A stretch of DNA of 64,000 nt. Source: an uncultured Lachnospiraceae bacterium (GTDB taxonomy: Bacteria > Bacillota > Clostridia > Lachnospirales > Lachnospiraceae). The notes under the pieces are model-generated. The model made no database searches, had not been told where the DNA came from, and was given only the letters and a program-made list of their open reading frames with translations. Of the stretch, positions 1-64,000 are shown one piece after another. Made by a program: the position numbers and the translations under genes. Position 1 is the stretch's first letter, and every line of letters starts with the position of its first letter. The stretch spans positions 1-64,000 of the forward strand of contig CANQHZ010000001.1 of NCBI GenBank assembly GCA_947623805.1. The letters are read 5' to 3'.

Positions 1-548
1 TTATTTTACTCTGAGGTATCTTTTTATCAACCACCTTCCTTGGAATTCCCTATATTTGAATTATACAGGAAGCTCCATTTCTGATTAATTTTCAAAGCTT
101 TCTCTATACTGTATTATTCGTTTCCAGCTAAAGCGCATATGTATAATGAATCTTTATCCGCAAATCCAAATCATCCGGCATAGCGCCATTGCATAAAGCT
201 GGCACACGAAAAATACTAGTTTAATTTTACAATAAATGGATATGTATTTCAATCCTTTAGCGCCTTTTGTTTGAGTTTCTTGACGCAGCAAAACTCCTGT
301 CTTTGACAGTTAAAAAATAAAAAAATCGCTGAGATTCCTATAAATAGGGCATTTCAGCGATTTACTTTGTTGTCACAGTCTTTAGTAATGTCTATCGTCC
401 TTTACTTAGTTTTTGAATTTCTTTCATCTTGCAGGACTTACTTGTTATGTCCTTTTTTCTAACCACTATCTTGAAACAACTCAAAAATAACCATTTTTTT
501 ATTCCACCTTTTCACAAACTTTACATCAATAAATGTTTTTCCGTTTTT
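1..548. other. Non-coding stretch with no supported gene
   Basis: No reading frame here has both a credible ribosome binding site and recognisable protein. A closed minus-strand frame around 125-220 resembles a protein tail but has no start and no family I recognise. The one clear element is the minus-strand terminator at 306-363. The stretch probably holds the 3' untranslated end of the chromate/fluoride operon and decayed sequence. Confidence 0.5.
306..363 (-). terminator. Intrinsic terminator after the chrA-chrA-crcB operon
   Basis: On the minus strand, AAATCGCTGA pairs with TCAGCGATTT across a loop of about 20 bases, and the hairpin is followed by a T-rich run (the A-run at 308-322 on the plus strand). 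It is the first strong terminator downstream of crcB and the HTH remnant. Confidence 0.75.
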
Positions 549-704
549 TTACTGACTTTCCGAGACTACACCTTCATACTGTCCGTCCTCTCTTTCCCTG
601 TTCTCCTTTAAGCAGCACAATTCCTTAACGCTCACACCAAAAACCTCCGCCATCTGGTACGCCAGCATCAGCGATGGAGCTTGCCTATCAGGATAACGGG
701 GCAT
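549..704 (-). pseudogene. Remnant of a small XRE-type HTH regulator (C-terminal half)
   Basis: Minus-strand translation gives about 51 residues, including PSLMLAYQMAEVFGVSVKEL followed by a charged tail and a stop at 549. This matches the second half of the compact 65-75 residue Cro/CI regulators common in Firmicutes (recognition helix end, LAYxMAEVFGVSxxELF). The expected N-terminal half with the Q-xxLA turn is absent: upstream the frame degenerates and closes just before the crcB stop. It follows crcB on the same strand and may be co-transcribed. I read it as a truncated gene, not a functional regulator. Confidence 0.5.
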
Positions 705-730
705 AAATATGCTGCCAGATTTTTAGCTCT

Positions 731-1099
731 TTACAGCTTTAACACAAGGGACAGCCGTTTCCCGCACACCACCCCTGCCATGCAGCATATAATACTCAGC
801 GCAATATATATCCCGCCGCGGCAATATAATTTCTGTTCCAAAAGATTGCACGCCTCTAATGAAAATGTGGAAAATGTCGTAAAACCGCCGCATACGCCTG
901 TCTTCCAAAACAAGATGGTATTCTGTGACACGTTTGCATTATGACTGGCAACTCCGGCAATAAATCCAATCACCGCCGCGCCAATGATATTTGTTACAAA
1001 CGTCTGTAATGGAAATCCTATTTTAAGCGGTATCAGGCTGACAGCATACCTTCCCATTGCGCCTAAAGCCCCGCCAAGAGCTACAAACAAAAAACTCAT
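731..1099 (-). CDS. crcB: CrcB/Fluc-type fluoride channel
   Basis: The 122-residue protein has the family signatures in order: an N-terminal GGALGAMGRY segment, a TFVTNIIGA segment with the conserved Asn, and GVCGGFTTFSTF with the Phe-box and Na+-site region, within four predicted membrane helices. Fluc proteins form dual-topology dimers that export toxic fluoride. The start has GGAGG seven bases upstream. It follows the two chromate-transporter genes by 31 bases and is probably in their operon, so it lacks its own leader; no fluoride riboswitch is visible before it. The length is normal for the family. Confidence 0.93.
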   Translation of the reverse strand: MSFLFVALGGALGAMGRYAVSLIPLKIGFPLQTFVTNIIGAAVIGFIAGVASHNANVSQNTILFWKTGVCGGFTTFSTFSLEACNLLEQKLYCRGGIYIALSIICCMAGVVCGKRLSLVLKL

Positions 1100-1130
1100 A
1101 AAAACCTCCGTAAAGCCTCAATAAAACATA

Positions 1131-1676
1131 TCAAACCAGCATGCCGAAAATCATGCCTGCCAATGCGCTCATTCCTATCACAATAATCGGGTGCTTCTTT
1201 TTATAACACAAAAAGCCTGCCGACAGCACAATCACCGCACTGATAAGATTATCTTCCGCAAACAAATCTCCCATATCAAAAACACTCCGCGAAGCAGACA
1301 ACAATGCTGCCGCAATCAGAGCCACAACCGCAGGCTGCAGGCCTGCCATAACGCTTTTAATAATGCTGCTGTTCTGAAATTTATGATAACACCCTGAAAT
1401 AAGCAGAATGATAACAAAGGAAGGAAAAACAACCCCGAAGGTTGCGCATAAAGCCCCTCCTACACCGGCAGTCCTCATTCCTATATAAGTAGACATATTT
1501 ACTGCCAGAGGTCCCGGTGTACTCTCACTGACTGCAATGAAATCAATCATCTGTTTCTCCGTAATCCAATGATTTTGGGTAACGGTCTGCTGTATTAAAG
1601 GGAGCATAGCATATCCTCCGCCAAAAGTAAACATGCCAATTTTAAAAAATTCCCAAAACAACCTTAAATATATCAT
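1131..1676 (-). CDS. chrA: Short-chain chromate transporter, ChrA family (second half-protein)
   Basis: The 181-residue membrane protein carries the CHR-family signatures FKIGMFTFGGGYAMLPLI near the N-terminus and AVSESTPGPLAVNMSTYIG in the middle. Short CHR proteins are encoded as adjacent pairs whose two products are thought to work together as one transporter for chromate or a related oxyanion. The start chosen overlaps the upstream gene's stop (ATGA) and is preceded by a GGGGAAGGG stretch; the longer frame starting at 1730 would lie inside the upstream gene. The natural substrate cannot be told from sequence. Confidence 0.88.
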   Translation of the reverse strand: MIYLRLFWEFFKIGMFTFGGGYAMLPLIQQTVTQNHWITEKQMIDFIAVSESTPGPLAVNMSTYIGMRTAGVGGALCATFGVVFPSFVIILLISGCYHKFQNSSIIKSVMAGLQPAVVALIAAALLSASRSVFDMGDLFAEDNLISAVIVLSAGFLCYKKKHPIIVIGMSALAGMIFGMLV

Positions 1677-2299
1677 CTGCCCTTCCCCCTTTTTGAACAG
1701 TAATTCCATATAACTCCTGACAATCCGCAAAACACTAACGTGAAAATCGTATTTATATTAAAGAAATATGTCAGCAAAAAGGCTGCAATCAGGATAACGG
1801 CAGTAAACGCCCCCTTATGCAGCCGGCCAAAAAGTGATATAAGGGCGCTCCCTATTAATACAATAACGCCTGCCCGAATCCCTTGAAAGGCATCCTTAAC
1901 TATTTGAAAATCTTCAATCTGCAAAAGAAGCTGCGATATGCATAATATAACCAGAAAAGACGGAAGCACAACTCCCATAGTGGCAGCCAGCGCTCCTTTT
2001 AAACCGGCAATCCTGCTTCCCACAAAGGTTGCTGAATTAACCGCCAGCGGTCCCGGGGTAGATTCAGCAATCGCAATAATGTCAAACATTTCTTCATTGG
2101 TAAGCCATTTTTTTCCATCGACAACCTCCCTCTTGATAAATGGTATCATTGCATATCCACCCCCAAAAGTAAACGCACCAATCTTAAAAAATACAAAAAA
2201 TAATTCTTTACATGGTTTCATATTCATTACCATTGCCCCTTTCCATGCAATGTTAAATCCCTTAGTCCAAAATATATTTTCAGCAGCAAATCCACCCAT
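1673..2299 (-). CDS. chrA: Short-chain chromate transporter, ChrA family (first half-protein)
   Basis: This is the paralogous partner of the next gene, with FKIGAFTFGGGYAMIPFI and AIAESTPGPLAVNSATFVG motifs and five to six hydrophobic helices. Two starts are possible. The ATG at 2299 has a perfect GGAGG seven bases upstream but adds about 24 residues not usual for the family; the ATG at 2227, with GGAAAGGGG upstream, gives the standard N-terminus. I give the former because of the ribosome binding site. It overlaps its partner by four bases, so the two are translationally coupled. It is divergent from a LysR-type gene that is the likely regulator. Confidence 0.85.
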   Translation of the reverse strand: MGGFAAENIFWTKGFNIAWKGAMVMNMKPCKELFFVFFKIGAFTFGGGYAMIPFIKREVVDGKKWLTNEEMFDIIAIAESTPGPLAVNSATFVGSRIAGLKGALAATMGVVLPSFLVILCISQLLLQIEDFQIVKDAFQGIRAGVIVLIGSALISLFGRLHKGAFTAVILIAAFLLTYFFNINTIFTLVFCGLSGVIWNYCSKRGKGR

Positions 2300-2357
2300 T
2301 CTGATACCTCCAATATATTTTAATGATACAATTTTAATATTCATTTATCAATCTATA

Positions 2358-2366
2358 TGTTATAAT
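2358..2366 (+). promoter_or_regulatory. Extended -10 promoter for the LysR-type gene
   Basis: TGTTATAAT is a perfect extended -10 element about 38 bases before the LysR start, in the divergent region shared with the chromate-transporter operon. No good -35 box is needed for this promoter class. LysR regulators commonly bind such divergent regions, but I could not identify a clear T-N11-A operator. Confidence 0.5.
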
Positions 2367-2403
2367 ATTAAACATAGCCGTTTATAAATGTATGGGGGTA
2401 ATT

Positions 2404-3273
2404 ATGACATTAAGACACATGAAAATTTTTGTAGAGGTATGTCTTGAAAAAAGCATTACAAAAGCTGCGGAGAATCTTAATATGACGCAGCCAACAGTCA
2501 GTATAGCAATAAAAGAGCTGGAAAATCATTACCACACGCAGCTGTTTGACCGGATGAACAGACGCATATACCTTACGGAAAAAGGACAGGAGTTATACCA
2601 GTATGCGCAAACCATTGTCAGCCAGTTTGCCGAGGCAGAGAATAGAATATCAGGCAATAGTACGGATTATGTCATCAGGATCGGCAGCAATGTATCATAT
2701 GGCATATCAACATTGGCAAAGATTACGGAAAAATATCAGTCTGAAAATCCTGATAGAAAATTTTATTTACAGGTTGCTAATTCAAACGAAATTGAAAAAA
2801 TGCTGTTGCATAACAGGCTGGATTTTGCAATAGTAGATAATATCAATGTTTCCGCCCATTTCATCAGTAAACTAATCACACAAGAGAAGATGTCTGCTTT
2901 TTGCGGAAAAAAATATGCCGAAAATATCCATGCCCCATTGTCTATTACTGACCTCTGCTCTTACCCTTTGCTTCTTCGTGAAAATGGCAGCGGTTCGCGA
3001 AGTGTCATCGACCAGATATTTAAATTACAGGGATTACACATTTCCCCCATAATGGAGAGCACAAGCACCCTCGCAATCATACAGGCTGCAGTGCATAATC
3101 TTGGAATCTGTATCCTTCCCAAATCCATTATTCCAATCAGCCTTTTTGATGAATTAATACAAGTGGAACTGGAAGATGATTACTTTATCAGGCGTTATTT
3201 TTTGATACATCATAAGAATAAATATCTCTCAGACAAAATGCGGCATTTCTTAAATTATTATTTTAAACAATAA
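2404..3273 (+). CDS. LysR-family transcriptional regulator
   Basis: The protein of 289 residues has the LysR winged-helix region at about 1-60 (LRHMKIFVEVCLEKSITKAAENLNMTQPTVS, shortened here to its key pattern of AAxxLxxTQPxxS) and an effector-binding domain to the end. The ATG at 2404 is chosen because GGGGG lies six bases upstream; the ATG at 2392 falls inside that site. It is divergent from the chrA pair, the classic arrangement for a LysR protein controlling its neighbour. The inducer is unknown; an oxyanion or a metabolite linked to it would fit. Confidence 0.9.
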   Translation: MTLRHMKIFVEVCLEKSITKAAENLNMTQPTVSIAIKELENHYHTQLFDRMNRRIYLTEKGQELYQYAQTIVSQFAEAENRISGNSTDYVIRIGSNVSYGISTLAKITEKYQSENPDRKFYLQVANSNEIEKMLLHNRLDFAIVDNINVSAHFISKLITQEKMSAFCGKKYAENIHAPLSITDLCSYPLLLRENGSGSRSVIDQIFKLQGLHISPIMESTSTLAIIQAAVHNLGICILPKSIIPISLFDELIQVELEDDYFIRRYFLIHHKNKYLSDKMRHFLNYYFKQ

Positions 3274-3376
3274 AAAGGCGGATTCATTTTTGGCATTACA
3301 AATAACATATCCAGCCACCACATTATTTTATTATTACTATATTTTCGTTCAAGCTATATATTTATTTTTTGCTGAT

Positions 3377-3424
3377 AAAAAAGCCATTCCTCAAAGCATA
3401 CAGCCTTAAAGAATGGCTTTTTAT
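3377..3424. terminator. Bidirectional intrinsic terminator
   Basis: AAAAAGCCATTC and GAATGGCTTTTT form a perfect 12-base stem with a loop of about 20 bases, flanked by A and T runs on both sides. It separates the plus-strand LysR gene from the minus-strand Uma2-like gene, whose stop is at 3428, and can serve both. Confidence 0.85.
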
Positions 3425-3427
3425 TTT

Positions 3428-3973
3428 TCACTGCAAATCAAAACCTGAAAAATCAATGGAAAAATCCTTATAAATACTCACAGGCACAGCGTCCGCAAAA
3501 GTGTAATCCTCCATGCTGTCCTCGTCAAAATTCCATACGGTGATCCTATTTTTGGCAGCATCCACGATCCAATATTCCCTCACCCCAGCAGAGCGGTATT
3601 TAAACAGCTTGACGAAATAATCCATTCGGCGGCTGGCTGGCGACACTATCTCGACAATCCAGTCGGGCGCGCCGCTGCAGCCTTTATCATCGAGCTTATC
3701 AGTATCGCAGATTACTGAAATATCAGGCTCGACATAGTTTGTGTCATCCTGGCTTAGAAATACCGCAAAGGGCGCAGGGTACACCCTGCATGGTCTGCCT
3801 TTCCTGTCAATATAATTGGCAATCGCCTGACACAGCTTTAATACCAAGTCCTGATGTCTGCGCGACGGCGGCGCCATATAATAAATTTGACCGTCAATAA
3901 GCTCCGCCCGCTCGCCCTCGGGAAGGTCATATATATCCTTAGTGGTAAAAAGACTTTCTTTCGCTAACGCCAT
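3428..3973 (-). CDS. Uma2-family putative PD-(D/E)XK nuclease (DUF820)
   Basis: The 181-residue protein matches the Uma2/DUF820 family: an N-terminal DLPEGERAELIDGQIYYM segment, then YVEPDISVICD and PDWIVEIVSPAS, which supply the acidic residues of a PD-(D/E)XK-like core, and a C-terminal KxxEYWIVD-type strand (REYWIVDA). The biological role of the family is not established; members occur in many copies in cyanobacteria and singly in Firmicutes. It lies 27 bases downstream of trpB on the same strand with a GGAGG site. Nuclease activity is an inference from the fold. Confidence 0.8.
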   Translation of the reverse strand: MALAKESLFTTKDIYDLPEGERAELIDGQIYYMAPPSRRHQDLVLKLCQAIANYIDRKGRPCRVYPAPFAVFLSQDDTNYVEPDISVICDTDKLDDKGCSGAPDWIVEIVSPASRRMDYFVKLFKYRSAGVREYWIVDAAKNRITVWNFDEDSMEDYTFADAVPVSIYKDFSIDFSGFDLQ

Positions 3974-3999
3974 AGGGATACCTCCATATTCGGCACTTC

Positions 4000-5379
4000 T
4001 TATTTATCCACCTTAGGCAGCCCATCAAAGCCTTTCTGCAGATCCTCATCTGTCGGGATATAATCCGTCATCTCGCCGTCGTGGAATTTCTCATATGCAA
4101 CCATATCGAAATAGCCCGTACCCGTTAGCCCGAAAAGTATCGTCTTTTCCTCGCCTGTCTCCTTGCACTTGAGCGCCTCGTCTATTGCGACGCGGATTGC
4201 GTGCGCGCTCTCAGGCGCGGGAAGTATGCCCTCAACTCTCGCAAACTGCTCCGCAGCCTCAAACACTGACGTCTGCTCCACTGCAACAGCCTCCATATAG
4301 CCGTCATGATAAAGCTGTGAGAGCGTCGAGCTCATGCCGTGGAAACGCAAGCCGCCCGCGTGGTTCGGCGAAGGGATAAAGCCGCTGCCCAGCGTGTACA
4401 TCTTGGCAAGCGGGCAAATCATGCCTGTATCGCAGAAATCATATGCGAATTTTCCGCGCGTAAAGCTCGGGCATGACGCAGGCTCTACCGCGATAAAACG
4501 GTAATCCTTCTCGCCGCGCAGCTTCTGCCCCATAAACGGCGAAATCAAGCCGCCAAGGTTAGAGCCGCCGCCCGCGCAGCCTATTATAATATCAGGCTCG
4601 ATGCCGTATTTGTCCATGGCGGTCTTTGTCTCAAGACCTATCACGGACTGATGCAGCAATACCTGATTCAGCACGCTTCCCAGCACATAGCGGTAGCCCT
4701 CGTTTGAAGTCGCAACCTCCACCGCCTCGGAAATAGCGCATCCGAGGCTTCCTGTCGTACCAGGGTGCTCCGCAAGTATCTTGCGTCCTACGTTTGTCGT
4801 CTCTGAAGGCGACGGTGTCACGGACGCGCCGTATGTCCTCATCACCTCGCGGCGGAAAGGCTTCTGTTCATAAGAAACCTTTACCATATATACCTTGCAG
4901 TCAAGCCCCAGATAAGCGCACGCCATGGAAAGCGCCGTACCCCACTGTCCCGCTCCCGTCTCTGTAGTCACGCCCTTTAAGCCCTGCTGCTTTGCATAGT
5001 ACGCCTGTGCAATAGCGGAATTGAGCTTATGGCTGCCGCTCGTGTTGTTGCCCTCAAATTTATAATAAATCTTGGCGGGCGTCTGCAGCTTTTCCTCCAG
5101 ACAGTACGCCCTTACAAGCGGCGACGGACGGTACATTCTGTAAAAATCGCGTATCTCCGCAGGTATTTCAATATACGCTGTGGTGTCGTCAAGCTCCTGT
5201 CTTACAAGCTCGTCGCAGAACACTCCTCTAAGCTCATCGAAGGTCATAGGCTGCAGCGTGCCCGGGTTCAGCAGCGGAGCGGGCTTTGTCTTCATATCCG
5301 CGCGCATATTGTACCAAGATTTTGGCATCTCATCTTCTTCAAGATAAATTTTGTATGGGATATTTTTTTCCTGTTTCAT
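4000..5379 (-). CDS. trpB: Tryptophan synthase beta chain, TrpB2 type
   Basis: This 459-residue PLP enzyme is longer than the usual 390-residue TrpB1 and has the TrpB2 hallmarks: the N-terminal extension, EGNNTSGSHKLNSA (Lys forms the PLP Schiff base), ETGAGQWGTA, and a GCAGGGSNLGG phosphate-binding loop. TrpB2 enzymes join serine and indole. No trpA or other trp gene is near, so it may act alone, for instance in indole salvage. It follows pgi by 16 bases on the same strand, with GAGG ahead of the ATG, so the two may be co-transcribed although unrelated in function. Confidence 0.9.
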   Translation of the reverse strand: MKQEKNIPYKIYLEEDEMPKSWYNMRADMKTKPAPLLNPGTLQPMTFDELRGVFCDELVRQELDDTTAYIEIPAEIRDFYRMYRPSPLVRAYCLEEKLQTPAKIYYKFEGNNTSGSHKLNSAIAQAYYAKQQGLKGVTTETGAGQWGTALSMACAYLGLDCKVYMVKVSYEQKPFRREVMRTYGASVTPSPSETTNVGRKILAEHPGTTGSLGCAISEAVEVATSNEGYRYVLGSVLNQVLLHQSVIGLETKTAMDKYGIEPDIIIGCAGGGSNLGGLISPFMGQKLRGEKDYRFIAVEPASCPSFTRGKFAYDFCDTGMICPLAKMYTLGSGFIPSPNHAGGLRFHGMSSTLSQLYHDGYMEAVAVEQTSVFEAAEQFARVEGILPAPESAHAIRVAIDEALKCKETGEEKTILFGLTGTGYFDMVAYEKFHDGEMTDYIPTDEDLQKGFDGLPKVDK

Positions 5380-5395
5380 TGTTACCTCACTGTAA

Positions 5396-6742
5396 TTAAA
5401 GTCTCTTTAACAGTTCTTCCCTGGCTGCCTCATAGCCCGGCTTGCCAAGAAGCGCAAACATATTCTTCTTATAGCTTTCAACGCCTGGCTGGTTAAACGG
5501 ATTAACGCCAAGCAGATATCCGCTGAGACCACACGCAAACTCAAAGAAATAGAACAGCTCGCCTAAGTAAAATTCATTTACCTCGGGAACCTTTACCATA
5601 AGGTTAGGCACCTGTCCGTCTGTGTGCGCAAGCACTGTGCCGTTCATGGCGCTCTTGTTTACGAAGTCTACCGTCTTGCCAGCAAGATAATTCAAGCCGT
5701 CAAGGTCTACAGGCTCTGTGCCAATCGTGATTTCCTCCCTTGACTTTTCGATATTCAAAACCGTCTCAAACATAATCCTTGCGCCGTCCTGAATGAACTG
5801 TCCCATTGAGTGAAGGTCAGTCGTAAGGTCAACGCTTGCGGGGAAAAGTCCTTTCTGATCCTTGCCCTCCGACTCGCCAAAGAGCTGTTTCCACCACTCT
5901 GAAACGTAGTGCGCGCTCGGCTCATAATTGCAGAGGATTTCGATTGCCTTGCCTTTTCTCAAAAGAATATTTCTAAGCGCCGCGTACTGCATAGCGTCAT
6001 TTTCCTCAAATGGAAGCTCCAGAGCCTTCTTTCTGCCGCTTGCCGCGCCCTCCATAAGCTTGTCTATGTCTGCGCCGCTTACCGCTATCGGGAGCAGACC
6101 CACTGCCGTAAGCACTGAAAAACGTCCGCCTACATCATCAGGCACTACGAATGTCTCATAGCCTTCCTCTGTAGCAAGGTTCTTTAATGAGCCCTTCGCC
6201 TTGTCTGTGGTAGCGTAAATCCTCTTTGCAGCGCCCTCCTTGCCGTATTTCTTTTCCATCATTTCTTTAAATACACGGAAAGCGATGGCAGGTTCGGTCG
6301 TCGTGCCCGACTTGCTTATCATGTTGATAGAGAAATCCCTGTCGCCGATAACATCAATCAAGTGCTTGATGTAAGTAGAGCTGATTGAATTGCCGACAAA
6401 GTAAATCTCGGGAGTCTTTCTGATGCTCTTGTCCACCATATTGTAAAAGCTGTGGCGCAGAAACTCAACAGCCGCCCTCGCGCCAAGATATGAGCCACCG
6501 ATACCGATAACAAGGAGGACATCGCTGTCACCCTGAATTTTTTTCGCCGCCTCTTTAATCCTTGCAAACTCCTCCTTGTCGTAATCCACAGGAAGGTCAA
6601 TCCAGCCAAGGAAATCGTTCCCCGCGCCGTTTCTGCTTAAAAGTACCTCCTTAGCGTCAAGCGTCAGCTTTTTCATGTACTCAACCTCGTGCTCGCTTAC
6701 AAACTGCGCCGCTTTTGAATAATCAAATGTTACCTTGCTCAT
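5396..6742 (-). CDS. pgi: Glucose-6-phosphate isomerase
   Basis: The 448-residue protein is a standard bacterial Pgi interconverting glucose-6-phosphate and fructose-6-phosphate. It shows [29 protein letters not shown] (phosphate-binding SIS loop), [14 protein letters not shown] with the catalytic-loop residues, and the C-terminal [12 protein letters not shown] containing the conserved Gln-Pro and Lys. Length matches Firmicutes Pgi. AGGAGCAGAGGAC precedes the ATG. It is the first gene before trpB2 and the Uma2-like gene. Confidence 0.97.
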
Positions 6743-6856
6743 TTGTCCTCTGCTCCTTTTCTAAAAATATTTATATCTGGCATATGCAAAGCCTCTTTGC
6801 AGCCGCCAAATACTGATAATAATATTTTAGCAAAATTTTCCTTATATTTCAATCAT

Positions 6857-7552
6857 TTATGCCTTGTTTCCTATAAAACTGCGCAGCAATTCTTCAAGCT
6901 CACGCGCCTCCTCTTGCGAAAAGGAAACCCGCTCCTCCTGCGGAGCCGCTTTTTCCCTTTTTTCGTCCTCCTCATCTGATTTTTCCTGTTCAAGCTCCCA
7001 CATAAGCTTTTCCTTTTCAAGTATGCCATGTTCAAGGCGCTGGGCGACTGTATTTTCAAGGTAATCCGTGAGATTTGTCTTTAGCATCTGCCTGCGGTTT
7101 GGCATGTCCACTATCGACACGACGCTCAAATACAGGTAAATCCCCAAAAGGCTTATAATGTAAAACGGCAGAAGGCTTATAAAGCCTATGCCCTCGACTA
7201 TGCCCTTGCATACGCCAAAGCCCGCCACGAACACACCCGCGAGCATCAGCTGCCCCGAAAGGTGCTTCATAAAGCCCATGCTCATGCCGATAAAGCGTAT
7301 GCGGTTGATGAACTTGTCCACAAAGACTGATATGTTTGACACGCCGCCGTTTAGCTTGTAACAATTCACGAAGCGCTCCTTGCACTGCGTAAGGAGCTTG
7401 TTTTCCACGCCTGAAAATGTGTCCGCCGCCTGTATCATGCGCTGATAGGTGATGCCGATTGCCGCCTGAAAAGCTATGCCGAGCGCCATCAGTACGAGCG
7501 TCAGCATTATTATAAATGACTGGTCAAAATAGCTGATAATTCCATTTAACAT
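6857..7552 (-). CDS. Unknown three-helix membrane protein with charged coiled tail
   Basis: I do not recognise this 231-residue protein. It has a hydrophobic helix at about residues 10-35, a conserved-looking central cytoplasmic or loop segment with several Asn and Arg residues (NKLLTQCKERFVNCYK), two more helices at about 95-145, and a C-terminal third that is almost entirely Lys, Glu and Arg and probably a coiled coil. That layout resembles MotA/ExbB-like or divisome-associated membrane proteins, but no diagnostic motif is present. The ATG at 7552 is chosen because GGAGG sits eight bases before it; the earlier ATG at 7567 overlaps that site. Confidence 0.65.
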   Translation of the reverse strand: MLNGIISYFDQSFIIMLTLVLMALGIAFQAAIGITYQRMIQAADTFSGVENKLLTQCKERFVNCYKLNGGVSNISVFVDKFINRIRFIGMSMGFMKHLSGQLMLAGVFVAGFGVCKGIVEGIGFISLLPFYIISLLGIYLYLSVVSIVDMPNRRQMLKTNLTDYLENTVAQRLEHGILEKEKLMWELEQEKSDEEDEKREKAAPQEERVSFSQEEARELEELLRSFIGNKA

Positions 7553-7585
7553 ATGTTTTCCCTCCAAAATGATTAATTTGCTTTA

Positions 7586-7614
7586 AGTATAATCATTCGC
7601 GCGGCGCGTATCAA
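7586..7614 (-). promoter_or_regulatory. Promoter of the membrane-protein gene, GC-rich spacer
   Basis: On the minus strand TTGATA and TATACT are separated by exactly 17 bases, 35 bases before the gene's start. The spacer is almost pure G+C (alternating CG), and GCGCGT/ACGCGC form a short hairpin that places the -35 box in its loop. Confidence 0.6.
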
Positions 7615-7796
7615 GACGCGCGGGGGGAAAATCGTTCGTCAAATTGAGGGCGGATTTGACAGAGGGCGACAGGTTTTTGCCAATTGCAGCTATTATCTTT
7701 CGATTTCACCATATTGCGAAAAATAATCATGCAGCTTTCTTGGCTTATCTTGTATTTTTATACCCCTGCCAAAATTAACTTCAAATCAAAATGTTC

Positions 7797-7840
7797 ACAT
7801 AAAATAACCCCTGCCATGCTGTCGTCAGCATAACAGGGGC
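7797..7840 (-). terminator. Intrinsic terminator after the secreted-protein gene
   Basis: CCCCTG..ATGCTG and CAGCAT..CAGGGG form a long stem with a two-by-two internal loop and a three-base loop. On the minus strand it is followed by a T-rich stretch. It lies 20 bases past the stop of the gene ending at 7859. Confidence 0.8.
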
Positions 7841-7858
7841 TTGATTTTATTTTACTTT

Positions 7859-9091
7859 TTATTGTTGTGCCACAATATCCTTGTATACAAGGGCAAATGC
7901 ATAATAAGAATCTGTCTCAAATGTAATTGTACCCGCGCTTGAATCCAAGTCCTCAAGCTCCACAGGCTGTCCTTTCTCGGTAACACAAATCATCTTGTAA
8001 TCCCTGCTGCCTGACTGCAATTCTTTCGGAATTGTAAGCGTGATGCGCGCCTTGCTGTTCATATGATATGTAAATTTCCCTGAGGGAAGTATGTTATAAG
8101 TTCTTCCGATAGTGTAATCCCCAAGCACTACATTGAAAGCGTCAAAGCATTTCGGTCCCTGTATAGAATTTTTAATCACTACAGAGTACCCGCCGTTTGA
8201 CGTATATTCTACCTTTTCGTTTCCTACTACCGAATAGCGCAGCATATCTTCAGATGTGAGCTCCTCGTTCTTTTTGCTGCTGCTATTGTTTTTATCGCTG
8301 TTGCTGCTTTGGTTGCTATTATTATTGCTGTTACCGCCTTTATCAAGAATTTTAACCCAATCCGAATATGCGCTCTCGCTGTATTGGCCAAGGTCGCTGC
8401 TCATCGCCCTTACGCGCACATAATAATCAGATTTTGAATCAACGGACACGTTGCCATAAGGCGTATGTATGCAATCCATTGTTTCGGAATTTGAGTTCTG
8501 CGCGACATCATGAGCGCCTCCCCACTCTTTCACTACCTCTTTATTATTTCCCTTTGCTACCTGATAGCTAAAGTGCAGCATCGGCATCTCAACAGGAAGC
8601 TCACAGTAAACAACTCCGTCGGCAACTTTCTGCACGCTCGGCACTAAAAGCGGAACCTGCTTAACATAATTCCATGCAGCGCTCATACCGGAATTAACAG
8701 CCTCACCCTTTTTGTTCATCAATGTGACCGTAAACTGATAGTTGCCGTTCTCTTTCATCATATTGAACAGGTCTATCTGCTCTGTCGCGCCTGCATCTAC
8801 TGCCCAGCCATAATAGTCGTTCTTGCTCTTGTAGTAACCGTAATTGCCATACACCTTACCGTCCTTGTAAAGCGTCGCGCACCATCCGCACTGAAAACCG
8901 TTGGGATTCTTAAATGTACCTACGCCTGTAGCCGTATCCCATTGCAGTTCAACCGCGCTCGCCAGGTTTTCTGTCATTTCCGCCTTGACACCACTCTCTG
9001 CCGCCATCACAGTAAACGCACTGTTTGAGCAGGCAAGCATCGCGGCCGCGCCGATAATCGCTACAGCCTTTTTTACCTTTGAATAATTCAT
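7859..9091 (-). CDS. Secreted protein with two fibronectin-like regions, unknown function
   Basis: The protein of about 410 residues starts with a signal peptide (Lys-rich start, AVAIIGAAAMLACSNS core, likely cleavage after VMAA). The first 250 residues look like two beta-sandwich repeats with WDTATGVGTFKNP and VRVRAMSSDLGQYSESAYSDWV, the latter typical of a fibronectin-III-like end. A Ser/Asn-rich linker follows, then a beta-rich C-terminal domain. The start at 9091 is set by AGAGGAGAG upstream. No wall anchor is visible. Its promoter shares an unusual extended motif with the gene at 15148-15768. Confidence 0.75.
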   Translation of the reverse strand: MNYSKVKKAVAIIGAAAMLACSNSAFTVMAAESGVKAEMTENLASAVELQWDTATGVGTFKNPNGFQCGWCATLYKDGKVYGNYGYYKSKNDYYGWAVDAGATEQIDLFNMMKENGNYQFTVTLMNKKGEAVNSGMSAAWNYVKQVPLLVPSVQKVADGVVYCELPVEMPMLHFSYQVAKGNNKEVVKEWGGAHDVAQNSNSETMDCIHTPYGNVSVDSKSDYYVRVRAMSSDLGQYSESAYSDWVKILDKGGNSNNNSNQSSNSDKNNSSSKKNEELTSEDMLRYSVVGNEKVEYTSNGGYSVVIKNSIQGPKCFDAFNVVLGDYTIGRTYNILPSGKFTYHMNSKARITLTIPKELQSGSRDYKMICVTEKGQPVELEDLDSSAGTITFETDSYYAFALVYKDIVAQQ

Positions 9092-9147
9092 CTTATTCAC
9101 TCTCCTCTGCTTAATAATCAACAACATTTTAACAGTTGCTGTTAATC

Positions 9148-9207
9148 ATTCTAGCACATTCCTTTTTAAAATTGGTAAACTGCCAGCAGACTTTCGCGAT
9201 TTTTTTC
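9148..9207 (-). promoter_or_regulatory. Shared extended promoter motif, copy 1
   Basis: On the minus strand: a run of A and T, then AAAGTCTGCTG, two variable bases, AGTTTACC, exactly 20 bases, then TAGAATGATTAA, with the -10 box TAGAAT at 9148-9153. The same arrangement with the same 20-base spacing recurs at 15895-15957. The spacing is too long for the AGTTTACC element to be an ordinary -35 box. Confidence 0.6.
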
Positions 9208-9268
9208 GACTAATTATTTTAACACTCTGACACACCCGCTAAACGCACTTATTGTTAGTCTTTATATA

Positions 9269-10762
9269 CTAAAACTGAAAGTAAATAAACGTAGACGCAT
9301 CATACTCCGGCCCATAAACGCCGAAAATCACAATGGCAAAAATCAGCCCATAGTACACCAGCCATCGAAACCAGACATTCTGCCTCTCCAGTATGCCCCT
9401 TATATCCGCCTTTTGCTTTTTCCAATAATCTACAAGCATAAGCACAATCAGGCTCACCAGCAAGACGAGGAAGTCTTTTTGCGGCAGAGCCATAGTATTT
9501 ATGCCAAATATGTTGTTCGGGTCAAAAAACGTGAGCAGCCCTATATTTGTCACGCTCTGGCGAAGCATCCTGCACGCCGCCGTCATATTATCCGCGCGGA
9601 AAAACAGCCACGCGATATCCACAAACGCAAACGTAATCACTCTCTGCAACAGGCGATAGCTGCCACAGTCTGTACGGATATTCAGCGTTTCCTTAAGCTT
9701 GCCGCGAAACGCCTTTGTCATATCACCCACAACCTGATAAAGCCCGTTCAACAGCCCCCAAATCACGTAATTCCAGCCTGCGCCATGCCAAAGACCACTC
9801 AGTGAAAAGGTAATCAAAATATTGCGATACTTTTTCCATCTGCCACAGCGGTTGCCGCCCAGCGGAATATAAATATAATCGCGAAACCACGTAGTCAGCG
9901 AAATATGCCAGCTGCGCCAAAACTCACTGACTGACGTGGCATAATAAGGACTTTTGAAATTTTTTGTCAGGTTAAAACCCAAAACTCTTGCCGCGCCCAC
10001 GGCAATATCGGAATACCCGCCAAAATCGCAATAAATCTGAAACGCGAAAAGCACAGTCGCAAGGCAAATCTGCAGACCCGAATAGCTTGGATAGTTGTCA
10101 TAAACCTCCGTAACCAAAATGGCAATCCTGTCCGCAATCACCAGCTTTTGGAAAAACCCCCACCCCATCAGAAGCAGACCACTTTTTATCCGCTCCAAAT
10201 CAAAGCAATGCTCCTCCTTTAGCTGATGCATAAGGTTTTTGCTGCGCTCAATCGGCCCTGCCACAAGCTGCGGAAAAAAAGAAATAAACAGCGCATATCG
10301 CAAAAAATTCTTTTCCGCCGGGATATCCTTGCGGTAGACATCAAATACATAGCCAAGCGCCTGAAAAGTATAAAACGAAATGCCCACAGGCAACACCACA
10401 TCATACACAGGCATACTCACAGAAACGCCAAACAGCGCCATGCCGTCTGTAAAAGCATTAATTATAAAGGCAATATATTTAAAGAAAAACAAAACGCCTA
10501 AATTCCAAATCACGCATAAAGCCAAATACCATTTCCTGCTATGTACTTTGCCGCGCCTATTGTCCCTGTCTATCAAAAGACCTCCCGCCCACGACACGGC
10601 AGTAGTGGCAAAAATCAGCAGAAGATAGGCGGGATTCCAACTTGCGTAAAAGTAATAACTCGCCGCCAGAAGCCACAGATACCTATATTTGCGCGGTATC
10701 AGAAAATAACACAATACCACTATCGGGAAAAAAATCAAAAAGCCTGTCGAATTAAAAAGCAC
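9269..10762 (-). CDS. MBOAT-family membrane O-acyltransferase (AlgI/PatA-like)
   Basis: The 497-residue polytopic protein belongs to the AlgI branch of the MBOAT family. It has VLPVGISFYTFQALGYVFD, FFPQLVAGPIERS, FWRSWHISLTTWFRDYIYIPLGG with His286, and GLWHGAGWNYVIWG with His326, the two conserved MBOAT histidines. Such proteins carry acyl groups, usually acetyl, across the membrane to an extracellular polysaccharide. The start is a GTG with GAGGGGG seven bases upstream. Its partner, an SGNH-type protein, lies 86 bases upstream in the same operon, the usual AlgI-AlgJ/DltB-DltD pairing. Confidence 0.92.
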   Translation of the reverse strand: MLFNSTGFLIFFPIVVLCYFLIPRKYRYLWLLAASYYFYASWNPAYLLLIFATTAVSWAGGLLIDRDNRRGKVHSRKWYLALCVIWNLGVLFFFKYIAFIINAFTDGMALFGVSVSMPVYDVVLPVGISFYTFQALGYVFDVYRKDIPAEKNFLRYALFISFFPQLVAGPIERSKNLMHQLKEEHCFDLERIKSGLLLMGWGFFQKLVIADRIAILVTEVYDNYPSYSGLQICLATVLFAFQIYCDFGGYSDIAVGAARVLGFNLTKNFKSPYYATSVSEFWRSWHISLTTWFRDYIYIPLGGNRCGRWKKYRNILITFSLSGLWHGAGWNYVIWGLLNGLYQVVGDMTKAFRGKLKETLNIRTDCGSYRLLQRVITFAFVDIAWLFFRADNMTAACRMLRQSVTNIGLLTFFDPNNIFGINTMALPQKDFLVLLVSLIVLMLVDYWKKQKADIRGILERQNVWFRWLVYYGLIFAIVIFGVYGPEYDASTFIYFQF

Positions 10763-10847
10763 AGGTATACCCCCTCACAGCCTAATTATTATGTAATCAC
10801 AAAACACACTCCAAACGTACCAGATTTGCGCGAATGAATTTTTGCAA

Positions 10848-11840
10848 TTATCTGTCATTATCGTAGAGCGCCGCAAATACAAATCGCGTCACTTTGTCCG
10901 CCCCGTCCTTATTTAAGTGATGATAACTTGTATACAGGTCCTCAAAATCCTGCGCGGTCAGACCGATTTCATCATAATATTTGTTGCAGTCCAAATAACG
11001 CAGACCTTCGCTTTGTGCCAATTCCGCTATCTTGTCCGTATACCCGTCATAATTGATAGACCGTATATACCCGTCATACATCGGTGCCATCACCAGATAC
11101 AGCGTGATGTTTTCTTCTCGGCAGAGCTGAGCGAGCTTATGAAAATGATTGATATTCGTCTCCGAGATTGTCTTCGCGACAGGATTGTACTCCGCTCCAT
11201 CGTACTGCGCTTTTATTTCGTCCGACATCTTTGTCTCGCTCGGGTGAAAAGGCGTATACTGCTTATTGCCTTCCAGCATAAAAAACATATTGGCAAGGAT
11301 TGTCTCAACGCTTGCCCAATTGCCGTGGCAGCGCGCAATCGGCAGGAGCGCATATGCCCAATTCTGCGGAAGGTACTGCTCCTTTACCGCCTCAAGCTTG
11401 CATATGCCAAAGCGCATACCGTCAATGTTCGATTCCTTTTTCCAGTCCTTGTCAAAAGTTTCGCCATAACGCCAGTTATTGTTTTCGTCCAGTGCGAATG
11501 CTTCCAGAATGATTGTGTCGGGGTGCTGATAATGCAATGCCTCTTTTACATTGAAGTAAGTCTGAACTGTATTTTGGGTATTGCTGGCTAATATATAGCT
11601 GCTTTTACCCGTCATTTCCGAGATGATATCAGGATTGAAAGACGCATAAGCGTGGCTGTTACCTACTATCAAAATCTCAGTTTCACCACGCTCCAGCGTA
11701 TAAAAATGCTTCCATGTATATGTAATATCATTGGACGGATAGAGTAACCAAACCGCCCTTTGCAGCAGAACAATGAGAATCAACAAAAAAAGAAATATTC
11801 CCAGCCAGCTTTTTTTGTGCTGTGTCCATAATTTTTTCAT
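10848..11840 (-). CDS. Membrane-anchored SGNH-like partner of the MBOAT protein
   Basis: The 330-residue protein has one N-terminal transmembrane helix (about 12-34) and an extracellular SGNH-hydrolase-like domain: ILIVGNSHAYASFNP with Ser62 in the block I position, and HHLNKDGADK near the C-terminus supplying His308. In the usual DxxH block V the acidic residue lies three before the His; here that position is Ser305, with Asp301 further away. Together with the AlgI-type protein it probably acylates a surface glycan, like DltD or AlgJ. AGGGAG precedes the start. Confidence 0.75.
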   Translation of the reverse strand: MKKLWTQHKKSWLGIFLFLLILIVLLQRAVWLLYPSNDITYTWKHFYTLERGETEILIVGNSHAYASFNPDIISEMTGKSSYILASNTQNTVQTYFNVKEALHYQHPDTIILEAFALDENNNWRYGETFDKDWKKESNIDGMRFGICKLEAVKEQYLPQNWAYALLPIARCHGNWASVETILANMFFMLEGNKQYTPFHPSETKMSDEIKAQYDGAEYNPVAKTISETNINHFHKLAQLCREENITLYLVMAPMYDGYIRSINYDGYTDKIAELAQSEGLRYLDCNKYYDEIGLTAQDFEDLYTSYHHLNKDGADKVTRFVFAALYDNDR

Positions 11841-11978
11841 GGAGTGCCACGCTCCCTTTTGTATATTAGCATTTTAGGAGTGCAAAATACAATTAAAAAT
11901 GCTAAAAGTATTATATTAATTATATTATTTTTTTGCAAGAGATTTACGATTCTTTTAACGGTACTCTACAGAATCTAC

Positions 11979-12022
11979 CAAAAAACCCCACTACGCCATA
12001 TTTTGCTCAGTGAGGTTTTCTT
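11979..12022 (-). terminator. Intrinsic terminator after the zinc-ribbon gene at 12052
   Basis: AAAACCCCACT and AGTGAGGTTTT form a stem with one mismatch and a loop of about 16 bases. A and T runs flank both sides; it lies 30 bases beyond the stop at 12052 on the minus strand. Confidence 0.75.
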
Positions 12023-12051
12023 GGTATTGTTTTAACTTTGCTATTAATTAT

Positions 12052-13629
12052 TTAAGACATATATTGTTGTGTCATTACAAATTCACCTATATATTCTTCC
12101 TCCCAAAATAGCTCTACTGTCCCCCAACCATTTTCGTCGATTCCTACGCAGACTAATATGACATTTATTTCTTCACCGAAGTAAAGTTGATATATACCCT
12201 CTCCAACAGGTATAACCTCGCCACCCCAAGTGTCTCCTAGATTAAATGTTCCAATCTCTCTTTCGGTTGTCCTAGAGGAATATATGCTTATTTCCAAGTC
12301 ATCCCCTGTCTCAATGCTGACAAATCTGCCACTCAGCTCCCAATGATACACATCATTTGGTTCCCAATATTCCCAGTCAATATATGGTGCAATATCATCA
12401 TATGTATAATGATATCCCAAATAATAATCGTATGAATAATTATCATAATCCGAATAATAATCGCCTTCGTCTGTATAGGAATCATCATACTCAGGTATCG
12501 TAATTTCAAAACTGTCTACAATTGCGTCAAAAAGCGAATCAAACGTTTCTTTCTGGCTTTCGACACAGATTAAATTCAGCCGGTACATATCATAGCCTGT
12601 CGAATAATAATAATATCTGTTAAAAACACCTTCCTGATCAACAAGATCGCACTTTCTTGCTGAAACACCATTAATCTCTACAATAGATGTTTCTAAAATC
12701 TTTACATCTTCGCCCCACATATTAATAAAAGCTTCTTCGTCTGAATACACTATGCGTTCCATATCAGAAAAACTAACAGAAGGCAATTTATTCACAAGAA
12801 ACGCTGTTCGAAATTCCTCCGGACATTCCAGGTCGCAGGAAACAGCCACCACAGTATTGTCTTCTCCCAATTCCTTTGTATTATCTTCCCAAGTGTCAGG
12901 ATACCGGAACGAAAATCCCTCCTCGTCATTTGCATATTCAGCATCCAAATCCTTGCTTTTTACTTTCATCAGCTTGGCCTGTGACAATACATCGGATATA
13001 TCATCACATTTATCATCATAAGCTCTGAATATGGCTTGCCAGAAAATTTCGGCGTCATCACCTTTATAAAAAGTCTTTCCGTTAATTTCCACTGCTTCTG
13101 AAGTAATTATGACCTTATCGGAATTTTCTGGATCTTCTTCGGTTTCCATTGATATTGTCAATTCGTCCTCTGTGTCTTTTACCACACCTATAATATCCAC
13201 ATAATGCTTATCTTCTTCTTTACGTATCTGCCATATCGGTTCATCCAAATACTTGTTGACAACATCCTCCCACGTACAACCAAAGTCTTTATATGGTATA
13301 TGAGCCTTAACTGTCGCCACATAATCTATTCTATTCATATTGATTATTATAAAGACTACCGCCGCTACTGCTGCCAACGCTATGATTACTCCTATTATAA
13401 TAATAGGCAGCTTGCTCTTTTTTTTGGGCATAATCATAGGCTGCGGCATTGAATTTGGCGGCGCGGCAGGTTGTGACTGCATTAAATTTGGTGATACAAC
13501 CGGCTGCTGATGTGCCAATGTATTTTCATCTTGCGTCGTATCCTGAGCCTGTACCGACACTTTCTCACCGCATACTGCACAAAATAGCGAATCATCCGCT
13601 ATCTGAGCGCCACATTTTTGACAAAACAT
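12052..13629 (-). CDS. Zinc-ribbon, single-pass membrane protein with extracellular sensor-like region
   Basis: The 525-residue protein opens with a zinc ribbon (CQKCG, then CAVCG), a Gln/Pro/Ser-rich linker, a transmembrane helix at about 77-97, and an extracellular region. The first extracellular domain (DYVATVKAHIPYKDFGCTW onward) is clearly related to that of the next gene, so the two are paralogs. A PsbP-like middle segment (GFSFRYPDTWEDN) follows, then a Tyr/Asp-rich tract and a beta-rich end. The ATG at 13629 is used because GGAGAGAG lies just upstream. Likely a cytoplasmic-ribbon signalling or surface-sensing protein; true function unknown. Confidence 0.75.
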   Translation of the reverse strand: MFCQKCGAQIADDSLFCAVCGEKVSVQAQDTTQDENTLAHQQPVVSPNLMQSQPAAPPNSMPQPMIMPKKKSKLPIIIIGVIIALAAVAAVVFIIINMNRIDYVATVKAHIPYKDFGCTWEDVVNKYLDEPIWQIRKEEDKHYVDIIGVVKDTEDELTISMETEEDPENSDKVIITSEAVEINGKTFYKGDDAEIFWQAIFRAYDDKCDDISDVLSQAKLMKVKSKDLDAEYANDEEGFSFRYPDTWEDNTKELGEDNTVVAVSCDLECPEEFRTAFLVNKLPSVSFSDMERIVYSDEEAFINMWGEDVKILETSIVEINGVSARKCDLVDQEGVFNRYYYYSTGYDMYRLNLICVESQKETFDSLFDAIVDSFEITIPEYDDSYTDEGDYYSDYDNYSYDYYLGYHYTYDDIAPYIDWEYWEPNDVYHWELSGRFVSIETGDDLEISIYSSRTTEREIGTFNLGDTWGGEVIPVGEGIYQLYFGEEINVILVCVGIDENGWGTVELFWEEEYIGEFVMTQQYMS

Positions 13630-13692
13630 AATTTCTCTCTCCTTCATTTAGTATTATATAGGCAATTAACATTAATATGTTTTTCCTGTTTA

Positions 13693-14889
13693 TTAACTTT
13701 CAACAAATGCAGTTTCCTCTGCCGGATTATAAATCACATAGCATGGAAGTGTTGTATCAGTTTCCATATCCACAACATAATACAGCCATATGAGTACACC
13801 CTCGGGAAGGTCATCAAGCCTCATCCCCGGGCAGTAAATCATCACCTTATCTGTGTCACAAAGACCATAAGGTTCATCATAATGCTGCTCCGTTCCATAC
13901 TCAGGATCATACCCGACTGTGCCAGGCTCGACACTAGGCACCAGACTTTCTATGCTTGCCGACCATTCATATTCGCTAATTTGCTCTGGCTGACCAAAAT
14001 ACCCCGAAAAATCACACAGATACATCGTATCAGCTTCATAATCGTAATAACTGCCTACAAAACTTCCGTCATCGCTTAATGTAAGTGAAGTTCCCCATGC
14101 ACCTGCCCCACTGGAAAGATAAAATTCCTTCGGCATATCTGAAAATTTCAGGGACTGCTCTGTTGTCTGACTCGCCTGTTCAATAGCCGACGTTGACTCA
14201 GGATCTCCATTTTCCATATCCATCTCAGCTAACAAGTCCTCAATATCATACCCCTCATCATAGCACCAAAACAAATCTCCCAAAGCGTTCACAATGTCGT
14301 CTTCATCCGATAGTTTCTCATCTCCCAACTTGAATGACTCAAAGGAGAAATGACATACTTCAGAATCTTTCTGATCTTCCTTAATGCCAATTGATAAGCG
14401 TAACTTCTCTCCTGTTTCTTTCATCTTGCCACGAACATCCACACAATGCTCATCGTCTTCTCCAGATTCTTCCCATTCAAGTTCCTCAAAATATTCATCC
14501 AGCACTTCTTCCATAGTATAGGGAAAATCCTGACTTTTTGCAAACGGCATATATGCCTGTGCTGTTTTGATATAATCTATTTGCCTGCTGCCGCTCATAG
14601 CAATACACACAATGACAGCAACTATAACAAGCACTGCAAATATCGCTACACCAATCACTATAGGAATCACAGGCTTTTTTTTCTTGTGCTGTACTACCGG
14701 CTGTCCCTGCCATACAGGCGACGAAAAATTTTGTGCCTGCCCGCTTGTTGGTATCTGCCACTGTACTTGCTCGGATACCTGCTGCGCCGGTTGTGGTTCC
14801 GTTTCATTCACAACGGATATCTTTTCTCCACATGCCGTGCAAAAGCACGCATCATCCTCCAGCTTCGCTCCACATTTTTGACAGAACAT
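13693..14889 (-). CDS. Zinc-ribbon, single-pass membrane protein, paralog
   Basis: This 398-residue protein repeats the plan of its downstream neighbour: zinc ribbon with CQKCG and CTACG, a Gln-rich linker, a transmembrane helix at about 72-94 (IPIVIGVAIFAVLVIVAVIV), and an extracellular domain beginning QIDYIKTAQAYMPF that aligns with DYVATVKAHIPY of the neighbour. The C-terminal half differs, being beta-rich with LSDDGSFVGSYYDYE. Start set by the MFCQKCG motif and GGGGGAGGG upstream. It lies 63 bases from the next gene on the same strand. Confidence 0.75.
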   Translation of the reverse strand: MFCQKCGAKLEDDACFCTACGEKISVVNETEPQPAQQVSEQVQWQIPTSGQAQNFSSPVWQGQPVVQHKKKKPVIPIVIGVAIFAVLVIVAVIVCIAMSGSRQIDYIKTAQAYMPFAKSQDFPYTMEEVLDEYFEELEWEESGEDDEHCVDVRGKMKETGEKLRLSIGIKEDQKDSEVCHFSFESFKLGDEKLSDEDDIVNALGDLFWCYDEGYDIEDLLAEMDMENGDPESTSAIEQASQTTEQSLKFSDMPKEFYLSSGAGAWGTSLTLSDDGSFVGSYYDYEADTMYLCDFSGYFGQPEQISEYEWSASIESLVPSVEPGTVGYDPEYGTEQHYDEPYGLCDTDKVMIYCPGMRLDDLPEGVLIWLYYVVDMETDTTLPCYVIYNPAEETAFVES

Positions 14890-14962
14890 AACAATACCCT
14901 CCCCCTTACATTTTTATATTTGTTTTCATTATATAGTCTATAAAATTTCCGTGATTTTCCTG

Positions 14963-15152
14963 CTATTTATTTTGTAAATAATACAGCATTGCCGCCTGCA
15001 TAATCGGCGCCGTCCTGATTAGGCAAGCATGTGAAAAAGTTGAGGACATCCGACTATCAAGCATGAAACCTCCGTGTTCTGCTCCAACGGCATACAACAT
15101 CTTTCCAGAATTTTCCTCTCTATCATCTGGCCTTATGTAAATAGCTGCTAAG
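14963..15152 (-). pseudogene. Out-of-frame C-terminal part of the adjacent zinc-ribbon gene
   Basis: In the -1 frame relative to the upstream gene, translation continues past the stop at 15148 as NLAAIYIRPDDREENSGKML and ends with TAPIMQAAMLYYLQ, which looks like a real domain end rather than random sequence. It has no ribosome binding site of its own. The two frames meet at a run of seven A (15153-15159 on the plus strand as T). Either the gene is broken, the read has an indel, or slippage at the A-run makes a longer product. Confidence 0.5.
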
Positions 15153-15768
15153 TTTTTTTCCTTGACCCGCATTTACAACATAATATCACTTTCTTCGCCA
15201 TTCTTATTGCAGCATTGTCCATAATTGTAAGAAGGCCTCCGTGTTGAGAGAAATAACCACATTCGTGAAAATAAGGTGATACCAACCTCAAATGCTCATT
15301 TAAAAAAACAAGTAACTCATTCATATCAATATCCTGCTCATATTCTCCACAAAATTTCTGACAATAGTTCCCCCTTATAATGGCACCCGATAAAAGTAAT
15401 GCTATATAACCCAAAATACCGCCGATAAGCAATGTACTCACCACGACACTTTCACTAATTATTCCAATTAAAAAACCAATGAACAGACCAGTCCCCATGC
15501 TAATCCATACAAATCTCCACGGTCTGCTGTTCGTGATAAGGTCCTCCGCCGAAGAAAATGTTGTTTCAGACCGGACATGATTATCTACAAAATTTCTGAA
15601 ACTGACCGCATCATTTTGTGCCATTGCATATACATTCTGCCGTTCTTCGGCAACATGAATTGCTCCTTCTGACTGTTTCGCCGTGCTTTCAACAGCTACC
15701 TTTGTGCCACATTTCGGGCAAAACACAGCTCCCTTGTTTAACTGTGCTCCACATTTTCGACAAAACAT
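15148..15768 (-). CDS. Zinc-ribbon membrane protein, apparently frameshifted near its end
   Basis: The 206-residue frame has a zinc ribbon (CRKCG, CPKCG), a linker, two close hydrophobic helices at about 88-130, and a soluble C-terminal part (LLVFLNEHLRLVSPYFHECG). Related proteins usually continue for another 60 or so residues; here the frame stops after KKT within an A7 run, while the missing end is found in the -1 frame at 14963-15152. The promoter region shares an extended motif with the secreted-protein gene at 7859-9091. The two-helix layout differs from the single-pass paralogs downstream. Confidence 0.7.
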   Translation of the reverse strand: MFCRKCGAQLNKGAVFCPKCGTKVAVESTAKQSEGAIHVAEERQNVYAMAQNDAVSFRNFVDNHVRSETTFSSAEDLITNSRPWRFVWISMGTGLFIGFLIGIISESVVVSTLLIGGILGYIALLLSGAIIRGNYCQKFCGEYEQDIDMNELLVFLNEHLRLVSPYFHECGYFSQHGGLLTIMDNAAIRMAKKVILCCKCGSRKKT

Positions 15769-15894
15769 AATGCCCTACCTCCTTAGTTCGTTGTTTTTTA
15801 ATTAACTTTTTGATTGCGGCTTTTCTTAGTTTTTATCAACAATTCCCATTAAATTTATTATATGCTGTCTTTTCTATTAGCGTATTCTTTAATC

Positions 15895-15957
15895 ATTTTA
15901 CACTACTTTTGTCGATTTGTGGTAAACTCGCAGCAGACTTTCAAGACTTTTTTCAAA
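15895..15957 (-). promoter_or_regulatory. Shared extended promoter motif, copy 2
   Basis: Minus strand: AAAGTCTGCTG, two bases, AGTTTACC, 20 bases, then TAAAATGATTAA with the -10 box at 15895-15900. It matches copy 1 at 9148-9207 in sequence and spacing and precedes the zinc-ribbon gene by about 130 bases. Confidence 0.6.
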
Positions 15958-15999
15958 AAATTACCCACGCCTTTTCATGTCAAAAAGACGCGGGTAATT
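15954..15999 (-). terminator. Intrinsic terminator after the Ser/Thr kinase gene
   Basis: ATTACCC and GGGTAAT close a GC-containing stem (with GCG/CGC extension and mismatches), followed on the minus strand by six T. It begins directly after the kinase stop at 16005. Confidence 0.75.
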
Positions 16000-16004
16000 T
16001 TTCA

Positions 16005-17492
16005 CTACTCCAACTTTATCCAAGGGCTGTATGCCTCCTCGGGCACTGTGCCATTCAGAATAAGCGAGCTGTACTCATTTGGGCGCGATGTGTATACTTC
16101 AATCGCGAAGCGGTATGTGCCTCCTGAATGCGCATACCTTTCGTTATCGAACCATATGCCATTGTTGCCCCTCATATTAATTTCCCTCTTGCTCCATTCG
16201 TTTTTTGCTATCATATTGCCCGATTCATCATAGAACCTTACGCTGAACGTATCTTCGTCTCTATAGTCGTCCAAATTAGTAAACGCTGCATAATACGACT
16301 TACCGCCATTACTGCTTAAACCAACGTTCCAGTACAGTCCTTCGGGGGCAGGCATCGGGGGTGCATCCTCGCCCGTATATTCAAAGACGTCCGACACGGC
16401 ATATGGACTGTCCGCATATTCAATGCCGTCGCCCATTGCCCAGACGGCGAAATAATAATATCCGTTCTGCTCCAGATTTTGGACAAGACTGACCGAAAAC
16501 ATTGATATTTCATCGTCAGTAAGGGAATCACCGCTCATGCCGCTCTGCATATAGCAGGTATCATTCTCGGGATCGGGCTCTCTGTCTTCGTCAATTCTAA
16601 ACATCATATACGCATAGGTTTCTTCTCCATTGCTGCCAGATTCAGGCACATGCCCCCACTCGCCTATGCCGCTTTCGCCCCTCCAATGCGGATTGGCAGG
16701 GGCGGGGAGCACTATCAGCTTCGGCTTTTGGGCCTGTGCACAAAAATACGCCGACAGTCCCGCCAGACACAGCAGGAGAACTGCGGCAGCGCCTCGCAGA
16801 ATATTCCTTTTGGTACAGAACAGCTCCTTTTTTACCTGCTTTGCGGATGCATAGCGTTTATCGGGATTAAGATTCGTGCATTTGCGTATCACTTTTTTAT
16901 AGCGTGGCTTATCCGCCTCGCTCCCCAAGAGCTTTTGCAGCGTCACGCCAAGTGCGTAGATGTCCGCGCGCCTGTCGGTCTGCGCAAAGCCATACTGCTC
17001 GGGCGGCGCATAGCCTCTCGTACCAAGCAGACTGGTGTCCTGCTCCAGCTCGTCCTTTGGCATACGCGCGGCGTCAAAATCTATAAGCCTGATATGTCCG
17101 TCATTTGCTATCAGGATATTTGACGGCTTGATGTCTCTGTGTATGATATTTTTGCCATGCAGAAATTCCAACACATCGCACAGCTCGCCGACAGCTTGCA
17201 GCAGCCGCTCTTTTGGCAGGTCTAGGCTCCCTATCGGCTCTCCCTCTATGTATTCCTCTATCACAGTGACGCAGTCGTCAGTTTCATTGACCTCATAAAG
17301 CTTTGGCAGATACGGGTGCGGATTGTCAAGAAGCAAGGCGTAAACCGAATGTTTTCCCTGCAATGTTTTGCGTACATATAAATCCTCATTTTTCGCCCGC
17401 CCATTGTCCTGACCGCTCTCACCAATTTTGCGCACAATGTCTATTTTGCTTTTGCTACTTTCCTTTATATTTCTGACAAGCTCATAATTCAT
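16005..17492 (-). CDS. Transmembrane Ser/Thr protein kinase with extracellular beta domains
   Basis: The 495-residue protein has an N-terminal Hanks-type kinase domain (about 20-225): a YVRK strand with Lys42, catalytic loop HRDIKPSN (Asp120, Lys122, Asn125), DFD in place of DFG (Asp138), an APE-like YAPPEQ, and RRADIYALG. No glycine-rich loop is recognisable. A transmembrane helix spans about 231-253, followed by a roughly 240-residue extracellular part with two fibronectin-like repeats (YYYFAVWAMGDG, YRFAIEVYTS). It probably phosphorylates cytoplasmic or zinc-ribbon partners in response to an outside signal. The divergent HTH gene is its usual-looking neighbour. Confidence 0.88.
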   Translation of the reverse strand: MNYELVRNIKESSKSKIDIVRKIGESGQDNGRAKNEDLYVRKTLQGKHSVYALLLDNPHPYLPKLYEVNETDDCVTVIEEYIEGEPIGSLDLPKERLLQAVGELCDVLEFLHGKNIIHRDIKPSNILIANDGHIRLIDFDAARMPKDELEQDTSLLGTRGYAPPEQYGFAQTDRRADIYALGVTLQKLLGSEADKPRYKKVIRKCTNLNPDKRYASAKQVKKELFCTKRNILRGAAAVLLLCLAGLSAYFCAQAQKPKLIVLPAPANPHWRGESGIGEWGHVPESGSNGEETYAYMMFRIDEDREPDPENDTCYMQSGMSGDSLTDDEISMFSVSLVQNLEQNGYYYFAVWAMGDGIEYADSPYAVSDVFEYTGEDAPPMPAPEGLYWNVGLSSNGGKSYYAAFTNLDDYRDEDTFSVRFYDESGNMIAKNEWSKREINMRGNNGIWFDNERYAHSGGTYRFAIEVYTSRPNEYSSLILNGTVPEEAYSPWIKLE

Positions 17493-17796
17493 CTCTTATA
17501 CCTCTTGCATTAACAGACTTTTCCTATCAATAATTTCTCTTTAATTTGCAGAAAATCTTATTTATATGCTGATTTTTATTGCCTACATTTTCGTGGCTGC
17601 CTGTGACTTTTATTATACATCAAAAATAATGTAAAACAATGCAGGAAAATGTAAAAAAGGTGAAAAAAATTTAAAATAATAATTTGATATATCCTGTCGA
17701 AATATGGTATGCTATAATAAATTATACAGTAAGCAGCGAAATTGTTGCAGCTACGCGATATGGAATGTGCAAAAGCGGAGCGGAAACGGAGGAAAG
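17493..17796. other. Divergent regulatory region between kinase and HTH genes
   Basis: This 304-base, very AT-rich stretch contains no credible gene. It holds an extended -10 promoter for the plus-strand HTH gene (17710-17718) and must hold the kinase promoter on the other strand, which I could not place with confidence. Confidence 0.5.
17710..17718 (+). promoter_or_regulatory. Extended -10 promoter for the HTH gene
   Basis: TGCTATAAT is a perfect extended -10 element about 79 bases before the HTH start at 17797. No consensus -35 box is at the usual spacing. Confidence 0.5.
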
Positions 17797-18267
17797 ATGT
17801 GTGCGATATTACAGCCCGAAAAGACGGAGATGCTATCAAATAAACCAGAACGCAAAACCACAGATGAACTAACCCATGAGATATACACTGCTACGGATAT
17901 TGAAGATTATCTGTCAAAAAATAAAAGCAGTTTTCTGTCCGAAACTCTGCCGGAACACCTTAAAATGCTGCTTTTGCAAAAAAATCTCACAAGAGCCGAG
18001 GTCGCGCGCAGGGCGCAGCTTGACAAGGCTTATGTATACCAAATATTTTCGGGTGAGCGGATGCCGTCGCGTGATAAGCTGATTACATTGGCATTCGGGC
18101 TTGGGCTATCCGCCGATGAGACGCAGACTATGCTGAAGATTTCGGGATATAAGGAGCTGTACGCCCGAAGCAGGCGCGACTCAGTCATGCTCTTTGCCCT
18201 AAACCAAAATAATACGCTGCTTGAAACAAATGATATGCTATATAGGCACGGGCTTGCGCTGTTGTGA
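17797..18267 (+). CDS. Cro/CI-type HTH protein divergent from the kinase
   Basis: The protein of about 156 residues has an N-terminal acidic region (TDIEDYLSKNKSSF), then a helix-turn-helix (LTRAEVARRAQLDKAYVYQI followed by FSGERMPSRDKLITLAFGLGL) and a C-terminal helical tail ending in DMLYRHGLALL. The start at 17797 is chosen because GGAGG lies four bases upstream; earlier frames have no such site. HTH proteins of this form are often found beside bacterial Ser/Thr kinases in Clostridia, so it may be the kinase's target or regulator. It is alone on its strand and ends at a bidirectional terminator. Confidence 0.8.
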   Translation: MCAILQPEKTEMLSNKPERKTTDELTHEIYTATDIEDYLSKNKSSFLSETLPEHLKMLLLQKNLTRAEVARRAQLDKAYVYQIFSGERMPSRDKLITLAFGLGLSADETQTMLKISGYKELYARSRRDSVMLFALNQNNTLLETNDMLYRHGLALL

Positions 18268-18295
18268 GAACTCTTTTTGGCTTATTATAATTTAA

Positions 18296-18334
18296 ACGCC
18301 TGACATTTGGAGTGACAATCCAAAAGTCAGGCGT
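18296..18334. terminator. Bidirectional terminator between HTH and ABC genes
   Basis: ACGCCTGAC and GTCAGGCGT form a perfect nine-base stem, with TTGGA/TCCAA pairing inside the loop. It sits between two convergent stops (18267 and 18345). Confidence 0.8.
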
Positions 18335-18344
18335 AATGTTTTGA

Positions 18345-20165
18345 TTACATCTGCAACTCCTTCAGCTCATAAAACCGCCCTTTCTTTGCCATAAGTTCGT
18401 CATATGTGCCAAGCTCCTCCAGTCCGCCTTTGCCAATCACGGCTATTCTGTCTGCGTCTTTTATGGTAGAGAGCCTGTGAGCCACTATAAGCGTGGTCCT
18501 GTCCTTGACTAGATTGTTTACGGCAGTCTGTATCTGCTTTTCAGAAATGCTGTCAAGCGCGGAGGTCGCCTCGTCAAGAATCAGTATCTTGGGATTACGC
18601 ACAAACGCTCTCGCGATTGAGATGCGCTGTCGCTGCCCGCCGCTCAGGTTGCTGCCGTGCTCTGTAATATGCGAATCCAGTCCGTCGGGGAGAGTATCGA
18701 TAAATTCTTTTAAATTCGCCGCTTCAATCACGCGCTCCAAAAACTCATCTGATATGTCCTCGCTGCCGTATGTAATATTGTCGCGTATCGTGCCCGTAAA
18801 GAGGATTGATGTCTGCGGCACTACTGCCAGATGGCGTCTGAAGCTTTTCAGGTTTATGTCCTTCATATCCTGCCCGTCTATCAAAATCCTGCCACTGTCC
18901 GCGAGTATAAATCCAATCACGAGATTTAAAAGAGTGGTCTTGCCTGCGCCTGAACCGCCTACGAAAGCTATTGTTTCGCCTGCCTTTATATCGAGATTAA
19001 AATTTTTCAGCACTGGCTCGTCGCTGTCGGGATATTTAAAGGAGACATTTTCAAAGGTAATGTTTCCGTTTACGTTTTTGATGTCGGGTTTTTCGTCATT
19101 TTCCTCTATGTCATAGCAGAGCAGAATGTCGCCTACTGAATTTACCGATTCTAAGCCTTTCGAAATCGTGGGCAGCAGCGTTATGACGCTTGACACCTGC
19201 GACACTATGCTTGAAAAATATGTCTGGTACATCACTACTTCTCCGACGCTTATTTTGCCTTTCGCTGCGAGATACCCTGTAAAGCCGAGGCAGAGCACTT
19301 GAAATACCTGGAATGCCACCCAGCTTATTGATGAGAAATATGACTGGATTATGTCGAGTTTTAGTCCGCTTTTTGCCACGTTGTCAAGCTGGTATTGCAT
19401 GCGCGTGGTTTCTGTGGTTTCAAGTGCGTGGGCGCGGGTGACGGGGATTAGCTCTACCATTTCCATTACGCGAGCCGAGGTTTCTTCCATGTCTTTTCTG
19501 AACTGGCGGTTGTGCGCTTTTATTTTGTCTTTAAATACTGCCATGATTATGACAGCGACTGGTATTGTGATTACGAAAAAGAAGAAGACTGTGAGGCTTT
19601 TGCTGACTACTATTCCTAGTGCTACGACGATGTTAAGGACTATGCTTAGAACTGATATGAACACTTGTCTTGAGAGGGTTTCTATCTGTTCTACGTCGCG
19701 CATTATTTTTGACTGCAGGCGGCCTGATTGCATTGAATTATGGTAGGATATTGAGAGCTGTTGGAGTTTGCGTACGAGTGCTCCACGGAGTTTGCATTCC
19801 ATGTTGCGGATGGTTTTGGAGTAGAGGTATACGTGAACGTAGTTTGAAAATACGTTTTGTATAATCATTATGCTCATAAATGCTATGTTTATGATTATGG
19901 CGATGGCGAAGTTGTCGTCGGGGTTGGTCGCTATGTTAATGATGTTTGATGTTACTAGTGGCAGTATCCATACGGGGGAGTGCTTTATAAAGAAGAATAG
20001 GAGGGAGAAGAACAGTGAGATGTAATGTCCATCATACAGTCCGACAAGTGTTTTTATGCTGCTGTTTTTGTTTTTTTTGAAGTTGTCGATAAACTCCTGT
20101 TCTTCTTTTTCCCAGTCGCGTTTTTCGTCGAGTTTGAAATTAAAGCTTTCTTTTTTGGTTTTCAT
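18345..20165 (-). CDS. ABC exporter half-transporter (membrane plus ATPase domains)
   Basis: The 606-residue protein fuses an ABC-type exporter membrane domain (about 45-340, six helices) to an ATPase domain with Walker A GGSGAGKTTL, signature LSGGQRQRISIARAF, Walker B ILILDEATSALD and H-loop VAHRLST. An unusual Lys/Glu-rich N-terminal 40 residues precedes the first helix. Alone on its strand without a partner half-transporter, it probably forms a homodimer exporting a lipid, peptide or drug. Substrate unknown. Base skew changes within the gene near 19330. AGGAGAAG lies upstream of the ATG. Confidence 0.92.
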   Translation of the reverse strand: MKTKKESFNFKLDEKRDWEKEEQEFIDNFKKNKNSSIKTLVGLYDGHYISLFFSLLFFFIKHSPVWILPLVTSNIINIATNPDDNFAIAIIINIAFMSIMIIQNVFSNYVHVYLYSKTIRNMECKLRGALVRKLQQLSISYHNSMQSGRLQSKIMRDVEQIETLSRQVFISVLSIVLNIVVALGIVVSKSLTVFFFFVITIPVAVIIMAVFKDKIKAHNRQFRKDMEETSARVMEMVELIPVTRAHALETTETTRMQYQLDNVAKSGLKLDIIQSYFSSISWVAFQVFQVLCLGFTGYLAAKGKISVGEVVMYQTYFSSIVSQVSSVITLLPTISKGLESVNSVGDILLCYDIEENDEKPDIKNVNGNITFENVSFKYPDSDEPVLKNFNLDIKAGETIAFVGGSGAGKTTLLNLVIGFILADSGRILIDGQDMKDINLKSFRRHLAVVPQTSILFTGTIRDNITYGSEDISDEFLERVIEAANLKEFIDTLPDGLDSHITEHGSNLSGGQRQRISIARAFVRNPKILILDEATSALDSISEKQIQTAVNNLVKDRTTLIVAHRLSTIKDADRIAVIGKGGLEELGTYDELMAKKGRFYELKELQM

Positions 20166-20206
20166 GGTGGTCTTCTCCTGTTATGTATGGGGTTTTTAAT
20201 GCCGCC

Positions 20207-20286
20207 GAATTTAGACAAAATATATAAAACCGCGACTTGGTGCGCGATGCGAAACGTCGCGTGTTTTATATATTTTGTCTAAATTC
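20207..20286. repeat. Long palindrome 1
   Basis: Arms of 30 and 31 bases, beginning GAATTTAGACAAAATATAT and ending near CGCGAC, are fully complementary except for one bulged base, around a 19-base loop. It shares its outer CCGAATTT...AAATTCTA ends and its AT-then-GC arm layout with palindrome 2. Confidence 0.85.
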
Positions 20287-20353
20287 TACTTTATCTCTTA
20301 GACTTTTGCAATGCCTAATGTGTTTTATTTGATGAAAGTATTCTAAGCAGTCC

Positions 20354-20431
20354 GAATTTGTGCGAAATATGCAAAAACGCGGTGCGGTGCTTCGCAAGGC
20401 ACCGCTTATTTTGCATATTTCACCCAAATTC
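20354..20431. repeat. Long palindrome 2
   Basis: Arms of about 32 bases starting GAATTTG, with a GAAATATGCAAAA core and a GCGGTGC inner end, pair with a few mismatches around a short loop. It lies 166 bases downstream of glpK and is organised like palindrome 1 but differs in sequence within the arms. Confidence 0.8.
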
Positions 20432-20596
20432 TATGTTGTTGAATGGGGGGTTGTAATTTGTTTAATGTTTTGGCAATATTTGAATGTATTTGCCTTCCTA
20501 CTTTTCCTTGTAGGATTTGTTTGGTTTGTAATTGTTTAGTGTTTTCCAAATATATTAAATAAAATTTTCCGATGTCTTTTGACATCTTGATGTTTA

Positions 20597-22105
20597 TTAG
20601 TTGTCCTGCCACAAGAGAGCGCATTTTACGGCTTTTTCCCAACCTTTTAGGCACTCTGAACGTCTTTGTTCATTCATTGTCGGCTTGAAGTTTTTCGAGA
20701 GCTGCCAGTTGTCGCGGATTTCGGTTTTGTCCTGCCAATAGCCTGTGGCTAGTCCTGCTAGATATGCTGCGCCGAGGGCTGTGGTTTCTATGCAGCTTGG
20801 TCTTATGACTTCGCTGTTTAGGATATCTGATTGGAACTGCATGAGGAAGTCGTTTGCGCTGGCGCCGCCGTCAACGCGGAGCTGGCGGATTGTGACACCT
20901 GTGTCATTTTGCATTGCGTCCAGTACGCTGTAGGTTTGGTATGCGAGTGATTCTAGGGTCGCTCTGATGAAGTGTTCTTTGCTGCAGCCGCGTGTGATTC
21001 CTACTATCATGCCTCTGCTGTACTGGTTCCAGAATGGGGCACCAAGTCCTGTAAAAGCGGGGACTACGTAGACGCCGTTTGTATCTGGTACACTTTGGGC
21101 GTACTCCTGTGACTGCGCGGCTGTGCGTATCATGCGCATTTCGTCGCGTAGCCATTGTATTGCCGCTCCTGCTACGAATACGCTGCCTTCGAGGGCGTAT
21201 TCGGGGGTGTCGCTGGCGCTGGCGGCGATTGTGGTGAGTAGGCCGTGCTTTGATGTGACTGCCCTGTTTCCTGTGTGCATGAGCATAAAGCAGCCTGTGC
21301 CGTAGGTGTTTTTGACGTCTCCTTCGTTAAAGCAGCATTGTCCGAAAAGTGCCGCCTGCTGGTCGCCTGCCGCACCTGATATGGTGATTTCTCCGCCTAG
21401 GATTTTTGCGTCTGTCTTGCCGTAGATGCAGCTTGACGGCTTGACTTCGGCAAGCATTGTGCGTGGTATATTAAATTTTTTTAGCAATTCTTCGTCCCAG
21501 CGTCTTTCGTGGATATTGAAAAGCATTGTACGCGATGCGTTTGTATAATCGGTCACAAATATGCGTCCGCCCGTGAGCTTCCATATAAGCCATGTGTCTA
21601 CCGTACCGAATAGGAGACTGCCGCTCTCGGCACGCGCTCTTGCGCCGTCCACACTGTCCAGTATCCAAGCTATTTTTGTCGCGCTGAAATATGCGTCGGG
21701 GATTAGGCCTGTCTTTTCGCGGATTATTTTGTCGTAGCCCTCTGCCTTTAAGCTTTCTATCATGTCCGCTGTCCTGTGGCATTGCCAGCAGATGGCGTTG
21801 TAGACTGGTTCGCCTGTGTTTTTGTCCCACACGATTGCGGTTTCACGCTGGTTTGTGATGCCGAGCGCCGCTATCGATGACGCACCCGCGCCAATCTTCG
21901 CCATCGCCTCAGCCGCTACCGCAATCTGGCTTGACCATATTTCCATAGGATTGTGCTCTACCCAGCCTGTCTTTGGGTACATCTGCGTAAATTCCTTCTG
22001 CGCCATGCTCACGATATTGCCCGACTTGTCAAATAGGATACAGCGTGAACTTGTCGTGCCTTGGTCAAGCGCCATGATGTATTTTTCTGTTTTTGTATTT
22101 TTCAT
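20597..22105 (-). CDS. glpK: Glycerol kinase
   Basis: The 502-residue FGGY-family kinase has [15 protein letters not shown] at the N-terminus, [17 protein letters not shown], and the ATP-site [13 protein letters not shown] near the end, all diagnostic of GlpK, which makes glycerol-3-phosphate. Length is normal. No glpF or glpD is beside it. Like the 5' part of the neighbouring ABC gene it uses many C- and A-ending codons, unlike most minus-strand genes here. Its ATG follows a GAGGTAG site. Confidence 0.95.
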
Positions 22106-22350
22106 AATCTACCTCATTTCTGCACCATATTTGCGGCTTGAATATCATAGCAGCGAAAAAACTTTGCTATTACTTAAATATATCATTATCGCCTCATAAT
22201 TGCAAGGAAACGGACGCTTATCGCATTTTTTCAAAATTTTCAACACTTCTTATCCCTAATCCATTTTATAATAAAAGGTACGGAAAGGGGAGTGAAAAAT
22301 GATAGAGGAGCTTTTTGCAATATACCATACAAAGCTTGTGATTTCTTTTT

Positions 22351-23574
22351 CTATGCTTTGCGCCCTCTGCAATATACGTCAAGCACCTCATACTCTTTCT
22401 GCAATACCACTATGTCAGCGTCATAGCCTGCGCATATCTTTCCTTTTCTATCATTTACGCCTATACAGCGGGCGGGATTTATTGTACACGAGTTAATGGC
22501 GGCCTCTCGCGGCACTCCGACTTCTTCGATGAGAAAGCGCAGGCCATCGTTCATTTTGAGCGTGCTGCCCGCTATGGTCCCGTCTTTGCATAGTCTTGCA
22601 AGTCCGCTGCTGTCAAGCTCTATCTGCTGCCCCGCCAGATACAACGCTGAATGAGGGTCTTTTTTGTAATGCGTTCTCTCGTTTACATACTTTGCACTTA
22701 ATGAGTCTGTTATCATTATAGCCCTATGCGCGCCCTTTGCATTAAAGAAAAGCCGCACTGCCTCCACGCTCGAATGTAAGCCGTCGCAGATTATCTCCCC
22801 ATACAGCTCATCTTCTATAAGTGACACGCCTGTCATTCCCACACTTCTGTGGTGGAAAGGCGACATTCCATTGTATACGTGAGTGATTGAGCATGCGCCG
22901 TTTGCCATAGCCATTATTGCATCGCCATAGTCCGCATCCGAATGTCCTAGGCTTACCGTCACTCCGTTCTGCGCACAAAAGCGAATAAACTCAAAATCTC
23001 TGTCCTGTGTCGGGCTCAATGTGATGTATTTTATCAAGCCGCCCGCCGCGTCTTGATACTCCTTAAATTCTTCTATTGACGGCGAAAAAATCGCGCTCTC
23101 CGCCTGTGCTCCCCTGTATTTTTTGTCAATGTACGGGCCCTCAAAATGTATACCCAAAATCTCCGCTCCTGCATCAGCAGCATCCGCACTTTTGATGCAT
23201 GCCGCTACTTCTGCGATATTTTTCAATGCGGCTTTAAGCGCCATTTTCTCCTGTGTCGCTGTAGTCGGCATTATCGCTGTCACGCCCTCCGCCACGATAT
23301 TTTTTATCCAATACCGAAGCCCCTCTGGGTCCACATCATTTGTGTCAAACCCAAATGCTCCATGCGTATGGATATCTATAAATCCCGGCAAAATCCGGTC
23401 ATCACCATAGTCAATATCACATTTTTCTGTATTCAGTTTCATCACGCGGATTATTTTCCCATAGTTTCCCTTGCCATGAACCGCCGCAGCACGAGCCGTT
23501 CTGCCATCATCTATTTCTATCTGCGCAGGGACAAAGCTGCTGCCCAGCCATACTTTTCTGCTTTGAATTATCAT
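22351..23574 (-). CDS. nagA: N-acetylglucosamine-6-phosphate deacetylase
   Basis: The protein of about 407 residues is an amidohydrolase of the NagA family: HTHGAFGFDTND metal site, HFEGPYI, LGHSDADY, ITHVYNGMSPFHHR and ITDSLSAK with the catalytic Asp. It deacetylates GlcNAc-6-phosphate in amino-sugar breakdown and cell-wall recycling. GGAGG is six bases before the ATG at 23574 (a GTG one codon earlier is possible). nagB is not in the window. A terminator separates it from the upstream xylB gene. Confidence 0.95.
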   Translation of the reverse strand: MIIQSRKVWLGSSFVPAQIEIDDGRTARAAAVHGKGNYGKIIRVMKLNTEKCDIDYGDDRILPGFIDIHTHGAFGFDTNDVDPEGLRYWIKNIVAEGVTAIMPTTATQEKMALKAALKNIAEVAACIKSADAADAGAEILGIHFEGPYIDKKYRGAQAESAIFSPSIEEFKEYQDAAGGLIKYITLSPTQDRDFEFIRFCAQNGVTVSLGHSDADYGDAIMAMANGACSITHVYNGMSPFHHRSVGMTGVSLIEDELYGEIICDGLHSSVEAVRLFFNAKGAHRAIMITDSLSAKYVNERTHYKKDPHSALYLAGQQIELDSSGLARLCKDGTIAGSTLKMNDGLRFLIEEVGVPREAAINSCTINPARCIGVNDRKGKICAGYDADIVVLQKEYEVLDVYCRGRKA

Positions 23575-23596
23575 CACAAGCCTCCATTTCGCCGTC

Positions 23597-23646
23597 TAAA
23601 AATCCCCGCCGCATATTTGCCCATTCTTTCAAATACGCAGCGGGGA
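23597..23646 (-). terminator. Intrinsic terminator between xylB and nagA
   Basis: ATCCCCGCTGCGTATTT and AAATATGCGGCGGGGAT pair with two mismatches across a 12-base loop and are followed on the minus strand by five T. It lies between the xylB stop and the nagA start. Confidence 0.85.
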
Positions 23647-23679
23647 TAACCGCTCATTATATATCATCAATCAATGTCA

Positions 23680-25152
23680 TCAGAGTCTTGGAAACAGCTC
23701 CTTAACTGTAGGATAGATTTGCTTAAATCTGCCGTATCTCTCCTCATAGCGCGCCGCAAGCTCCGCGTCAGGCTCCACGCTGTCTATGACCTTCACAAGC
23801 TTATCGGCGGCCTCCTCTACAGTCGCATATTCACCGCAAGCTACAGCAGCCAGAATCGCTCCGCCGTAGCCCGGTCCCTCCTCGCTCTCTATTATATCGA
23901 GCCTTATATTCAATACATTTGCAAAAATCTTTTTCCAAAGCGGGCTCTTTGCACCGCCGCCGCAAATTTTTGACGCCTTTATGTCAATGCCGAGGCTCTT
24001 TGCCACTTCAAACGAGTCGCGTATCGCAAATGCCACGCCCTCTAAAACAGCCTGATAAATATCGGCTCGGCTCGTATCCATAGTCATGCCTATAAGCGTG
24101 CCACGCGCATTGGCGTCATTGTGCGGCGAACGCTCGCCCATGAGATACGGCAGGAAATATACATGGTTGTTTCCGAGCATATCATCGGTTATCGCAGCCT
24201 GCTCCTTAGCAAATTCCTTGGTCTGAAGAATTTCCTCCATAAACCACTTATTGCATGATGCCGCGCTCAGCATACAGCCCATAAGATGATACTTGCCGTT
24301 TGCGTGAGCAAAGCTGTGGAGTGCGTTGTTCTTATCCACGCCGAATTTATCGCTTGATATAAAAATCGTGCCACTCGTGCCAAGCGAGATGTTGCACATG
24401 GCATCGCCGACAGTGCCTGTACCGATTGCCGCCGCAGCGTTGTCACCCGCGCCCGCCGCAATTTTTACTGTCGCAGAAAGCCCAAGCTGCGCCGCGATAT
24501 CCTCCTTTAAAGTGCCTACTGCCTCATAGCTCTCATAAAGCTTCGGCATCTGCTCCTTTTTGACACCGCAGATTTCAAGCATTTCCTCAGACCAGCATTT
24601 ATGCTCCACATCAAGTAAAAGCATTCCTGACGCATCCGAAAAGTCCGTACAGAAACTTCCCGAAAGCTTATATGCTATGTAATCCTTGGGGAGCATTATC
24701 TTGTTTATCCTTGCGAAATTTTCAGGCTCGTTGTTTTTCACCCACAAAATTTTAGGCGCTGTAAAGCCTGTAAACGCTATGTTTGCGGTATATTTTGAAA
24801 GCTTATCCTTTCCGATGACATTATTCAGATAATCAGTTTCTTTCTGTGTCCTGCCGTCATTCCAGAGAATTGCGGGGCGGATGACATTATCTTCGCTGTC
24901 AAGTATGACAAGTCCGTGCATCTGACCGCCAAAGCTTATACCGGCTACTTTTGATTTGTCAAAGCCCTCGGTAAGCTCTTTTAATCCTGCGAGCACGGCT
25001 TCCCACCAATCCTCGGGTTTCTGCTCACTCCAACCGACATTCGGGAAATACAGCGGATACTCTTTTGAAACGATATTTGCTATCTTGCCGTTTCCCTCCA
25101 TAAGTAAAAGTTTTACTGCGGAAGTGCCTAAGTCAACTCCTATATAATACAT
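23680..25152 (-). CDS. xylB: Xylulokinase
   Basis: The 490-residue FGGY kinase has GVDLGTSAVKLLLM, WSEQKPEDWW, GISFGGQMHGLVI and the C-terminal CGGGAKSPLWKKIFANVL, the XylB pattern. It phosphorylates D-xylulose for the pentose phosphate pathway, matching the plant-sugar lifestyle suggested by the arabinan genes at 41.9-44.4 kb. GAGGTAAAA precedes the ATG. No xylA is adjacent. Confidence 0.93.
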   Translation of the reverse strand: MYYIGVDLGTSAVKLLLMEGNGKIANIVSKEYPLYFPNVGWSEQKPEDWWEAVLAGLKELTEGFDKSKVAGISFGGQMHGLVILDSEDNVIRPAILWNDGRTQKETDYLNNVIGKDKLSKYTANIAFTGFTAPKILWVKNNEPENFARINKIMLPKDYIAYKLSGSFCTDFSDASGMLLLDVEHKCWSEEMLEICGVKKEQMPKLYESYEAVGTLKEDIAAQLGLSATVKIAAGAGDNAAAAIGTGTVGDAMCNISLGTSGTIFISSDKFGVDKNNALHSFAHANGKYHLMGCMLSAASCNKWFMEEILQTKEFAKEQAAITDDMLGNNHVYFLPYLMGERSPHNDANARGTLIGMTMDTSRADIYQAVLEGVAFAIRDSFEVAKSLGIDIKASKICGGGAKSPLWKKIFANVLNIRLDIIESEEGPGYGGAILAAVACGEYATVEEAADKLVKVIDSVEPDAELAARYEERYGRFKQIYPTVKELFPRL

Positions 25153-25329
25153 TTTTACCTCATTTCTGCGCCTTGCGCGAAGATTGTTAATTTTTCCACA
25201 AATATAGTATATAGGGTTTTTAGGGATTTTTCATTGTGCAAAATATACTAAATTTATTGTGTAAACTTCCGATTGACACACACCCGCATATATCCAATAA
25301 GCGTCCACCCTACATAATCAAAAATGTCA

Positions 25330-25833
25330 CTATTTCCATTCCAACCTATGCAGTTCCCCCTCCAGCCTCATCCCCGAAAAATTCTGCTGCCGCAGCGCCT
25401 CATATAGCACTATACTTACGCTGTTTGAAAGATTTAGACTGCGTATTTTGTCAAGCATTGGTATGCGTATGCACCCGCTCTGATTTTCCACAAGTATTTC
25501 TTCGGGTATGCCCGCGCTTTCCTTACCAAACATAATGAAGTCATTTGCGCCATAATGCACATCCGTATATACCTGCCTTGCCTTTGTAGTGGCAAGCCAA
25601 AGCTTTACGTCTTTGCCTGCCGTAAGATTTTTCTCGGCAAATTCTTCAAAATTCATATACCTGCGCACGTCCAAATGTTCCCAATAATCCATTCCCGCGC
25701 GCCTAAGTTCCTTGCCCGTAAGTCGAAATCCCAGCGGCTCAATTAAGTGAAGCGTAGTATTTGTCGCGACGCAGGTTCTGCCTATATTCCCCGTATTCGC
25801 AGGAATTTCGGGCTGATAAAGCACTATGTTCAT
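25330..25833 (-). CDS. trmL: tRNA (cytidine/uridine-34-2'-O)-methyltransferase TrmL
   Basis: This 167-residue SPOUT methyltransferase shows the family patterns: IVLYQPEIPANTGNIGRTC at the start, FGKESAGIPEEIL, IPMLDKIRSLNLSNSVSIVLYE forming the knotted AdoMet site. It methylates the wobble base of tRNA-Leu. The ATG at 25833 is chosen because GGAGATTG is just upstream and family members begin MNIVLY; a longer frame to 25899 has no support. Its leader and promoter are the right part of direct repeat A. Confidence 0.93.
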   Translation of the reverse strand: MNIVLYQPEIPANTGNIGRTCVATNTTLHLIEPLGFRLTGKELRRAGMDYWEHLDVRRYMNFEEFAEKNLTAGKDVKLWLATTKARQVYTDVHYGANDFIMFGKESAGIPEEILVENQSGCIRIPMLDKIRSLNLSNSVSIVLYEALRQQNFSGMRLEGELHRLEWK

Positions 25834-25836
25834 AAT

Positions 25837-25949
25837 CAATCTCCATTCTGTTAGTTCTGTATGTATATATTTCCAGACAGCACTGTAAAGCGCCGCCATT
25901 ATAATTTCCTGATGCCATTATTATACAGAAAAGCGATTATATTTACAAT
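25837..25949. repeat. Direct repeat A (left boundary of the acylation module, trmL leader)
   Basis: This 113-base segment aligns without gaps to 32799-32911 with roughly 15 differences. It covers the trmL ribosome binding site, leader and promoter, ending two bases before the trmL start region. Both copies are in the same orientation and enclose the XRE gene and the five-gene acylation operon. Confidence 0.9.
25920..25948 (-). promoter_or_regulatory. trmL promoter within repeat A
   Basis: Minus strand TTGTAA, 17 bases, TATAAT, a near-consensus housekeeping promoter about 87 bases before the trmL start. The same boxes and spacing are kept in repeat B. Confidence 0.75.
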
Positions 25950-25995
25950 TCCGATGCCGCGCTTTTATAAACGATTATAAAGTCTGCGATAAAGC

Positions 25996-26220
25996 TTATT
26001 TTTTAGGATATTCATTGATGATATTGCTCGCGCCTGTGATATAGTCCATCGACACATTATAGAATTGTGCCAAGATTAAAAGGCTGTCCACTGGAATCCT
26101 AGTCTTGCCACTTTCATAATCGGCATATGTCCGCTGACCGACGTGCAGCAAATCGGCTACTTTCTGCTGTGTCAAAAAGCGATTTTCGCGAATTTCCCTT
26201 ATACGTTCATTATATCTCAT
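25996..26220 (-). CDS. Small XRE-family repressor-like regulator
   Basis: The 74-residue protein is almost entirely a Cro/CI helix-turn-helix: IREIRENRFLTQQKVADLLH then VGQRTYADYESGKTRIPVDS and LAQFYNVSMDYITG. The ATG at 26220 with an AGGTG site gives the usual compact start; the longer frame to 26271 runs into the promoter. It is divergent from the acylation operon, and a perfect inverted repeat lies in that operon's promoter, so it likely represses the operon. It lies inside the direct-repeat-bounded segment. Confidence 0.88.
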   Translation of the reverse strand: MRYNERIREIRENRFLTQQKVADLLHVGQRTYADYESGKTRIPVDSLLILAQFYNVSMDYITGASNIINEYPKK

Positions 26221-26264
26221 GCGATAACACCTCGCAAATAGTATAAAGAAAAACAAATATTCTA

Positions 26265-26293
26265 TTGACAAATAGAGTTATAAACTCTAAAAT
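26265..26293 (+). promoter_or_regulatory. Promoter of the acylation operon with overlapping operator
   Basis: TTGACA (26265-26270), 17 bases, TAAAAT (26288-26293). The spacer and start of the -10 box contain the perfect inverted repeat TAGAGTT-ATA-AACTCTA (26273-26289). A protein bound there would block polymerase; the neighbouring XRE protein is the obvious candidate. Confidence 0.8.
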
Positions 26294-26319
26294 AGGTTTT
26301 GACTAAAAAAGGGAGGGTT

Positions 26320-28455
26320 ATGTCATTGAAAATAAACTTAGTTAAAAACCTCTTAAATAAAATAAAAATGAAAATAAAAACTGCTCCTGTTAAAAAAGCC
26401 TGTTTCTTTGTCGGCATCCTGCTCTTTCTTTTAATAAAAATTAACTCTCTGCTGCAGCCTGTTTGGCTGGGATGGAATAATTACAGCACCATTCAGGGCT
26501 TTTATGATGAGCCGAAAAATACAATAGAAACAATTTTTCTTGGTTCAAGCAGGACAATCACAGCGTTTAATCCAATGGAGCTGTACGATAAGTACGGGAT
26601 TTGCGCCTATAATATGGGGACAGAATCACAGCCAATTATGGCATCATATTATCAAATGTTAGAAGCATACAGGCTTCACCCCCAAACCTTAAAAACCGTT
26701 GTCCTGGAATGCACGCACCTGATATCTGGAAACGAATCGCTTGCCATGTACCAAAAGGCAATCGATGCAATGCATTTTCCAACAAAGTATAGGGCGGTCA
26801 ATGATTATCCAATTGACAATATTCAAAAAAAATATTATTATATCCCGTTTTTTGAATACCACAGCAGATGGTCATCCATGACACGAGCAGATTTTGAAAA
26901 AGATAATTACAATGCAAATGACTGGAGCAGGGGCTATCTATTTGTATACAAAAGTTTTTTAGATTCAAAGGGCTACAAGGATATTGCTGTCCCATCTTTT
27001 GATTTGGATGAAACCGCAGCGCCATCCAAATATAACTCAGACGCTTTAAATTATTTTGAGCAAATGACCAGCTTTTGCAGTGAAAAAGGGCTAAAGCTTA
27101 TATTAGTGTCAACGACAAATAACTGGACATCCGCAAAGCATAATGCTATTGCCGCATTAGCAGCACAAAATAATCTTGATTATATCGACTTTAATTTTGG
27201 TACGATACCAGAAGAAATAAACTATAATCTCGCCACGGATATGTACGAAGATAATCACTCGGGTTACTACGGCGCATACAAGATGACTGATTGGATTGGA
27301 AATTATCTTGTTCAGAAATGTGATGCAACAGATATCAGAGGCAGCAGCCGTTTTTCGCATATGGAAAAACAGCTCGAAGCTTACGAAAATAATATCACAG
27401 ATATCGTGAAACTAAAGGAAGCGGAAAATATCTGCTATTATCTGGAATTGGCAACGAAAAAGAGTGACTGCACTATTATGATAACGGTAAAAGACAGCGC
27501 AGTATCCGGATTGTATGATTATTATAAAATGCGCCTTTTCGCAATAGGTCTTACAGGATTTATAGATTTAGAATATCGTGAACCTTATATTGCTGTAATT
27601 GAAAATGGACGCGTAATCTATGAACAGCCAGAATGCGGGAGTGAAAAAGCGACCAAAAAATTAACATACAGCGGCATACTTGCAAATGGTACTAAATATG
27701 TTTTGGAAAGCGGCGGGGCAGATTCTGGAAATATTGCTTCCTGCAAAATAGCCGGCACTGAATTTTCGCCAAATACACGCGGAATAAACATTGTCGTATA
27801 TGACAATAATGCAGGTGAAAACCATTCTGGCAATGTAATAGACACAGCAGCATTTGATACGCATTTGTCACCCTTCAGAGAAGCTGGATATAAAAATGAC
27901 CAGCTCGCTCTCGCTGAGGCAGAAGGAATTGACTATGCGGATTTATCCTCAGGACTAAAAAAACTCTACCTGTATAATTATCGCCGTGAAAGGATTCTTA
28001 AATCTCAGCAGACCGCAAATTTAAAATCCGAAGGCAGACTTTTAGATTTTCTTAAAACATATTGGAATGATGACAACAGCCTGATTTTTCTCTCCGTTAA
28101 AGGGGCGGCGTCTGGCGCTCTTGATGACGCGGCGAGAAAATCATTTGCTGATATTAAGCTTGATAAACTCTCAAAAATAGGGGCTGGCGATTCATATGCC
28201 GCAGTCATCAGTGAGGGAAATGTAGTATGCGAGCAAAAAACTTCAGGACAAAATCCCGCCGCCATAAATTTTTATGGCTCTTTGCTTATAAGCAAGGGAG
28301 CTGAAGCGGGTAATACATCATCAATTTTAATCAGTAATGCAGAACAGTCCCCAAATAAGGACGGCATTAATGTGGTTGTTTATGATACAAGATTAAATAT
28401 TGTAATAGATAAAGGCAGTTTTAATACGGAAATAAATCCTGTACAAATGCCATAA
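26320..28455 (+). CDS. Membrane SGNH (DltD-like) protein with two FAM3/ILEI-like domains
   Basis: The protein of 711 residues has an N-terminal transmembrane helix (about 27-43), then an extracellular SGNH-like domain: IFLGSSRTITAFNP near 73-86 and EDNHSGYYGAYKM near 310-322, the Ser and His blocks seen in DltD-type partners of MBOAT proteins. The C-terminal half (about 370-705) contains two units each with a KDSAVSGL- or KGAASGALDDAAR-type segment, a YIAVIENG or YAAVISEG strand, then GNxxSxxI and RGINIVVYD or DGINVVVYD, ending VID...FDT or FNT, the pattern of the ILEI/FAM3 domain. The ATG at 26320 has GGGAGGG upstream; a TTG six bases on is possible. First gene of the operon. Confidence 0.75.
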   Translation: MSLKINLVKNLLNKIKMKIKTAPVKKACFFVGILLFLLIKINSLLQPVWLGWNNYSTIQGFYDEPKNTIETIFLGSSRTITAFNPMELYDKYGICAYNMGTESQPIMASYYQMLEAYRLHPQTLKTVVLECTHLISGNESLAMYQKAIDAMHFPTKYRAVNDYPIDNIQKKYYYIPFFEYHSRWSSMTRADFEKDNYNANDWSRGYLFVYKSFLDSKGYKDIAVPSFDLDETAAPSKYNSDALNYFEQMTSFCSEKGLKLILVSTTNNWTSAKHNAIAALAAQNNLDYIDFNFGTIPEEINYNLATDMYEDNHSGYYGAYKMTDWIGNYLVQKCDATDIRGSSRFSHMEKQLEAYENNITDIVKLKEAENICYYLELATKKSDCTIMITVKDSAVSGLYDYYKMRLFAIGLTGFIDLEYREPYIAVIENGRVIYEQPECGSEKATKKLTYSGILANGTKYVLESGGADSGNIASCKIAGTEFSPNTRGINIVVYDNNAGENHSGNVIDTAAFDTHLSPFREAGYKNDQLALAEAEGIDYADLSSGLKKLYLYNYRRERILKSQQTANLKSEGRLLDFLKTYWNDDNSLIFLSVKGAASGALDDAARKSFADIKLDKLSKIGAGDSYAAVISEGNVVCEQKTSGQNPAAINFYGSLLISKGAEAGNTSSILISNAEQSPNKDGINVVVYDTRLNIVIDKGSFNTEINPVQMP

Positions 28456-28476
28456 AAAATCGAAGGGAGAAAACAT

Positions 28477-30009
28477 ATGAACCATAGCGTAATCAACTGG
28501 CTGGAAATAACTGCAAACCGCTTTCCTGATAAGTTAGCGTTTTCGGACGCAAGCAAGTGCTATACATGGCATGAGATAAGGAAATCTGCCTTGTTTATAG
28601 CATACCATATCCAATCAGCCATTTCTGACAGTAAGCAGGCAGTTGCCGTATATATGGAAAAGTCTTCGGATATGCTGGCGGTTTATCTTGGCATTGCATA
28701 CAGCGGTAATTTTTACAGCCCAATAGCAGTCGATATGCCGTCTGCCCGTGTCGATAAAATACTGCAGACTTTACAGCCTGCCCTTTTTATTACGGCTAAA
28801 CGGCTTCAAGCCGATATTGGCTGCGGAAAAAAGGTTGAATATACTGGAAAGCTGCTGCGCTTTGAAGAAATTGCTGAAGGCTTAGAAGACGAAGGTGAAA
28901 AATGTGTGCTTCGCAGAGCAGAAAGCATAATAGATTCTGACTTACTTTATGTCCTTTTTACATCAGGCTCTACAGGCGTGCCTAAAGGCGTAGCAATTAG
29001 CCACAGAAGCGTTGTTGACTATATTGACTGGGTCACGGAGGAATTTGGCATTACGGCAAATGATTCATTTGGAAACCAAGCGCCATTTTATTTTGATAAC
29101 TCAATTTTGGATATATATTCGTCTGTCAAAACAGGGGCATCATTATACATAATACCATCCGATTTGTTCGCGCAGCCAGTAAAGCTATTAGAATATTTAA
29201 AGGAAAATGCCATCAGTACGATATTTTGGGTTCCATCGGCACTCCTTATGGTGTCCAGCCTAAAAGCCTTCAGAAATGTAGATGTATCTGAAACGCTAAA
29301 ACGCGTACTGTTCTGTGGTGAGGTTATGCCAAATAAGCAGCTGAACATATGGCGCAAATATCTCCCCGATGCGCTTTACGCAAACCTATACGGTCCTACA
29401 GAGATAACAGACGCATGTACTTTTTATATCGTTGACCGACCCTTTAATGATAACGAACCGCTTCCGATTGGGCATCCAATGCGAAATACAGATATTATAG
29501 TGCTGGACGAGAATAACAGACAGGTGCTTGAACCCGATGTGCCTGGAGAGCTATGCGTACGCGGCACGTCACTATCAGCAGGATATTATAATAATCCCGA
29601 AAAGACCTCTGCCGCTTTCGTACAAAATCCGCTGCAGACGGCATATGAGGAAAAAATATACCGCACTGGCGACATTGTAAAATACAATGATCGGCACGAG
29701 CTTATTTATCTTTCCAGAAAAGATTTTCAGATAAAGCACTTAGGGCATCGGATTGAACTTGGTGAGATTGAGACAGCCGCTTCTTCCCTTGAGGGCATAT
29801 CTCTTTGCTGCTGCCTGTATGATGAAAAGCACAGCCAAATAGTATTGTTTATTGACAGCAACTTCACCAAAGACAAAGTCATCACTAAACTAAAACAAAT
29901 GCTGCCCGGCTATATGCTTCCTGGAAAAGTAATATTCGAAGCCTCAATGCCGCTCAACGCAAACGGAAAAATAGACCGCGTAAAATTGCGTGAAAAGTAC
30001 CTGAACTAA
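28477..30009 (+). CDS. DltA-like amino-acid adenylation enzyme
   Basis: The 510-residue protein is a stand-alone adenylation domain with core motifs FTSGSTGVPKG (161-171), FYFDNSILDIY with Asp207 at the amino-group-binding position, LFCGEVMPNK, NLYGPTE (303-309), YRTGD (395-399), GHRIELGEIE (423-432) and NANGKID near the end. Asp207 points to an alpha-amino acid; the Cys of FCGE is shared with D-alanine-activating DltA as I recall that family. It should load the carrier protein encoded two genes downstream. The exact amino acid is not proven. GGGAG site; 21 bases after the previous stop. Confidence 0.88.
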   Translation: MNHSVINWLEITANRFPDKLAFSDASKCYTWHEIRKSALFIAYHIQSAISDSKQAVAVYMEKSSDMLAVYLGIAYSGNFYSPIAVDMPSARVDKILQTLQPALFITAKRLQADIGCGKKVEYTGKLLRFEEIAEGLEDEGEKCVLRRAESIIDSDLLYVLFTSGSTGVPKGVAISHRSVVDYIDWVTEEFGITANDSFGNQAPFYFDNSILDIYSSVKTGASLYIIPSDLFAQPVKLLEYLKENAISTIFWVPSALLMVSSLKAFRNVDVSETLKRVLFCGEVMPNKQLNIWRKYLPDALYANLYGPTEITDACTFYIVDRPFNDNEPLPIGHPMRNTDIIVLDENNRQVLEPDVPGELCVRGTSLSAGYYNNPEKTSAAFVQNPLQTAYEEKIYRTGDIVKYNDRHELIYLSRKDFQIKHLGHRIELGEIETAASSLEGISLCCCLYDEKHSQIVLFIDSNFTKDKVITKLKQMLPGYMLPGKVIFEASMPLNANGKIDRVKLREKYLN

Positions 30010-30031
30010 ACATAGGAAAGGAGGACATTAA

Positions 30032-30925
30032 TTGAATACACGGTTTAATCAAATTGTAGTTATAGGATGCGGAAAGGCTGCCAAGGAAATTTTAAACATT
30101 GCCAATGATTTTAAAGGAAAATATAATTATGAACTTATTTTCATTGAACATGAAATAGCGGCTCTGTCAAATATGCAAAATATCTGCAGGACAAAAGAAA
30201 TTCAATATGAACAGCTTACAGACAGAAGCATTTTAAGCCAACGCCTTCTGGCAATGCATACTCCAACCCTTATTATCAGCGCAGGAAATTATTATATATT
30301 TCCAAAATCAGTTATAGAGCAGCAAAATATAGAAATAATTAATTTCCATAATGCCCTGCTTCCAAAAATACCCGGCAGGAACGCAACTACTTGGGCGTTG
30401 TATCTAAATGAAAAGGTTAGCGGAGCCACATGGCACTATGTCGTGCCAAACATAGATGCCGGCGCTATTATCGCTCAAAAGGAAGTAGCCATCACTGAGG
30501 ATATGAGAGCGTGGGAGCTTTCTAAAAAAATCACTGATGCCGCTATTGAGTTATTTTCCAGTTTTTTCATGCAATTATTGCAAAAACATATTACTGGAAC
30601 TGTACAGCATGCCGACAAAACCAGAAAAATATATTACTCTCACGAAATTCCAGAAAACGGAATATGCTCAATTAATATGCCGCCTGAAAATATATACCGT
30701 CTGCTGCGCTCTATGGATTATGGAAAAAATAATGTCTTTCCGCCAGCAAGAATTATATTATCAGACGGTTCTGCCGCCACAATAAAAAATTATTTTAAAG
30801 CGCCAAAAGAACACTGTTTAGATACCCGCTGCATAATGGATGACAATAATCAGTTTCTTTATATCGCTTTGTCTGACAAATATGAATTAAGGATTACATT
30901 AAAAAACGACAAGGTTCACAATTAA
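30032..30925 (+). CDS. Formyltransferase-fold protein within the acylation operon
   Basis: The 297-residue protein has a formyltransferase domain: IVVIGCGKAAKEI (Rossmann start), NFHNALLPKIPGRN with Asn104 and His106, and VPNIDAGAIIAQ with Asp142, matching the Asn-His-Asp triad of Fmt, ArnA and sugar N-formyltransferases. A C-terminal region of about 100 residues resembles the Fmt_C barrel. It begins with TTG, supported by AAAGGAGG seven bases upstream. D-alanylation operons normally lack such a gene. Likely donor is N10-formyl-tetrahydrofolate; the acceptor could be the carrier-bound aminoacyl group or a sugar. Function inferred. Confidence 0.82.
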   Translation: MNTRFNQIVVIGCGKAAKEILNIANDFKGKYNYELIFIEHEIAALSNMQNICRTKEIQYEQLTDRSILSQRLLAMHTPTLIISAGNYYIFPKSVIEQQNIEIINFHNALLPKIPGRNATTWALYLNEKVSGATWHYVVPNIDAGAIIAQKEVAITEDMRAWELSKKITDAAIELFSSFFMQLLQKHITGTVQHADKTRKIYYSHEIPENGICSINMPPENIYRLLRSMDYGKNNVFPPARIILSDGSAATIKNYFKAPKEHCLDTRCIMDDNNQFLYIALSDKYELRITLKNDKVHN

Positions 30926-30955
30926 TCAAATAATAATCAAAGGAGAACTAAAATT

Positions 30956-31186
30956 ATGGAAGAAAAAATTATCAAAATGCTTCAGGAAATAAACGAAGAT
31001 ATCATTGATTACCAAGGCGAAAATATGCTGGCTGATGACTTGATTGATTCATTTGGCATCATTCAGATCATCGCTAATCTTGAAGATGCGTTTGACATTG
31101 AGATTGATGCTGCGGATGTGACCACAGAGAATTTCGGCAACAAAAATAAAATTTTCGGCTTTATAAAATCTTTAATCACCGAATAA
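30956..31186 (+). CDS. Carrier protein (DltC-like)
   Basis: The 76-residue acidic, helical protein has LIDSFGIIQIIANLEDAF, in which Ser32 of DSFG is the phosphopantetheine attachment site, followed by FDIEIDAADVTTENF, the usual helix III region. Size and motif match DltC and other small carrier proteins. It should accept the amino acid activated by the adenylation enzyme and pass it to the membrane step. AAAGGAGAAC precedes the ATG, and the MBOAT gene follows by 18 bases. Confidence 0.92.
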   Translation: MEEKIIKMLQEINEDIIDYQGENMLADDLIDSFGIIQIIANLEDAFDIEIDAADVTTENFGNKNKIFGFIKSLITE

Positions 31187-31204
31187 CCGCGGGAGAACAT
31201 ACAA

Positions 31205-32776
31205 ATGAATTATATTTCCTTGTCATTTGCAATTTTTTTAATATCCTTGCTGACTGTCTATGCCCTAACGCCAAACCAGCATAAATGGAAAGTCCTTCTG
31301 CTTTTCAGCATCATATTTTATGCTATGAGCGGATTAGATAAGCTTTTATTTATTTTAGGTACTTCATTGATCGTAGATGCGGCTGCACTGCGCATGGACA
31401 AAATATGGACTGAATTTGACAACGCCTGCGGCGAGGAACAGCTTCAGGCATCCACAAAGCGTGAACTAAAAAAGAAGTACGCCAAAAGAAGCCGCCAAAT
31501 ACTTTCTATAGCATTATTTTTATGTATTGGCATTCTTTTTTGGTGCAAATACGGCGTTAAAACAGTATCATTCATCAATCGCACAGCGGGTACGTCTTTA
31601 ACCGCTAAGATTATTGTCCCTTTAGGAATTTCATACTACACATTTTCGTCCATTGGCTATTTATTAGATGTATATTGGCGCAAAGTATGTCCCAGCAGCA
31701 GTTACCCGCGTCTGCTGTTGTGCATGATTTATTTTCCACACATTGCAGAAGGACCTATATCACGATATAATCGGCTGCTTCCTCAGCTTGACACTCTTAC
31801 ATTTCCAAGCTACACACGATTTACATACGGCTTACAGCTTATGCTATGGGGCTGCTTTAAAAAAATGGTAATTGCAGACCGTCTCGCTATTTTTGTAAAT
31901 AATGTCTTTAATGATATTGAAGCCAATGAAGGACTTATTTTTCCGATTGCGCTTATATTTGGGGCATTTCAAATGTACACAGACTTTTCCGGCTGCATGG
32001 ACATAGTAACTGGAATATCCGATATTTTAGGAATACAGCTTGACAAAAATTTCCAGCATCCGTTTTTTTCCCAATCAGCAGCAGAATTTTGGCGCCGCTG
32101 GCATATTACGCTCGGTACATGGTTTAAGGATTATGTTTATATTCCGATAACCACTAGCTCTTTTATGCGCAGGCTCAGAAAACTATCCTCTAAAAAATTT
32201 GGAGATAAAGGAAGTAAATATATGCTGACGACTGTTCCAACAATGACAGTCTGGCTGCTAACAGGCATTTGGCACGGGACAGGAAAAAATTATATAGTAT
32301 GGGGATTATACTGGGGCATTTTGATTGTTAGCGGCGAATTGCTAAGCGATAAGCTTAATATTCTTTCAGAACGTCTGCACATAAATACAAACCGCATGGA
32401 ATGGCGCGTGTTTCGTACACTTCGCACATTTACACTATATGCAATAGGCGGACTAGCGCTTTTCCCAAAAAATCTTGAAGCATCACTGCTGGTTGCTAAG
32501 CGGATTTTCTCTACATTTAATATATGGATATTCTGGGATCAGTCTCTTTACAGCCACGGACTGGATCGCCGTAATTTTATCCTTGCTGTTTTGTCCATCC
32601 TGTTCTTACTGCTTGCGGACGCGGCTGCTGAAAGAGTAAACGTGCGGGAAAAAATTGCAAAAAGAAATATTGTCATCCGATGGTGCATTTATTATATTGG
32701 AATTTTAGCTGTGCTTATTTTTGGGATTTACGGACCAGGATATGACCCGCAGGCATTTGTATACCAACAGTTTTGA
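31205..32776 (+). CDS. MBOAT membrane acyltransferase (DltB-like)
   Basis: The 523-residue polytopic protein has the DltB/AlgI pattern: VPLGISYYTFSSIGYLLDVY, FPHIAEGPISRYNRL, FWRRWHITLGTWFKDYVYIP with His300, and LTGIWHGTGKNYIVWGL with His357. It presumably moves the group from the carrier protein across the membrane. Compared with the AlgI-type protein at 9269-10762 it has an extra charged loop near 66-96 and another near 320-338. Last gene of the operon; the stop is 22 bases before repeat B. CGGGAG precedes the ATG. Confidence 0.92.
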   Translation: MNYISLSFAIFLISLLTVYALTPNQHKWKVLLLFSIIFYAMSGLDKLLFILGTSLIVDAAALRMDKIWTEFDNACGEEQLQASTKRELKKKYAKRSRQILSIALFLCIGILFWCKYGVKTVSFINRTAGTSLTAKIIVPLGISYYTFSSIGYLLDVYWRKVCPSSSYPRLLLCMIYFPHIAEGPISRYNRLLPQLDTLTFPSYTRFTYGLQLMLWGCFKKMVIADRLAIFVNNVFNDIEANEGLIFPIALIFGAFQMYTDFSGCMDIVTGISDILGIQLDKNFQHPFFSQSAAEFWRRWHITLGTWFKDYVYIPITTSSFMRRLRKLSSKKFGDKGSKYMLTTVPTMTVWLLTGIWHGTGKNYIVWGLYWGILIVSGELLSDKLNILSERLHINTNRMEWRVFRTLRTFTLYAIGGLALFPKNLEASLLVAKRIFSTFNIWIFWDQSLYSHGLDRRNFILAVLSILFLLLADAAAERVNVREKIAKRNIVIRWCIYYIGILAVLIFGIYGPGYDPQAFVYQQF

Positions 32777-32798
32777 TAATGCGCATGTCCTGCCAATT

Positions 32799-32911
32799 CA
32801 ATCTCCATTCTGCTGGCTCTGTACATCTATATTCCCAGACAGCACTGTAAAGCGCCGTCATTATAATTTACCGATGCCATTATTATACAGAAAAACACTC
32901 ATATTTACAAT
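32799..32911. repeat. Direct repeat B (right boundary of the acylation module)
   Basis: Gap-free 113-base counterpart of repeat A, same orientation, 6.85 kb away. It contains a copy of the trmL promoter and leader but no trmL start codon follows; instead the left side runs into the 3' end of the MBOAT gene. Confidence 0.9.
32882..32910 (-). promoter_or_regulatory. Conserved promoter in repeat B, antisense to the MBOAT gene
   Basis: Minus strand TTGTAA, 17 bases, TATAAT, unchanged from repeat A despite differences around it. Transcription would run into the 3' end of the MBOAT gene as antisense RNA. Confidence 0.6.
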
Positions 32912-32930
32912 AACATCAGCATTAAAGCCC

Positions 32931-32959
32931 TTGTTAAATCAATTTTGTTTTTATATAAT
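32931..32959 (+). promoter_or_regulatory. Promoter of the AAA/PD-(D/E)XK gene
   Basis: TTGTTA, 17 bases, TATAAT, about 72 bases before the gene start. A GC-rich hairpin (CCGCT/AGCGG, about 32974-33006) lies in the leader. Confidence 0.65.
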
Positions 32960-33030
32960 ATAGAAAAACACCTAAACCGCTGCTGGCTAAAATACTGCTG
33001 AGCGGCTTTGGAGCATGGAGGTATCTTCCT

Positions 33031-34611
33031 ATGGGAATTTATTTAAATCCTAAAAACAGAGGTTTTCAGGAAGCGCTCAATTCTCAAATTTACGTAGATA
33101 AAACAGGACTGATTGAATATACAAACTCTTGCCTGAATACAAAGCAAAAATACATCTGCGTCAGCAGACCGAGACGTTTCGGCAAATCTATGGCACTTGA
33201 AATGCTTGCCGCCTACTATAGCTGCGGCTGCGACTCCAAGGATTTATTTAACGGACTTAAAATCGCCGGCCAAAAAACTTTTCCAAAATATCTGAATAAA
33301 TATGACGTGATTTATTTAAATATGCAGCATTTTCTTCTCAGAACAGATGCCTTTAATATGACGAAATATTTAGAGCAGGCTGTCCTTGAGGAGCTGCATG
33401 AAACCTATGGAAGCCTGTTTTCTGAGCAGACTGTTATTTTAGCTGAGGCGCTCGAAAAAATCTATGCAAAAGCTGATAAACAGTTTATCTTTCTGATTGA
33501 CGAATGGGACTGCGTAATGCGTGAGCGCCAGGAATCCGAGGCTCTGCAAAAGCAATACCTTGATTTCCTGCGCAGCCTTTTAAAGGATCAGCCATACGTG
33601 GCGCTTGCCTATATGACAGGTATTTTGCCTATAAAAAAATATGGACAGCATTCCGCATTGAATATGTTCGGCGAACATTCAATGACTGGACAGTATGATT
33701 TAGAGGAATACACGGGGTTTACTCAAGATGAAGTAAAGGCATTATGCCGGAGATTTGACATGGACTATGTCGAGACAAGCAGCTGGTATGACGGCTATAT
33801 GTTCAAAAATTTCCAACACATTTACAATCCGCGCTCTGTAGTGTCCGCTATGAGCTTTAAGAATTTTTCAAGCTATTGGGCTTCCACTGAAACGTATGAT
33901 GCGCTAAAAATATATATTGACATGGATTTTGACGGTCTAAGAGGCGCTATAATACAGATGCTAAGCGGCGAGCGCGTTAAAGTCAACACATTGAGTTTTC
34001 AAAATGATATGCATAGCTTTAATGTGAAAGACGATGTTTTGACTTTGCTTATTCATCTGGGCTACCTTGGATATGACGCACAGACAGAGGAGACCTTTAT
34101 TCCCAACAAAGAAATAATCAGAGAATTTGAAAACGCCATGAGCGTCGGGGGCTGGTCTGATGTTATGCAAATTCTTAAAGCCTCTGAAAAGCTGCTGTCA
34201 GATACATTAAGCGGCAATGAAAATGAAGTCGCCGAAGCGCTTGATAAGGCACATACGGAGGCAGCGTCAATTTTGACATACAATGATGAAAATTCTTTGA
34301 GCTGTGCCATAGGGCTTGCATATTACAGCGCGCGGAAGGATTACAGGCTTATACGGGAATTTCCCGCAGGCAAAGGCTTTGCGGATATCATATTCCTGCC
34401 CCTTCCGCACTCGTCAAAACCGGCGTTAATTGTGGAATTAAAATATGACGAATCCGCTGACACAGCCATACAGCAGATAAAAGGCAGACAGTATACGCAG
34501 GCGCTCGAAAACTATAGTGGCGAAATTCTTCTCGTCGCAATCAGCTATAGCAAGGCTGATAAAAATAAGCGCCATAGCTGTATTATTGAAAAAATTAAGT
34601 TAGATAGATAA
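33031..34611 (+). CDS. AAA-ATPase-like protein with PD-(D/E)XK-like C-terminus (DUF1703 type)
   Basis: The 526-residue protein matches the AAA-ATPase_like plus PDDEXK_9 architecture common in gut anaerobes. The N-terminus has YVDKTGLIEY and SRPRRFGKSMALEML (a modified Walker A), then FLIDEWDCVMRE (Walker B). The C-terminus has GFADIIFLPLPHSSKPALIV with ELKYDES, the D...E-x-K of a nuclease-like fold. The role is unproven; members often occur in many copies. It is monocistronic, right after repeat B, with GGAGG nine bases before the ATG. Confidence 0.88.
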   Translation: MGIYLNPKNRGFQEALNSQIYVDKTGLIEYTNSCLNTKQKYICVSRPRRFGKSMALEMLAAYYSCGCDSKDLFNGLKIAGQKTFPKYLNKYDVIYLNMQHFLLRTDAFNMTKYLEQAVLEELHETYGSLFSEQTVILAEALEKIYAKADKQFIFLIDEWDCVMRERQESEALQKQYLDFLRSLLKDQPYVALAYMTGILPIKKYGQHSALNMFGEHSMTGQYDLEEYTGFTQDEVKALCRRFDMDYVETSSWYDGYMFKNFQHIYNPRSVVSAMSFKNFSSYWASTETYDALKIYIDMDFDGLRGAIIQMLSGERVKVNTLSFQNDMHSFNVKDDVLTLLIHLGYLGYDAQTEETFIPNKEIIREFENAMSVGGWSDVMQILKASEKLLSDTLSGNENEVAEALDKAHTEAASILTYNDENSLSCAIGLAYYSARKDYRLIREFPAGKGFADIIFLPLPHSSKPALIVELKYDESADTAIQQIKGRQYTQALENYSGEILLVAISYSKADKNKRHSCIIEKIKLDR

Positions 34612-34621
34612 ATGCAACTGC

Positions 34622-34671
34622 CACTTGTCAAATAAACCAGTGCGGGACCGTCGCACTAGGGAATACAAGTG
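34622..34671. repeat. Nested hairpin after the AAA-ATPase gene
   Basis: CACTTGT (34622-34628) pairs with ACAAGTG (34665-34671), and inside it AGTGCG (34639-34644) pairs with CGCACT (34652-34657). The two stems are separated by internal loops of about ten and seven bases. No T-run follows, so it is not a standard terminator. Confidence 0.6.
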
Positions 34672-34778
34672 CAAGATATAGCATCACTTAATTTAGTCAC
34701 AATATCATATCCTGCACAATTAATCCTTATTACGACAGCCCCGCATTTCACTTCAAAAAATATTTTCCCACGCCGCTT

Positions 34779-35957
34779 TTATTTCCCACTCTCACGCAAA
34801 TGTCTCACAAAATGCTCCAATCTCCCGACCGCAACCTTAAGCTTTTCAAGCGAATACGCATATGAAATCCTTATAAAGCCCTCGCCACTGTCGCCGAATG
34901 CCGTACCCGGCACTACAGCGACCTTTTCCTCCTGCAGAAATCTTGTCGCGAACTCATCGCTTGTCATTCCAAATTCCTTTATGCACGGAAATATGTAAAA
35001 CGCGCCGAACGGTTCAAAGCACTCAAGCCCCATCTCCTTAAAGGCATGCACGAGGAAACGCCTCCTCTGATTGTACGCCTCACGCATCATTTTCACATCG
35101 TCATCGCCGTTGCGCAGCGCGTCAATCGCCGCATACTGCGACGTCGTCGGCGCACACATGATGCAGAACTGGTGTATTTTGTACATCTGCTCGATAATCT
35201 TCTCAGGTCCGCACGCATAGCCAAGCCTCCAGCCTGTCATTGCATACGACTTTGAAAAGCCGTTTATCAAAACCGTGCGCTCCCACATTCCGTCGATATT
35301 CGCAATCGAAACATGCTGGTCCGTATAGCAAAGCTCTGAATAAATCTCATCAGAAAGAACGTACAAATCATGCTCCTTTATGACCTTGGCTATTGCCTCC
35401 AAATCTTCCCGCTCCATAATTGCACCCGTAGGATTATTGGGAAACGGCAGGATAAGTATTTTGCTCTTGTCCGTAATCGCATCCTCAAGCTCCTTTGCCG
35501 TGAGCCTAAACTGATTCTCATGCTTTAGCTCAATTATCACAGGCTTGCCGCCCGCAAGTACGGCGCAGGGTTCGTATGACACGTAGCTGGGCTGCGGTAT
35601 AAGCACCTCGTCTCCCGCGTCCACCATCGCACGCAGCGCAATGTCTATCGCTTCCGAGCCGCCTACCGTCACTATCATTTCCTTGCGCGCGTCATATTCA
35701 AGGTCATATCTTCTCTTTAAATACTTGCTGACCTCCTCACGCATCTCCAAAAGTCCCGCATTTGAGGTATAAAACGTGCGCCCTCTTTCAAGCGAATAAA
35801 TGCCCTCGTCGCGTATATGCCACGGCGTCTCAAAATCAGGCTCGCCCACACCAAGCGATATTACGTCAGGGTCGTTCATCTCGCTCACTATATCAAAAAA
35901 TTTCCTTATGCCCGACGGCTTAATATTTACGATTGTCTTTGATAACGGATTTCTCAT
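34779..35957 (-). CDS. Class I/II PLP aminotransferase (PatA/aromatic type)
   Basis: The 392-residue enzyme has SLGVGEPDFETP near the start, LPFPNNPTGA, SDEIYSEL and NGFSKSYAMTGWRLGY with the PLP lysine, placing it in the fold-type I aminotransferases close to PatA and aromatic or aspartate aminotransferases. The amino acid used cannot be fixed. Its start overlaps the stop of the Lrp-type regulator by four bases, so the two are coupled; the regulator probably responds to the enzyme's amino acid. Confidence 0.92.
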   Translation of the reverse strand: MRNPLSKTIVNIKPSGIRKFFDIVSEMNDPDVISLGVGEPDFETPWHIRDEGIYSLERGRTFYTSNAGLLEMREEVSKYLKRRYDLEYDARKEMIVTVGGSEAIDIALRAMVDAGDEVLIPQPSYVSYEPCAVLAGGKPVIIELKHENQFRLTAKELEDAITDKSKILILPFPNNPTGAIMEREDLEAIAKVIKEHDLYVLSDEIYSELCYTDQHVSIANIDGMWERTVLINGFSKSYAMTGWRLGYACGPEKIIEQMYKIHQFCIMCAPTTSQYAAIDALRNGDDDVKMMREAYNQRRRFLVHAFKEMGLECFEPFGAFYIFPCIKEFGMTSDEFATRFLQEEKVAVVPGTAFGDSGEGFIRISYAYSLEKLKVAVGRLEHFVRHLRESGK

Positions 35958-36436
35958 GGTGTCACCTGCATCCTTTCATCAACCTCTTTTTTGCCTAAAA
36001 TGGTGCCGTGGTCCTTATACTTCTTCAGGATAAAGTGCGTAGCCGTGCTGATAACAGACTCCTGCGTGGAAAGCTTCTCCGTGACAAAGCGCGACACTTC
36101 TTTAAGCGACTTCCCCTCAAGGCTGACAAGCAGGTCATAACCGCCCGAAATAAGGTAAACTGCATGAACCTCAGGATATTTGTAAATCCTCTCCGCAATG
36201 GCGTCAAATCCGTTGTTTCGCTGCGGCGTGACACGCACCTCGATAAGCGCGTTCACTTTTTCGACATCCGTCTTTTCCCAGTCGATAAGCGTGTGATACC
36301 CACAGATTACTCCCTCTTGCTCCATCTTCTCCATCTCGTTTACAACGTCTGTCTCGGACTCGCCAAGCAGAATTGCAAGCTCACGCAAATCAATCCTGCT
36401 GTTCTTCTCGATTATTGTCAAAATTTTTTCTCTCAT
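35954..36436 (-). CDS. Lrp/AsnC-family regulator
   Basis: The 160-residue protein has an N-terminal winged helix (IDLRELAILLGESETDVVNE) and a C-terminal RAM-type ligand domain (VNALIEVRVTPQ, VHAVYLISGGYDLLVSLEG). Lrp/AsnC proteins sense amino acids and control local genes. It sits between an AIR-synthase-like gene (29 bases upstream) and the aminotransferase (overlap of four bases), an arrangement frequent in Clostridia. Confidence 0.93.
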   Translation of the reverse strand: MREKILTIIEKNSRIDLRELAILLGESETDVVNEMEKMEQEGVICGYHTLIDWEKTDVEKVNALIEVRVTPQRNNGFDAIAERIYKYPEVHAVYLISGGYDLLVSLEGKSLKEVSRFVTEKLSTQESVISTATHFILKKYKDHGTILGKKEVDERMQVTP

Positions 36437-36465
36437 ATTTTACCTCTTTCCTGCGCCATATTAAT

Positions 36466-37485
36466 TTAACGCACATTGTTCACAATCTCATAATACCTGA
36501 AAATCTCATCACCTTTGGCAGGCTCCAAAAAGCGTGTTTCCTCGCCGTTACGCACTATTCTGTCATTTCCCTCACAGATTTTGCCTATAACGGCGGCATT
36601 TATCCCCATCTCATTGAGGCGCTTTGCCAAATCCGCGCCACGCGTCGTCACAATCAAAAGGCTTCCGCCAGCCAAAAGCTCATATGGGTTCAAATCAAAA
36701 AACTCGCATATCTCTATGGTTTCCTGCCTTACCGGTATATCTTTTAAGTCTGCGACCAGTCCAACGCCGTTATCGGATGCGAGCTCCCAGAGCGCTCCAA
36801 AAATTCCGCCCTCCCTTGCCGCTTTCATATAACATGCGCCGGACTTAACGGCGGTAGCGGCCTCCACAGCAGCCATCGCTTCCGCCGCCACTGAAAAATG
36901 CCTCAAAAATTCTTCCGCCTCCGTAATCATATCAGCGGGATATCGCTCGCGCAGCGCATCAAAGCTCCCACCCGCTATCAGCGATGTTCCCTCAAGGCCT
37001 ATCCACTTCGTCATCACAATGTCATCACCCGCGGTCACCTTGCACATCGAGCCTTGATTTGCCCTGCCGCTTACCACACACTCGGCTATCGGCTCGCTCA
37101 CGCACGGCAACACGCTTACATCCGCGCACATAATCGGTATTCCTAGCCGCTCTGCTCCATGCGCCGCCTGTTCCATTATCCTGCGCACTTTTATCTCACG
37201 CCATCTGCCGGGCACCTTAACGTTTAAAACAGCATATGTGTCATTAACCTCTCCACGCGACGCTGCCCAAGCATTGTTTGAGGCCGCAAAAAGCGCTCTC
37301 GCCGCGACGCTGTCATCTCTGCCTGACGCCGATGCCCGGGCGCTCAAAAGTCCTGACGGCAAAATGGCGCAGTCTGCCCCCAGTGCCGCGCCATCATAAA
37401 AACTCATATTATTTTGTGAAACGTCCCTTACCACCTTATCAACAGAGCGCTTATAAATATGCTCCGTGAGCCTGCCGTAATTCAT
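36466..37485 (-). CDS. AIR synthase/HypE-like ATP-binding protein
   Basis: The protein of 339 residues has the two-domain PurM/HypE/ThiL fold: an N-terminal ATP-binding part (GADCAILPSG, NDTYAVLNVKVPGRW) and a C-terminal part beginning GDDIVMTKWIGLEGTSLIA, followed by ICEFFDLNPYELLAGGSLLI, a typical AIRS C-terminal motif. Members make phosphorylated or dehydrated intermediates; here the substrate is unknown and no hyp, pur or thi genes are near. The ATG at 37485 is chosen for its GGGAG site. It is probably co-transcribed with the Lrp and aminotransferase genes. Confidence 0.8.
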   Translation of the reverse strand: MNYGRLTEHIYKRSVDKVVRDVSQNNMSFYDGAALGADCAILPSGLLSARASASGRDDSVAARALFAASNNAWAASRGEVNDTYAVLNVKVPGRWREIKVRRIMEQAAHGAERLGIPIMCADVSVLPCVSEPIAECVVSGRANQGSMCKVTAGDDIVMTKWIGLEGTSLIAGGSFDALRERYPADMITEAEEFLRHFSVAAEAMAAVEAATAVKSGACYMKAAREGGIFGALWELASDNGVGLVADLKDIPVRQETIEICEFFDLNPYELLAGGSLLIVTTRGADLAKRLNEMGINAAVIGKICEGNDRIVRNGEETRFLEPAKGDEIFRYYEIVNNVR

Positions 37486-37537
37486 CTTATCTCCCTTGCG
37501 CCGTCCCAAACGCTGCCTTTATGTTTTCTTTATGTTT

Positions 37538-39112
37538 TTAATTATTTTGCTGTTGCTGCTGCAATGCCTTATTATACGCCTCCAATGCCGCCTGCTGCTG
37601 CAAAAGCGCCTGATTATACGCGTCTATATCCGCCTGCTGCTGCGCGACCGCATCCATCTCCCCTTTAATCGCTGCCGCCTCTGCCTTGCATGTATCAATA
37701 CTCCCTGACGCAATCGCCGCCTGAATACGGCTTGCATACAGCGGATTGTCAGTATTCACGCCCACTACTGCACTGCGCGGAGACGCCTTATATTTACTCT
37801 CATTTATAACCTCACGGCTCACTTCCTCGCCGTTTTCCTCGACAATCTTCCAGAGCCGCGCCGTATACCCTATGTGTGCCGACTGCACACTGATATACCC
37901 CACGCCCTGACCGCTGTCCGCTATAATCTCCTCCGTCTCCGGATTATTTGTAGAAAGCACCTCGCTTTCATAGCGCACCTTATGGCTTTCCGGTCTTGTC
38001 TCCACTCCGTATATCGTAAAGGTTATTTTCTTGCCCTCTGTCTGCCCCTCTATGTAAATAGGATTATCCAGATTATTCACAAATCTAAAGTCTTTTCCTG
38101 CCGATTCGGCTATAGCTGCATCCATGGACGGTTCGACATACGTAATAATCATTGAGTGATTGTTTCTCTCCGTAACCTCAAGCTCCGACAAAAGCACAGC
38201 ATTGTAAAGCGTAGTGGAAACCTGGCAGATACCTCCGCCCAAGCTGTCTACCACCTTGCCGTTCAGATATGAACCTGCAGGATAATAACCGTTGTCTGTC
38301 GTAAATGGCTTGATAGTGTCGTATGTAGAAAATTCATCGCCGGGATAAAGCAGCGTACCGTTTATAAGACGGCAGCCGTTTTCTACATTTTTACAGCGTG
38401 ATGAACTGCTTGTAGAATAGCTTGTAGTATACGTGCCAAGCACATCGGTAAGCTTTGAGAGCTCCTCGGCGCTTCCCCTTGGCTCAGTCACGTCTATGAC
38501 TAAATCTATCGACGCGTCAGAATAATCCCACTCCGTCGTAAGATAGCTCACAGTTTTTGCAAGCGATTCTTCTACATTTACGCATTTCCCCTGCTGCCCC
38601 TCCGTGACAGCAAACTCACCATTTTCACGGGTGATAGTCGCGTTTATGGCAGGTACGTCATATTCGGCACACTGCTCTGCCAAAACCGCCCTTATCGCCT
38701 CATTATCAAACGCAAGCTCTAAATCATAAACTTTATTGCCGTGTTTTAAATCCTGTATCGCCTTGTACCGCTTTACAATATTGCCATGCTTCCCTAGCGC
38801 CGCCGCCGCATCTATATCTGACTCATTAACCCAGCTCAACCCGAGGTCGCCTGCCGTAACCGCCACAAAATGTTCATCCACAGCGCCAAAAGTAACATTC
38901 TTTTGCATTAATGTATTTACAAACGCTCTTACGGCCGCTTTCGCCTCGTCCGCCGTCATTCCCGAAAGGTCGATATTTCCCATATATACGCCCTCAAGAA
39001 TGACATCTCTCGTCTCGCCCGCATAAGCTCTGCTGCCGCCAAACACAGCGCACACACAAGCTAAAAGCGCAAACGTAAAAACAACCGCTCTTAATCTCCT
39101 CACCATATTCAT
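37538..39112 (-). CDS. VanW-family surface protein with PG-binding-4 domains
   Basis: The protein of 524 residues has a signal or anchor helix (VVFTFALLACVCAVFGGSRAYA), two PG-binding-4-like segments (VYMGNIDLSGMTADEAKAAV and the region to about 240), then the VanW domain (NGTLLYPGDEFSTYDTI, GGGICQVSTTLYNAVLLSEL, ERNNHSMII). Such proteins bind or modify peptidoglycan, and despite the name most are not linked to vancomycin resistance. The tail is rich in Gln and Ala with an imperfect YNQALLQQQAALEAYNKAL repeat. The ATG at 39112 is set by GGAGG five bases upstream. It ends 52 bases before the AIR-synthase-like gene. Confidence 0.88.
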   Translation of the reverse strand: MNMVRRLRAVVFTFALLACVCAVFGGSRAYAGETRDVILEGVYMGNIDLSGMTADEAKAAVRAFVNTLMQKNVTFGAVDEHFVAVTAGDLGLSWVNESDIDAAAALGKHGNIVKRYKAIQDLKHGNKVYDLELAFDNEAIRAVLAEQCAEYDVPAINATITRENGEFAVTEGQQGKCVNVEESLAKTVSYLTTEWDYSDASIDLVIDVTEPRGSAEELSKLTDVLGTYTTSYSTSSSSRCKNVENGCRLINGTLLYPGDEFSTYDTIKPFTTDNGYYPAGSYLNGKVVDSLGGGICQVSTTLYNAVLLSELEVTERNNHSMIITYVEPSMDAAIAESAGKDFRFVNNLDNPIYIEGQTEGKKITFTIYGVETRPESHKVRYESEVLSTNNPETEEIIADSGQGVGYISVQSAHIGYTARLWKIVEENGEEVSREVINESKYKASPRSAVVGVNTDNPLYASRIQAAIASGSIDTCKAEAAAIKGEMDAVAQQQADIDAYNQALLQQQAALEAYNKALQQQQQNN

Positions 39113-39209
39113 TGATTCCTCCATAGGCTCAATCATAAAAAAACAAAAAAATTGATACAATTATATAAATTCCGGTTGTAAACAATACTATGTATATTGT
39201 AAAATATCA

Positions 39210-39317
39210 TTAGCCTAACGCTGTAACCGCCATCGGTATTACCATGGCAAGCACGAGCAGAATTGCGATTATTGCCGCGATTTTCTTCTGCGTCTTTTTA
39301 TTGTTGAAGTTAAGCAT
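39210..39317 (-). CDS. Small single-helix membrane protein, 35 residues
   Basis: This short gene reads MLNFNNKKTQKKIAAIIAIL then LVLAMVIPMAVTALG: a Lys-rich cytoplasmic start and one transmembrane helix ending with no tail. An excellent AAAGGAGGG site lies eight bases before the ATG. It is divergent from the TPR-like membrane protein gene at 39375. The clean ribosome binding site and membrane-helix composition support a real gene. Function unknown; it could be a subunit or regulator of a membrane complex. Confidence 0.75.
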   Translation of the reverse strand: MLNFNNKKTQKKIAAIIAILLVLAMVIPMAVTALG

Positions 39318-39374
39318 AGCCGTCCCTCCTTTAATTTTGTGGCGTTGATTAATATTTCTGAAAGGATATTATAT

Positions 39375-39986
39375 ATGTATTTTTTACTTATTGCAAGCTT
39401 TCTTATATTTTCAATTGTATTTTTTTTAAGACTTAACCATGTCAAGTCAATCGAATCAAAAGCGTATGACGAGTTTTGGGCGAGGGAAAACAAGGCAAAC
39501 TATACTCGCAAAAAGCCTCTCGACAATCTAAACTACATCACAGTGCCTGACGAGCTTCTCCACATGAAACCTGAAAATTCAAACGAGGAACTCGATGAGT
39601 GCATCAAAAACTTAAACGACTTGTCCGAATATAAAATCGTCAACCTTACCGGCTATACCAACACGGATTTAAAGCTTGAATATGGCACGGCTAATATTAC
39701 TATATTAAGCGAATACGATTTTCATTACACAAATTTGGCAACTCTCTTGCAAAGGCTTGCCGAAAAGCTCCACGAGAGCGGCAATGACGCGCTCGCCATC
39801 ATGACACTTGAATTTGCCATATCGACAAACACAGACGTGAGCAAAAGCTACTATCTGCTCGCACAGCTCTACACAGACGCGCATACGCCTGAAAAAATAT
39901 TTGACCTCATGGAAAGCGCGCAAAATATCAAGTCGATGCAGCGTGATGCCATCTTAAAGCATTTGGGAGAACTTTTACCCATTTAA
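39375..39986 (+). CDS. Membrane-anchored TPR-like protein, unknown function
   Basis: The 203-residue protein has an N-terminal transmembrane helix (LLIASFLIFSIVFFL), a charged middle part, and helical repeats from about residue 125 (LLQRLAEKLHESGNDALAIM, then LEFAISTNTDVSKSYYLLAQLYTDA) that look like tetratricopeptide-type pairs. AAAGGA precedes the ATG at 39375; the GTG at 39339 is upstream of that site and is rejected. It converges on the glycosyltransferase gene and their coding ends overlap by 12 bases. Confidence 0.75.
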   Translation: MYFLLIASFLIFSIVFFLRLNHVKSIESKAYDEFWARENKANYTRKKPLDNLNYITVPDELLHMKPENSNEELDECIKNLNDLSEYKIVNLTGYTNTDLKLEYGTANITILSEYDFHYTNLATLLQRLAEKLHESGNDALAIMTLEFAISTNTDVSKSYYLLAQLYTDAHTPEKIFDLMESAQNIKSMQRDAILKHLGELLPI

Positions 39987-40916
39987 TTTGCTTTTGTATT
40001 CATTATTCAGCATGATTAAATTCATCTCAAAGTCCTGCCTATCTTTTTGGCGCATTGTGGAGAGCATGACTCCCGCAAAAAGCGACTGTATAGCCGCGAT
40101 ATAGACAAATCCGCACACTATGAGTGTAGGAAATCGCTCTACTAACCCTGTCTCAAAATATTCGCAAAGGACAGGGACAAAAAACACTGTAGCCGCCACG
40201 GCAAGGAATGTCGCCATCCATGCAAAAAATCGCATTGGTTTATAGTTTCTGTACATTTTTGCTATGGTCATAAGCACTTTGAAACCGTCCGAATATGTGT
40301 TGAGCTTTGACTCGCTGCCCTCGGGGCGGTCACGGTACTGGATAATCACGTTTTCCACACGCATATTTTTGTCAATTGCGTGTATGCTCATCTCGGTCTC
40401 TATCTCAAATCCCTTGGACAAAACCGGAAAAGATTTGACAAACTGATAGCTGAATGCCCTGTAGCCTGTCATTATATCCCTGATATTGCTTCTGAACATG
40501 CTGTTTATCGCGCCGCGAACCAAGGAATTGCCGAAGTTGTGGAAAGGACGCTTATTTTCTTCAAAGTATGAGGACGAAAGTCTGTCGCCGACTACCATAT
40601 CAGCGCCTCTCTCCAAGACTGCATCGCAAAGCTTTCTTGCTTCGTCCGCAGGGTATGTGTCGTCACCGTCCGTCATTACGTAGCATTTGGCATCAATCTC
40701 CCTGAACATCCGACGTATGACGTTGCCTTTTCCCTGCTGGTATTCATAGCGGACTACCGCGCCTGCTTTTCTTGCTATTTCATCCGTGCCGTCCTTTGAG
40801 TTGTTATCGTAGACGTATATGACTGCTTCGGGCAATGCTGCTTTAAAGTCTTTTACTACTTTTTCTATTGTTTTACTTTCATTGTAGCAGGGTATAAGTA
40901 CCGCTATCTCGTCCAT
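39975..40916 (-). CDS. Family 2 glycosyltransferase, DPM1/polyprenyl-phosphate type
   Basis: The 313-residue protein has a GT-A domain: VLIPCYNESKTIEKVV, YVYDNNSKDGTDEIA, VMTDGDDTYPADEA (DxD-like metal site) and MTGYRAFSYQFVK, followed by two C-terminal transmembrane helices (about 227-285). This is the pattern of glycosyltransferases that load a sugar on a polyprenyl phosphate. Target glycan unknown. Its 3' end overlaps that of the TPR-like gene on the other strand. GAGGAAAC precedes the ATG. Confidence 0.9.
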   Translation of the reverse strand: MDEIAVLIPCYNESKTIEKVVKDFKAALPEAVIYVYDNNSKDGTDEIARKAGAVVRYEYQQGKGNVIRRMFREIDAKCYVMTDGDDTYPADEARKLCDAVLERGADMVVGDRLSSSYFEENKRPFHNFGNSLVRGAINSMFRSNIRDIMTGYRAFSYQFVKSFPVLSKGFEIETEMSIHAIDKNMRVENVIIQYRDRPEGSESKLNTYSDGFKVLMTIAKMYRNYKPMRFFAWMATFLAVAATVFFVPVLCEYFETGLVERFPTLIVCGFVYIAAIQSLFAGVMLSTMRQKDRQDFEMNLIMLNNEYKSKLNG

Positions 40917-41070
40917 CTGTTTCCTCGTTTCCGCGCGTGCTGCGCTTTGGATTGGTCTATCATTCTTAGCTTTATCAGTTTTTAAAGTTTGTATGTACCG
41001 TATAAATCTTAATATGTAGAGTTTATCATATATTTCAGGGTTAATAAAGGGGTTTGCGGATTATTTTTTA

Positions 41071-41568
41071 TTATTCCGCCTCTTTGTTTCTGACGCGCAG
41101 CTCCTTGAAAAAGGTTTGGAGCATCCGGGCACATTCTTCCTCGAAAACTCCGCGCACTACCTCTACTTGATGGTTAAATTCGGGCATGTCGAGGATATTA
41201 AGTATTGAGCCCGCACAGCCTGCTTTGGGGTTCATGCACGCCATCACCACTTTGGGAATCCTTGCCTGAACGATTGCGCCTGCGCACATCTGACATGGCT
41301 CGAGGGTTACGTAGAGCGTGCAGTCTTCCAAACGCCAATCGCCAATCACCCTGCTCGCCTTTCGTATAGCCGTTATCTCCGCATGCGATAGAGTATTTTT
41401 ATCAGTATTTCTGCGATTATAGCCACGACCTATGATTTTGTCCTCATATACTATGACACATCCTATTGGAACTTCGCCCAAAGCATAGGCTTTTCTTGCC
41501 TGCTTGATTGCCTCGCGCATATATTTTTCATCGGGATTTTGATTGTTTGTTGTTTTTAGCCTTGGCAT
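41071..41568 (-). CDS. tadA: tRNA-specific adenosine-34 deaminase
   Basis: The 165-residue zinc deaminase has LSHAEITAIRKAS (His and catalytic Glu) and TLEPCQMCAGAIVQARI (PCxxC zinc ligands), with the TadA-specific VPIGCVIVYEDKIIGRGYN start. It makes inosine at the wobble position of tRNA-Arg(ACG). It follows the DUF6171 gene by 24 bases. The RNA of signal recognition particle, often beside tadA in Firmicutes, is not seen here. Confidence 0.96.
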   Translation of the reverse strand: MPRLKTTNNQNPDEKYMREAIKQARKAYALGEVPIGCVIVYEDKIIGRGYNRRNTDKNTLSHAEITAIRKASRVIGDWRLEDCTLYVTLEPCQMCAGAIVQARIPKVVMACMNPKAGCAGSILNILDMPEFNHQVEVVRGVFEEECARMLQTFFKELRVRNKEAE

Positions 41569-41592
41569 GTATGATTCTCCAATCTGACAGCT

Positions 41593-41856
41593 TTACCATT
41601 TTCCGTATGAACATGAATTATTGGCGATTACGGCGCGCAGCTCGACGAAACACCCGCACGCCCTGCACATTCCGTCGGCAAGATATCCGCACTCCTTGCA
41701 AACAGACAGGCGCTCCTCGTAGAGCGCCTTATCTGCTTTTATGTCCTCGTCCAATCGGTCTATGTAGGAATACAGGTTTTCCATGTATGCTTCTCGGTTC
41801 ATTTCCCGCAAAAGACACCTTATGCAGCGCTTCTGCGAATTATTTTCATCATGCAT
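41593..41856 (-). CDS. DUF6171-like cysteine-rich small protein
   Basis: The 87-residue protein has CIRCLLRE near the start, a helical middle (YSYIDRLDEDIKADKALYEE), and CKECGYLADGMCRACGCFVE, with enough CxxC pairs for one or two metal sites. It fits the DUF6171 family found mainly in Lachnospiraceae, which has no known function. It is upstream of tadA on the same strand. AGAGG precedes the ATG. Confidence 0.8.
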   Translation of the reverse strand: MHDENNSQKRCIRCLLREMNREAYMENLYSYIDRLDEDIKADKALYEERLSVCKECGYLADGMCRACGCFVELRAVIANNSCSYGKW

Positions 41857-41919
41857 AGGATACCTCTCTGCCTTTAGCGTTATTTAATGCTTAACTCCTT
41901 GGCTCCCGTTTAAGCCTGA

Positions 41920-43428
41920 TTATTTAACGCGGAACTGAATGACACTGCACGCGGGAAGTTTGAAACTTATGCCTTTATCTGTCACAGTAAAGTCCTTAAA
42001 CTCCGTTTCCTTAACCTTGTCCGGATTTTCAAAGGTATTGTATGCATACATATCATTTGTCAAAATAGCAGACGTAACCTCTCTCGGCTTACACTCCGCA
42101 AACGCAATCTCTATGTCCTCGCTGTCCTTTGTCGAAAGGTTATTGATTGTAACAGTGATAACTCCGTCCTTGTCAACCGAAACCGACTCCTGAAGATTTG
42201 GTACCATAAACTCATCTTCCTCGCCGATAGTCTTTGTACCCTCGATAAAGCTCTCGACAAGCTCAGCATCCTGATGATACTTATACATATGGAATACATG
42301 GTAAGTCGGCGTAAGCAGCATCTTAGGTCCGTCCGTAAGTATCACTGCCTGCAGCACGTTTACTAGCTGCGCGATGTTCGCCATCTTTACCCGGTCGCAA
42401 TGCTTGTTGAATATATTGAGCGTAACCCCTGCTACGAGCGCGTCGCGCATTGTATTCTGCTGATACAAAAATCCCGGATTGGTGCCCGGCTCACAGTCAA
42501 ACCATGTACCCCACTCGTCAACTATAAGCCCTATTTTCTTTTCAGGGTCGTACTGGTCCATAATCGCGCCGTGCTTGCGGATAAGCTCATCCATATCCGC
42601 AGCCTTTGAGAGCGTCTTGTACCATTCTTTCTCATCAAAATCGGTCGCACTGCCTTTTTTGCTCCACTCCCCTGGAACAGTATAATAATGCAGTGAGAGA
42701 CCATCCATCAGTCCATGCGATTCCGCGGGCACATTCTCATGGCAGGTTTTTAATACGTTCTCCGTCCAGTACGTGTCGCCCCCGTTCGCTCCGCAGCAGA
42801 TTTTGAAAATCGGACGTTCAGCATTGTAATTTCTCACATAAGTTTGGTATCTTCTGTAAAGATTGGCATAATACCCCGGTGACATATTGCCGCCGCATCC
42901 CCAATTTTCGTTGCCTACGCCAAAATAATCAACTTTCCATGGTTTCTCATGACCGTTTTTCTTTCTCAGCTCCGCCATCGGTGATACGCCGTCAAACGTC
43001 ATATACTCAACCCATTCTGACATTTCCTGTACAGTGCCGCTGCCGACATTTCCGTTTATATATGTCTTGCAGCCAATCTGCTCGCAAAGCTCAAAAAACT
43101 CATGCGTGCCAAAGCTGTTGTCCTCGGTAACGCCGCCCCAGTGTGTGTTTACCATCTTCTTTCTTGTCTCTTTCGGTCCTATGCCGTCTTTCCAGTGGTA
43201 TTCATCCGCAAAACAGCCGCCCGGCCAGCGAAGTACGGGAAGTTTCATCTCCTTAAGAGCCGCCACTACGTCATTCCTCATGCCGTTTGTATTGGGAATA
43301 TCTGAATTTTCGCCCACATAAAGCCCCTCATAGATACATCTTCCCAAATGCTCCGAAAAATTACCGTAAAGCTCCGCATTGATGTGTCCTTTTTTGTTTT
43401 TTTCATTGATAAAAAGCTTTGCCATCAT
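41920..43428 (-). CDS. Alpha-L-arabinofuranosidase, GH51, intracellular
   Basis: The 502-residue enzyme lacks a signal peptide. It has [18 protein letters not shown] at the start, [33 protein letters not shown] with the acid/base Glu, and [12 protein letters not shown] with the nucleophile Glu, all GH51 signatures. It removes arabinose from imported arabino-oligosaccharides. It is the second gene of a two-gene unit after the GH43 enzyme (22 bases apart). GGAG precedes the ATG pair at 43426-43428 and 43423. Confidence 0.95.
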
Positions 43429-43450
43429 TTTACTCCTTTATAGTTATATT

Positions 43451-44398
43451 TTATTTATAGCAGAATACCGGTCTGCCATTTTCCCACTTTATCTTCATCA
43501 GAAATGTATGCCTGTTGGGGTTGTAGAGCGGGTCCCCCTCAATCACGCTCTCCGTCCGCGCATGATAGACAAGAATATCCTCGCCCTCATCGTTTACGGT
43601 AAACGAATTGTGTCCCGGACCGTATATCCCCAATGTTTCGTCAGACTTCAATACCGGATAGCGCTCCTTTTTCCATGAAAGCGGGTCGAGCAAATCATCA
43701 CCCTCATTTGCCGAAAGCATTCCCATACAGTACGCAATACCCGTTTCGCTTGCCGAATATGTAAGGAAGATTTTGCCGTCACGCTTAATGACCGCCGGAC
43801 CCTCATTTACCCAAAAGCCCACTCTCTCCCAATCATAATCGGGCGTCGTCAAAAGCACCTGCACAGTCTTTAATTTGTTTGGCGTCTCCATCTCTGCTAT
43901 GTAAAGATTGGAAATCTGCCGTCCGACGCCTACCTTTTCGGCCCACACGTAATACCGCTTACCGCCGCTCTCAAAGATTGTGGCGTCAAGTGAAAACGCC
44001 CTAAACGAAAACTCATCGTCATCAGCACACTGCATTTTGCCAAGCTCTTTCCAAGTGCCCGTCATAGGATTTTCGTCAGCACATTCAAGCACATAAGGGC
44101 GTATCGCCCATATATCCTCTTTCTCGCCCCCCGCAAAATATATGTACCATTTGCCGTCCAGCCTATGCAGCTCAGGCGCCCATATATGCTCACTCATAAT
44201 GCCCGACTCGTGCTTTTTCCACACAGTCACCTCCTGGGCATCGGCAATTCCCGCAAGCGTGTCCGCACACCTAAGCACAATCCTGTCATACGCAGGCACA
44301 GACGCAGTAAAATAATATCTGCCATTCTCCTGCTTACATATAAAAGGGTCCGCCCTCTGCAAAATCCAAGGCTCATTATACCTTATCTGCGTGTCCAT
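43451..44398 (-). CDS. GH43-family arabinosidase/xylosidase, intracellular
   Basis: The enzyme of about 315 residues has the five-bladed GH43 features: LQRADPFICKQ with the catalytic base Asp, SGIMSEHIWAPELHRLDGKWY, and VNEGPAVIKRDGKIFLTYS with the general-acid Glu, then GPGHNSFTV. No signal peptide. It acts with the GH51 enzyme on arabinan-derived oligosaccharides. Start choice: the ATG at 44398 has GGAGG nine bases upstream; the ATG at 44404 is too close to that site. Confidence 0.92.
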   Translation of the reverse strand: MDTQIRYNEPWILQRADPFICKQENGRYYFTASVPAYDRIVLRCADTLAGIADAQEVTVWKKHESGIMSEHIWAPELHRLDGKWYIYFAGGEKEDIWAIRPYVLECADENPMTGTWKELGKMQCADDDEFSFRAFSLDATIFESGGKRYYVWAEKVGVGRQISNLYIAEMETPNKLKTVQVLLTTPDYDWERVGFWVNEGPAVIKRDGKIFLTYSASETGIAYCMGMLSANEGDDLLDPLSWKKERYPVLKSDETLGIYGPGHNSFTVNDEGEDILVYHARTESVIEGDPLYNPNRHTFLMKIKWENGRPVFCYK

Positions 44399-44476
44399 AA
44401 TCATAAACCTCCTTATTTTTTATTCTAAAACACAATACCCAACATTTAGAAGTCTTAGGCGGTGTCTTTTGCCTCC

Positions 44477-46570
44477 TTAGAGTTTCTTAATGTTTTGGTT
44501 TGCTCCGGAAATCATGGTTTGTATATCATACGAAACGACAATATTTGAGTTCGCATGTATCTTGTAAAACTGTTTCATTACCCTATCCGCTACCATCCTG
44601 CCATTGTCAATATCCGTGCCTATCAGTATTATGAAATACTGCACACTGCTGTAGCGACTGCCTATATCAACCATGCGCAGCGATGAAGCCGCCGCCACCT
44701 CCAGCGCCGCCATGGCGTTTTCAAACACCTCGTTGTCAACCCTGTTGTTATTCATATCGCTTATGGTAAAGAGAATTGTCTGCACCTTTTCGCCGTCGCG
44801 CTTTACACACCTTGATATATAGCTGTAAAGCGTCTTAAGCTCCTCGTACTCCACCTGAAAAACGCCATCAGTCTTGTCCATTCGTCCCTCTATCATATAG
44901 CGGATATGCTCGAGGTCCTTGCCAGTCCTATTTACATCGCCCAAATCATTGCCATTATCATAAAAAGCATACGCGTTTTTGCCGTTTTTCTTTATGTGAT
45001 AAAGCGCCTTATCCGCTTTATGGTAAAGCGTCTTATAATTACGTCCGTCTAGCGGCGTGACGGCCACACCTATCGAAACAGTTACAAGTCGTCCCCAATT
45101 TGCGTTCGTTTTCTTTTCATTAAAGCCGTCTATGATGCTTTGGCACTTTTCATGTATTTCTTCTTTTTTTGTAATGTCGGCAAGCAGTATGACAAACTCA
45201 TCTCCGCCAAGGCGAAAAGCTATATCGCCGTCACTTATATTATTTTTGATTACTTCGGCAATAGTCCTTATTGCATTGTCGCCGGCAATATGTCCGTATG
45301 TATCATTTACCGTCTTGAAATTATCCATATCAAGCATCAGCAATGCCCCAGCGCGGCGATTATGCAGGAACAAATCTATATTTGTCTCGCCGTGGCTCCT
45401 GTTGCTAAGACCTGTAAGCACATCTGTAGAAGCCTCATTCTTGATACCTGCCGTGTATTCCGCGATTATCTTGTTGAGCAGCTCGCTGCTCTCCTTAGCA
45501 AGCTCAGCCTCCTTTTCCTCCGACGCTGCATCTCCGTCGCCGACACGCGCTCCCGTATGGTGCACGCAAAAGCCCTCTTTCAGCATGGCGACAAACAAAT
45601 CGGTAAGCTCAGGGTCAAACTGCGTACCCCTGTTGTTTTCAAACTCTGCAATGACATTGTCAATCGACATCTTGCCTCTGTATATCCTGTTTGATGTCAT
45701 CGCGTCATAGCTGTCCGCTATGCCTATAATACGCGCGCATATGGGTATATCCTCACCCTTTATGCCATATGGATAACCTTTTCCGTCATACCTTTCATGA
45801 TGGTAAAGCGCCCCGTCTGCCACATTCTTTATCATACGGATATCCTTTAATATATCGTTTCCGATGATAGGGTGCTTTTTGATAATGTCAAATTCCTCTT
45901 TGCTCAGCTTGGTGGGCTTATTCAAAATAGAGTCGGGCACACCGATTTTTCCTATGTCATGAAGAAGTGCAATGTAGTGAATATTTTGTATCTCGTCCTC
46001 ACTCCAGCCAAGTCTTTCGGCTATCGCCTCGGCGCAGACCGCTACACGCAGCGAATGTCCTGACGTGTACGCATCCTTTGCGTCTATTGTGTTTGCTATC
46101 GCCATAATGGAATTAAGCGATACCTTTTCCACAAGCTGCGTTTTTTCCTCAAGACGCGTCTCCAAATCCTCTCTAAGCTCATAGAGTTCTATCGTGCGGC
46201 TTATCCGGCTTTGCATAACCATAGGGACAAACGGTTTGACGATAAAGTCCGCCGCTCCAAGCAGCAGACACTCATTTTCTGTCTCGGGATTTGAATCGCC
46301 TGTCAGAAATATAATAGGAATTTTTCTCCATACGCTGTTTTTTTGGATTTCACGCATAGTCTCCCTGCCGTCCATACCCGGCATATGCAAATCAAGCAAT
46401 ATCAGTTTTGGCACACATATCTTCAAAATCTCCAGTGCTTCTTCACCCGATTTTGCCGTTATAATCTTGTAATTTTTTTCAAGAATTTTCTGCGCCACGG
46501 CAAGATTGAGCCTGTCATCATCCACTATCAAAACATCCGCGTTTCCAACTACCCTGCTACCATCAACCAT
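44477..46570 (-). CDS. Response regulator with HD-GYP, GGDEF and an extra C-terminal domain
   Basis: The protein of about 697 residues has a receiver domain (VLIVDDDRLNLAVAQ, LILLDLHMPGMDG), an HD-GYP phosphodiesterase domain (HDIGKIGVPDSIL, HHERYDGKGYP), a GGDEF cyclase domain (DMDNFKTVNDTYGHIAGDNA, RLGGDEFVILL), and a roughly 120-residue C-terminal domain that resembles a degenerate cyclase. It could both make and break cyclic di-GMP, controlled by phosphorylation from the hybrid kinase encoded 63 bases upstream. No RxxD inhibitory site is seen just before GGDEF. The ATG at 46570 follows GGAGG. Confidence 0.93.
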   Translation of the reverse strand: MVDGSRVVGNADVLIVDDDRLNLAVAQKILEKNYKIITAKSGEEALEILKICVPKLILLDLHMPGMDGRETMREIQKNSVWRKIPIIFLTGDSNPETENECLLLGAADFIVKPFVPMVMQSRISRTIELYELREDLETRLEEKTQLVEKVSLNSIMAIANTIDAKDAYTSGHSLRVAVCAEAIAERLGWSEDEIQNIHYIALLHDIGKIGVPDSILNKPTKLSKEEFDIIKKHPIIGNDILKDIRMIKNVADGALYHHERYDGKGYPYGIKGEDIPICARIIGIADSYDAMTSNRIYRGKMSIDNVIAEFENNRGTQFDPELTDLFVAMLKEGFCVHHTGARVGDGDAASEEKEAELAKESSELLNKIIAEYTAGIKNEASTDVLTGLSNRSHGETNIDLFLHNRRAGALLMLDMDNFKTVNDTYGHIAGDNAIRTIAEVIKNNISDGDIAFRLGGDEFVILLADITKKEEIHEKCQSIIDGFNEKKTNANWGRLVTVSIGVAVTPLDGRNYKTLYHKADKALYHIKKNGKNAYAFYDNGNDLGDVNRTGKDLEHIRYMIEGRMDKTDGVFQVEYEELKTLYSYISRCVKRDGEKVQTILFTISDMNNNRVDNEVFENAMAALEVAAASSLRMVDIGSRYSSVQYFIILIGTDIDNGRMVADRVMKQFYKIHANSNIVVSYDIQTMISGANQNIKKL

Positions 46571-46633
46571 AAAATCCTCCATACCGCTTTCGCGACTTAA
46601 AATCGGAAATTAAAACGCCTGCCCCGAAAATTC

Positions 46634-49600
46634 TCAGTGTTTTGTCCAACGAACAATACAGCCTACCAGTTGCTCAAGACTAAGCGGTTTTGTTATGTGC
46701 TCGTTCATACCCGCATTTTTGCTTGCGATTATATCCTCTGTAAATGCGTTTGCTGTCATTGCGACTATCGGAATAGTCTTCGCGTCCTCCTGACCTGACG
46801 CGCGTATCGCCTTCGTCGCCTGATATCCATTCATTATCGGCATCTGTATATCCATAAAAATAAGGTCATAGTAGCCTGCTCCTCTTTCACGGTATATGTC
46901 AAGCGCCTCCTTGCCGTCCTCCGCGCTCTCGACCTTTATGCCGAGGTCGCTTATAATCTCCACGGCAATCTCGCGGTTCAGTTCATTGTCCTCGACAAGC
47001 AGGATATGCTTGCCTCCCAAATCCACGTCTTCATATCGGCGCGCATAATCCAAAAACTCGTCCGCCTTTTTCTCCGTCTTATCCTGATATTTCAAAAATA
47101 TCGTAACCGTAAAGCACGAACCGACATTGACCTCGCTTTTTATGTCTATAGTGCCGTTCATTCTGCGTATGATATTGAGAGCTATCGGCATGCCCAGTCC
47201 CGTACCTTCTATCTTGCTCACGCGCGAATCCTCTGCCCGGCTAAACGGCTCAAAAATCTGCTCGATATACTCCTTGGACATACCTATGCCGTTATCCTCA
47301 ATCTCAAACACATAGCAGCCATACCCCGGCGCCTGCGACGGCCTTTCCTTTACTCTAAATTCCAGCTTGCCCCCCGGCGGCGTATATTTCACGGCATTTC
47401 CGAGAATATTTATAAATACCTGCTGCAGACGCATCACGTCTCCGATAAGCTCTTTATGTTCTATATCTCCGACGGTGAGCTTTATCTCATGCATTTTTGA
47501 CTGCACGGACGGGCGAACCACATCGAGCACTCCCTGTAAAAGCTCATTGAGGTTAAATTCTTCCTCAACAAGCGTAATTTTGCCCGACTCAATCTTGCTC
47601 ATATCAAGCACATTATTTATGAGTGAGAGCAGGTGCTTGCTTGCCGCGTCAATTTTGTTAAGGCAGTCCTCTACTTTCTGCGTGTTCCTGATGTGGAGCT
47701 GCGCTATCGTAGCCATGCCTATTATCGCGTTCATCGGTGTGCGTATGTCATGGCTCATCTTGGACAGGAACTCGCTCTTGGCAGCGCTTGCGTGGTTTGC
47801 CGCCTCACACGCCTCTTTTAGCATCTTCTGCTCGAGCTCCTCTCTGCGCTTGCTCTCTGTCACATCCTGGGCCACATACAATGCTTTTACGGGTACATCG
47901 CCCTCACTCTGCGCCAAAAGTGCAGTCGCGCGCACCCATGAATATTCACCATTGCTATTGTCTGCATCCCTGTCAAGGATACGGTACTCCACGGCGATAA
48001 ACGGACGCTCACTGCCAAGCGTTTCCCGTATATATCGACAGTTCATTTTTTCCAGGTACTCGGCACGGTCGTCAGGATGCACAAAATTCTGCGCATACAG
48101 CGCAAATACCTCCTCACATTCCGCTTCCTCCTTGAGCACCTCTCCCACAGCGCCCATTTGTATTATCGGATGCAGCGTCTCCATGCGCAAGTCAAGATAA
48201 TATATCGAAAAAAACAATGTGCTTAGGCTGTTGATAATATGCTGTTTTTCACGCTCAGCCTCAAGCGCCGCGTCCTCTTTAATTTTTCTCTGCGTGATAT
48301 CCCTGCCCAAAATGCTCACAAGGACATTCGTATCCTGACGGCTGAAAAAAACCTGCTCCTCCAGCCACTTTACCGTCGTATGCTTTGACCTAAACTGATA
48401 TGTAAATTCGTCGAAGTCCTCTACCTCTTTCGCCTTTGCGCGCAATGCGTCCAGCGAAAGCACGCTCAAAAACCGCTTTGCGTCGCGCTCATCTATGAAA
48501 TCGTCACACGCCTTAAGCAGATAATGGTTCCAATCACCGATACGATTGTCCTTATTCTCACCTTCTATATCAAGGTAGGCACGCTCGCAAATCCCTGTAT
48601 CCAAATCCACTATGTTCATGACATTGTAATGCGACCTTATGATTGCGGAAATGCGCTTATCGCTCTGAGAACGCCTTATTTCCTCGCGCTTGTGCTCATC
48701 GACATCCTGCTGGACAAGAATAGCATACGCTCCGCCGTCATCATCCATATAAAAATGAGCCGCTACGGATACATAATGATATTTGCCATAGAGCATACGC
48801 CTACACATCAAAGTCGTTTTCTTTTCATTGCCCTTGCTTGCCGCCCTTAAAGCCTCCCATGAGAATTTGTCAAGCATTTCCGCCCTGCTCTCGGGATGAA
48901 AATACCGCATAACCATCTTGCCCAGCACGGCATTCCACTCAACTATTCCCTGCTCCAGCAAATCCTTCATATCATCAGATACCAGCGTAGGACTTATCAT
49001 GCCTGTAGCAAGCTCGATAATATAAATGCCAAAATTTTTCTCGCTGACTGACTTCAATATCTCCTTATGACGTATGTTACTTTCCTCAAATTCCAGACCT
49101 TTCCTGTATGCGTCCTGCACATCCTTGACGTAGAGCATCACAGTCTGATTATCGTCGGCGTAATCATAGTCGGGCACAATCTCCATCGTATACCATCTGT
49201 ACACGTCTCCAACTTTGCGCCTGTAAGTACAGCTCAGCACTTTTTTGCCTCTTTTAAACTCCTCGCGCAGATATTCTATGCGGATGAATTTCTCAAAACG
49301 CCCTATATCTCTTATATAAACATTACCGTTTTTCAGAAAACTGCGAAACCATTCTGACAGACTATGTATCTGATTGCCATAGTCTAAAAGCGTATTGCCC
49401 TCGTCCTCCCTGACTATACCAAAACTGTCAGTAGTCAGATTCGCCCTCAAAATACGGTTGTAGGTATAGCCCATAGTCTCAGCGTGCGGCGTAATCTGCA
49501 GCATAATGGCGGGAATACTGTTCTGCCATGTTATGCGCGTAGCAATGACATCTATTATGCTGCCAAACGGACTGTCATAATGTACTGCTCTGCCTTCGTT

Positions 49601-49801
49601 CTTTTCGCCCATATATATAAGCGGACAATTACCGCATGCGCCCGAAAACACCTCGTTGCAAATCAGACCTTCCCGTGCGGCAGGAACAATCTCTTTTACA
49701 TATCTGTTCAAGTATAAAATTTCATGACTGTCTTCACGTATTACATACACACCTGTTGTGTGCATCGAATCCAAAAGCAGCCTGTAATCCTCAATTTCCA
49801 T
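46634..49801 (-). CDS. Hybrid histidine kinase with several PAS domains and a receiver
   Basis: The protein of 1055 residues has no transmembrane helix. Four PAS-like segments fill about 1-650 (first one with a CNEVFSGACGNCPL cysteine cluster), then a dimerisation/phosphoacceptor helix SHDIRTPMNAI (His684), a HATPase domain with N-box and DNGIGMS and GTGLGMPIA, and a C-terminal receiver (LLVEDNELNREIA, IFMDIQMPIMNG). It likely passes phosphate to the downstream HD-GYP/GGDEF regulator. The start ATG at 49801 has AGAGGTG six bases upstream. Confidence 0.93.
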   Translation of the reverse strand: MEIEDYRLLLDSMHTTGVYVIREDSHEILYLNRYVKEIVPAAREGLICNEVFSGACGNCPLIYMGEKNEGRAVHYDSPFGSIIDVIATRITWQNSIPAIMLQITPHAETMGYTYNRILRANLTTDSFGIVREDEGNTLLDYGNQIHSLSEWFRSFLKNGNVYIRDIGRFEKFIRIEYLREEFKRGKKVLSCTYRRKVGDVYRWYTMEIVPDYDYADDNQTVMLYVKDVQDAYRKGLEFEESNIRHKEILKSVSEKNFGIYIIELATGMISPTLVSDDMKDLLEQGIVEWNAVLGKMVMRYFHPESRAEMLDKFSWEALRAASKGNEKKTTLMCRRMLYGKYHYVSVAAHFYMDDDGGAYAILVQQDVDEHKREEIRRSQSDKRISAIIRSHYNVMNIVDLDTGICERAYLDIEGENKDNRIGDWNHYLLKACDDFIDERDAKRFLSVLSLDALRAKAKEVEDFDEFTYQFRSKHTTVKWLEEQVFFSRQDTNVLVSILGRDITQRKIKEDAALEAEREKQHIINSLSTLFFSIYYLDLRMETLHPIIQMGAVGEVLKEEAECEEVFALYAQNFVHPDDRAEYLEKMNCRYIRETLGSERPFIAVEYRILDRDADNSNGEYSWVRATALLAQSEGDVPVKALYVAQDVTESKRREELEQKMLKEACEAANHASAAKSEFLSKMSHDIRTPMNAIIGMATIAQLHIRNTQKVEDCLNKIDAASKHLLSLINNVLDMSKIESGKITLVEEEFNLNELLQGVLDVVRPSVQSKMHEIKLTVGDIEHKELIGDVMRLQQVFINILGNAVKYTPPGGKLEFRVKERPSQAPGYGCYVFEIEDNGIGMSKEYIEQIFEPFSRAEDSRVSKIEGTGLGMPIALNIIRRMNGTIDIKSEVNVGSCFTVTIFLKYQDKTEKKADEFLDYARRYEDVDLGGKHILLVEDNELNREIAVEIISDLGIKVESAEDGKEALDIYRERGAGYYDLIFMDIQMPIMNGYQATKAIRASGQEDAKTIPIVAMTANAFTEDIIASKNAGMNEHITKPLSLEQLVGCIVRWTKH

Positions 49802-49893
49802 GCCGTTCACCTCTGGCTCTGTAAGCCTAAATACCCATTTTTTTTATTTTATCACACTTATAGGACAAAAGCTAATTAATTTTATAACTTATG

Positions 49894-49933
49894 TATAAAA
49901 AATAAGGACACAGCCAAAAAAGCCATGTCCTTA
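49894..49933 (-). terminator. Intrinsic terminator after the DUF5722 gene
   Basis: TAAGGACA and TGTCCTTA form the stem; on the minus strand it is followed by TTTTTTA. It lies 22 bases past the stop at 49955 and should end the long envelope operon. Confidence 0.8.
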
Positions 49934-49954
49934 ATAATTTTTATTGTATTCCGA

Positions 49955-51544
49955 TTAATTTACTCCCAAAGATGCCCAGCTCGCCGCTCCCAGATATGGA
50001 AGCATTGCGTCTGAATATGAAGTGTTTGCCGTATCCATATATTTGAATACATTGTAGGCAACTTTTGGAGCACCTGTATCAGTCATAATTCCTACAGCCA
50101 TGCCATCGCTCACTACCTCTGATGCATTGTCAACCTGCCTGTGTATAATAACACCTTCTATAAACGGATTGGACGCCGTGAGCTTGTATGCATATACCAT
50201 AGCGGCCGCCTGCATATTTTGGTCAGTAGGTATTTGCGGATTATATGACGTAAAGCCCATCTCAGAAATCAATATGTGCCTTACAGTACCGCTGGGCGAA
50301 AGCAGGAAATCCTGAGCCATGTGGTTTGTGACTACATCTACGTTTGTAGGATTTATCATGCGTGAATTATCCGCATGAGTCACAAGATTCATGCCCGCAT
50401 AAGGAGCAGGGATATTCCAAAACATGCAGTTGTACAGTGGCACAGGATGAGGATGAATCGAAAGTCCCCAGTCGATATTTCCACTTGCGCTTATATTCCT
50501 GGCAAAACTGTCAACTATTTGTCTGCCTTGATATGCAAGCTTATTTGAATCAGTATGCGTCCATCTCTGGTCAACATTTATAAATACTCGTGCACCCGCA
50601 TTTTGACTCTTTATGGCGTTATAGCAGAGGCGCACTTCTTTTGCGTACTGCGCGGCAAATTCCTCCGCGCCTATATTTCCCATATAATGCCACGGTGAAT
50701 TGTTATTTACCTCATTGCCTATAATCCAACTGTGAATCGTACCTTTTGAACCTGAGTAACGGTTCGCAAGGAATGACATAAGCGCCTCGATTTTTTCCAC
50801 GGATGCCTGCTCGTTTACATTCAACGCATAACAGTTTTTGCCTGCCTCACGCGCAGCAGGGAGAAGCAAATCCAAAGTTGCAGGATTGTATGTGTTCTTT
50901 ATAATCATGATGACATTAGCGCCCGCATTTGAGAACATCCCGCATACAGCATCATACTCAGCGACAACGGTCGCGTTAAAGCTGTAATTTTTTCCGTTAT
51001 ATGTGTAATTTACACCGCCTGCCGTAAAAAATCTACTTACGTCAAGCTCATATGACGCATACCCTGCTCCCAAATCCTTTAACTGCGCCGCATATCTGCT
51101 GTCCGCTGTAAGACCTTTCTTTGATTTGACAGGATAACCGGTCGCTTTTGTCGCAACAGCCTCCGGATTTGTTATATACATCTCCTGGCTTACGGGCACA
51201 AAAACACCGCCTCGCAGCGCTGTGACAACAAACCTTGAATAAAGCTTCGAATCCGCCTTGTTAAAATTCAATGGAGTAGTAAACTGCGTAAGCTCCGCCG
51301 CCGGCGCTGACGCACAATAATCAACTCTCGAACCTATACCCACTTCATAAGGCTTAAGTTCAAACAAATAATACTCGCCCGTATCGCTCTGTGCCACAGG
51401 GCCTAATGAAACTACAGTAACCTCCTGTCCTGTAATAACGCAGTTGTAAATCGTGACAGGCTGCTCAGCCGCAAGTGCCGTCGCAGACATCAGAAAAACA
51501 AACAGCATAGACAGGACAAGCCACAAACTCCAATTTTTTCTCAT
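49955..51544 (-). CDS. Secreted glycoside-hydrolase-like protein (DUF5722)
   Basis: The 529-residue protein has a signal peptide (WSLWLVLSMLFVFLMSATALA) and matches the DUF5722 family, a TIM-barrel protein related to glycosidases. SWIIGNEVNNNSPW carries the likely acid/base Glu and HILISEMGFTS the likely nucleophile Glu, in the clan-A positions. It likely cleaves or remodels an extracellular polysaccharide; the substrate is unknown. The ATG at 51544 is seven bases after GGAGG. It lies 154 bases downstream of the secreted propeller gene, so it may have its own promoter as well. Confidence 0.82.
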   Translation of the reverse strand: MRKNWSLWLVLSMLFVFLMSATALAAEQPVTIYNCVITGQEVTVVSLGPVAQSDTGEYYLFELKPYEVGIGSRVDYCASAPAAELTQFTTPLNFNKADSKLYSRFVVTALRGGVFVPVSQEMYITNPEAVATKATGYPVKSKKGLTADSRYAAQLKDLGAGYASYELDVSRFFTAGGVNYTYNGKNYSFNATVVAEYDAVCGMFSNAGANVIMIIKNTYNPATLDLLLPAAREAGKNCYALNVNEQASVEKIEALMSFLANRYSGSKGTIHSWIIGNEVNNNSPWHYMGNIGAEEFAAQYAKEVRLCYNAIKSQNAGARVFINVDQRWTHTDSNKLAYQGRQIVDSFARNISASGNIDWGLSIHPHPVPLYNCMFWNIPAPYAGMNLVTHADNSRMINPTNVDVVTNHMAQDFLLSPSGTVRHILISEMGFTSYNPQIPTDQNMQAAAMVYAYKLTASNPFIEGVIIHRQVDNASEVVSDGMAVGIMTDTGAPKVAYNVFKYMDTANTSYSDAMLPYLGAASWASLGVN

Positions 51545-51698
51545 ATCCATTCCTCCATTTTTTACAAAATGTTCACTGTTACCTTGCCATACGTTTAAAC
51601 ACAACGAGATGTTTTGAGTATATCATCTATCTTAATTTCAGTCAATACACGCAAGAAACTATTTCTAACGTCAGCACTTCACTGCTGCCGACTTAGCA

Positions 51699-52763
51699 TC
51701 AATATACCGTACTCACATTGGTAATCGCATCATTCACAATGTTAAAACGCCATACACTTTTTTTATCACTGGGGCAAGTAATGTAATACATATTATTCAT
51801 GTACTCAATATAATAGGGAATCCCTTTTGATTGAAATTTAGGATATATATTTTCATATATGCCATCTGCGAGGCTTGCCAAATCATTTGTCCTGATTATC
51901 GTAGCCTTGCTTTGATTATAATTTGCGTCAGTGGAAACCGTAATATAAAAGTAGCTGCCGATAGGCATAACCTGCACCATCCCCGATATCTGTGGCGTTA
52001 CCGGAAAACGCTTGAGTACTTCCAGCGTATTTTTGTCTGCTATGATGATACTTGAGCTGCCTACCGCGGGGAACAAAATCTGATTGCCTGAAATAGTAAA
52101 CGAGCGCACATACAGCCCCATCAATTCCTTGATGAATCTCACTTCGTCAAGAAATACAGTGTTGGCACCCTCATCGCGCCTCATAATATACATTTCCCCC
52201 GTCATCGAACTCCAAACATAAAATGAATTTGTCTCCGCGTCATACTTTATGTAATGCGGGCGTACGCCTATATTTTCAAACTTCTGCGTATTTTGAAATC
52301 TGCCGTTTTTTCTTTCAAACACAAGTATTCGATTATTTTCTGTGTCTGTCACCAAATATACGCTGCCGTCACTTGCTATAGCATGCGGAAGCTCGACATC
52401 ATTCGTCATAACCTGCCAGTCTTTTATATTAGTCTTAAGATTTGCCGAATATAAAACCTGGTCATGGTAGCAGTCCACAATAAAATAGTATCCTCCCTCG
52501 TATACAATCTGCGTCGGCGCCTTTAATGAGCTATATGGATTATTTCTATTATTGTAGCGCTGATTTTTTTCCGAAATCTGGTCCGCCATCAGATGGCCCA
52601 TATCATATATGACACTCGTGTCAGTTGCCTCAACTATTTTTCTTCCGCTCGCATCTGTCAGGATATCAGATTCCGTGCTCTCGTCCGCATAAGCATTAAT
52701 GCCCAATAAACATGCACATATCATTGCGCTCATAAACGCTCCCGCCAATTTCCTAAATGACAT
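51699..52763 (-). CDS. Secreted beta-propeller (NHL/YVTN-like) protein
   Basis: The protein of 354 residues has a signal peptide (LAGAFMSAMICACLLGINAYA) and about five repeated four-strand units, recognisable from PTQIVYEGGYYFIVDCYHDQV, LPHAIASDGSVYLVTDTENNRI and the following PHYIKYDAETNSFYVWSS. This is an NHL- or YVTN-like propeller that may bind a glycan or protein partner. The ATG at 52763 follows GGAGG by five bases. It is 33 bases after the metallophosphoesterase gene. Confidence 0.78.
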   Translation of the reverse strand: MSFRKLAGAFMSAMICACLLGINAYADESTESDILTDASGRKIVEATDTSVIYDMGHLMADQISEKNQRYNNRNNPYSSLKAPTQIVYEGGYYFIVDCYHDQVLYSANLKTNIKDWQVMTNDVELPHAIASDGSVYLVTDTENNRILVFERKNGRFQNTQKFENIGVRPHYIKYDAETNSFYVWSSMTGEMYIMRRDEGANTVFLDEVRFIKELMGLYVRSFTISGNQILFPAVGSSSIIIADKNTLEVLKRFPVTPQISGMVQVMPIGSYFYITVSTDANYNQSKATIIRTNDLASLADGIYENIYPKFQSKGIPYYIEYMNNMYYITCPSDKKSVWRFNIVNDAITNVSTVY

Positions 52764-52796
52764 ATTTTCCTCCATTTCCATGCCGTCTTCCATATA

Positions 52797-53921
52797 TTAT
52801 GAAACTGACGGCACTACATGAATCACACCGATAAATCCCATAAACGCAGGCGCAAAAATATGCTGTGTCACCTGCTCTGAAATATTTCCATCCCAAGATG
52901 CGTGCAGATGTCCTGCCAGCACATTGCATACCTGTGTATCTTCAGAATAAATCTCGCTAAAATACTGTCTTGTCAAATCATTAGGTATATTATCACCTTC
53001 ATTTGAAAAGTATGTCCAATAATAAACCTTATTCCTCACCTGCATAGAGTATTCCCTAAGCCCGTCATCCTGCGCCTCATATGGCACATGCGTGACAATT
53101 ATAACAGGTTTGTCTTTCTGCTTTGCCGCATCATACTGTTGCTTTATTATCTCATATTGCTGCTGCGTTATATCCTTGTTTGAACGATTCACACCTATTA
53201 CAACAAAATCCTCAAAATCAAGATATTTATCGTTTAAATCATCTCCGTCTATTTCCTTGTGCATCTCCCAAGCTTTTTCTTCCGTCAGAGCCTCCCCTCC
53301 ATACCAAAAACCGTAGTCATGGTCTGCCCTGATATAGAGCTTTGGAATATCGGGATTAAGCTTTTCATACTCCTCCTTAAATGTGTCAAGGTTTGACCTG
53401 CTGCAATAGTCAAGCATATCCCCGCCAAAAATTATTCCATCAAACGGCTTGCCGTCTATTTGTGTATAGTTTAGGTATTTTATTATCTCCGGAAGAAGCT
53501 CATCACTATGCTTCACTTCATCCTCAGATTGAGCAGGATTTACAAATAATGTTTCGTACCGTTGTTCTATCGCCTCCGAAAATTCCTCCATGACATCGTC
53601 CGCCGGCTCTTTGTCGGTAATCATATGCAGGTCGCTCACCCACGCGAGTGAATACTCACGACTTATGCCGGGCAGCTCTATAGTTATCTCCTCTATCTGA
53701 AAATCATATTCTGGAGCGGGATAGTCCACAGCCTCTTGAGCTTCCGTGCTTTCCTCCTGTGTCTGAATTTCCGTGCTTTCCTGCGTTTCTTCCTGCGTCT
53801 GCGTTTCCCATTCAATTACGGCGGGAGGCGACTTTTTTTTCACTAATATAACTATAGCTGCTGCCAGCAATATGATTGCCGCCAGCAGCATAGCCATACG
53901 CCATATACGTTTCTTATCCAT
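52797..53921 (-). CDS. Membrane-anchored metallophosphoesterase, extracellular
   Basis: The 374-residue protein has an N-terminal transmembrane helix (MAMLLAAIILLAAAIVILV), a long Gln/Glu/Thr-rich linker (about 38-62), and a calcineurin-like phosphoesterase domain: VSDLHM, IFGGDMLDY, YIRADHDYGF (where GNHD is usual), VTHVPYE and LAGHLHASW. The domain should lie outside the cell. It may act on a surface polymer or released phospho-compound. The N of GNHD is replaced by Ala-Asp in this copy. It is 19 bases from the pseudokinase gene. Confidence 0.85.
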   Translation of the reverse strand: MDKKRIWRMAMLLAAIILLAAAIVILVKKKSPPAVIEWETQTQEETQESTEIQTQEESTEAQEAVDYPAPEYDFQIEEITIELPGISREYSLAWVSDLHMITDKEPADDVMEEFSEAIEQRYETLFVNPAQSEDEVKHSDELLPEIIKYLNYTQIDGKPFDGIIFGGDMLDYCSRSNLDTFKEEYEKLNPDIPKLYIRADHDYGFWYGGEALTEEKAWEMHKEIDGDDLNDKYLDFEDFVVIGVNRSNKDITQQQYEIIKQQYDAAKQKDKPVIIVTHVPYEAQDDGLREYSMQVRNKVYYWTYFSNEGDNIPNDLTRQYFSEIYSEDTQVCNVLAGHLHASWDGNISEQVTQHIFAPAFMGFIGVIHVVPSVS

Positions 53922-53940
53922 AACTTATATCAATATCCCT

Positions 53941-55983
53941 CTATTCCGTCTGCACCAAATTGTTCTTCATGTATGTCCGCAGCTCATCCCGAACCGAGGC
54001 ATAGCTGTCATCAGTGTAATAATAATATACAAAGTTACGCTTTTCATTTGTCGTCATATTGTAAAAGTCATAGCCGTTGTCCGCCAAAACGTTTTCCGCG
54101 TAAAGCCAGTAATCCCTCGCGGTACTGTCAATATCGCCGAGATAATACAGCAAAAGAGGGTTATAATCAGTGCTCTCCAAAACCTCATACAGCCTTTCCA
54201 CAGCGCTCTCTCTACCCAAGCTTTCAAGCTCGCTGTCTACATTATAAGCCAACGCCAAAACATACCTCAGCCTCAACGGGTCGTTATAGTCCTCCTCGCT
54301 GTACAGCCCCGTCTGGTCTGCTCCTTCCATGGCTTTCCAAAGCACACTTCTTGAAATAACCCCATTTGAGCTTATCGCCTCCTGGGCTTTGCTGTCAAAA
54401 TTGTCAATCAGGCGCTGCTTATAATCTGCCTTTATAGAATCTGCTTTATCCTGCAGGCTGTCACTGTCAACCTCTATATTCTGCTCACCTATCCTTGAGG
54501 CCATGTCAAGCGCTTCCGTCAGCTCTATGTTCATTTGAGTATACACTGCGGGAGATACATCCTGTCCATTGAGAACTTCTACATGCTCCAATACACCCGA
54601 TTTATAATCATCAAATATCTCAGCCATATCCTTTGCAGCATACTCTGATGCATTATTTTCCGACACAAAGGTAATAAGCTGCTCCAGTGCATTCTTTTTA
54701 TTTTCAACACTGTCATCTGCGTCCGCCTGCTCAAGCACGGCTTTGTACGCCTCTATATCGTCCTCGTTCAGCTCCTCCTCTGACGCCTCCTCAATTGTTT
54801 CACTGCTCTCAACCATTTCATCACTCTCATCGCTTTCATTGTTTTCATCTTCCGTATTATCCGCCGAAGATGACGATTCTCTCGAAAGCAAATCCGGCAG
54901 TATCATAACCCCAGCCGCTCCTATGCCTGCCAATAAAACAATCACTACCAATATTATAATTGCCGTTTTAGCCCCTGATTTCTTTTTAAGCGCCTGGTCG
55001 GGAAATACATTCTGATTATACCCACTTGGCTGAACGGCCTGGCTTACCTGATTAATTTGGCTGCTTTGCACAGTCTGCGGTCTGTACAATGCTTTTCGCA
55101 AAATAACCACATTCGGAAACCGCCTCGCTAAATCGCTGGAAAGTCCCATCATAATAGCGGCTTCGTCATATTTGTCAATATCAATCCCAAGCTCACTGGG
55201 GCTTTTTAAATTACCTCCATTTGCGGGGAATACGCCCGTTATACATTTATACATGGCTGCGCAAATAGCGTACACATCTGCCTGCGCCTTTTCCTTTGCA
55301 CTGCCCTTATCTTTTATATCCCATACAAAGCCCGACAGTTTCAACATTCCATTATTTCCAAACCTCATATCCTCAAGCGATATGTTTCCATACGCTATCC
55401 CTAAATCATGAAGTTTAGAAAGTGAGGCGATTATCGGCTCAAAAATCTGTTTCACAGCATTTGCGTAAATTCTTTTTTTCAGGCCATACTGCGAATCATT
55501 CGGCTTGGCATATCCTTGTCTGTCCAAAAAAGTCTGCAAATCATCGCCGCTTAACCACTCCGTGACTACATATGCCGTGCCGTTCATTTCAAAACAATCC
55601 TTTATATCCGAAATGCCCGTAAGATTTCCTGCCCCGGTTTTGTTTCTCACACTATCCAAAAATGCATTATGCCATTGATTTACCAAACTTTTGTCGGTCT
55701 CGTTAAGCACATTCACCTGATTTGATTCGCGCTCTCTCTTGACATAATTTTTAGGGTAAAATTCCGTCACAATCACATAAAACTGCAGCGTAAGGTCCTG
55801 TGCCAGATATTTGATACAGCTTTCATTTTCCTCCAATACCCGTTCAATTCTGTATTTATCCTTTAGCATGGTGTTTGTTTGAAGTGTATCTGACAAGACC
55901 TTAGTAATATTAATTTTGCTTCCACAATACGGGCAGAACTTATCATCAGCACCTACCTCTTTATTGCACTTTGGACAATTCAT
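53941..55983 (-). CDS. Zinc-ribbon pseudokinase membrane protein
   Basis: The 680-residue protein starts with a zinc ribbon (CPKCN, CPYCG), then a kinase-like domain (about 42-300). At the expected places the catalytic residues are missing: the lysine strand reads YVIVTEF, the HRDxKxxN loop reads AYGNISLEDM, and the DFG reads LSGF. The overall fold landmarks (AYVVTEWLSGDDLQTFL, ADVYAICAAMYKCITG) remain. A transmembrane helix (about 342-368) is followed by an acidic linker and a helical extracellular region. It is probably a scaffold or regulator for the two PP2C phosphatases encoded beside it. Confidence 0.85.
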   Translation of the reverse strand: MNCPKCNKEVGADDKFCPYCGSKINITKVLSDTLQTNTMLKDKYRIERVLEENESCIKYLAQDLTLQFYVIVTEFYPKNYVKRERESNQVNVLNETDKSLVNQWHNAFLDSVRNKTGAGNLTGISDIKDCFEMNGTAYVVTEWLSGDDLQTFLDRQGYAKPNDSQYGLKKRIYANAVKQIFEPIIASLSKLHDLGIAYGNISLEDMRFGNNGMLKLSGFVWDIKDKGSAKEKAQADVYAICAAMYKCITGVFPANGGNLKSPSELGIDIDKYDEAAIMMGLSSDLARRFPNVVILRKALYRPQTVQSSQINQVSQAVQPSGYNQNVFPDQALKKKSGAKTAIIILVVIVLLAGIGAAGVMILPDLLSRESSSSADNTEDENNESDESDEMVESSETIEEASEEELNEDDIEAYKAVLEQADADDSVENKKNALEQLITFVSENNASEYAAKDMAEIFDDYKSGVLEHVEVLNGQDVSPAVYTQMNIELTEALDMASRIGEQNIEVDSDSLQDKADSIKADYKQRLIDNFDSKAQEAISSNGVISRSVLWKAMEGADQTGLYSEEDYNDPLRLRYVLALAYNVDSELESLGRESAVERLYEVLESTDYNPLLLYYLGDIDSTARDYWLYAENVLADNGYDFYNMTTNEKRNFVYYYYTDDSYASVRDELRTYMKNNLVQTE

Positions 55984-55997
55984 TTCGTTTTCACCTC

Positions 55998-56723
55998 TTA
56001 GTTATTTTTTACCCATACGGCTACTGCCGTATTGTTGTCATGGTTTTTTGGCGCTCTGTCTCTGATAATAGCCGACATCTTATCAAGCCATTTTATGGGA
56101 TTGTCGCTTTCATTCAAAGTCTTTTCCATCTCAGCTTCAAGCACATACTCCCAAAAACCGTCCGTGCACAGTAAAAACGCGTGCTCCCCCACACGCAAAT
56201 CAAAATAATCAGACACATCCACTTTCACAGTATCAGCATTACCTATGGAACGTATCAGCTTATTCCTGTCAGCATGATGACGCACCTGTTCTAGCGTAAT
56301 CTCTCCCGAAAAAACCGCCATCTGCGACACGCTGTGGTCCACTGTCATTCCCGCCAGCTTCTTGTTCGCAAAATGATAAATCCTGCTGTCGCCCACATAT
56401 GCCCAAAAACATTTCTGATTATCCGCAAAAAGCACGCTAAGTGTCGTGCGCATTTTACATTCCTTTGTCTGATGACTGCATACATCATCATTAATCTGCT
56501 GAAACCAGCTCTGTATCTGCTGCCTTGGAAAAGGCGTATCAGAATTTTTATAAAGGCTGTTTATCATAGCGGCGGCATAGCGCGAAGCCTTATCACCTCC
56601 GCCATGTCCGCCCACTCCATCGGCTACTACAGCGCAAATACACCCATCTTTCACATATATGCCGGCACTGTCCTCATTTATCTCGCGTCCGCCTACGTCT
56701 GTGTATTTTGCTGTTAAAATCAT
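55998..56723 (-). CDS. PP2C-family Ser/Thr phosphatase
   Basis: The 241-residue enzyme has the PP2C metal-site motifs INEDSAGIY, VVADGVGGHGGGD, VGDSRIYHF, LCTDGFWEYV and DNNTAVAVW. It should remove phosphate from Ser/Thr targets of a Hanks-type kinase, possibly its operon neighbours. It sits 14 bases from the pseudokinase gene and 15 from the zinc-ribbon propeller gene, so these three are surely co-transcribed. Confidence 0.95.
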   Translation of the reverse strand: MILTAKYTDVGGREINEDSAGIYVKDGCICAVVADGVGGHGGGDKASRYAAAMINSLYKNSDTPFPRQQIQSWFQQINDDVCSHQTKECKMRTTLSVLFADNQKCFWAYVGDSRIYHFANKKLAGMTVDHSVSQMAVFSGEITLEQVRHHADRNKLIRSIGNADTVKVDVSDYFDLRVGEHAFLLCTDGFWEYVLEAEMEKTLNESDNPIKWLDKMSAIIRDRAPKNHDNNTAVAVWVKNN

Positions 56724-56738
56724 AACCGACCTGCTCCT

Positions 56739-59072
56739 TTAATAATATATAAGTCCTATTCCCGTGACATCTGTATCAATCGCAATACTCTTTTTGCCAT
56801 TAAAGACATACAGATCACCTTCATCTCTATTATCACTCCAGTCTTTAATGTAAGCGATATTTCCGCCATTCAAAATACAAATATTGCTCAAATATACATC
56901 CTCGGATATCTCTATGGATTTACCGTTCTTATAGCGGCACAGCGTACATTCGCCATCATCATAATCAGTACAGTACAGTATGCTGTCATCATCTATATAT
57001 CTGATATAGCCCTCTCTCACATCCTGTGCTACTTCGATTATCTTTTTTCCGTTATAAAACAACATGCTGGCTTCCATATCATCACTGTCATAATCTTTAT
57101 AGTAGAAACAGCCTTTTGGAGGCTTTTTGCTTTCTGTCTCGAGTGTATATACCTTTCTATCTATTTCAACGCCGTTTAAATACAGTTCGCCATCATCATC
57201 TCCAGCTTCCCTGCATACATAATAAATTCCGTCGTTGCTCGCTTTCCATTCACAGAAATCATCAACAATCCAATTGCATGTCTTATCGCTTGATTTATAC
57301 TTTGAAACGTATAATTTATTGTAAGAGCTGCTGATATAGTAATCTTCATAATCTCTGGCTATTATATAAAGCTCATCTGTGACATTATTTATTATTACGT
57401 TGGTAAAGAGACCTTCAATGTCACCTTCCTCAGCGATAACACTTGTCTTTCCCTTATAATATGCGTTCCATGCCGTCACGGATTCTAACTGATTTCTCAC
57501 ATAACACTCTATGTCGCTGTCATAATAGTGCTTTTCCGCATCGGACATCTTAAATACATTTTTTGTGTCATACGCAGGATAAATAATTATCGGCTCTCCA
57601 GCATCATCTATTTTAAGGAAAGCATTCAATATTATATCTCCCTCGTAGCTTAGCGTTTCCGTCTCCACAAGGTCTTTCGACTTTTTGTTAGACAAATCAT
57701 ACTCACATACTGTATATTTTGTATTCTCAAAGTCCATATAGTTTAACGTGTTTCTTACATCATAGTTGTCTGAATCATCCTTGGCTAAGTCATATCCACT
57801 CAGTTCTTTTGTTTTTTCTTCCCTGTAATAATAAATTTTTCCGTCATTTTCTGTTATACTTGTTACATCGGAATCAACTTTCTCGCCATCTTTTAAGCCT
57901 TTACTATGATACAAGTTGCCGTCCTCATCCGTATACAAAATATCCGACATGTCATCACTGACATATTCAATAGAATACACATCCTTAATTTCTATTTTGT
58001 CCTTTTTTAGCGTAACATCCTGTATTACGATAGTGTCATCATCATCCCACCACCATACATATTCGTCATCGCGTGATATATTGAATCCCGACACTCCCGA
58101 AGCAACCTTTTTTGCCTCTTTAAGATTATGTAGATACAACTTATCATTTTTTATATATAGCACACTACCGTTTGGCAGGACATACGTCGAACCATAATAA
58201 TCTATGTCATCATCAAGCTCCTTAGCATCATCCTTGTCTCCGAGCTTTTTGTACATTAATGTTCCCGTTTCGCCATTTCTGTCCTGCTCTAAGTAATATA
58301 CATATTTCCCATCGCCGGAAAGCATTACTTCATATATGTCATCATCTGTTACAAACTCACCCGGCTTAGAGCCGCCTTTATAGATATACAGTTCATCATC
58401 CTTTGCATATGTCAATACCGATGAGGGCTCATCACTGCCGCTTTTGCCCCCAAATATCGACAGACCAGGTTTGAAAACAATCAGTAACACCACAACCGCT
58501 ACTACGACTACCGCTGCTGCCAGACCGATAAAAAGCTTTTTGCCACCTTTTTTCAAACCAGGTGTTTTTACAGAAGGGTGCGAAGGCTTGCCACCTACCG
58601 TGCCTGAATTCTGAGATGATTGTGACAGCATGGCACCGCAGCTTACGCAGAATGTCGTACCTGCGCTGTTCGTCGCGCCGCAGTTAATACATATAATGTC
58701 ACTGCTTGACGGTGACGACTGACCTATGCCTGCACTATCTGAACTCTCCGGTTCGTCGTCCCACATTACCATCGTGCGGTTTTCATCCTGTGACACTGGC
58801 GAAGGCTGAGCTGTCTGTGACGGTTCCGGCTCATCATCCCACATTACCATCGTGCGGTTTTCGTCCTGTGCTACCTGCGGAGGCTGATTGTCATGCTCCT
58901 CTGTCTTGACAGACTCCGCATTTTGCTTCGGAGCTGTCTCCTCATCAAGCATCAGCAGGGTATGTTCATCATCAGTCACACTGTCTTGCTCTGTCAAGTC
59001 AACTTTTGCGCCGCAATTGGTACAAAAATTGACATTATCGGGAAGTTCTTTTCCACAATTTTTGCATATCAT
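56739..59072 (-). CDS. Zinc-ribbon membrane protein with TMVMW repeats and large propeller-like domain
   Basis: The protein of 777 residues has an N-terminal zinc ribbon (CKNCG, CTNCG), an acidic linker holding three copies of a D-E-x-x-T-x-x-M-x-D-x-E motif with Thr near 38, 74 and 100, a second zinc ribbon (CINCG, CVSCG), a transmembrane helix (about 185-205) and a 550-residue extracellular region of repeated short strands (VYYLEQDRNGETGTLMYKKL, VLYIKNDKLYLHNL), likely a propeller. The ATG at 59072 follows GGGGG by ten bases. The repeated Thr motifs look like phosphorylation sites for a partner kinase and targets of the two PP2C proteins. Confidence 0.82.
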   Translation of the reverse strand: MICKNCGKELPDNVNFCTNCGAKVDLTEQDSVTDDEHTLLMLDEETAPKQNAESVKTEEHDNQPPQVAQDENRTMVMWDDEPEPSQTAQPSPVSQDENRTMVMWDDEPESSDSAGIGQSSPSSSDIICINCGATNSAGTTFCVSCGAMLSQSSQNSGTVGGKPSHPSVKTPGLKKGGKKLFIGLAAAVVVVAVVVLLIVFKPGLSIFGGKSGSDEPSSVLTYAKDDELYIYKGGSKPGEFVTDDDIYEVMLSGDGKYVYYLEQDRNGETGTLMYKKLGDKDDAKELDDDIDYYGSTYVLPNGSVLYIKNDKLYLHNLKEAKKVASGVSGFNISRDDEYVWWWDDDDTIVIQDVTLKKDKIEIKDVYSIEYVSDDMSDILYTDEDGNLYHSKGLKDGEKVDSDVTSITENDGKIYYYREEKTKELSGYDLAKDDSDNYDVRNTLNYMDFENTKYTVCEYDLSNKKSKDLVETETLSYEGDIILNAFLKIDDAGEPIIIYPAYDTKNVFKMSDAEKHYYDSDIECYVRNQLESVTAWNAYYKGKTSVIAEEGDIEGLFTNVIINNVTDELYIIARDYEDYYISSSYNKLYVSKYKSSDKTCNWIVDDFCEWKASNDGIYYVCREAGDDDGELYLNGVEIDRKVYTLETESKKPPKGCFYYKDYDSDDMEASMLFYNGKKIIEVAQDVREGYIRYIDDDSILYCTDYDDGECTLCRYKNGKSIEISEDVYLSNICILNGGNIAYIKDWSDNRDEGDLYVFNGKKSIAIDTDVTGIGLIYY
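58751..58878. repeat. 78-base tandem repeat encoding the TMVMW motif
   Basis: A segment ending in CCCACATTACCATCGTGCGG with flanking bases is repeated with a period of 78 bases (26 residues), giving two nearly identical copies of DENRTMVMWDDE. A more diverged third copy of the protein motif lies further toward the start of the gene. Confidence 0.85.
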
Positions 59073-59093
59073 ATATACTAATCCCCCATACAA

Positions 59094-59849
59094 TTATCTA
59101 AACAATCCCTTTTTGGTATGTTCCGTAAAAATCATTCCAACTGATATATTGTCCTGCTCCTGCCGCGCTTTCATCAAATTAATCGCCTCGACACAAATTT
59201 GATGGACAGACATACCCGACTGATACTTGGCTATACATGGTCCCAAATCCTGCGGCATAAAATTTCTGTAAAATCCGTCCGAGCAGAAAATAAAAATATC
59301 CCCCGGCTTAATCTCGCCTGTATAAATTTTGTACTTTAGCTCATCTGATTTGCCCAAAAAGTTGTTTAGTAACTCCTTCTCCACGCCATTGACATTTTTC
59401 CTGGTAGTATCGTTGACCGTAAGAGACGTTAAAAGCTGATTATAGCAGTAAACCCTGCTGTCACCCACATGCACTATAAAATAGCTGCCGCGCACCAACA
59501 TAATCATAGACAATGTAGTCCCGCTCTTGATGTTTTCCCTGTCACAATAACTGCGTATGTCCCTGTTCCACTGCTTTACCGCCTCTGTAGCATGTTGAGT
59601 CAAGGCGTTCAAATCTATTGTGGCAACTTTTACCCACTGGCATATACCCTGAAACCATTTGTCAAATGCACTGATTACAAGCTTGGATGCCTCCTCACCT
59701 CTCTCAAGTCCGCCTATGCCATCGCATACCACGCCGGCGGCAAGCCATTCGCCATTCTGCTCCATTGCACGCAGCAAAATGGCATCCTGATTTATGCTGT
59801 CACGTATTCCGGCGTCCGTGGCAAATCCGCCTTTAATATTTACTCCCAT
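59094..59849 (-). CDS. PP2C-family Ser/Thr phosphatase, second copy
   Basis: The 251-residue enzyme has SINQDAILL, VVCDGIGGLERGEEA, VHVGDSRVYCYN, FIFCSDGFYRN and QDNISVGMI, so it keeps the main PP2C metal ligands. It differs from the copy at 55998 in a longer middle loop, suggesting a different target. It lies 21 bases upstream of the zinc-ribbon propeller start. AGAGGAAG precedes the ATG. Confidence 0.94.
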   Translation of the reverse strand: MGVNIKGGFATDAGIRDSINQDAILLRAMEQNGEWLAAGVVCDGIGGLERGEEASKLVISAFDKWFQGICQWVKVATIDLNALTQHATEAVKQWNRDIRSYCDRENIKSGTTLSMIMLVRGSYFIVHVGDSRVYCYNQLLTSLTVNDTTRKNVNGVEKELLNNFLGKSDELKYKIYTGEIKPGDIFIFCSDGFYRNFMPQDLGPCIAKYQSGMSVHQICVEAINLMKARQEQDNISVGMIFTEHTKKGLFR

Positions 59850-59881
59850 TTTCTTCCTCTATTCCGCTTATGACAGCCGCA

Positions 59882-61420
59882 TTACCAGTACAGGCCATAA
59901 AGCAAATCCGAATATTCATCGTAAAGGTCTTCCACAAAATCATAAATCTCATCCTCATCAACCTCGCCAAGGTCAATCTCATCGCCCTTCAGCGGCTTAA
60001 TGGTACCATCGTCCGTGATTGTGAGTGCAAGTGAAATATCTTCTATATCATCTATCTCCACAGTCAAGCCTGACTTGGTTCGTTTTACAACCGCCTCAAA
60101 CTCCAAATCCTCCGATTCACTTTCTACTGATAAGTCGCCGCTTTTTGTATCATACTCCAACGCAAAAAGCGATTCGCCTTCTATCACAAGCTCCATTTCT
60201 TCAACCTTATCTTTTGTTTCTCCGGTCAGTTCAAACACAGTCTCATCATCATATCCGCTGCCATCCAACACCATTTCTATATTTTGTGTAGGATAATCGC
60301 CTCCATGGAAAATAATATCCAACCTATCACGCGATTCTTCTATGCGTATGCACGCAATCTGCTTATCGTATATGTAGAATGACAAATCAATGTCTTTCAT
60401 GTCCGAAATCTCGTCTTCCAGCTCATCAAACAAGTCATCATACATATCCTCAATGGCATCTCGCATATCGCCCTCAGCGCTTATATCTTCCAGTTCCTTT
60501 TTTACGGCATCTCTCGCAGCATCAATCATTACTTCCATGTCGCCCTCGGTAATCTCCATCTGATAGCCGCCGCAGTTTCTCTTTTTATCGTTGACCTCAA
60601 ATTCCTCTTTTTTGTCAATCTTCTCTATCTTAATATTTTTTGCTTCCTTTAAGACTGCCTCCGCGATAGTGCTCCACATATCCTTATATGTAGCGGCAGA
60701 CCCCAAGTCAAGCTCATAAAACTTCTTGAGTGAGGCATTCATCTCGTCTATATCTATATTCTCGTCTTCAATGATATCTATAAGGTCGCCTTTGTTGTCT
60801 TTTGTGTAATAATATGTAAGTATTTCGTCCACAGCAGGCTGTAAACTGATTGCAAGTTTATTCTTGTCAAGCTCAACAGCCAAATCCGCACTAAAATCGC
60901 CGATACCGTCTAAATCGCCATTGACATTCATGCTTACTGCCTTATGCTTATCGGAGAAATCATATGTACCACTCATACCTATAGTCTGGCGCGCGTACTC
61001 CATATCCAACTGCACGCTTGCGTTTCCGTCAATAAGCATATCGATGATATTCAAGTCCTTTTGTATCTGGCTTGTCTCCTTAAATGTGTTTGCCATAGCA
61101 GTACCGATTTTTGCAGCAGAACCTGAAAGCAGCTTCACGACTAAAACTACTGCTATTGCGATAACCGCAACTATTCCGCAGCCTATGCCTATCCAAAGTC
61201 CTATGCCTTTCTTTTTGGGCGGCTGCATCGCCATATTCATATTTGGCATTGGAGATGACATATATACCGCGTTGTTCGGATTATCTGTATTGACTGCACT
61301 GGTTGTATTGGTTGTATTGGCTGCATTAGCCGAATTATTTACGCTGCCCATGCCACCTGCATCGCCGCCTACGTCTCCTCCTATAATTTCTCCTGTCTGT
61401 GGGTCAAAATAATCTTGCAT
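59882..61420 (-). CDS. Membrane protein with Gly/Asn-rich N-terminus and DUF6583-like extracellular region
   Basis: The protein of 512 residues begins MQDYFDPQTGEIIGGDVGGD, a Gly/Asn/Thr-rich cytoplasmic tail, a transmembrane helix (about 73-98), and an acidic extracellular region with alternating amphipathic strands (VSMNVNGDLDGIGDFSADLA, DLSVESESEDLEFEAVV). I do not recognise a characterised family with certainty; the layout resembles secreted beta-rich lipoprotein-like domains of the DUF6583 or LolA type. The ATG at 61420 is seven bases after GGAGG. It is the upstream partner of the PP2C gene (32 bases). Confidence 0.6.
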   Translation of the reverse strand: MQDYFDPQTGEIIGGDVGGDAGGMGSVNNSANAANTTNTTSAVNTDNPNNAVYMSSPMPNMNMAMQPPKKKGIGLWIGIGCGIVAVIAIAVVLVVKLLSGSAAKIGTAMANTFKETSQIQKDLNIIDMLIDGNASVQLDMEYARQTIGMSGTYDFSDKHKAVSMNVNGDLDGIGDFSADLAVELDKNKLAISLQPAVDEILTYYYTKDNKGDLIDIIEDENIDIDEMNASLKKFYELDLGSAATYKDMWSTIAEAVLKEAKNIKIEKIDKKEEFEVNDKKRNCGGYQMEITEGDMEVMIDAARDAVKKELEDISAEGDMRDAIEDMYDDLFDELEDEISDMKDIDLSFYIYDKQIACIRIEESRDRLDIIFHGGDYPTQNIEMVLDGSGYDDETVFELTGETKDKVEEMELVIEGESLFALEYDTKSGDLSVESESEDLEFEAVVKRTKSGLTVEIDDIEDISLALTITDDGTIKPLKGDEIDLGEVDEDEIYDFVEDLYDEYSDLLYGLYW

Positions 61421-61490
61421 CTTTTTTCCTCCTCTAAATATTATCCTCTCCAATTCCACTTCGCGGAATCTGAAATCATTATGAAAAATA

Positions 61491-62786
61491 CTAGCTTTCT
61501 ATATTTGGATAGTTCATCTCAATCAATGTATTGCCGTAACTTTCAGGCGTCAGAAATATATCATTCAAACCACACCAGCCATTGCCTGTCACCTGATTTT
61601 TGTTAAAAATATCAATCTCACATCTTTTCCGCTGCTTTACATCCTGGCGGCTCTCCTGAGCCAAATAATATGCGTCCATGTCTACAGCCGTTATATATGT
61701 AATACCCTCCCCAAGCTGCGGCGCCTCCACGGTTTCAGATACATTGTCCACAAGCGCCTTCATATATTCATGGCTCTTAATTGCGTCATAATGTGTTATA
61801 AGCTTAGCATGCGCGCTCGTGCTGTAACCACTGGTATAAAGCGCATCAGCGTTTTCGAGTGCCTCCATCGTGTCTATGTCAAACATAATATTCATATTAG
61901 TCGAATTATATACATGCCTTGCCTCATAGGCCACAGTCCTTACCTGCGTGTTTTGGAAAGTCAGATACACAGGGTTACATTCGCTCATTGAATGTATTGA
62001 AATCACATACGGGCACTTGTAATTTTTAAGCATACATCCCCTTACCGTAAAACGCGCCTCACCACCTACTGTCTCCTCGTCGGTATTATGATAGTAAATA
62101 CATCCTCCCGTGCCGTTCGACACAAGTTCGCACTGCTCAAGAACGACTTCGCTCTCTCCTCTGCCGCCAATGCCTACGCAGTAATTATTGTTGGTAATAA
62201 TCTTGCAGTTCTTCATGCGCGCATGCTTACCATAGAGATAATTGCTGTCAATATGAACCGCATATCCAGAAAACTTACTCTGCCACTGAGTAATTTCATC
62301 AACTGTACTGTCACCGTCATCATACATCGCGGCAAGCGCAAGACCATACGCTTCCCTCTGTATATCACCACCATAGCCGTATATTGTGAGATTTTCCACA
62401 TCGCCTGCCGAAAAGGTAAGTGGAGCTTTTGCATATCTCGATGCATTATACTTTATAATGCAGGTATCCCTGTCCCACCCTATGAGACTGATTGTCTTAT
62501 TGAAAATCTCTACACTCTCCTCATATATGCCCGGCAAGACATATATCATATCACCCGATGAGGCCGCATCCACACATGCCTGAATAGTCGTAAAATCACC
62601 CGTACCATCCTGCGACACAACGTATGTCCTGGGCTCAGCCGCAGCTTCCTCAGCCGATTTCGCACTATTGCCTACATCAGTCTCGGCGCAGACTTGTCCT
62701 ACAGGCAAAGCCAAAAGCAATCCAAACAGCAGCATCGCAATACAAATTTTAAGCTGTTTCCTGTATTTGTGTATTAAAAATCTCAT
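61491..62786 (-). CDS. Secreted pectinesterase-fold protein, probably not a classical esterase
   Basis: The protein of 431 residues has a signal peptide (ICIAMLLFGLLLALPVGQVCA) and a right-handed beta-helix start, TYVVSQDGTGDFTTIQACVD then GDMIYVLPGIYEESVEI, typical of pectin methylesterases. The usual catalytic GxVDFIFG and LGRPW patterns are not found; instead there are CVGIGGRGESEVVLEQCE and related rungs. It may bind or modify a surface polysaccharide. The ATG at 62786 follows AGAGG by eight bases. It is 22 bases downstream of the AlgX-like gene. Confidence 0.75.
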   Translation of the reverse strand: MRFLIHKYRKQLKICIAMLLFGLLLALPVGQVCAETDVGNSAKSAEEAAAEPRTYVVSQDGTGDFTTIQACVDAASSGDMIYVLPGIYEESVEIFNKTISLIGWDRDTCIIKYNASRYAKAPLTFSAGDVENLTIYGYGGDIQREAYGLALAAMYDDGDSTVDEITQWQSKFSGYAVHIDSNYLYGKHARMKNCKIITNNNYCVGIGGRGESEVVLEQCELVSNGTGGCIYYHNTDEETVGGEARFTVRGCMLKNYKCPYVISIHSMSECNPVYLTFQNTQVRTVAYEARHVYNSTNMNIMFDIDTMEALENADALYTSGYSTSAHAKLITHYDAIKSHEYMKALVDNVSETVEAPQLGEGITYITAVDMDAYYLAQESRQDVKQRKRCEIDIFNKNQVTGNGWCGLNDIFLTPESYGNTLIEMNYPNIES

Positions 62787-62808
62787 CGTCATATCCTCTT
62801 TCATAATG

Positions 62809-64000
62809 TTACTTCAACCGCTCAATGTACCTCTCCGCACACTCCCACACCACCAGCTTTGAGCCTGTCTGCGAAAGCGCCGCCTTTGTAGCCGCATAAT
62901 AATCATAACCATAATCCATAATCATAATATGCTCCACGCCGCCATCAAAAAAATAAGAAAACTCCGTGTTCATAAACTCACTGAATGAATCACCTATCAA
63001 AAGCAGAGAGCCGTCTGTCATATCCTCCTCATGCGCAGCAGACGCCGGCAGAAAATACACTCTGTCTGTCGAATACCTGTCCTGCCTGCCCAGCATAACA
63101 CCCAAATCACCGCAATAGTCATTCATATGTATGTCAAACCGCACGTTGTCTAAGGAAAGTCCCTTTTGATACTTCTGGTTCATAAGCTCCGCAACCGCTA
63201 AAAAGCAGCCCTGCATATTGTAATGTGTGTCTGTCTGGTAATATAATTGATAATCGTCCTTGTACTGATTGTAAATATCTTTTAAGTATATAATATCGAG
63301 CTTTGTATTATTCTTTAAATATTCAACCAGCTTATCCGTGCGCGTAATCTCGCTCTCGCGCTCTATATATGACGGCATGTTCTCTGCGTAAATAATTTCC
63401 TTGTTCGGTATAATCAGCAGCACAAACTCTAAACCTGCCGCCTCTACTTCCTCTTTTTGCTTTGTGAGGTGTTTCGCAATGGCTGCCATTTCATCCTCTG
63501 AAAACGCGTTATCACCGATATAGTCATGATAAGAACTGCCATCATTCGGATTTTGCATAAACAGCCAGTTATTTTTTCCAAACAAAGTAATGTTTGCCGC
63601 CACAGAGATATCCATTTTCTCAATTGCAGCCTTCTCATCTGTAAACGCCGCATACTCCTCTGACTGCGCGAGCGTTTTGGCATACTCATCTACCTTTTCC
63701 GCCAAATCATCACTATATTCTATTTCCGATATAACCGTATCCGGTTGTTGGTATTCTATATCATCGCTTTTAGAACCCGAAACCCATGGCGCCATGGTCT
63801 GACGAAATACCTCTGCACCATCATATCCTTGCTCCGCAGCTTTTGTCAAATAGTTCTCAGCCACATCATACGCAATCGGCACTCCCATTCCGAATGTGTG
63901 CATAAGCCCCAGCATATAAGAAGCCTCCGCGTCCTCATCGCTCAGAGCATAAAAAATGGCTGCCGCTTTCTCATAATCCTGGCTGATGCTCCCGCACCCC
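62809..64000 (-). CDS. AlgX/AlgJ-like SGNH protein with Sel1 repeats, cut by the window end
   Basis: The frame stays open to position 64000, so the start is outside the window. The visible N-terminal part has Sel1-type repeats (DYEKAAAIFYAL, ASYMLGLMHTFGMG, ENYLTKAAEQGYDGAE). The C-terminal part is an AlgX/AlgJ-like SGNH domain: GKNNWLFMQN, YYQTDTHYNMQGC with the Asp-His pair, and LLLIGDSFSEFMN with the nucleophile Ser. Such proteins transfer or remove acetyl on an exopolysaccharide. No MBOAT partner is in the visible part; it may lie just beyond the window. Confidence 0.85.
   Translation of the reverse strand, partial: GCGSISQDYEKAAAIFYALSDEDAEASYMLGLMHTFGMGVPIAYDVAENYLTKAAEQGYDGAEVFRQTMAPWVSGSKSDDIEYQQPDTVISEIEYSDDLAEKVDEYAKTLAQSEEYAAFTDEKAAIEKMDISVAANITLFGKNNWLFMQNPNDGSSYHDYIGDNAFSEDEMAAIAKHLTKQKEEVEAAGLEFVLLIIPNKEIIYAENMPSYIERESEITRTDKLVEYLKNNTKLDIIYLKDIYNQYKDDYQLYYQTDTHYNMQGCFLAVAELMNQKYQKGLSLDNVRFDIHMNDYCGDLGVMLGRQDRYSTDRVYFLPASAAHEEDMTDGSLLLIGDSFSEFMNTEFSYFFDGGVEHIMIMDYGYDYYAATKAALSQTGSKLVVWECAERYIERLK

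Follow-up and report, generated by a model that had tools for sequence, protein, structure and literature searches.

Gene content of the locus

The window analyzed here, a stretch of 64,000 nucleotides from an uncultured Lachnospiraceae bacterium, contains five genes that lie on one strand (+) with short gaps between them. The first encodes an SGNH-like acyltransferase (26320-28455; DltD position) with weak profile matches to GDSL/SGNH hydrolases and two C-terminal repeats that match ILEI. It is followed by a stand-alone amino-acid adenylation enzyme, referred to here as A (28477-30009; DltA position; AMP-binding, E 4.9e-65), a formyltransferase with a TTG start, FT (30032-30925; Formyl_trans_N, E 4.7e-20), a weakly DltC-like carrier protein, CP (30956-31186; DltC position; E 1e-7), and an MBOAT acyltransferase of 523 aa (31205-32776; DltB position; PF03062, E 1.1e-12). 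A purine-rich, ribosome-site-like stretch precedes each of the five genes. A divergent gene on the - strand, inside the same inserted segment, encodes an XRE-family regulator (25996-26220; HTH_3, E 1.7e-14). The original prediction of a five-gene operon (SGNH-like, A, FT, CP, MBOAT) with a divergent XRE gene is confirmed.

Acquisition of the segment

The segment is flanked by two direct repeats, neither assigned to a strand: one in the stretch upstream of trmL (25836-25949) and one at 32798-32911, the latter 91% alike to the single copy in a congener (G026). Predicted as imperfect repeats of 113 bp, they measure 114 bp and are 88% alike. A search of the organism's own genome gave these two matches and no others, which rules out a dispersed genome repeat. 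In alignment, the congener G026 has an empty site with one full-length repeat copy. The insert, including the stretch with the XRE gene, is missing from all three of the closest congeners aligned, each of which presents an empty site, and none of 35 congeners gave an FT match at E 1e-10. Since the insert is absent from the three closest congeners, the five-gene unit is an acquisition, as had been proposed. The predicted AT-richness also holds, with a GC content of 0.391 for the segment versus 0.437 for the whole window; when the window is cut into overlapping 6.85-kb stretches, 1.4% of them are equally AT-rich. No integrase or transposase was recognized among the genes of the segment, and we therefore rejected insertion by a known mobile element. 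An AAA-ATPase/PDDEXK gene (33031-34611) adjoins the segment and, because all three aligned congeners also have it at their empty site, lies outside the unit.

Properties of the formyltransferase

We found that FT combines the Formyl_trans_N fold with an Asn-His-Asp triad (N104, H106, D142), which we take to be catalytic, and these are the features by which a folate-dependent N-formyltransferase is recognized. The three residues are present in 30 of 31 rows of the FT alignment, the exception being an NRPS domain. A second set, trimmed beforehand by four rows that included this exception, keeps them in 40 of 40. In the PDB, FT best matches sugar formyltransferases (ArnA, 3e-13; a GDP-amino-sugar formyltransferase, 6e-13), with the formylation domain of LgrA ranking behind them (3e-8). 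In the tree, a branch with 99/98 support separates the 20 stand-alone Clostridia FTs from the remaining rows, outside the clade of NRPS formylation domains.

PF00551 is found at six places in the organism's own genome, one of which is the operon FT. We rejected the identification of FT as an ordinary Met-tRNA formyltransferase, PurN or a sugar formyltransferase of the genome, given that eight other FTs (three from the same genome and five from relatives) fall beyond a branch with 94/70 support. A ninth (L012) groups with the NRPS rows, and two of the own-genome PF00551 places (L121, L125) lie outside this tree. No close FT was seen among the matches listed from plasmid and phage collections (281 plasmid and 28 phage records), all of which are below 60% identity.

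Properties of the adenylation enzyme and carrier protein

A scores above the cut-off of TIGR01733 and below those of the DltA models, reaching 315 bits against the curated model TIGR01734 (cut-off 559.85). Its pocket code is DNLFLCLDAK. In an alignment to DltA (3fcc), the Asp and Cys of the D-Ala pocket (Asp, Leu, Met, Cys) are kept as Asp207 (position 235 of the code; codon 29095-29097, +) and Cys280 (codon 29314-29316, +), while Leu is replaced by Asn208 and Met by Leu211. In DltA, the Asp binds the amino group of the substrate and the Cys selects D-alanine, according to the DltA passages of PMC8972799. Because DltA needs this Asp for the amino group, we counted the retention of Asp207 in favor of the N-capping reading given below. 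Two code positions carry polar residues (N208, D312). The pocket code matches none of the codes known to us and does not allow the amino acid to be named. Canonical dlt was also sought in the taxonomic order, where 0 of 96 genomes exceed the TIGR01734 cut-off.

CP has no Pfam match and remains below the cut-off of both DltC models (NF003464, 32 of 68 bits; TIGR01688, 21 of 52 bits). Its nearest PDB entries are D-alanyl carrier proteins (E 6e-6), and its DSF motif contains Ser32, presumably the phosphopantetheine serine.

Properties of the MBOAT and SGNH-like proteins

The MBOAT protein matches the DltB model TIGR04091 at E 3.6e-43 with 148 of 375 bits, below the cut-off. His357 and Tyr520 are invariant in 9 of 9 sequences, and Tyr520 lies in a C-terminal FVYQQF (32756-32773, +) that matches the FxYxxF acyl-shuttle motif described in the motif-related part of PMC12148441. 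The tail tyrosine is found in all 11 FT operons. The protein therefore has both the catalytic His and the C-terminal Tyr motif that mark the MBOAT of an MBOAT-SGNH pair. Apart from in-frame tails of the MBOAT gene, no separate ORF of 20-90 aa with an FxYxxF ending was found in 25900-33100.

The SGNH-like protein of the window gave no SGNH family match of its own. A profile of 13 SGNH-like relatives matches GDSL/SGNH hydrolases weakly: the best natural protein is at E 3.3e-4, and the top match (3.3e-5) is a designed protein. Within these 13 relatives, Pfam matches are to DltD in one (E 0.0054), Lipase_GDSL_2 in two (best 0.0028) and DUF1574 in three. All 13 have G75 and H313, whereas at the position of S77 Ser is found in 11 and Cys in two (L143, L169). 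The two ILEI-like repeats are alike at E 5e-17. The profile does not match the ORFs at L021 (356 aa) and L232 (364 aa), which are SGNH-like by place only, and no SGNH-like ORF was recognized at L236.

Recurrence of the operon and its relatives in Clostridia

We found that A, FT, CP and MBOAT genes occur together at 11 loci (the window, L019-L021, L232-L236, L238 and L240), nine of which have the direct order A-FT-CP; at L019 one gene lies between FT and CP, and at L240 the order is A-CP-FT. FT adjoins A, CP or both at all 11; the FT of the operon is not a stray neighbor. The proposed co-occurrence in other Clostridia is thus borne out for FT with A, CP and MBOAT, rather than FT lying always elsewhere in related genomes. 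The FT and A trees group the same five loci (FT, 100/99; A, SH-aLRT 99 for a set of six, the sixth being the own-genome paralogue L091). A and CP lie within the examined stretch at 19 of 20 stand-alone Clostridia FT loci, the A of L239 being a weak match (5.9e-7) and that of L025 lying approximately 7 kb away. At L237, the 16 kb examined contain FT but neither A nor CP, which counts against the reading we prefer. Of 24 further FT matches (L028-L051), all except L029 share their locus with an adenylation stretch, as NRPS initiation modules would be expected to do.

A pocket code nearly identical to that of the window (DN.FLCLDVK) occurs beside small GNAT genes, located between A and CP at L138 and on the strand opposite A at L137. 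In a class survey, in which presence and absence were counted on unfiltered six-frame stretches, sister operons contain a GNAT or PLP decarboxylase-like gene between A and CP, others have an Asp/Glu racemase gene preceding A, and the A-pocket code largely tracks the tailoring gene present. FT was found in 0 of 74 class-sample stretches, which counts against our preferred reading and indicates that most family members work without it. The unit in the window appears to be a single branch of a broad family in Clostridia whose tailoring genes can be exchanged.

Proposed mechanism and alternative explanations

Alongside the gene set, its recurrence, the kept motifs and the acquisition, which are observations of this analysis, we infer the chemical steps, the amino acid and the polymer. 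The reading we prefer, and consider reasonably probable, is trans-envelope acylation of the Dlt type, extended by an N-capping step, by which a polymer would receive N-formyl-aminoacyl groups. A would adenylate an alpha-amino acid (perhaps of D configuration) and load it as a thioester on CP. FT, using formyl-tetrahydrofolate, would formylate the amine of the CP-bound aminoacyl group in trans, in the manner of an NRPS formylation domain. The MBOAT protein would move the N-formyl-aminoacyl group from CP across the membrane to its own Tyr520 in the FxYxxF tail, and the SGNH-like protein would pass it to an extracellular glycopolymer, the glycan perhaps being held by the ILEI-like repeats. The polymer would end up with an uncharged N-formyl-aminoacyl ester in place of cationic D-alanine. 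Counting against this reading are the sugar formyltransferases that outrank LgrA among the PDB matches of FT, the position of the Clostridia FTs in a clade of their own, and the fact that no polymer-synthesis gene was recognized in the inserted segment. The Dlt-like logic of the original prediction is supported; that prediction did not include the wider Clostridia family, the ILEI-like repeats or the shuttle motif of the MBOAT protein.

The resemblance of FT to ArnA and GDP-amino-sugar formyltransferases would also suit a nucleotide-sugar formyltransferase that makes a formamido sugar for a decorated glycan, with A, CP, MBOAT and SGNH-like proteins separately adding a plain amino acid. Glycan-type genes lie near some FTs (an ABC exporter pair and a GHMP kinase at L020, a cytidylyltransferase at L019), and the solitary FT of L237 points the same way. 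We nevertheless regard this as unlikely given that FT adjoins A or CP at every MBOAT locus and is accompanied by both at all except one of the 20 FT loci, that no sugar-modifying gene was recognized in the inserted segment of the window, and that GNAT or PLP genes fill the slot between A and CP in sister operons.

It is quite improbable that FT acts instead on a side-chain amine (of the ornithine, diaminobutyrate or lysine type), or on the free amino acid ahead of loading, and so leaves the alpha-amine of the transferred group free and positively charged as in D-alanylation. The polar pocket residues N208 and D312 are consistent with such a substrate, and siderophore pathways are known to formylate free amino acids. 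However, adenylation stretches accompany 23 of the 24 more distant FT matches, the known role of the formylation domain in linear gramicidin is formylation of a carrier-bound alpha-amine, and at L138 a GNAT takes the same place beside a near-identical A code. Very doubtful, in our view, is modification of a secreted small molecule, peptide or lipid with no polymer involved. This is suggested by a close A paralogue (63%, same code) of the same genome, whose contig also holds a 2436-aa NRPS-like frame, whereas the FxYxxF MBOAT/SGNH systems named in the relevant portion of PMC12148441 act on envelope polymers.

Beyond this N-capping reading of the window, we give an even chance to a broader one: a modular, CP-fed surface acylation family in Clostridia, in which the A pocket, matched to an exchangeable tailoring gene (one for FT, GNAT or a PLP enzyme placed between A and CP, or one for an Asp/Glu racemase ahead of A), would together with that gene define a palette of aminoacyl groups on glycopolymers, the window holding the N-formyl-aminoacyl member as a horizontally spread cassette. 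Full-text searches of an open-access library gave no description of such a system or family. The aminoacyl group familiar from textbooks for the surface polymers of Gram-positive bacteria is D-alanine. If the amine were capped, the added groups would be neutral, and lowering the charge, the usual purpose, could not be what such a system is for. The wider family, if true, would imply that Clostridia diversify their surface by means of a set of aminoacyl esters predictable from genome sequence. Innate immune formyl-peptide receptors sense N-formyl groups; we draw no link here to the operon.

Comparison with known systems

The operon shares with the Dlt system (DltA, DltB, DltC, DltD, DltX) the logic of A, CP, MBOAT and SGNH proteins; in the alignment to DltA, A retains the Asp and the Cys that selects D-alanine, and CP is nearest to D-alanyl carrier proteins in the PDB. 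It differs in the addition of FT, in A, CP and MBOAT scores below the curated Dlt cut-offs, in a shuttle motif fused to the MBOAT protein rather than in a separate DltX-like microprotein, and in the ILEI-like repeats of the SGNH-like protein. PatA/PatB and related MBOAT-SGNH O-acetyltransferases use acyl-CoA, as stated in the part of PMC12148441 on these enzymes, whereas the window has A and CP as acyl supply. Formylation, adenylation and carrier activities also make up the NRPS initiation module of linear gramicidin (LgrA), to which FT is related at E 3e-8; unlike in that module, the window proteins are separate and lie beside an MBOAT protein instead of a condensation domain, and FT belongs to a separate clade. 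The Clostridia A-CP-MBOAT-SGNH operons with a GNAT, PLP enzyme or racemase have the same frame and related proteins, but in these FT gives way to a GNAT or PLP gene, or A is preceded by a racemase gene, and the pocket code of A mostly differs.

An acquired Dlt-like unit

We found that the unit has the gene content given in the original prediction: a divergent XRE gene and, on one strand, genes for an SGNH-like (DltD-like) protein, an adenylation enzyme (A), a formyltransferase (FT), a carrier protein (CP) and an MBOAT protein, all lying between two direct repeats of 114 bp (25836-25949 and 32798-32911). The repeat copies are 88% alike and are the only two matches in the genome. Pfam scans placed A in AMP-binding (4.9e-65), FT in Formyl_trans_N (4.7e-20) and MBOAT in the MBOAT family (1.1e-12), and gave no match for CP; A, CP and MBOAT have matches to curated Dlt models, all below the cut-offs. 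Function names are taken from families and position.

Our data indicate that the unit was acquired by this genome, as had been expected of it. In an alignment of about 20 kb, all three aligned congeners (G028, G026 and G019, the three closest by TrmL at 93-94%) lack the segment that runs from about 25950 to about 32797-32858. The empty site of G026 holds one full-length repeat copy between the trmL side and the AAA-ATPase side, and those of G028 and G019 hold a single copy, diverged and interrupted. FT was found in none of 35 congeners (E 1e-10), and the segment is AT-richer, as claimed (GC 0.391 vs 0.437 in the window). In the FT tree, the window FT lies nearer to two Oscillospiraceae MAG loci (100/97) than to L232, a locus of its own family. 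The adjoining AAA-ATPase_like and PDDEXK_9 gene (33031-34611, + strand) was considered and left outside the unit because it is also present at the empty site of the aligned congeners.

The formyltransferase recurs beside A, CP and MBOAT

FT belongs to the operon set: co-occurrence of FT, A, CP and MBOAT was found at 11 loci, the window counted. When the collection of named genomes was scanned with an FT alignment of four rows, at least 33 loci were returned; this is a lower bound since short patterns were used. Nine of these (L019-L027, of which L023 and L026 are from one MAG) come from Clostridia MAGs, and each locus also includes A and CP as stand-alone genes. Adenylation stretches like those of NRPS genes accompany 23 of the other 24; the exception is L029, on a short contig. 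A profile built from the four FTs of MBOAT type had matches in 11 of 397 family genomes and in 2 of 398 phylum genomes (own genome in each count), and seven of the ten new neighbourhoods hold A, FT, CP and MBOAT (L232-L236, L238 and L240). In the remaining three, FT adjoins an MBOAT/SGNH pair on the opposite strand with neither A nor CP (L237), accompanies CP and a weak A (L239), or stands in the series A, A, FT, CP with a KAS III-like gene (L241). Most of the relatives are draft genomes or MAGs, and counts from genome scans are lower bounds.

A, FT and CP directly succeed one another in 9 of the 11 four-gene loci. An SGNH-type gene was recognised in eight (AlgX-like in L020); in L021 and L232 it is assigned from its place alone, and none was recognised in the L236 locus. 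The L020 MBOAT is only 27% identical. These data suggest that A-FT-CP is a donor-making core with an exchangeable export pair. Separately, A, CP and FT genes in L022-L027 lie near a presumed ketosynthase III, SDR and GNAT, and in L022 also near a flagellin-like gene (KAS III, SDR and flagellin are names read from sequence rather than family calls); perhaps these loci serve intracellular N-formyl-aminoacyl transfer to sugars.

FT residues N104, H106 and D142 are kept in 30 of 31 aligned rows, the exception being an NRPS domain (L048, D to N). They are kept in 40/40 rows of a second set, from which four NRPS rows including L048 had been dropped beforehand and in which three rows are Met-tRNA formyltransferases.

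Adenylation codes and tailoring genes in Clostridia

The code (A pocket residues) was read from columns placed on the GrsA motifs. DNLFLCLDAK is common to the window, L019, L021, L232 and L091, another A gene of this genome; L020 has DNPSLCFYAK. When DltA (3fcc) is aligned to the window A, the same Asp and Cys are kept. According to PMC8972799, this Asp is the ligand of the amino group and the Cys the enantiomer selector. Because both are kept, a D-amino acid is a possible substrate of the window A. L091 (contig C24) is a stand-alone A, 63% identical to the window A, that adjoins a carrier-like ORF on a contig also carrying a 2436-aa NRPS-like frame; the amino acid of the window A may feed a peptide as well.

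An A profile at E 1e-150 matched 77 of 391 class genomes. Among 74 class stretches, 64 have a same-strand MBOAT no more than 5.2 kb away and none has FT; a racemase is near in 24 of the 64, a PLP decarboxylase-like gene in 10 and a long GNAT in 8. The family names come from Pfam scans for a few representatives (three GNATs, two PLP enzymes, one racemase) and from our own profiles for all others. GNAT and PLP genes lie mostly between A and CP, and the racemase before A.

We found that the A code largely follows the tailoring gene (FT, GNAT, PLP enzyme or racemase gene beside A/CP), with shared descent accounting for part of the association. Across 82 A genes with MBOAT (the window and L232 onward left out), DAKC/DARC occurs with a racemase in 25 cases and no tailoring gene in 10, DVK..CNK with PLP in 12/12, and D..K..DK with GNAT in 9/10. 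DN occurs with FT in three, GNAT in one and none in 16, many of these 16 lying in tandem A-A loci. SMLY occurs with none in three and DIQY with FT in one, and one further code has no tailoring gene. The DVK code, typical of the PLP class, is also found at six FT loci; therefore, one code is compatible with either gene. Tailoring labels require 10 changes on an A tree of 59 hand-chosen, non-random rows built by a quick method.

Of the three tailoring classes that were counted, the largest (24/64) has an Asp/Glu racemase gene, then A with code DAKCAGLGMK (e.g., L143, L152, L156, L169 and L180), mostly followed by CP, MBOAT and SGNH; D-Asp or D-Glu decoration is predicted. Other loci (L179, L185-L189, L196 and L200) have two different A genes in tandem (three in L189) with MBOAT, which in L179, L185-L189 and L200 has 382-399 aa and no FxYxxF tail. 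In L166, L192 and L203, the code SMLY..LDIK (SMLYMALDIK in L203) is without DltA's amino-group-binding Asp, and these enzymes perhaps load a hydroxy acid or other non-amino acid.

Proposed mechanism and comparison with known systems

A family scan gave no SGNH family match for the window's SGNH-like protein. A profile of 13 relatives matched GDSL/SGNH hydrolases weakly (seven matches, two of which, the top one included, bear names of designed proteins; the best natural one has E 3.3e-4). G75 and H313 are invariant in 13/13 relatives; at S77, the candidate nucleophile, 11 relatives have Ser and two (L143 and L169) have Cys. The C-terminal part is a doubled ILEI-like domain (mutual likeness E 5e-17), a feature that the original prediction does not mention.

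We propose a chain of which the anatomy alone is observed: A would load CP, FT would formylate the aminoacyl group, the product would be carried across the membrane by the MBOAT tyrosine, and the SGNH enzyme would take it from there to decorate a glycopolymer. An N-formyl group would remove the positive charge, and therefore the benefit would not be that of D-alanine; greater stability of the ester, or a surface that is neutral and distinct, may be the gain. Full-text searches of open-access literature returned no title or abstract on Dlt-like operons with a formyltransferase, or on the wider family, and no paper combining formyltransferase, MBOAT and DltB.

The window MBOAT ends in FVYQQF, and the tail tyrosine is present in 11/11 FT operons (last residue F in nine, Y in two). 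Among 75 wider-set frames above 330 aa (window and L232 onward left out), 57 have a Y..F end and 7 a close variant with Y or H as the last residue; the motif is absent from 8 frames of 380-399 aa, and the other 3 are truncated or incomplete. In the whole genome, 10 MBOAT matches exceed the cut-off, two being pieces on one contig. At 9269-11840 (- strand), the window has a second MBOAT (tail FIYFQF) that adjoins an SGNH-like gene. Among ORFs of at least 200 aa, no A gene lies beside this pair, which looks like the acyl-CoA type.

PMC12148441 gives the motif as the acyl shuttle, located on DltX in Dlt and on the MBOAT itself in acyl-CoA systems, and states that acyl-CoA systems have no such carrier protein. 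The window MBOAT has a fused tail and CP is present; therefore, the fused motif is combined with a carrier donor.
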